Source: Mesaphorura yosii
Lineage: Eukaryota; Arthropoda; Collembola; Poduromorpha; Tullbergiidae
DNA: 28,739 nucleotides
Assembly: GCA_009869945.1 (NCBI GenBank)
Contig: WIXG01000655.1
Coordinates: 1 to 28,739, forward strand
Direction: 5' to 3'
Shown: piece by piece, positions 1-28,739 of the stretch
How positions within the stretch are numbered: position 1 is the first letter of the stretch
How the letters are laid out: every line of letters starts with the position of its first letter
Made by a program: the position numbers and the translations under genes
The notes under the pieces: model-generated
Told to the model about the DNA's origin: nothing
What the model saw: only the letters and a program-made list of their open reading frames with translations
The model's database searches: none

Positions 1-452
1 GTATTGTTGTGTGAAATTTGTAATTCTATTGCTATAAATAAATTATTGTTTGATTGCTCAGGAAAAATGGTTTCGTATTTCTGAAAGAATTTTTTATATT
101 ACCGAAATAAATGGCATCCAAAAAGTAATACCATTCATCGCTTTTCAAAATCTGACGCCTTGATAGATAAAGCGAGCGAGCGAGCTCGCAATTTTCCCAA
201 TCTGAGCTATTGACGTGCAATTCGTTCGATTAGAAATAATTTCTTTTAATTCAATCTTCCAATCTATTATTAGTTTTAGCAGTTAAACAGTTAAGTGTTC
301 GATGAAGAAGGCAGTTTAGTAGATAAAGTAGCAAAATAATTAATAATCAAGGTTTGGGATTCGCTGATCGCGTAACTCATCACCAGTTTCAGTGTTCGAA
401 TTCTGGCCTGGGACACGAAGGAACATCACGCCTTGACGTTCGTACCATTAAA
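1..452. other. Upstream non-coding region
   Basis: AT-rich sequence without a convincing reading frame. It probably holds the promoter and 5' untranslated region of the small gene that starts at 453. The frame of that gene stays open upstream to about 354 but contains no ATG before 453, so this stretch is read as untranslated. No clear TATA box or repeat was recognised. Confidence 0.5.
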
Positions 453-1058
453 ATGACTATCAGCGCATCGGAGCAGATCTTGCGTGACATGCAAGAACGT
501 CTTTCTTTCTTGAAAGATCTGAAGGTCGAAATGGATTCGGTATCGGACGGATTTAGCAACGGTAAATATAAAATAGAAATTAGAGTTATGAGTGCATGAA
601 AAGCTGTTGACCTGCTGACGGAGATGGTTTTATGGTTTTCTGCACAGCTCGTGAGACATTTCGAGATATGGTCTATCTTTCCGAAGACAATGAGAATTCA
701 TTGCTGATGGCGAACAATACATTGGCGAAATTATTGCAGTTTCGAAGTTGTGAACGCATTTCAATGGACGATAAATTATCGATGAATAATAAACTACAAG
801 ACTGCATCGCCAGACTAAAAGAGCAACAGCGGATCATCGCTGCTACAATGTAAGTTAGAAATTTTATCGGGCCTTAAATGGGCGGATTGCTTTGACGAAA
901 TACTACGTGTCGTCTGTGTTTTAAGGATAAAATGCCAGAGACTGCGGACATGGATGGAGGAGCTGGAGAGTATAGGCCGAGACCTGAATTTTGAAATAGA
1001 ATGGCTTGAAGATTGTATTAGAAACCGCACGGCATGTGCCGATCGTGGATTAAATTAG
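453..1058 (+). CDS. Small helical protein of unknown function, copy 1 (three exons, 147 aa)
   Basis: I do not recognise the family. Exons 453-561, 648-849 and 926-1058 join with good GT/AG sites (g|gtaaat, at|gtaagt; acag|, aag|) and intron phases 1 and 2, giving 147 aa ending NRTACADRGLN. The product is rich in Glu, Lys, Leu and Met with heptad-like spacing (ILRDMQERLSFLKDLKVEMD near the N-terminus), so mostly alpha-helical or coiled coil. There is no signal peptide or membrane segment. The gene at 2920-3585 has the same three-exon plan, the same phases and local similarity at the end of exon 2 (DCIARLKEQQRIIAATM against DFVAALKQNHRAQDIVAANL). I infer a diverged tandem duplication. The start is the first ATG of the open frame. 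A possible AATAAA lies at 1292-1297. Confidence 0.6.
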
Positions 1059-1644
1059 AATTCATCCGATTTCGTCTGGCCGGACCTTCAGCCAGGCTTG
1101 CTTTTTAACAAAATCTAATCTAGTTCCACAGTTGGAATAATTATTAACCCTTAATTATTGGAGTTATTCAATTGCTCAAACTTTTTCACTTTTTTTGTTT
1201 AGTTTCATTTTAAACATAAACACATTTCGATATCGTGAAAATGGAATTTTTAGTTGGGTTGCTGTTTTTTTATCAGATGCCAAAATCGCTCAATAAATTT
1301 TGCAAACCGATCCACACAGCTTCGACTTGACTTTGAGACGAATTTATTGTGCTTCGTTCCAGTGCAGAACCTAGTTCAAGAACTCAAGAACAGTTTGAGG
1401 AATTTCCCAGGATGCAATTTCTAATATTTCAGGCGGAGGAACTGGAACGGAGAGTAGCAAACAATTGTGATTGTGACTGGAAACAATAACGTCTGCTCCG
1501 ATAAGCAAGTTACGAAAATGCTTATTTTAATATTTTATTGATTGCTTTTTATTTTGGGACTCTGACAGGAAAAAGCCATCAGCAAACTTCTTAAAATGTA
1601 ATTCGAATGGACTGGTTCGATTGGATCACAAGAAATAGGACGCA
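1059..1644. other. Intergenic, AT-rich
   Basis: Presumed 3' untranslated region of the upstream small gene, with an AATAAA hexamer at 1292-1297, followed by AT-rich sequence. The only further structure noted is a short pyrimidine-rich run ending in CAG just before 1570, which could be the splice acceptor of the receptor-like fragment that follows. Confidence 0.4.
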
Positions 1645-2166
1645 TTGATCTGTTGCGCGCGTGTTTCAGAATCGGCGTTTTTGGGATCCTGCAATCTGTA
1701 CCACTTTGGATCACTCTCCAGCTTGTTTTACTGCGAAGTCAATCTGTTCTCGGTTGCTTTTCCATTTTGCTCCGGCTCCAACCAGCACTATCAATTTCAA
1801 CCAGCATTTGTGCTGACGCTTGCGCTTCATCATTACCTCGTCTTTCTGATGATATCAACTGGAATTTATTACGTTATCATCCTCGTGGCGGTGATTCTCT
1901 GCGCGCTTCTCTCCTACCTCATCGGAACTCTTGATCAAGGGTCCAAACTCTCCATCGCCTACAATAAGCTCTATGAAGCAAACAACATGCCGGTCACAAA
2001 ATACTTCAGGGCCGTGGGCGTTCACGTGAGCCTCAGCCTGGTGCCGATGAAGTCCAAAGTGGGGCAGTTCTTTATCTTGAGTCGACTCGCTGTACTCAAT
2101 GCCATTTCGGCTCGGCATGTTTTGAAAATCCATCCGATGGCACTCCTGTCTCTCCTGCTCGTGTAG
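1645..2166 (+). pseudogene. Chemoreceptor-like fragment (C-terminal part)
   Basis: A reading frame of about 173 codons encodes two hydrophobic helices (around YYVIILVAVILCALLSYLIG), then a polar stretch and the segment KYFRAVGVHVSLSLVPMKSKVGQFFILSR, ending in a hydrophobic tail. The order TM, polar loop, 'xxSLxPMxxKVGxFFxLxR', hydrophobic end resembles the last cytosolic loop and TM7 of divergent arthropod gustatory-type receptors. The intact receptor at 26378-27664 has an equivalent segment (LRNCRPIKVLFSS). No ATG opens the frame and I could not find upstream exons for the other helices, so I treat it as a relic or an isolated exon. An overlapping antisense frame (1855-2214) is charged and low in complexity and probably a shadow. 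Confidence 0.38.
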
Positions 2167-2214
2167 ATTAAAGATTTCAACACAATTCCCTTCATATTCG
2201 TAGCTCGCCTCCAA

Positions 2215-2919
2215 ATTTAGCCAAGCTCAGCAAATGTCTTGACTTGACTAAAATAACGTAATCAGAGTTTTATGGCCTTTTGTTATTTGTACCCGTTAAT
2301 CTGTAAATAAAAAGCGCTGCATTGCTTCTTTTAATATCATTTACGTGGCTGACTCTTGGTCCTTGGTTGTTTTCCACAAATGGCAAATCACAGTTCTGAC
2401 TTATTGACACTCGGCACAATAAATCGTACTAGCATAGCAATATTACAGCCAAGGAGCGAGGACGAAGCTGTCATCGGTCGTCGTTGAGCAGAAAGTACGG
2501 AGTTTAGAGTTGTGCCTTTATGCCTTGGCTCTTGCTAACTCAAATAACTTCCAACCACTTCAATTCATCCGTTCGTTATTTTGTCGTTTGTCAGCATGTC
2601 AGAAGCTAAGCCAAAGCCAAGCTCCGCGCAATCGACCTACTTGGCATAATTTTACGAATTCTAGTTCAAGCTCCCCAATTCACAATTCGTCATTCGTGTT
2701 TTGATTGATCAGTGATTTTAATTGGCAATTGGCTTTGTGAGCAATTTCGACCAGAAACAAGAGCGGGAGAGCCAGCTCGGACAATTTTATCCTTCTGCTC
2801 GTCAGGTAAGAAGATGGTTTTCGGCTTTTTGCTCGTACTATGATGGATTGAGAGTAATTTCCGGCTAACGACTACTTTCTCTGTTCCAGGAAATCCAGAG
2901 TTCCTTCCGTTATTCCAAA
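2215..2919. other. Intergenic and 5' untranslated region with a probable UTR intron
   Basis: No convincing coding sequence. Within it, 2806-2889 has the look of an 84-bp intron (cag|gtaaga ... ttccag|gaaatc) in the 5' untranslated region of the small gene that starts at 2920, so transcription probably begins before about 2760. The frame at 2510-2704 lacks recognisable features. Confidence 0.4.
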
Positions 2920-3585
2920 ATGCTTCGTTTGTTCACCCAGGAAAGGATCTACGAAGAGATGGCTCGACTCGACTCCGAAATGAAAGCGATGGACGCCTCG
3001 TATAACGTCGAAATACGTAAAGGTGAGTTGCCTTTCTTTCCATTAATTAATTAGCCTAGCATTTATCTCAGAATTTGCTTTTATCCATGCAGTCAGCGTA
3101 GATCGCCGTGCAGGCGAGGGCCGGAATCGCGAGCTTACAATGGCGATTCGCCAGTACGAGAGGCTTGCAGCTTACGTGAAGGAAGACATGACAAGCCCAC
3201 GATATCAGGCGTTAGACTCGGATGCAAAAGAGCTCGTGGATGGTGCATACCGTGACTTTGTCGCCGCCTTGAAACAGAATCATCGCGCGCAGGACATCGT
3301 GGCTGCAAATTTGTAAGTGGAAAAGAAACCCTTGATATTCTTGGGCATGGGCACTTTGAGTTCATGAAGTAAAATTGCTTATATAACTTTAGGGCTGGAC
3401 TAACAATCAAAGAGAGCTTGGCCAGGGACACATACCAACGATTCAAGACAAAGCATGCGGAGACGGTGTCAAGCCTCTACCATCGTTTCAATATACTCAC
3501 GGGCGAGCGACCAGTCTGTCCGAAGTGCTTGTGCGTCCACGAACTGTATAAGACCCCAACGACTCCGAACCAAGGCCAAGACTAG
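2920..3585 (+). CDS. Small helical protein of unknown function, copy 2 (three exons, 171 aa)
   Basis: Not recognised. Exons 2920-3022, 3093-3312 and 3393-3585 splice at aaag|gtgagt...gcag| and tt|gtaagt...ttag|, intron phases 1 and 2, giving 171 aa. The product is charged and helical (ERIYEEMARLDSEMKAMD near the start) and its C-terminal exon carries a Cys cluster, CPKCLCVHEL, that could bind metal (inference). Exon number, phases and the end of exon 2 match the gene at 453-1058, so both are probably tandem paralogues, though overall identity is low and the Cys cluster is absent from copy 1. There is no signal peptide or membrane segment. A probable 5' untranslated intron lies at 2806-2889, and AATAAA at 3670-3675, 85 bases after the stop, is a well-placed polyadenylation signal. 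Confidence 0.65.
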
Positions 3586-3669
3586 AAACTTAAACACAGA
3601 AATCGCCATGGCACACGTGGTGTGTGCAAATAGATTGATTGTAAACGTACAGTGTACACTCAGATCCTG

Positions 3670-3675
3670 AATAAA
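3670..3675 (+). terminator. Polyadenylation signal AATAAA
   Basis: Canonical hexamer 85 bases downstream of the stop codon of the small gene at 2920-3585. Confidence 0.6.
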
Positions 3676-4171
3676 ATGCTTATTAACTTGTAACAGCACA
3701 TTAGTTTTTCCCTTTAGCCTCCAGATTAGAGTGGCGTACATTAACTCAGACAGATTCACACAAGCTCAAAGTGAAACCGCCCGACCCTTCAACAATACCT
3801 TCAATACTCAAATTTCGGCGTCCTGATGCGGTGGTTGACAGTTGTGGTGCATTTTCGAGAACAAAGACCGCGGTAATATAAAATTCAAGTTCTGCTGTTA
3901 ATCTCGTGTCTCCTGACTCACTTCACTTGTTGGTTGCCTGGTCAAAGTACAGTTTACTGACCGAAGGTCGCATTTGAGGAGATTCGTTATCACTTCCCTG
4001 CTTCGTGCAGTGGTGCAGTGCGTTGTAACCCAAATAAAGTTAATGTAAATGTATTCATAAAAACACCTCTGAGAAAAATTATTCTAGTCATATTCAATTA
4101 CCCACAACAATTAGAAAATTAGGCGTAATTTATTCACTCGCTGTGCTGTGTTCACGTAGTCAGGAGCCAAA
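3676..4171. other. Intergenic, promoter side of the PANK4-type gene
   Basis: No coding sequence recognised. An A/T run with a TATAAAA core around 3876-3882 lies about 290 bases before the start codon and could be a core promoter element, but with no mapped transcription start this is weak. Confidence 0.3.
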
Positions 4172-6943
4172 ATGAGTGAAGATTCGTCCAGCAGCAGCAA
4201 CGACGGTGCTGGATCAGGATCAGGTCACGATGGTCACGACCCAGCTTCGATTCAACTGATACTCGACGCCATTAACGATAACGACAATCCCGCTGTAATT
4301 TCCGTCACTGACAACCCCAGCTTGCCTGCATCAGCCTCTTCCAGTGGTGCTGATAAGGATTCTGCTGGCAATGACAGTGTCAATGTTAACGTGAATACTC
4401 GTGCGAGCCCTCCAGCCGACATATTTCGCAACCTAAGAAATGCGCAACGGTTTTCGATTGACATCGGAGGCTCCCTGGCCAAGATCGCGTATTTTTCGAA
4501 GGTGCTACATCGTCGTGTGAAAATAAACGACGCCGAGGCATCAGGCGACAATGACAGGGAGGAGTACACCTACGAAGTCCTCGAAGGAGCTCGTCTGCAC
4601 TTCATCAAGTTCGAGACGCAGTACATCGAAGAGTGTTTGGACTTTGTCCAGAAGAGGTTGATGGGTAGCATCGACTGCATGCGGGGCAAATGCGTGAAGG
4701 TGACTGGAGGTGGTGCATACAAATACTCTGCGTTGATTCAAGAGAAACTTGGAATTACTCCAGACAAGGAAGACGAACTGGGATGCTTGATTAAAGGTAA
4801 GTAGGTCGATCGAATTCTGATTCTCAATTCAACGCAGGATTCTTAACAAATTCTGTTGGTGTTTAGGAGCGAATTTCCTTCTGAAGAATGTGGCCAATGA
4901 AGCCTTCAGCTACGAACGCAAGCGTGAGCCCGAGTATCATTTCATGCAGGCTGGTCCCGTTCTTTTCCCTTATCTTCTAGTCAACATTGGCTCCGGAGTC
5001 AGTATCTTGAAAGTCGACTCGGAAACGGAATTCCAGCGTGTTGGGGGCACTGCAACGGGCGGAGGAACATTTTGGGGACTGGGAAAATTACTCACGGGTG
5101 CGAAGGAGTTTGATGAGCTTCTGGATCTGGCCGAGAAGGGTGACAACCGCTCCGTGGATTTGCTAGTCAAAGATATTTACAGCAGAGATTACGCCCAAAT
5201 GGGTCTGCCTGGGGAATTGATCGCTTCCTCATTCGGTAAGGCGACTTGGGCGTCAAACTCCAGCTTTAACCCAGCCGACCTTGCTCGCAGCCTGCTATTC
5301 ACAATTTCAAACGATATTGGACAAATCGCCTGTCTCTTCGCCATGCAGCATAAATTGTCCAGAATCTACTTTGGCGGCTACTTCCTTCGTAACCATCCAC
5401 TCAGCATGTCAGCGGTCAGCTACGCGGTACAGTTCTGGAGTAAGCGGTCCGTGGAGGCTCTCTTCTTAAGACACGAAGGTTACTTAGGGGCCATCGGTGC
5501 GTTTCTTCGTGGGACCGAAGAGTTGGAGTCAGACAAGTATTCATGGTCCGAGAATTTTTCAGGGTCAAGCGGTTGCTTAATAAATGGCGTGGCTATGAAA
5601 AGGGAGAAAGGTAAGTTAATTTGTCCAGACTGCACCAAGCCAGAATTTCACCGCAACTTTGCATTTTGTCTGTCTCAGATCCAGCAGCTCCACCGCGTCC
5701 TTTCTTCAGACGAGCATCCATCGAGCAACTGGAAATCGACCGTCTGGATCAAGCGGTTGGCTTCTTCCCGCTGTTGTCAACCGAAGAGTCGTACAATTAT
5801 ACTCCTGACACCGTCGACCTTACAATTGACCTCGAGGCAAGGGAGTACTGGCTAAACTGCTTTGAGGGATGGATCGAGAAGATTACCTCACGCGCCATCG
5901 AAAGCCAGCCTGATCACCAGACGACTGCTGCCCGGGCGCTCCGCTGCAGGCACAAATTGCAGGCAAGACTCAAGCTCCTGCAGCGATTTCCGTGCGCCTT
6001 CGGCACGCTGACAGTTCGCAGTTTGCTAGACACCGTAGAGCAGAGCCTTCGTGAGTCAGACTTCCCCGACCCGTACTTCAGTCAAAAGCAAGCCGAGAAC
6101 CAGGCGGCGCTAGGAGAATTGGGGCCCAGGCTCGCTTACATCGACAGTCTACCGCCTGAGGAGCGGGAACGTGAACTCATTCTCGGCGTTCTGGCGGGAA
6201 ACGTGTTTGATTGGGGCGCCAAAGCTGTGACTCAGCTGCTGGAGGGTCCTGACCTCTTTGGGTTTGAAGAGGCCAAGCAGAAGATTCAGGCTGCCCCTTG
6301 GGTTATGAACTGCATGAAAGAGTGGCTGACTCGCCGTGCGAAAGCAGAGCCGTACAAGTGCGTGGCGATATTTGTGGACAATTCCGGTTTCGATTTTGTG
6401 CTGGGAATCCTACCTTTCGCTCGGGAGTTTCTGAAGAGAGGAACAAAGGTGAGTTTTAAGTTCCCCTTCCTTTCCTGCCTTGAGATTTCAATGCCTTAGC
6501 CTTAAATTAAGCTTCACCCTGAATTTTCTACGCTGCAGGTGATTCTTTGCCCAAATTCCCATCCAGCTGTCAACGACATTACGTATCCCGAAATGGTTTC
6601 GCTGCTAGTCAACCACATGGCCAGTATTTGCCCTGAGATTGAAGAAGCACTCCACAACGAGCAGCTAGAAATTGTGAGCACGGGCCAAGCGTCGCCGTGT
6701 CTCGACCTCTCGCGCGTGTCGCAAGACCTCATCGCTGCTGTGCTGGAGAACGAGACGGACCTCGTCGTCATTGAGGGAATGGGACGATCGATTCACACGA
6801 ACCTCAACGCCCTGTTCCGGGTAGACGTGCTCAAACTGGCTGTGATCAAGAACGCGTGGCTGGCGAAGCGACTCGGCGGCGAGCTCTACTCGGCCCTGTT
6901 TAAATACGAAGAGGCGCTCACACCCGTGCGGGCTTTAAATTAA
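4172..6943 (+). CDS. PANK4: PANK4-type bifunctional protein: pantothenate-kinase-like domain plus DUF89 phosphatase (847 aa)
   Basis: Exons 4172-4796, 4867-5610, 5679-6448 and 6539-6943 (phases 1, 1, 0) give 847 aa, a little longer than the 773-aa human protein because of a Ser/Asp/Asn-rich N-terminus (residues 1-80). The PANK fold follows: FSIDIGGSLAK near 94-104, VTGGGAYKYS at 177-186, NIGSGVSILKV and GGGTFWGLG. The C-terminal DUF89 phosphatase has VDNSGFD (Asp690, Asn691) and VIEGMGR (Glu792). Family knowledge: PANK4 acts as a phosphatase on 4'-phosphopantetheine and related metabolites, restraining coenzyme A synthesis, and its kinase half is inactive in mammals. Here the residue after GGGAYKY is Ser rather than the catalytic Glu of active kinases (GGGAYKFE), so the kinase half is probably dead too. 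The DUF89 motifs are intact. Alignment to the human protein is collinear throughout. The start is the first ATG (caaaATGAG). Confidence 0.95.
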
Positions 6944-6963
6944 GCATGTGTACTTTATCGTGA

Positions 6964-7024
6964 TTTATTTTATTTTATTCGTGAGAGCAGTTCATAAAGT
7001 ATTCTGTAACAATCATGAAATAAA
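6964..7024. terminator. Interdigitated polyadenylation signals of convergent genes
   Basis: The PANK4-type gene (+) ends at 6943 and the ABCG gene (-) at 7083. AATAAA on the plus strand sits at 7019-7024. On the minus strand three overlapping AATAAA copies sit at 6964-6979. Each signal lies past the other, so the two 3' ends should overlap by several tens of bases if both are used. Confidence 0.55.
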
Positions 7025-7082
7025 TGTGACATCTGACCTCTGAACAAGGCTTTAATTTTCCTTTGCCTTTCACTCCCTTTCG

Positions 7083-9211
7083 CTACTTGCGGCGTGTTTT
7101 GGCCAGCAGACTCAGAAAAGCGATGCTGAGCGCGATAAGAATGCAGCCGGCCATGGCGATGATGTTCCTTGCAAAGTGGTCCGGGTCATAATCCAGCGCT
7201 TGGAGGACGACGGCGCCTGACCTCGGGCAGGTCGCATTATTCCGATTGCAGGTGATCGTGTCGATGCTCTTCCACTGCGCGACTGCCAGCGCCTCGTTCC
7301 CGTAATAAAAGATGGAAGAATACTTGAGCCAAATCAAATACCCAGGCACGGAACCTGCATTCAGGAGCATTCCACTAAAAAGCATGGAGGGCATGAGGAT
7401 TGCAGGGCCCAGCGCCAGTGCGATGGACATCGAACTCGACATGCACGAAAGCATGTAGCCCATCGATACCCCGAAATTGTTGATGAGCACGAGCACGGCC
7501 ATGACCTTCAGGAAACTCTCCACTTGTGGGTTGAAGCCAATCATAAAGTAATTGATCGAGATGGCGAGAATGGGCAAAAAAATGTACAGCGGGAGCTCGG
7601 CGAGGACCTTCGCCAGAAAATAAACGTCTGTGCGGTACATCCCGTTGAAATGCTCCCGGAGGAAGATTGGCAGCTCCAGGCAGAAGACGTCAATCACGCC
7701 GAACGTCGTCTGGAACATTGTGTTGGTCAGAATCACGAAAAGCGCTCCGTTCATATTCTGGACACCGTCTTGGTTGGTTTCCTGGCCAAAGTAGATGGCG
7801 CCCACGAGCAGCGCCATAAACTGCGGCGCAAAAGGTAAAGGCGGATAATTTAAACGACTAATCCTTGCTTGCTTTCAAAGCTGATTTGACTTACGATCGA
7901 CTGAATGACTCTGATCCGGAGCACGAAAGGATCTTTGATGTAATTTATCCAAGAACGCCAGAGCACGGCGCTGAATTGCCGGAGCCACGAAATCTTGTAC
8001 GGCGACGCGGGTCGTCCGCTCTTCGCTGCCAGCTTCGCGTTCTTGAAATACTCCTCGCTTTCCTTCTCTGGGTGCATGTTGTCCAACACCGCTTGAATCT
8101 CGCGACCTGTGGCGCTCTCGGAAAACTCATCACAAACGTGGTGCACCGTTGCCTTGCACTCGGCCTCCTTGCCCGGCTGAATAGCAAGTGTTTGGATGTA
8201 GAAATCAGACGGGTTGTACTGCGGCGGGCAGATGAAGCCGCAGTGCTCGAAGAACGGCAGCGCCGCGTCGCGGTTGCCGAGGAAAGCCACGCGTCCCTCG
8301 GCCATGAGCAGCACGCGGTCAAAGAGCGCGAAGACCTGAGACGAAGGCTGGTGGATCGTGCAAATGATCGTCTTGCCTCGGGCCGCCAGCTCACGGAGCG
8401 CCGTGACGATGTTTTCGGCCATGTACGAGTCCAAGCCGGAAGTTGGCTAAGTTTGGCATTGTAAGCAAAAATTCTTTAGAAAATCCCATCTTTTTTGCTC
8501 GGACCAAGTTTTTTTGGTTACCTCATCGCAAAATAGTAGTGGCGGGTCGGTGAGGACCTCGCTTGCGAAGGCTAGACGCTTCATCTCCCCACCCGAGATG
8601 CCTTTGATCCGTCCGGGGTAACCGATCGTCGTGTTCTCACATTTGGTGAGCCCCAGCTCCTGAATAACTTCGTCCACACGATTCATCCTGACCTTGTACG
8701 GGATATCAGCGTCCATCCTCACCCGCGCCTGGAATGTGAGGTGTTCCCTCACCGTGAGTGTCCCAATAAACAGGTCGTCCTGCTGAATGTACGCGGACAT
8801 GGACGTGAGCGTGTCCGGTCCGACACGGACTCCGTTCAGGCACCGCTGACCAGAAATTTTCAGCCCCGAGGTGTTGCGGTGGTTTAGCACGTTTAGGAGC
8901 GTAGTTTTACCAGCCCCTGAAGCCCCCATGATTGCGACTAGCTCACCAGGCCGAATAATCCCACTTACTCCCTTCAGCAGCTGTCGGGCAGGCTGCTTTC
9001 GCCGGCTGAACCAAAAGCGCCCTCCGCATTTCTCCTCGGCCGAGCCCGGCGCGCCCGGCGGTGGGCCCGTCCAGACGTTGATGTCCTTCCAAGTGTACGT
9101 CACGCGCTCTGTCGACTTGAGACGAGCCAACTGGCGTTTCACGTATGGCTCGAAATTGTTCGTCTCACAGGTGCCGTAAACGGGATTTTCCATCGCTGTG
9201 ATTTTCGACAT
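7083..9211 (-). CDS. White-type ABCG half transporter (659 aa)
   Basis: Exons on the minus strand are 9211-8522, 8446-7895 and 7820-7083, all phase 0, giving 659 aa. The N-terminal ATPase is complete: Walker A GASGAGKTT (96-104), Q-loop YIQQDD, signature ISGGEMKR (205-212), Walker B LLFCDE joined across intron 1 to PTSGLD, and the switch His in CTIHQPSS. Roughly six membrane helices follow in the last exon and the end of exon 2, the domain order typical of ABCG proteins. Members work as dimers moving pigment precursors, sterols or other lipophilic compounds across membranes. The sequence sits in the arthropod white/scarlet/brown-like group, but I cannot assign the orthologue or substrate. It is complete, from MSKITAMENPVYG to LLAKTRRK. 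It is head to head with the carboxylesterase and tail to tail with the PANK4-type gene. A second Met at residue 7 could also start translation. Confidence 0.93.
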
Positions 9212-9989
9212 CGAAATTTGACTTCGGGATTCTTTGCAGGTTTTAGTGTCGTCTTATGCAAAATGGAGAACTGAAGTGAATCTCGTTGTTGAAGCCGAGT
9301 TTTATGCTTTTCGACCTCGACGGGTTTTCGTGCAAAAATCTTAATCCGTGGACAAAAGAAAAAGTTACATAGTTTTGTCTTGATTGGTTTGACATTGACC
9401 ACCACCGTCAATCAGCAGTTTAAGCAGTGAAAGAAGATAAGAAGATGCAGTCAGACATGACGCAAAATGACAAAATACTTCAAAGATGTGAACTTTGATC
9501 AAACCGAGGGCGAGAGCACTCGTCGTTCTCAATTTCAATTCCAGCTAGCTTCTTTGTTACTCAATTAAAGTCGAATTGATCATAATTTGGGTTTGTGAAT
9601 TGCGAATTCGACCACTGCGGCTGACGCGCGAAGTGTGATTCAAGTTCATTTTTCAAAGCAAGTAGTACTCGCGTTTCGAGTTTTGTACGAGTAGACTAAT
9701 AAATTCGAGTACCAGCCAAGCCAAGGTCGGCCAGTTTGATATTAAGTGGTTTAAGCACAATGCAATGCAATGGCTTTGGTTATTTTATTATTGCACGTCG
9801 GTTGCAGGAGGAAAGAATGAGGTACATAAAAGTAGAAAAACACGTGCACTGCTCTCAACGCTTAGTAAACGCACGGTACGGCGCTCAATAATGAATGAGG
9901 ATGTTTATGTTAATTGCAGATTATGGCTCAGTCTTTTGTTTAATCTACACTTGGCCACGCCACGCACCTGCTCCGTCCAAATCACAATC
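9212..9989. other. Divergent promoter region between the ABCG and carboxylesterase genes
   Basis: About 780 bp between the divergent ABCG (-) and esterase (+) start codons. The esterase frame is open from 9765, but residues encoded before 9990 look non-conserved and lie before the membrane anchor. A CAG with upstream pyrimidines near 9807 and in-frame ATGs at 9765 and 9891 leave room for an upstream start or a 5' intron. No repeats or clear TATA box were noted. Confidence 0.35.
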
Positions 9990-11917
9990 ATGGCCTGGGG
10001 ACTAAACTCCCGCTCGGCCACCATCCTCGTGATCCTGGCCGCCTACATCGGCTTCCGGTACATCAACCCGCCCCGGGTCAAGTCGCCGGTCATCCGGACG
10101 AGTCTGGGCTACCTCCAAGGCTCGGTGTCCTCCTCTCTTTCGCGTGGCGGCCGCGAGTTCTTCGAGTACCTCGCCATTCCGTACGCCGCGCCTCCAGTGC
10201 GTGATCTGCGCTACGCTCCGCCGCAGCTCCCCGATTCCTGGAGTGGAGTGCGTGACGCCTCGGCGTACGCATCGCCCTGCGTCCAGAATCCGGCCTACTT
10301 TGGCCCCATTCACGGAGATGAAGACTGTCTGTACCTGAACGTGTTTGTGCCCAAGCTACGGAGGGGAGAAGGAGCCAAGCCCCTGCCCGTTATCGTCTTT
10401 TTTCATGGCGGCCACTTTGAGGAGGGCAGCCCAGACCAGTACAGGCCAAATTACTGGATGGATGAGGACATTGTGCTCATTGTACCAGCGTACAGGATGA
10501 ATTCATTCGGTAAGTCTTCTTTCGTCGGTTTTTACGGGTTCCGTCGCCCATTCTCGCCATCCCTGAATTTATCCTTGCTTGTTCTCGCAGGCTTCTTAAA
10601 CACTGGCGATGGAGTCGTCCGTGGCAACATGGGACTCAAAGACCAGGTCATGGCGCTGATTTGGATTCAGGAGAACGCTGATGTATTTGGCGGCGATCCG
10701 TACCGCATGACAATCTTTGGACAGTCTGCCGGCGCTGCGTCAGTGCATTATCACCTCATTTCGCCCATTTCACAGGGTCTCTTCCAGCGAGCCATTTCTC
10801 AAAGCGGGACGGCAGTCACCGCGTGGCCGCTTGCTCGCAACCCCGCCCAGCAAGCTAAGCGTCTTGCGGGTCAGTTAAATTGCCCCACGGAGAACACAAC
10901 AGAAATGGTTGCCTGCATGCGGAAAGTGCCGGCACGCGACATTGCGCTAATACACGAGGAGATGAAGGACACCCTCCGCGATCCGAACGCCATGTTTCTG
11001 CCCAGCATCGAAGTCATCGATGACGAGCAGGCATTTCTTCTGCAGCATCCTCGCCGTGTGCTCGAGTCCGGCCAGGATGGGAGGGGCGTTCCGTGGCTCG
11101 TGGGCGTCACTTCGGAGGAGGGCTCCATATTTTGGGGCATGAGCCAAAGAAACGAGACGACGAAAGCACGACTCTGCGATTCAGACTTCTGGAACTCCCG
11201 CATTCTTGACTTGCTTGGCCTGCCGAATGAGCAAGGAAAATCGGATGCGGACAAGAAACTCGTACGAGCGATTCGAGAGCATTATTTTGGACGCCAAGGC
11301 GACATTTGCGATGTGGAGAAGTTCAAGACGCAGTACATCAACATGTTCTCGCATCCGACGTTCTTCAACGGGTTCGACGCAGCGGCACGGGCGCACGCCC
11401 GACACACGCCTACATATGTGTTCTACTTTCACCATGTTGGAACCGGCAGTTTGGTGGAACTGACAGAAATGCCGGGAAGACTCAACTTGGCGCTTGAATT
11501 CATGCTTCTGTACGTGAAGGCCCAGATCCTCACGTGGTTCGGTGCTGCGCCGGTGAGGACGGGCGCGGCGCATGGTGATGACCTTCACTATCACTGGTCA
11601 ACGCTGCCGCTGTCCGACGGACCGGAGACGGAACTCTCCAAGGCGTACGTGAAGATGTTTGCCCAGTTCGCGAGGGAAGAGTACGTGAATTCGTAAAATT
11701 ATGCCAAGGTGCGAAATATAATAAGAATAATTCATGATTCTGTGGTTTTAGAAGCAGGGCTCGATTCCTGGGCGTTAAACTAGAGCCAGTCAAGGCGCGG
11801 GTCGCAAACAACGCGAGCGAGCCGTTGCAGGTGCTAGAGATCAGCACCAGGCCGAGCTACATTCCTTTCCCTCATGCGGACGACGTAAAGTTTTGGAACA
11901 ATTTGAAAGTTCTTTAA
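9990..11917 (+). CDS. Membrane-anchored carboxylesterase, type B family (595 aa)
   Basis: Exons 9990-10509, 10591-11692 and 11752-11917 (phases 1 and 2) give 595 aa. An N-terminal hydrophobic anchor (SATILVILAAYIGFRYI) precedes an alpha/beta-hydrolase domain with the family marks EDCLYLNV, oxyanion-hole FFHGGHF, nucleophile elbow GQSAGAAS (Ser219), TSEEG (Glu350) and GAAHGDD (His501), so the Ser-Glu-His triad is intact. Such enzymes hydrolyse carboxylic esters, including xenobiotics and hormone esters; the substrate here is unknown. The third exon is inferred: reading past 11692 meets TAA after two codons, while splicing tc|gtaaaa to tttag| adds a C-terminus ending DDVKFWNNLKVL, which resembles usual family ends. 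Intron 1 (81 bp) has no stop and keeps frame, so retention would insert 27 residues before GFLNTGD. I chose ATG 9990 for its context (aatcATGGC) and its position just before the anchor. Confidence 0.9.
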
Positions 11918-11926
11918 AGAGAGTGC

Positions 11927-11932
11927 AATAAA
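11927..11932 (+). terminator. Polyadenylation signal AATAAA
   Basis: Canonical hexamer nine bases after the inferred esterase stop codon at 11915-11917. This supports the third exon. Confidence 0.5.
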
Positions 11933-12321
11933 TAGAGAATTGAGTCAGTCGGTCGAGTGAATCAAAAGTGTGCGTCGCACTTGCACTCGTCATTTGCAAT
12001 TTTCCTAATGCGAGCGCTTACTTTGTAAGATTTCGATGATAACATTATGATTATGCCCTCCACTGCATGAAAAGCTTAGGCTGATTTATTTCACATTCAC
12101 ATAAAAATTAATTCGAGATGACAAAACCCAAAACATTAGTTAATAAGAAATACAAATTGACGACCTTACAGAAGTATAATTATTCACGAAATCAAAATCT
12201 CCAGCAATCCACGTCGTGTTTTCACGCATCTAAACTATGTAAATATCAAATTTGATAGAAGTGACATTAGAATTTGGTTCCCTCACTCCCCCGGAGTGGT
12301 GTGACGATGTTGTCACTCACC
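11933..12321. other. Intergenic, AT-rich
   Basis: No coding sequence, repeat or RNA gene recognised. Probably holds the 3' ends of the convergent esterase and the small gene on the minus strand. Confidence 0.4.
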
Positions 12322-12607
12322 TCACCAATGAATAGGACGTCCAAGCAACTGACCATACTTGAGCTTGAGCTCGTCCACTTTACTTGCGAGCTTCGCGCGA
12401 ATTCTATCTTGAAGCTCCACGTCGTTGTCCTCCTCCAATGCCTGCTCGACGAGCGCCAGCGCTGCAATTAAGCCATCGATTTGTTTGAAGAGAGTTAAAA
12501 TCTCGGTCTGAGGGCCGACGCTTCCGCCTTGGACAAATGCCATCGCCTCTCTCTTCAATTCACGATATTTGTTGAGGAATGTAGCTTGCTGCTGAGCAGA
12601 TTGAGCC
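12322..12607 (-). CDS. Small helical protein of unknown function (last exon, about 95 aa)
   Basis: Not recognised. The exon read from 12607 down to 12322 follows a good acceptor (ttgttacag|) and encodes QSAQQQATFLNKYRELKREA through VELQDRIRAKLASKVDELKLKYGQLLGRPIHW, an almost wholly helical, charged, probably coiled-coil chain without signal peptide or membrane helix. The start is unsure. A strong donor (aat|gtaaga) at 12783 joined to this acceptor would create an ATG across the junction (AT|G), giving a compact protein that starts MAQSAQQQ and leaving the upstream exon untranslated; that intron would be 176 bp, longer than others here. An extension from an unseen upstream exon is the alternative. 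Confidence 0.45.
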
Positions 12608-12784
12608 CTGTAACAAAATGAATGGAATGCGATCAACTAACACAAAAAACAGCGAAGAGAGCCCTTCAAGGTTCAGTCACTGAAAAGGGGCCCAGCCTGC
12701 GGCACTTTGGTTCTATTTTAGCTCAGATCCCATTTTTTTTTAACTGCAGCCTTGGAATATGCTATGGTTGTTGACGTTCTTACA

Positions 12785-13204
12785 TTTTTAACTTCGCGTG
12801 AGCTCCACAGTGATGAATTATGATTCGCGAGTTGAAGACAACTTGTCACAAGTACCAGAAAATTTATTCCACCCAGAGCGAAGGTTAAATGCGAATTGAG
12901 TAAGAGGAAATCTTGCGATGACATGTATGAGTTCTCACTGAAAATCGACATCGCGATGTCAGCATCCGGTTATTAAATTATCTCCAATCTTATCACTTAT
13001 CAGCCATGAGTCCGCCCTCCATCGTCGTTCAAGAAAGAACGCTTCCATAGCACATAGCTAAAGTGCGGCAACAAGCGGCGACGAAGGAGGTGAGTCGGGC
13101 ACTGGGCACCCCACACTAAAAGTATTACGCACCAAGTACGATCTAGAGAGCATTTTTAAAAGAATATATTGTCAATGAGGATCTTAGATTAGTTCTTCTA
13201 GCTT
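12785..13204. other. Intergenic / possible untranslated exon
   Basis: On the minus strand 12951-12785 could be the untranslated first exon of the small gene at 12322-12607. The frame there (12718-12951) shows one hydrophobic stretch but no family resemblance. The remainder up to the ankyrin pseudogene has nothing recognised. Confidence 0.3.
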
Positions 13205-15225
13205 CTATTCGGTGATATTATGTCCCACTACCGCTGATGAGACTTCAATGCTCCACCTCGTCCCTGCGCCCACCAACAACAGAAACATGGCCAAATCGTC
13301 ATTCTGGTTGGCTTCGGCAGTCGGCCACAATCCGTTCCCATCGAATACGTTGACGCTCATCTTGACGCCCCGCAGCAGGTACTCTACAATATCATAATGC
13401 CCTGCCCTCACAGCTAAGTATAAAACCGTCGTCTCGTACACTGGACAGGCAGTCTCAGGATTGGCGAGCTTGGATTCAATTAGGAACTTGACTTGATCCA
13501 ACTGGCCTTGTGTACATGCGAATGCCAACTGGTCTTGGAACTCCGGTTCCGTGTTTCCATACTCGTGTTTTGCCACGAGGTCTGCTACCGATGATCCGTC
13601 GCCAGCAAGAATAGTCTCGTCTCCACCATTTGCCCGTCCGAGTCCTTCATGGCATCACTATCCCTTTCCATGTTCAGTCCAACTTCGTCATACTTCTGAA
13701 TGAGGAACTTGAGACACCCAATTCGTTGCCTCCCCGCCGCCAGCACAAGTGGAGGCTCATCCGCACTCAGCCGCCTCCAATCAGCTCCGTACATGATGAG
13801 TCGTCATAGCCGCCTCGTGATTCTTTTCAATCGCTAAACAAACCGCAGTTTTGCCGCTGCCATCCACCACGTTCAAATCAGCACTCTTTGCGTGTAGGAA
13901 ATGCAGAAATTCGGCGTGCGATGTTAAGCTAAATTTCTTTTAAGAACAGCGTGAGCGGTGTGTCCCCTCCCACGTCGGTACGGTTGACATGCATGTCTAG
14001 CCCATGCCTCGACACGAGCCACAGGGCCTTGGCCAGCTGCCCGTATGCGGCAAGGTAGTGGAGCGCCGAACGGCCGCTCCAATGCGCGTGGATCGGATCC
14101 TTGGTCAATGAGAAATTGTAGCTTTTGGATACCACAAAATATGCACGCGTGCAACAACAAAGTTTCGCCACTCTCTTCGTTAAAAGCGCGATGCATGTCA
14201 ATTGGGTATTTGGTCAACAGGAACTCCAAGCACGCAATGTTGTCCGATAGGAGCGCTGCGTTCAAGTACGTACTCGGCCAATTACAACGCTCGCGAGAGG
14301 GTTGGCTCCAATCGACATCGGGCCCGACCCTTGACATGAGATCTTGGAGTATGTTTATGAGTCCATGCTTGATTGCGAGGTAGATGCAATCCTCTCCGTT
14401 GTCATTGCATATACGTGAGTCAAATATGCTTACTTGTTATGATATGTGTGAGCTTGCTGACACAATGCGGCTTTCCAACACGCACAGCAAGATGCAATAA
14501 GTTCCCTATGTTGCGGTGGTTGCCCGGCGGTTTATTTTGGACAAAGTCAAGTTTCCGAAGCCACTGAGTCGTCGGTCCCTGTGCCCATTTTCTCACGCAG
14601 AAGGTATTCCAGGAGAAGATGGGGTGGAGCGCCGGCTCCATTCTCCAGAAGGAAGGCGACTATGTCCCAAGCTCCCCTAATGATAAAATCCGACATATCC
14701 ACGACCTTTTGTGCATGTGAATCGTGTAGGCATTCAAAACTTGCACGCACCAGCAAATGCTTCAGAACCGGGAACGTTTTTGGCTGGTATGCACTACATT
14801 CTGTGATCAGCGGGAAGAAATTCGGGTTTTGGAAAGAGGATGGCAGTGCGTCGACTAATTTCTGAACACTTGGCACGATTTCTTCTTTGCTGCCGCGGAG
14901 AAGCGCCTTCAACAACCCTGGCACGACAACCCGCCCCAGAAAGTGCTCAGATTGTATAAGTCACGCCTCATAGAATTTTGAGTTTAGCGCTGTGTCAATC
15001 AACTGCATCATCGCGTTCGAGGGCCCAATGATGTCACGGAATTCTCTCTGCAACAGGTAGGCGAGGGTTGCCTTCTGAGTGGATCGTGCAGCGTCGAGCA
15101 GGAGGTCGAGCCTCGGCTCCATATCTGTCGTGGCCACCTGATTGATAAAGTACTCCACCATGAACAAATTGCCAGCCTCCATCGCCCGACGGATTGGTGT
15201 ACAATCTTCGCAGTCGGTTGCGCCC
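13205..15225 (-). pseudogene. Ankyrin-repeat protein gene, decayed
   Basis: Ankyrin-like units run along the minus strand from about 15225 to 13205, but in changing frames. Recognisable pieces are CTPIRRAMEAGNLFMVEYF (15.2 kb), KALLRGS...DIVAFLLENGAG, NIGNLLHLAVRVG, GETLLLHACIFCGIQKLQFL, SGRSALHYLAAYGQLAKAL, GSGKTAVCLAIEKNHEAA, PPLVLAAGRQRIGCLKFL and TTVLYLAVRAGHYDIVEYLL. A TGA at 14961-14963 interrupts one frame, and the sense of the repeats jumps frame near 14585, 14100, 13940, 13795 and 13620 without plausible introns; near 14425 a short intron is possible. The upstream end stops where copia sequence begins, so the N-terminus is missing. Intact neighbouring genes argue against general sequencing error. 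Ankyrin repeats mediate protein binding; no enzymatic domain is visible. Confidence 0.75.
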
Positions 15226-16115
15226 GTTTGCCTCTGGGTAATACGGCGCGCTTGTCTGGTGTATTAACCCTTTCTTAGTGACGAACTCACCGCCATTATC
15301 AGACTTGAACGTCTTGACCATGTTACCAGTTTGTTTTTCGATTAGCTTGACAAACGCTTTGACGCATGCGGCAGCCTCGTTCTTTTTCTTCAAGAAATAC
15401 ACTGTTCTGAAGGACGAGCAGTCCTCCTTTAGTAGCAGGAAGTACTGCGCTCCACCCAGTGAAGCAACATGGATTTTTCCTGACAAATCTGCATGCAGTT
15501 TTTCCCCTGGCTTGGTGAGCTGCTTCTCTTTCATTACTGGGAACGGCTTTCTAGCCTCTTTACCGTAGTGGCAGGCATCACAGGAGAACTCTTCCTTTCC
15601 GTCGATGCCACTGACTGCTTCTTTCCGCACAGTTTCCAAAATGTACTTCAAGTTGATATGCGCCAGCCTCTCATGCCAGAGTCTTGACGTACTCCCTCCC
15701 TTGCCGAAGAGGATCCATGCTTTCATTGGACGAAAATTCATTATGCACATCTGATCCTTGAAGTATGCTTGTGGGCCAAGTACCTCACCATCTTCATAGA
15801 ACGTTGTTCTGGTTCTGCCTAATAATTTTTAAGCCTTTCTGCGCCATTACGCTTTCCGAAAACAAATTCTCGTCTCCTGGAATTTACAAGACATTACTGA
15901 TGGTGCAGGTTTTTCATTCATTTTGAAGCCAGGCTTCTAGTCTCACAGTCCCTGATCCAGTGGCCTTGATATTCTTCTTGTTGGTGAGTGTGATGATCGT
16001 TGGCTTCTGAAATTCCTTGAAGTCCTCCATCCACTCGTTCAAGCCAGTGATGTGCTGTGAAGTGCCAGAGTCGCTATACCAAATGCACTTGATGATTGCT
16101 CCGTCTGCTGTGCTT
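15226..16115 (-). mobile_element. Degenerate Ty1/copia retrotransposon pol fragment
   Basis: On the minus strand the order is protease, GAG-pre-integrase, integrase core, as in Ty1/copia elements. Protease: WYSDSGTSQHITG near 16090-16050, then a NVL-stop-IPGDENLFSES segment. GAG-pre-integrase: LWHERLAHINLKYI with CDACHYGKEARKPFP (zinc-binding HxxxxH-CxxC pattern). Integrase: HADLSGK and SDNGGEF supply two of the catalytic acidic residues, and PYYPEANG is where homology stops at about 15225, before the catalytic Glu. Stops and frameshifts occur near 15880 and 15800. Reverse transcriptase, RNase H and gag were not found, and no terminal repeats were seen, so this is a truncated dead copy. Confidence 0.85.
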
Positions 16116-16344
16116 GGTTACGGGTATTTTATTGCTTTTGTATCATTTTTAATGGAATTGTTCATCAATTTGATTCGCGGAGCCGCACATCATCTGGAAC
16201 CAGGCCACTGAAGATAAATATTGACATTTTACTAAAATGAGTGAACCTCGATTAAATATTTAAATGGGCGTAACAATTCTTTGGCACTGTATTTGTGTAC
16301 TGATAATCAATCTAGCTTACAACTCGAAGCAATGATGCTCAAAG
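16116..16344. other. Spacer between copia fragment and cellulase gene
   Basis: AT-rich, no coding sequence recognised. Holds the 3' end of the GH9 gene. An AATAAA on the minus strand at 16133-16128 is the nearest canonical signal I found, about 210 bases past the stop. Confidence 0.3.
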
Positions 16345-17921
16345 TTATCCTTGGTCGCTGGTTGCTTTCGAATTCGAAAGTTTGACGAGGGCCGCCAGCG
16401 CCGACTGAAATCCCGCGTTGTAGTCCGTCGCTACTTCATTCTGCACGTAGTCGTCCCTTCTGTCGTCATAGTTGTCATTGAGGTCCGGTCCTCCAACAAG
16501 GGCGCCATAAAGAATTTGAGGGTTGGAGTCCGGACTCTCGTAGTCATCATCACCGCAAGGCGCCGGGCGATCGGGGCACGAACTGGCTCGGTGATGCGGT
16601 CTCTGTGGCGGATTGACTCCGTACCCAACGACGAAACTCCGACCGGAGTCTCCAAGAATGTAGCCGATTTGCTCCCGGGCAAATTCCCGGTACACTTCGG
16701 GAGTGATGCCCGCATCGGCGGCTCGCAGGCAGACGAAGACTGAATTGCTCGTGGTGCGCAAGGAGCCCCACTCCGACAGGAAAGCCAGGCGTTTGGGCGT
16801 CCGTGGAGCATCGTACACAACAAAGTCGCAATACGCCTTGGCCGCATCGATGTAAATTTGCTCTCCTGTCAGCTGGGCCATGAGAACCTGAAGCCCGGGA
16901 AATTTGAACTGCCAATCGAAGCGGTCTGTACGGTTAGAGAGCCCAAATTCGTTCCAGTGGCTCCGAAAGTCGTTCAGATACTTAACGTCGGATGTTGCAC
17001 GAAACAGCCAAGCAGCAGCCCAACCCAATTCATCTCCGTAGTGCCGGGAGCTGATAAAATAGGGCAATCCTGTTTTGATTTCCATAATGTGTCGTGTATT
17101 GTGGCATTAACTTACACGTAGAAATCAACGACGTCCGTGATGGCCTCATGATAGAATCCGCGATAAGTGTTGGCAAAATTGTACAGCTCCTTCGCATGAA
17201 ACAGACATTCCTCCGCGTACGCCGAATTCCGGTCTTTGAAGATGAGATACCCAGTCGCAAGCGCCGCGGCCGTTTCGGCAGAGAGCTCCGAGCCAGGCCG
17301 CTCTGCCGTGATTTTGTACGCGGGTCTAGCCAGCTCGGATGGCCAGTCTTCAGGCCGGCCCCAGAAGGAATGGTCGATGTGACCGGAGCCAACTTGCCCG
17401 TAGAGTAAGTTTGGCTCCGGGTGCGCCTTCATAAAGTAATCGAGTGACCAGCGCAGTGCATTCAGCCCGTTCTCGTACTCTCCCGCGAGTTCGTAGCCTT
17501 CCCTGTAGTCTAGCAGCCCCCAGCCGATGATGGTCGAGAAGCCGGCCATCGGAAACCCGAATTTGACGTGATCACCGGCTGAAGAGGCAAACGAATAAGA
17601 AAAGAAAATAAGAAGCGTATTCTTTGCCCACTAAAGTATTCAGTTACCATCGAAGTACCCTCCGCGCAGGTCCACGCTGCCATCCGCGTCGTGTATGAAT
17701 GAATTGCCTCGCCATGGAATTCGGTTGTCCCCAGGCAGTCGACCGCAGCGCTGGGCCTCGTAAAACAGGAGCGAGAGTCCAAGCACTTCGCCATAGTCGT
17801 AGGCGTTGGGCTTCGGTGGCGTCGTTAGCGGATCCATAAATCCGTTGGTGCATGCCAAGCTAAGGCAGAGGCCCAGACCAAAAAATTGCCGTGCCTGCAT
17901 GATCACCGAGCTGAATTTCAT
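16345..17921 (-). CDS. Secreted GH9 endo-beta-1,4-glucanase (480 aa)
   Basis: Exons on the minus strand are 17921-17648, 17578-17116 and 17050-16345 (phases 1 and 2), total 480 aa. A hydrophobic N-terminus (FFGLGLCLSLACTNGF) is a likely signal peptide. The GH9 core is complete: SLLFYEAQRCGRLP, GGYFDAGDHVKF with Asp91 and Asp94, YGDELGWAAAWLFRAT, SFVVGYGVNPPQRPHHRASS, and the C-terminal DDRRDDYVQNEVATDYNAGF with the general acid Glu451. Family knowledge: GH9 enzymes cleave internal beta-1,4 links of cellulose, and animal copies occur in termites, cockroaches, crustaceans, molluscs and springtails, usually secreted in the gut. There is no dockerin or carbohydrate-binding module. For intron 2 I chose donor gt|gtaagt and acceptor ttatcag|ctccc (65 bp), which restores DFYVSRHYGDEL; the nearer AG would leave a 30-base intron. 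All catalytic residues are present. Confidence 0.95.
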
Positions 17922-18142
17922 GTCTTCTGCGCTCCTTCACATCTACACTGTGCTGCAGTGGCGTTTGTTGAAAGAATCGAAATGATTTTATCGGCGTGAA
18001 GTGTGCAGTAGCTCGCTGCATGGCTACTGCACCTGCTCGTGCACTTGAGTGGCGAATTCTAATTTCGTAATCCGCAAATCCAAAACACACAATTCACAAT
18101 TCTTCAGAGTCACGATTGATAAAAGCTCACAGTCCACACATT

Positions 18143-18148
18143 TTTATT
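18143..18148 (-). terminator. Polyadenylation signal AATAAA (minus strand)
   Basis: Canonical hexamer 57 bases beyond the stop of the SGNH esterase gene, on the same strand. Confidence 0.5.
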
Positions 18149-18204
18149 GGTATTCACTTTCAAATTAGGAATTGAATTGTACAATACATGCATTGTTTTA
18201 ACGA

Positions 18205-18927
18205 TTAAGAATTCCATAACCTATAAAACGTCTCGTTCATGCTGACATCCCACTGTTCGTATCCAAGCCGGTTTAGGTGGAGCAGGTCGCTCTCGTACAG
18301 CTCGTCACGAATCTGGCCAAACCCAGCCGCCAGGTCCCAGAAGATGTTGAGCACAGTCGTCCAAAGCCCGACTTCGTCATTGTAGGCTCCGTGCACGGCT
18401 TCGTTGATCCGCAGAATGCGCTCAAAGGTCGTGTTGATTGGTGCGAGGTTGCCCCGAGGGAAAAATCCCAGGAAGAGCAGTCGTGTGGACGGCAATTTCT
18501 CCCTGAACGTGTCGATCACGGCCGAAACACCTCGCACCACCTCTTCGTCAGTGTTTCGGGGCACGTTGTTGGATCCGATGTAAATCACAGCCATTTTCGG
18601 ACGGAGTCCGTCCACTTCGCCGTTTTGCAACCGCCAGAGCACGTGTTCGGTGCGATCGCCTCCGATTCCATAGTTCACAGCACCCAGCGGAGCGAACTTG
18701 GTGTTCCAGAGCTGCTGTCCCGTCGTCCCCCATCGCTCGATGCTGCTCGACCCCATAAACACGATTTCGATGCGGGATCCGTTCTCACGTGTGTTCTGGA
18801 CAAACGCGTTGTGGCGGTTCATCCAGGCTTGCGTCGCCACAGGCTCGGGCTCCCACGGCACACCCTGCGCCGCGGCGAATGCTAGGCAATACGCGATTCC
18901 CAGGAAAAGAACGATGCTGGACTTCAT
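18205..18927 (-). CDS. Secreted PAF-acetylhydrolase IB-like SGNH/GDSL esterase (240 aa)
   Basis: A single uninterrupted exon encodes 240 aa starting with a clear signal peptide (SIVLFLGIAYCLAFAAAQG). The SGNH blocks are present: block I IVFMGSSSIERW with nucleophile Ser61, block II NYGIGGDRTEHVLWRL, block III YIGSNNVPRNT, and block V DLLHLN with Asp214 and His217. Block I reads GSS where the family normally has GDS; the Ser is kept and the preceding Asp is replaced by Ser. YGIGGDRTEHVLWRLQNGE closely matches PAF-acetylhydrolase IB alpha subunits, but those are cytosolic, so a secreted version has another job, such as removing acetyl groups from polysaccharides or lipids (inference). It lies 283 bp upstream of the GH9 gene on the same strand. 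Absence of introns among intron-bearing neighbours suggests a retrocopy or transfer from bacteria. Confidence 0.88.
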   Translation of the reverse strand: MKSSIVLFLGIAYCLAFAAAQGVPWEPEPVATQAWMNRHNAFVQNTRENGSRIEIVFMGSSSIERWGTTGQQLWNTKFAPLGAVNYGIGGDRTEHVLWRLQNGEVDGLRPKMAVIYIGSNNVPRNTDEEVVRGVSAVIDTFREKLPSTRLLFLGFFPRGNLAPINTTFERILRINEAVHGAYNDEVGLWTTVLNIFWDLAAGFGQIRDELYESDLLHLNRLGYEQWDVSMNETFYRLWNS

Positions 18928-19800
18928 TTCTGGTGGGCCACGTTAAATGTCAAATGACGAGTGCGGCTGCGACTGCAATTCGCTTGATTCTCACTGCTTG
19001 CATGTGCAATTTATTTAAAAGAGAAGCCTAATGACATAATGAATCTTGTACTTTTCCATTCCTATTCCACTGGTGTATGCCTAATATGCTCAGAAATTAT
19101 GTAATTCGAAGCTCTGACTGACGTGCAATGCACTTCTCAAGTTTCAAGTGTTTACTGCAAGTTACGCACGGCTATTGTGTTTCTTTGCGCGCGGCACGGC
19201 ACGGCACACTATGTTGAAAAGAAAAGGTGAACTGGGCGGCGTGAAATATAAGCATAGTGCAAACCTGACAAATTTGACCGGCGATTGTGAGCCACCAGGT
19301 TGACGTGGTGAGGTGCGGTTCGTGGCACTACAAACCTTACACTATAAGCTTTCCATCCACACACCACTTGTATGGGGTCGTCATAGAGATAGTGATAAAA
19401 AATAGCGTCTGGCCCGACTTTGATATGACATGATACCCCACAGCCTGTGCACTCATGCCGTCCAAAAATTCCAATCATAATCTCATCATCTCAGCGCGTG
19501 GAGTTCATTCCAGCGACAATGGTTGACCGCCGGTGCATTTTGAATCGATAGAAAGTTTCTATAACGATGACGGTATTCGCGACATTCCAGAGAATCTAGA
19601 TCCAAAGTTTATTGATCGTAATTGTGTGCCAGAAATTCGCCCATCCTCGAGTGTCGAATGCGTGTGACACGCGATACGACTGCTCGCAATCTAGCTCGCT
19701 CGCTGCAGCATTTAACTCTATCAAATTCACAAATTCTAAAGCTAACCACAACCACAATCAACAGCAGTTCTAACTCCACCACAATCGAGTAAACAAGAGA
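18928..19800. other. Intergenic, about 870 bp
   Basis: Divergent upstream region between the SGNH esterase (-) and the chemoreceptor (+). Contains a minor GGCAC tandem run near 19193-19205. No gene, tRNA or larger repeat was recognised; the frame at 19209-19478 on the minus strand has no family features. Confidence 0.4.
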
Positions 19801-21075
19801 ATGTCCACTTTTATGCTCTTGATCCCTGCCATCCTCGCCTGCGCAGCGGGTTTCCTGCCGCTTCACCAGGCCGCTGGCATTATCTGTGGGCTCCCCCAGA
19901 GCCGGCACTGGATTTGGCTTGGCTTGTGTGCGCTCTGGGCAGTGTACGCACTCGTCTTGTTCTGTATAAACGCGTTCCTGGCACTGGACGTGTTTCTTTT
20001 CTTAAATCGGTCACTGTCGTTCATCAACAACGCGTTGACTTCAGAAGAGAACCAGGCTGAGTTGGTTGAGTCAAGGTGGAAGGTTCTGTACTATGTTCAA
20101 GGGTACTTTATCGCCTGCTGCGTGCTCACATTGGCGATGAGGGCCTGCATTTTGTGGAATGCGAGGCAACTTGCCAAACTTAGTTCAGCCTTGAGGACGT
20201 CACAGAGGCCGGACACAGAATGCGTACCATTCCCGGCAAGGCTGGTCTTGCTCGCTTAGTTTACTGCGCGTTTCCTCAACATATTGATCCCAATCGTCCG
20301 GGGTGGTGGGGGTCCCCAACTGGCCCTCTACCTCAATGTCCTGGTTGAGAGCTACTCGCTCAAGGTCGCGCTATGGGTCGCGTTCATGGTCATTCCCGAC
20401 AACATTCTGTTTATGATTACCTTCCAATTCGGGACTGGGCTCGTCTACAGACTTCTCCACAAATTCAATGGCTTTTGTGACCTGATCGAGGACAATTTTG
20501 AGTACCATGATCAGACCCAAATATTCGTGGCCACCCGCTCCGCGCCGCCCTGTGCTCGTGCAGAGGCTAAAAAGCTCCTGTCCACATTTTACGAATTGAC
20601 CGCACAGTTTGAGTGCTACAATCGCGTAATTGGTCCGATGCTTCTCCTCCAGTTTGCAACCTCTATTCTGATCTTAAGCTTTTTGACCACCGATGACCTT
20701 CTGTCCATGCTGCCCGAAGTGTTTATCCAAGTCCTGGCGCTGAGTTTCATCGAAATTGGGGCACACGTGCACGGGCAGATTCTGGGGCGACAGGAGGAGC
20801 TGCATCAGCGTGTGCAAATGGCAAAGGTCACGGAAAAGGGAAGGGAGACCGGGAAGGGGCAGATGTACTCGGGGATTGTGGGTGAGATCTTTGGATGGGA
20901 ATGGTGAATGTCAGGGTGCAGGTCATTCTGTGTCATCGACAGGACGCTCTACTCGTCGGTAAAGGAAAACAGTGCAAAGACTTAATGGACGAATTCTCCT
21001 AAACTTTGTTTCTTTTATTTGCAGATTGTCACTTTCATATTGACGTACGCCGTGCTCATGCTTCAGCTCAAGTAG
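19801..21075 (+). pseudogene. Gustatory-type chemoreceptor with an in-frame TAG
   Basis: The frame from ATG 19801 runs to TAG at 20257-20259 and continues in the same frame to 20907. It encodes several hydrophobic helices (IPAILACAAGFLPL, LGLCALWAVYALVLF, FIACCVLTLAM, ALWVAFMVIPDNILFMITF, IGPMLLLQFATSILIL). The end is rebuilt by a 57-bp intron 20865-20921 and a 66-bp intron 20959-21024, giving SFCVIDRTLYSS then IVTFILTYAVLMLQLK. That is the TYhhhhhQ signature at the end of arthropod gustatory receptors, so the family call is firm. Without the TAG the protein would be 383 aa, the normal length. Removing the TAG by splicing would need a 36-bp intron (20224-20259), shorter than any other here. 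I therefore read it as a nonsense allele or recent pseudogene; stop readthrough remains possible. Such receptors are ligand-gated cation channels of sensory neurons. Confidence 0.7.
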
Positions 21076-21255
21076 ATTCAACTTGAAGGTCAAGGTCTCA
21101 AAGTTTATAAGTTTTCAATTTTGCAATTGATTTGAGTTTTGTCAAGTTGGGTCCGACCATTGCACTTCTCAAGTAGACTGGGTCGAATGATTAACTTAAT
21201 GATGGCCAGGCGTATCGGAAGAATTCTGGTCAGAAAATCGCATTGATGGCACATC

Positions 21256-21997
21256 ATGCTAACATTTGCCCAAATTCTGCTCGTCTCCCTCTGCCTCGGC
21301 CCAACCGGCTGCTCTCAACTGAACCTGGACCACATGTCGACATGTTCGCTCCATCTGGTCCGCTACTCCAGCGACATCGACCTCTCTGAGTCCATCCTGC
21401 AATCCAGCCAACACACGCAGGCGTGGACAGTGACCAACGCCAGTAGTCAACAGATGCCTCTGTACGCACGACCTCCTGGGTCTCGGACGGCATCGTGGTC
21501 AACGTGAGCCTAAACCTCCACGAGTCTCTCGACTGTAACATCCACATCTTTCATTTCTCCCGTGTCCAAGCCAGGATATCTGGATGGACTGTGTCGTTGA
21601 TCAGCAGCTCACACTGATCACGTTACATGCCCTTCTGACGGCCGCCCATTGTCTCACAGGATCAGCCGACCCGAAAGCATATCGGATTGTGTTGACTCCC
21701 GGCAGCAGCGACTGTTGGCGCCAACGGAGCGAATCCCATACTCGAAAACTAACCTCATTCCATATCCATGACCAGTATGTTGACTCCAGGTTCGAAACGG
21801 ATATCGCCGTGCTCAAGATGGCTGACCCTGCGCACATTTTGGACCACGTGTACCCTGGATGTTTCCCCATTGGGGTGGAAAATCAAACCAGAGTGGTACT
21901 TCCTTGGTGGGGAAGGACAGCCCCGGAAAGACGCATAGTGCACCTTTGTCCAAGTCGGCAACTGCGTATTTTGTGTTGTTCATTGCTTATCTGTTAG
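21256..21997 (+). pseudogene. Trypsin-like (S1) serine protease remnant
   Basis: The piece starts with a signal peptide (MLTFAQILLVSLCLGPTG) and a domain with spaced Cys that continues in another frame as WVSDGIVVNVSLNLHESL, CUB-like. A second frame change leads to LLTAAHCLTG, the active-site His motif of S1 proteases, then FETDIAVLKMADPAH with the catalytic Asp, and YPGCFPIG. After that the sequence decays: the region that should carry the GDSGGP nucleophile is missing or unrecognisable, and only about 30 codons follow. I infer two frameshifts (near 21480 and 21590) and a 3' truncation. If genuine introns explain the frame changes the gene would still lack the Ser half. Confidence 0.6.
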
Positions 21998-22491
21998 ATT
22001 CACTTGACAACGACCGTGCTTATCAGGTCGAGTTGAACCAAACTGAAACGTTGTGGTGTGAAAAAGCTAAATAAAGTCGTTGCATTGCGAGCGATTGAAA
22101 AGTACACACACATTTGGAATACAAGCTTGGGCACATTTTCAGGTGCATAATTACGTGCATTGACGTACCACAAGTACCACTAACGCCGCATTTGTGTGGG
22201 ATTAATAACAGAATGTTCGAGATCTTTCCCGTGATGCTGGCGATAAATTCTTTACTCACTCAAGCCTTGACTGTCAACATAAAACCGTGAACGTCCGATC
22301 AACGCTCGGCTTTCGCACTACTGTCGCTTTCATTCTGCCGCAACGTAATGAATTTCAATCATTTGCAATCAACAGTCCTTGCCAGTGAAACGTCTTACTC
22401 GATATTACAGGTTCACCAAAGGAAATTTCGGTACATCAATTTTCAATTGTCAGCGCATTCCCAGTCACCCGAACAAATACAGGGTTTCATA
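21998..22491. other. Intergenic and 5' untranslated region
   Basis: Decayed sequence after the protease remnant, then the probable promoter and leader of the VHS-NYN gene. The frame of the first coding exon is open back to an ATG at 22348, but the residues before 22492 show no resemblance to VHS N-termini. Confidence 0.35.
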
Positions 22492-24708
22492 ATGGCAATG
22501 TCCATGTCTACTAAATTTGACAACTTGGTTGGTAAGTTTCTTTACCGTTGACGGTAATGTCGCAATCTGTGAAAAAAACGTTTCTTTCCCGTGATCCGCA
22601 TGATTGATAAATTCTACCTGTTCCTGGTTCTAATGTTAGAAAATGCCACGAACGAGAAAAATACAAATGACCAATGGGAGCTTATTATGAAGATTTGTGA
22701 CCTGGCTGCTCGGTCAATGGAAAATGCAGAAAATTGTCTTAAAGCAATTATCAGGAGACTGGGGCATCAGGACACACATGTTAAGCAGCAGGCGCTTACG
22801 GTACTGAACCAAAGTTTGTTATTCAACGCTGGCTTTTTCTAAAAATTAATTCGCTCCTGTAGTTGCTGGATTCGTGTGTAAGTAACTGTGGTCTCGTCTT
22901 TCGCTTGGAGATCGCCACGCCGTTCTTCGAGGAGGAATTTTTCAAGATTCTTCGACGCAGTGATAAGACCGTCCGAGACAAGCTATTTCGTTGCGTGGAG
23001 AGTTGGGCTTCATCGTATGAGCTCAAAAGTGAACCTCGTCTTTTACCCGTGCAAAAGTTGTACCATAAGCTGAAGTATCCTGGAGTAAAGACTTCATTCG
23101 AGACGTACGACGGGCATACGGATCAACCGGCCGTGTTTAACTCACAGGTCGAATCCGGAAATACTAGAATGGACTCGAATGACAGCAAGAAAGCAGCAGA
23201 ACTGGATGATTCTGACACGGACCTTGAGAAAGGTTATACAGCTTGGTCGGGATAATAAATGTCTGACAATTATTAATTATTGCCGCACGGCTCACAGTTC
23301 TTATCCGTATTTACAGCAATTAAATTATCGATGGAGGAATACCGGCGGAATCAGCCATTATTTACAACCGCAAATAGAACAGGAGACCATTCACCAGAAA
23401 ATACTGACCATTCTTCAGAGAATGGGAAGGTCAACGGGCTGAGCATGGATTCACAGCGAGGAGTCATTCAAGATAAACACGTGGGGATCTTCTGGGATAT
23501 TGAGAACGTCTCAGTACCAAGGAGGAAGTCAGTCAGCTACATAATTGCTCATCTTAGAAAGACATTCATTAAACGCCACAACCATCGTGAATTCGAGTTC
23601 ATGGTAGCTTGCGATGTCACCCGACTTTCGGACGTTATACGAAAAGATATCAACTTTGCAGGTTAGTAATGAATTGCTTGGTCTACTTTTAGGACGTTCG
23701 CACGAAAGGAACAATTCTGAGAACAAATTGGAATGTGAAGATACCAGGAACTTAACCTAACCTAACCATTTTAGGTGGAGTGAATCTAGTTCACGTAGAA
23801 ACTGGCAAGAATGCAGCTGACGCTAAATTGTTCGAAAATATCAAGAAATTTGTGGACGCTCACTGTAAGCTTAAGTTTTGTAAAATTATTCTTGACACAA
23901 ACGGATTATAAATTTTTTATTTTATTGTCCAGCACCAAATGCAGCTGTTGTGCTTATCTCCGGAGATAGTGACTTCGTGAATGACCTGCGAGCTTGCCAG
24001 ATGAGATTCCGGTCCCACATTACTTTGGTACACCCAACACAGTGTAAACCACAATTTGTGATTGGTTGGGATGAGACCTGCAAATTTGATGAGTTCTGCT
24101 CAATGGTTCCGGACAGGGACGCCACAAACAAGAATGGGTCACCGTCAGCAACTCAGAACATGGTTGCAGCTGCGGGCGGCTCTGCACATTACGAAGAACC
24201 AGCTCGGGCCGTTCCCAACCCGAGCCTGGGCCCAGTCGTTGTCGCACCAAGCACACCTAAAACACAAAAAAGGAAGAACAAGGCACCAAGCCATTCTAAA
24301 GTTATGGACATGTCTAATGTATCCTCTCGGGACAAAGTTCCAGCAGCGGCACCAGACGTCAGCGGATTGAATGTAACAACTCCTGCAAATGAGAAGATTG
24401 CAGCTGTAAACGGTCCCTCGTCCAAGTTGATTCTTAACGTAATGGGCCTGCCTGGCAAAATGGGTGAAGTGGAGTTGGCTAATATTTTGCAAACTGCTTT
24501 GGTCCAGGCTGGTGCTGCTGCAAAGGTCAAAATGATTAAAAATGGCCAGGCGTTTATCAGTTGCAAGTCACAGGAAAATGGAAACAAAGCAATCGAAGCG
24601 CTTGAAGGCAACAATAAAGTATTCGTGGGAAAATCTCTTCGCGTTTCGTATGCGAGGAAGATGCCCCTCGAGTCGGGTTCTCCAGCCACTCCAGCGTTTA
24701 AAATATAA
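22492..24708 (+). CDS. VHS-UIM-NYN-RRM fusion protein: STAM-like ubiquitin-binding module joined to a MARF1-like endonuclease (593 aa)
   Basis: Exons 22492-22531, 22640-22800, 22863-23232, 23317-23661, 23775-23864 and 23933-24708 (phases 1, 0, 1, 1, 1) give 593 aa. Residues 10-150 form a VHS domain like STAM: VENATNEKN, WELIMKICD, ENCLKAIIRRLGH, LLDSCVSNCGLVF. At 184-201, SDTDLEKAIKLSMEEYRR is a ubiquitin-interacting motif. An acidic linker leads to a NYN (PIN-like) nuclease resembling MARF1: VGIFWDIEN (Asp251), AADAKLF (Asp321), ISGDSDF (Asp347, Asp349), so catalytic acids are present, then a linker rich in Pro, Ala and Lys and one RRM (about 500-580). The LOTUS repeats of MARF1 are absent and there is no SH3 as in STAM. 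Half the UIM and the NYN start share one open exon, which argues against two adjacent genes. Intron 3 uses a weaker donor (g|gttata). Inferred role: cleavage of RNA at ubiquitin-marked sites or endosomes. Confidence 0.85.
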
Positions 24709-24718
24709 ATAATGCGGT

Positions 24719-24777
24719 TTTACAGCTCACATAATTTTTATTAAGTGGCTCTTAATAAAAATTATGTGATCTGTAAA
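24719..24777 (+). other. 27-bp near-perfect hairpin in the 3' untranslated region
   Basis: Left arm 24719-24745 and right arm 24751-24777 are reverse complements with one mismatch, around a five-base loop (tggct). It begins 11 bases after the stop of the VHS-NYN gene. Both strands contain AATAAA inside or at the edge of the arms (24754-24759 and 24776-24781 on plus), so it overlaps the polyadenylation region. Confidence 0.8.
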
Positions 24778-24781
24778 TAAA
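24776..24781 (+). terminator. Polyadenylation signal AATAAA
   Basis: Canonical hexamer 68 bases after the stop of the VHS-NYN gene, directly at the foot of the hairpin. A second copy lies inside the right arm at 24754-24759. Confidence 0.6.
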
Positions 24782-25338
24782 AGGAGAACGGAAAAGCGTC
24801 TTCGGTTTCGTTTCTGTTTACTTTTTTTTTTACTTTAAAATGTAAATCGATGATATCATGATCATTAATTAAAAAATCTTGGCTTTACACTTCACACGTG
24901 GAGAGGAGACCTGTTACCGAATGTCATTATCACGCATTAATGAGCTTAGCAGCCTGATGGGTTATGATGTTATGAATGAACCATGAACCAGGAATTCATC
25001 TAGCACTGTCACTTCATTTACTCCATTATAACACATAAGTGGGCACGTGCGTGGCCAGCTGGGAACATGCCACATGCTGATGCCCGGGCCTAAAATCTAT
25101 ATCTAACTCGACACTCGAAATTATAAAAGCGTAGGTAGATTCTGGATTATGGAACACGAAATCAATTCAAAATTCAGCATCTGCCAATCTATTGTCTTCA
25201 CGTCCCGGAGCAGGTCCTCAACAAATAAAATGACAAATGATAAATAACAATTCTCTGCCTTTACTCCTTACTTCATTGTTCATTCCTGGCATCCACGATT
25301 CAACTTTATTCAGATTCACCTATTTGGCCTAACTAACA
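24782..25338. other. Intergenic, AT-rich, with a TATA-box-like element
   Basis: No coding sequence recognised. TATAAAAG at 25122-25129 on the plus strand is a close match to a core promoter TATA box. A downstream cag|gtcctc near 25212 and a pyrimidine-rich ...attcag near 25312 could bound an intron. Together these would place the short frame at 25339 on a transcript. Confidence 0.3.
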
Positions 25339-25476
25339 ATGAATTTTGCAACGTTTGTGATGCCGGCCATTTCGCTCCTCATCGAGCATTTTGCGGAAAG
25401 ATGCCGTGCACTCGAATTCTTCACACTAGTCGCCTCCTTCAAAGAGTGGCTCGAACGAATACTCGCCACAGATTAG
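25339..25476 (+). CDS. Possible micro-gene, 45 aa
   Basis: A short frame with an adequate start context (aacaATGA) encodes 45 residues that form one amphipathic helix-rich chain (MNFATFVMPAISLLIEHFAE then EFFTLVASFKEWLERILATD). A TATA-like box lies about 215 bases upstream with possible splice sites between. No family is recognised, and a chance frame of this size is not rare, so support is weak. Confidence 0.2.
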   Translation: MNFATFVMPAISLLIEHFAERCRALEFFTLVASFKEWLERILATD

Positions 25477-25546
25477 CGAATTATTCAATTTGACCATTCT
25501 ATACTGTGTACTTAGTAAACTATACGACCACAATTTACATCACACA

Positions 25547-26122
25547 CTACACAATTGTAAAGGCCTGACCCCAGAGAACCAGCACAATTTTGGGCAAACT
25601 GTCGAGTTCACTGAGCCACAGTTTGAGCGGACGGCATGACTTGTTGACTCTCAGCAAGTGGCTGTCAGTTGCACAAAGACTCTATGCCCTTTCCAAGATC
25701 GATGGATTGTTGTGTCTGGATTTTTCTGAAATATAGAAATTTTTTGAAGAAAAGAACTGGAGACAGTCGTTGATTAAAGGTGAGAGGACATCTCTCACCT
25801 TTGGCACAAAACTCTTAGCAGAAACTGACCCAACCGTTGAAGAAGGATTGAATGACCCTAATTCGTAAAAGGCTATTACAAGTATGCTGTTGACGAATAC
25901 GGCGGAGAATACAAACATATAGACCATAACGCTGTACTGCGCCTGAAAATCATACTTCAGTTCATGTGAAGTCTCCCAAACCCCGAGTAGGATGGCCACA
26001 TTCAGAATCAGAGACACCGACGTAGTCAACCTCCAACGGAATATGACCCATTTCGATGTTGGGATCTCGTATTTCCCGTCCGCACTTAAGTAAATCGGAA
26101 TTAAGCCAGACCTCTCCTGCAT
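25547..26122 (-). pseudogene. Chemoreceptor pseudogene with internal deletion and stop
   Basis: Minus strand. The N-terminal part (GLIPIYLSADGKYEIPTSKW, FRWRLTTSVSLILNVAILL, then a helix FVFSAVFVNSILVIAF) parallels the start of the intact receptor upstream at 27664 (GLNPLLIDAQTRHARFSDTA). TAG at 25682-25684 interrupts, and the same frame continues into NKSCRPLKLWLSELDSLPKI and a hydrophobic end before TAG at 25547-25549. CRPLKL corresponds to the NCRPIKV loop close to the C-terminus of the neighbour. The central helices are thus missing: about 190 codons remain of roughly 400. Read as a tandem duplicate that lost its middle and gained a stop. Confidence 0.6.
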
Positions 26123-26377
26123 GCCGCGTTAGCCTTGACATTGTCTACCCTAATTCTCTACCATAGCCAACTCATTTCATATTTAAAGCTCCAATTGCTC
26201 CTTTCCTTAACGGCCGTTAGCGCAAAACCGCACTGTGATTAATTTATTAATTTTCCTCCAAAGGAAATTTAAAGGAGTACGAAAACGTAAAGCTCATTTC
26301 ATTTTAATCGCACAATTTACTTTACTCCAATGTGAATACGTCAAAGGATGCCATCAAGTGGAGAGGATTTATAATGC
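26123..26377. other. Spacer between chemoreceptor copies
   Basis: AT-rich, nothing coding recognised. Should contain the 3' end of the intact receptor and the former promoter of the pseudogene. Confidence 0.35.
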
Positions 26378-27664
26378 CTATTGAAATGGAAAGGTACAGA
26401 GTAGGAAAATTGTCCTGTCGATGATCGTATCCCAATAGACTAAAAAGGAGGTTTCGTTACAGACATATGTGGAACTAAACAGAACTTTAATCGGACGACA
26501 ATTCCTGAGATGTCTCCTCGTTATTTGCCAGGACTTGCGGCCAGTTCGGGGCTGACTGAAACACTCGCTATTCCAGGTGGCCAGAAGACTTGCACTGGAT
26601 GTTTGTAGCTTGCCCAGTCTATCCAGCATGAATGCTACGAACAATCCGATGATGACGAATATAGTCAGGAACGCGAGTCTCTCATGAATCGGACCGTTGG
26701 AGCCACACGCGAAGTACAGCGAGACAGATGAAACGAGCAAGCTGGCGACAGTTCCACCAGACATCAAGTGGGATGCGAATCCAAAATAGGCTTTTGTGAC
26801 TAACTTCAGACTTTGATATGCCTGGACCAATTCTACGGTCATTTTGTTCGAATTCTTCAGCAACGATTGACTCCGCAGTTTGATACAAAGTAGATCCAAG
26901 ATGAACGAGACAAGTGTCACACTCCAGATGACCACGCTTCCCCATCGAACAAAGAAGCAGACGATCGCGTACATGTACATACATATTGCCAAAGCTGTGA
27001 GCAGCTTCGTTATACTCTCCTCAAACTGCAAGCCGAACTTGTGTAGCAATCCTTCGATCCCGATGGTTGCATACTCGAAGTAGTAGAGCATTCCCAGGGC
27101 AAATACCGGTGGCCAGACCCAGACAGTCAGAATGTGGATGAAGTTCAACAATTTTTGGAGCCTGTCGCTGACCAAGAGTTCTTGCTGCTTTTCCTGTGGT
27201 GTCCAATATTTTGCAAATGAACCTAAACGAACAAAGGACGACTATAAGATCACTACTGTCACTTGATTTGGGGCATTCTTACCCTCCACATATCGTTCAT
27301 GCAGTCTGAATAATGAGTTGATGAAGTAGGGCACAGACGCTGCCGATCTGGACCAGCCAAGCACGTAGTCTACAAACATTGCGATGGAATGAACAGTCAT
27401 GGTCACGGCTGAGTAGAGTGCAGTGGAATTTGGCACCACGCCCGCGACTGCCAAATTGTAGGCTTCGTATGTTACAAGCCAACCAAATGGAAATAAGGCA
27501 AAATTGATCAAGAGATTGGCCCTATAGTGAACCCAGAATGCGGCAGTATCACTGAATCTGGCATGGCGTGTCTGTGCATCGATTAGTAGAGGATTTAGTC
27601 CCAACGCATGAGTAAGCCGAAATGACCTGTGGGAGTAGTTCAGTGTGGCTGCTGTGAAAGCCAT
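26378..27664 (-). CDS. Gustatory-type seven-transmembrane chemoreceptor (408 aa)
   Basis: Two exons on the minus strand, 27664-27283 and 27222-26378, join at gag g|gtaaga ... gtttag|gttc (60-bp intron, phase 1) to give 408 aa, the usual length of insect-type gustatory receptors. About seven hydrophobic stretches are visible, among them ANLLINFALFPFGWLV, VWPPVFALGMLYYF, LLTALAICMYMYAIVCFF, VVIWSVTLVSFILDLL, GGTVASLLVSSVSLYFA, LAFLTIFVIIGLFVAFML and a last one near the C-terminus. LRNCRPIKVLFSS precedes TM7, as in the related copies in this window. No signal peptide is expected. These receptors have an intracellular N-terminus and work as ligand-gated ion channels in chemosensory cells; the ligand cannot be deduced. 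The C-terminus lacks the TYhhhhhQF motif seen at 21025-21075, so the two belong to different subfamilies. Confidence 0.75.
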
Positions 27665-28739
27665 CTATGTCAACCACAATGAGCACTAACTTTGTCCTGC
27701 TTTGCTGAATTTCCAAACCTGAGACTACAGACAGCACAAATCGTGCAGGGCTACTGGCCAAGGTTATGACAGAAACAGACTGAAACACACGCAAGCATTT
27801 TACTGCTGAATAAGACATGAAGGTACGAATAATTTATTGATTATCTGTTTACTAACTTAGGTGTCCTGCATGAGCATTGGATTGGTTTTATTTTTAAATG
27901 AATGTCAGGAGCTGAAAAACTCGTTTTCGTTAAAAATGCGGTCGGCTCCCCGTCTCGTTATTGGCATTTATACAAAGTCCAACTTGCAACTCAACTTGTT
28001 GAGTCTGTCCGGAGCAGGTTCATTCGTTATCTATTGCAACTCAAGGTTAGAATTCGTGCAAAATTTATAACATCAAAATGGTCAACTTCAATATGCAATA
28101 AAACACGGAGACTGAGCATTTATAGTTGGCAAGGTTTCTAGCAAAGCCTCTGCATTTTACATTAGTACTTCTCATCGGCTCATACTGAACACAATTTCCT
28201 TTATTTGCAAATTTCACAAATTAAAATGGGAGAGATGCTAGCACAGGATTTCCAAGGCACGGCACCCGATTTCTAAATATCTCCGCCTCGTTCACGTTCA
28301 CATTTTTTGCAGCTACCCTGTCTGATGAGGATCCGGGAGATTATCCAGTCAAATGCACTCGCTCTGAACCGCTGAGATGTTTTGAAGGACGATGTTCGAA
28401 GTCTGGCCCACTTGCTACCACAAAAAATTGAACGCAAAACGGACGCAGAAAGAATCAAATTTCTCTGGCCGTTTATTATGATTTTGAGTAGGCGAGTAAG
28501 AGACAGAGAGAGAAGACCGATCTAGCCAACAGGCGAAAGAGCAGTGAAACGAAACAAGAGCATGACATGAGACTTTAACTTAGGAAGGGAAATGAATGAG
28601 ACGAGTCACTTTGACTGAAGGTCTAGGTGACTAGCCTGAGAATCCTTAATTAGAGTATTAAATTATATTTCTAGACATCGTATGATATTTACAAATTTTA
28701 AGATTATTTCAATTAAGTTGCACTGGAAGTTGTTGCGAC
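27665..28739. other. Terminal region without recognised genes
   Basis: Just over 1 kb, AT-rich, upstream of the intact receptor. Small frames exist on both strands (for example 27861-28070 and 28273-28458) but none has family features, good splice context or helical receptor signatures. A short purine-rich GA run lies at about 28497-28520. No tRNA or rRNA was seen. Confidence 0.4.

Follow-up and report, generated by a model that had tools for sequence, protein, structure and literature searches.

A predicted springtail gene joining the VHS-UIM part of STAM to a NYN-RRM module: a candidate ubiquitin-steered endoribonuclease

Gene model and predicted domains

The window, meaning the whole 28,739-nt stretch of Mesaphorura yosii DNA that was analysed (contig C655), contains no N, and the genome searched for relatives comprised 93 Mb in 1127 contigs. 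A gene for a protein of 593 aa is predicted on the forward strand at 22492-24708. The first-pass annotation had proposed six exons in consistent phase, and the same six were recovered when the gene was rebuilt from its splice sites, giving a CDS of 1782 nt with no internal stops and five introns (108, 62, 84, 113 and 68 nt), all GT...AG. At the level of gene prediction, this confirms VHS-UIM, NYN and RRM as parts of a single gene.

Exon 1 (22492..22531) carries the start codon and the first 13 codons of a STAM-like part, and ends in phase 1 as does STAM exon 1. Exon 2 (22640..22800, 161 nt) encodes the first half of the VHS domain, including W26, and is equal in length and phases to exon 2 of the STAM gene of the same genome (C130). 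Exon 3 (22863..23232) covers the second VHS half, a linker and the first half of the UIM, and ends in phase 1 within DLxKA|I like STAM exon 3. The UIM, DLEKAIKLSMEEY (23220..23342), is interrupted by the 84-nt intron at 23233-23316. Exon 4 (23317..23661) supplies the other UIM half, a linker and the first half of the NYN domain, and includes the fusion point, somewhere from about residue 204 to 245. Exon 5 (23775..23864) continues the NYN domain with D321, and exon 6 (23933..24708) encodes the NYN end with SGDSDF (D347, D349), a basic linker, the RRM (24424..24663, limits approximate) and the stop codon. Two AATAAA signals (24754 and 24776, together 24754..24781) lie 3' of the stop on the same strand. 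A 27-nt inverted repeat (24719-24777, 96% complementary, 5-nt loop) directly follows the stop and overlaps both signals; no further copy of it was found in the genome. Elsewhere in the window there is a copia-like gag-pre-integrase/integrase piece at 15037-15828 and, nearby, a piece of a glycosyl hydrolase family 9 (cellulase-type) gene at 16348-17106.

The VHS domain (residues 5-140; Pfam 103.8 bits, E 9.5e-30) and the NYN domain (residues 246-360; 45.4 bits, E 1.5e-11) were both recognised by Pfam. A PDB sequence search with the first 142 residues returned human STAM1 (3ldz, 5e-28) and STAM2 as best matches, before TOM1 and HRS, while residues 245-396 were closest to the NYN domain of MARF1 (6fdl, 5e-27), which bears out the earlier description of these parts as STAM-like and MARF1-type. 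A sub-threshold DUF7923 match lies over the NYN end. The Pfam scan of the protein returned no LOTUS and no SH3 match, and KH, CUE and SMR domains are absent among the four families matched with E up to 1. The UIM of the first-pass annotation agrees with that of STAM in position, splice site and core residues, but its Pfam score (PF02809, 12.7 bits) is under the cut-off of 21; the UIM of the genome's own STAM reaches just 16.5 bits.

The single RRM that had been proposed is likewise not detected by Pfam in the window protein, and the case for it comes from its paralogues and from a modelled fold. The region aligned to it narrowly exceeds the RRM_1 cut-off of 20.7 in the paralogous genes on C1081 (20.9) and C354 (22.2), and a profile built from four paralogous RRM segments matches many RRMs, including 2diu (2.7e-8), the RRM of KIAA0430 (MARF1). 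A single-sequence model of the region has the order beta-alpha-beta-beta-alpha-beta (mean pLDDT 67). In the fold search, most of the top ten ranks are RRM entries by title, lower ranks include other ferredoxin-like folds and no match has an E below 0.001, so that this modelled fold supports the profile result and serves as backing for it only.

Origin of the two halves

The VHS-domain search of the genome gave four clear contigs (C65, C66, C130 and C655) and one weak (C457, E 0.2). C130 carries, by gene model, a complete STAM of 569 aa with VHS, UIM and SH3. Its residues 4-209 align to residues 3-204 of the window protein with 44% identity (E 9e-50), while beyond STAM residue 209 there is no significant alignment. 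In STAM the exons end at codons 14.33, 68.0 and 195.33, and in the window gene at 13.33, 67.0 and 190.33, with phases 1, 0 and 1 in both. The third of these shared introns splits the UIM (DLAKA|IELS in STAM, DLEKA|IKLS in the window gene), in agreement with the earlier statement that this motif is completed by a splice. The rest of the window was searched for the SH3 and later exons of STAM with no success; apart from the two VHS exons, the sole match spans 13 residues at 17088 (E 0.63).

The STAM likeness continues past the third intron. The first 12 residues of window exon 4 score 25 (BLOSUM62) against STAM exon 4, a value attained by no other of the 125,339 open 12-mers taken from the two strands of the window and of eight further loci, the locus of STAM itself (L026) being left out. 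Exon 4 therefore begins as STAM exon 4 and finishes as a NYN exon, and is chimeric. Since the fusion point lies within an exon, the gene model does not depend on linking neighbours over an intron, and the idea that two neighbouring genes had been linked was rejected. Among the sequence comparisons, the 12-mer result is the strongest reply to that worry, and the claim that the join is no accident of gene proximity stands.

Relatives of the enzyme half were found on several contigs. C1081 was modelled as a 628-aa NYN-linker-RRM gene (L023:1942-3967), and C354 as a gene for 468 aa that has NYN and RRM together with sub-threshold CCCH-like fingers (L022:5052-6697); both NYN introns are in phase 1 in these two genes and in the window gene, where they flank exon 5. 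C951 (L024:3335-5184) has a NYN fragment near the contig end that is 66-70% like C1081. This fragment comes directly after a 456-aa ORF that is transposase-like by eye and has no Pfam match. C527 is a degenerate copy in which SGDQGF replaces SGDxDF, and its ORF has no Pfam match. C120 shows NYN pieces together with OST-HTH and MARF1_LOTUS matches, which identifies it as the MARF1 orthologue, and the window fusion was rejected as a candidate for that role.

The window NYN domain is 55% identical to that of C1081, 57% to C354, 33% to the MARF1 of the same genome (from pieces joined by eye) and 37% to human MARF1. C527, having no NYN start, was omitted from the comparison, as was the C951 fragment from the first of two trees; the order inside the NYN-RRM group is poorly resolved in both (supports 0.73, 0.79 and 0.87). 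Among the genes compared, those nearest to the enzyme half are not MARF1 but a NYN-RRM group of their own within this genome. Scans of viral contigs with exon 6 and of prokaryote contigs with exon 4 turned up no relative, as expected of an animal gene. The proteins of C1081 and C354, the two paralogues modelled in full, end in CPIQ and CSIQ, which resemble the CaaX motif, while the window protein ends in AFKI. The CaaX-like tails suggest a lipid anchor, so that the paralogues may be prenylated, membrane-tethered RNases.

Constraint, key residues and proposed function

Both halves show the pattern of long-conserved coding sequence. Identity at codon positions 1, 2 and 3 is 0.64, 0.77 and 0.35 between the VHS domain and that of the genome's own STAM (140 codons, 54% amino acid identity), 0.68, 0.77 and 0.36 between the NYN domain and C1081 (151 codons), 0.67, 0.74 and 0.36 for NYN against C354 (151 codons), and 0.59, 0.65 and 0.32 for the RRM against C1081 (71 codons), with a random expectation of 0.25-0.29. 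Third positions thus come close to random although the protein is preserved, which argues that the sequences are old and selected. Estimates by NG86 (Biopython) gave dN of 0.34-0.56 and a dS that is not finite, fitting saturation. Constraint measured in this way applies to each half by itself and does not alone date the fusion.

Trp26 and LIM28-30 of the window protein are identical to STAM2, and the key VHS residues among them are presumably Trp26 and Leu/Met30. The UIM core also retains its Ala and Ser, both of which matter, and 48 residues separate the VHS end from the UIM, compared with 52 in STAM. One tryptophan and one leucine are named as key for VHS-ubiquitin binding in a paper that cites the VHS-ubiquitin structure (PMC11507603). 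According to a review, VHS-UIM of STAM2 binds K63-diubiquitin cooperatively and specifically, with the VHS on the proximal and the UIM on the distal unit (PMC4276913). What the window gene retains of STAM is its ubiquitin-chain reader, and by analogy with STAM2 we infer that the VHS and UIM of the window protein would jointly bind such chains with a preference for K63 linkage.

For the nuclease, the acidic residues D251, D321, D347 and D349 were found at the positions given by the first-pass annotation, which had taken all four as catalytic. The endoribonuclease activity of human MARF1 NYN has been shown, its acidic patch consists of Asp358, 426, 427 and 452, and activity is strongly reduced in the Asp426/427 double mutant (PMC6294520). 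Window D251, D321 and D347 correspond to D358, D426 and D452, so that three of the four patch residues are accounted for; the equivalent of Asp427 is Ala322 (Glu in C1081 and C354), and Asp349 is Asn in both human MARF1 and the genome's own. RNase activity is judged likely but not certain, because the human double mutant lost most activity and one of its two positions is alanine here.

Gene structure, the homology of the parts, the origin of both halves and long-term constraint on each half can be read from these sequence comparisons. A probable interpretation is that the fusion of STAM VHS-UIM with NYN-RRM is an endoribonuclease steered by ubiquitin chains, probably K63-linked. The 5' region of STAM (VHS and UIM, encoded by exons 1-3 and the beginning of exon 4) would have been copied and joined, within an exon, to the beginning of a local NYN-RRM gene belonging to a family related to MARF1. 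One mRNA would span exons 3-4, and the encoded endoribonuclease would read ubiquitin chains with its amino end. The NYN domain would cut single-stranded RNA that the RRM helps to hold, and a ubiquitin mark on ribosomes, RNPs or viral or transposon complexes would select the target.

The same parts could also have drifted away from their original roles: the fusion would be real, with the VHS-UIM serving as another protein-binding module, or the enzyme would be dead and the protein an RNA-binding regulator. The window VHS pairs with the genome's own STAM rather than with human STAM1/2 in a tree of four sequences (support 1.000), and its branch is long (0.72, against 0.016 for that STAM). Such fast evolution could reflect an altered ligand, and both the sub-threshold UIM and the alanine at the Asp427 equivalent fit the same account. 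Against it, the VHS retains Trp26, the UIM core its Ala and Ser and the NYN the D...D...SGDxD set, and the NYN domain on C85 of the same genome, which Pfam recognises, also has D then A together with SGDRD (by eye). We consider drift of this kind unlikely.

A further account holds that two products are never joined, one being a short STAM-like protein with the VHS that stops within intron 3 and the other a NYN-RRM protein starting at M234. Reading through intron 3 gives GYTAWSG and a stop at 23255, with an AATAAA at 23254. The internal ATG (23445..23447, forward strand) has A at -3 and G at +4 and lies nearly where the C1081 protein is modelled to start; it is a possible old or alternative start of the window gene, and from it a NYN-RRM protein with no ubiquitin reader could be made. 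The VHS part of the query had no match at C1081 or C354, which also fits separate products, and C1081 has just 1.9 kb upstream of its modelled start before the contig end, so upstream exons may be missing there. However, intron 3 is 84 nt long, like its neighbours (62-113 nt), so that a gene end plus a promoter would hardly fit, and exon 4 opens in frame with the remainder of the UIM, just where the STAM intron also falls. An AATAAA also occurs at 24613 within the RRM-coding part, so the hexamer taken by itself is weak evidence. Separate products are quite improbable. An assembly or prediction artefact is very improbable: the gene is on a single contig of a draft assembly and the junction was found just once in the genome, but the window has no N, the fusion is in frame and within an exon, and both halves have diverged from all other copies found in the genome, so that they are not wrongly joined fragments of STAM or any listed paralogue. 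A genome search for further copies of the promoter DNA also found none.

If the fusion acts as a ubiquitin-steered endoribonuclease, the leading targets would be ribosomes or RNPs that carry ubiquitin, or foreign RNA, and the data favour none among these. Endosomal membranes had also been put forward as a site. STAM binds HRS via its C-terminal core, and with the SH3 and everything after residue 209 missing, recruitment to endosomes via ESCRT-0 is not favoured.

Comparison with known systems

The window protein shares with STAM (signal transducing adaptor molecule, ESCRT-0) the VHS and, at a sub-threshold score, the UIM, their order, their near-equal spacing and three intron positions, and differs from it in having a NYN RNase domain and an RRM in place of the SH3 and all sequence matching STAM after residue 209. 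With MARF1 it shares a NYN domain followed by an RRM whose profile matches 2diu, and three of the four acidic patch residues; it differs in having no LOTUS match, one RRM, another N-terminus and a NYN domain with 33% identity to that of the genome's own MARF1. MARF1 also interacts, by its C-terminal part, with EDC4 and decapping.

Ubiquitin readers are found with RNases in other proteins. N4BP1 and KHNYN carry KH domains, not an RRM, and the nuclease domain of Cue2/NONU-1 is SMR. As described in one paper, which places them in the PRORP family, N4BP1 and KHNYN are NYN proteins with ubiquitin/NEDD8-binding domains, CoCUN or CUBAN (PMC7226360). Like the window protein, they thus combine a NYN enzyme and such a reader in one chain; the N4BP1 binding domain is C-terminal, however, and VHS-UIM is another kind of reader. 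According to a second paper, NONU-1 without its CUE domains loses its function in no-go decay, with the authors' caveat of a possible expression effect (PMC9870110). The logic of ubiquitin-binding domains and an endonuclease in one chain is the same, with binding and nuclease domains that are not those of the window protein.

The first-pass annotation knew of no described protein with this domain order. The exact order of VHS and NYN was indeed not found in print in a narrow literature search (relatives in other animals may exist, and these may already be annotated); the combination of a NYN RNase with a ubiquitin/NEDD8 reader is already known from the N4BP1/KHNYN paper (PMC7226360), and it is the STAM-made version that was not found. 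Beside the CUE-SMR proteins and N4BP1/KHNYN, the window fusion would be a third combination of ubiquitin reading and RNA cleavage in one chain, drawn from an endosomal sorting protein. If so, evolution would have arrived at the ubiquitin-reader-nuclease design repeatedly, and the gene would be a small natural system for testing chain type, reader and nuclease one by one. A more specific and tentative proposal, on balance doubtful, is that an address label was swapped: the two-part K63-chain reader of STAM would have replaced the CaaX-like tail of the paralogues, giving a ubiquitin-guided endoribonuclease by a new and independent route beside those of Cue2/NONU-1 and N4BP1/KHNYN.

A search of the genome for SMR-type no-go-decay endonucleases gave two matches, both below cut-off, one on C14 that is interrupted by stops and one on C938 that overlaps an NRPS-like ORF. 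The latter is a 1450-aa open frame (L043:526-4878) with AMP-binding, PP-binding and thioesterase domains, and may be a gained gene or a contaminant. RNase_Zc3h12a-type loci above the cut-off occur in the genome on C8, C522, C662 and C98.
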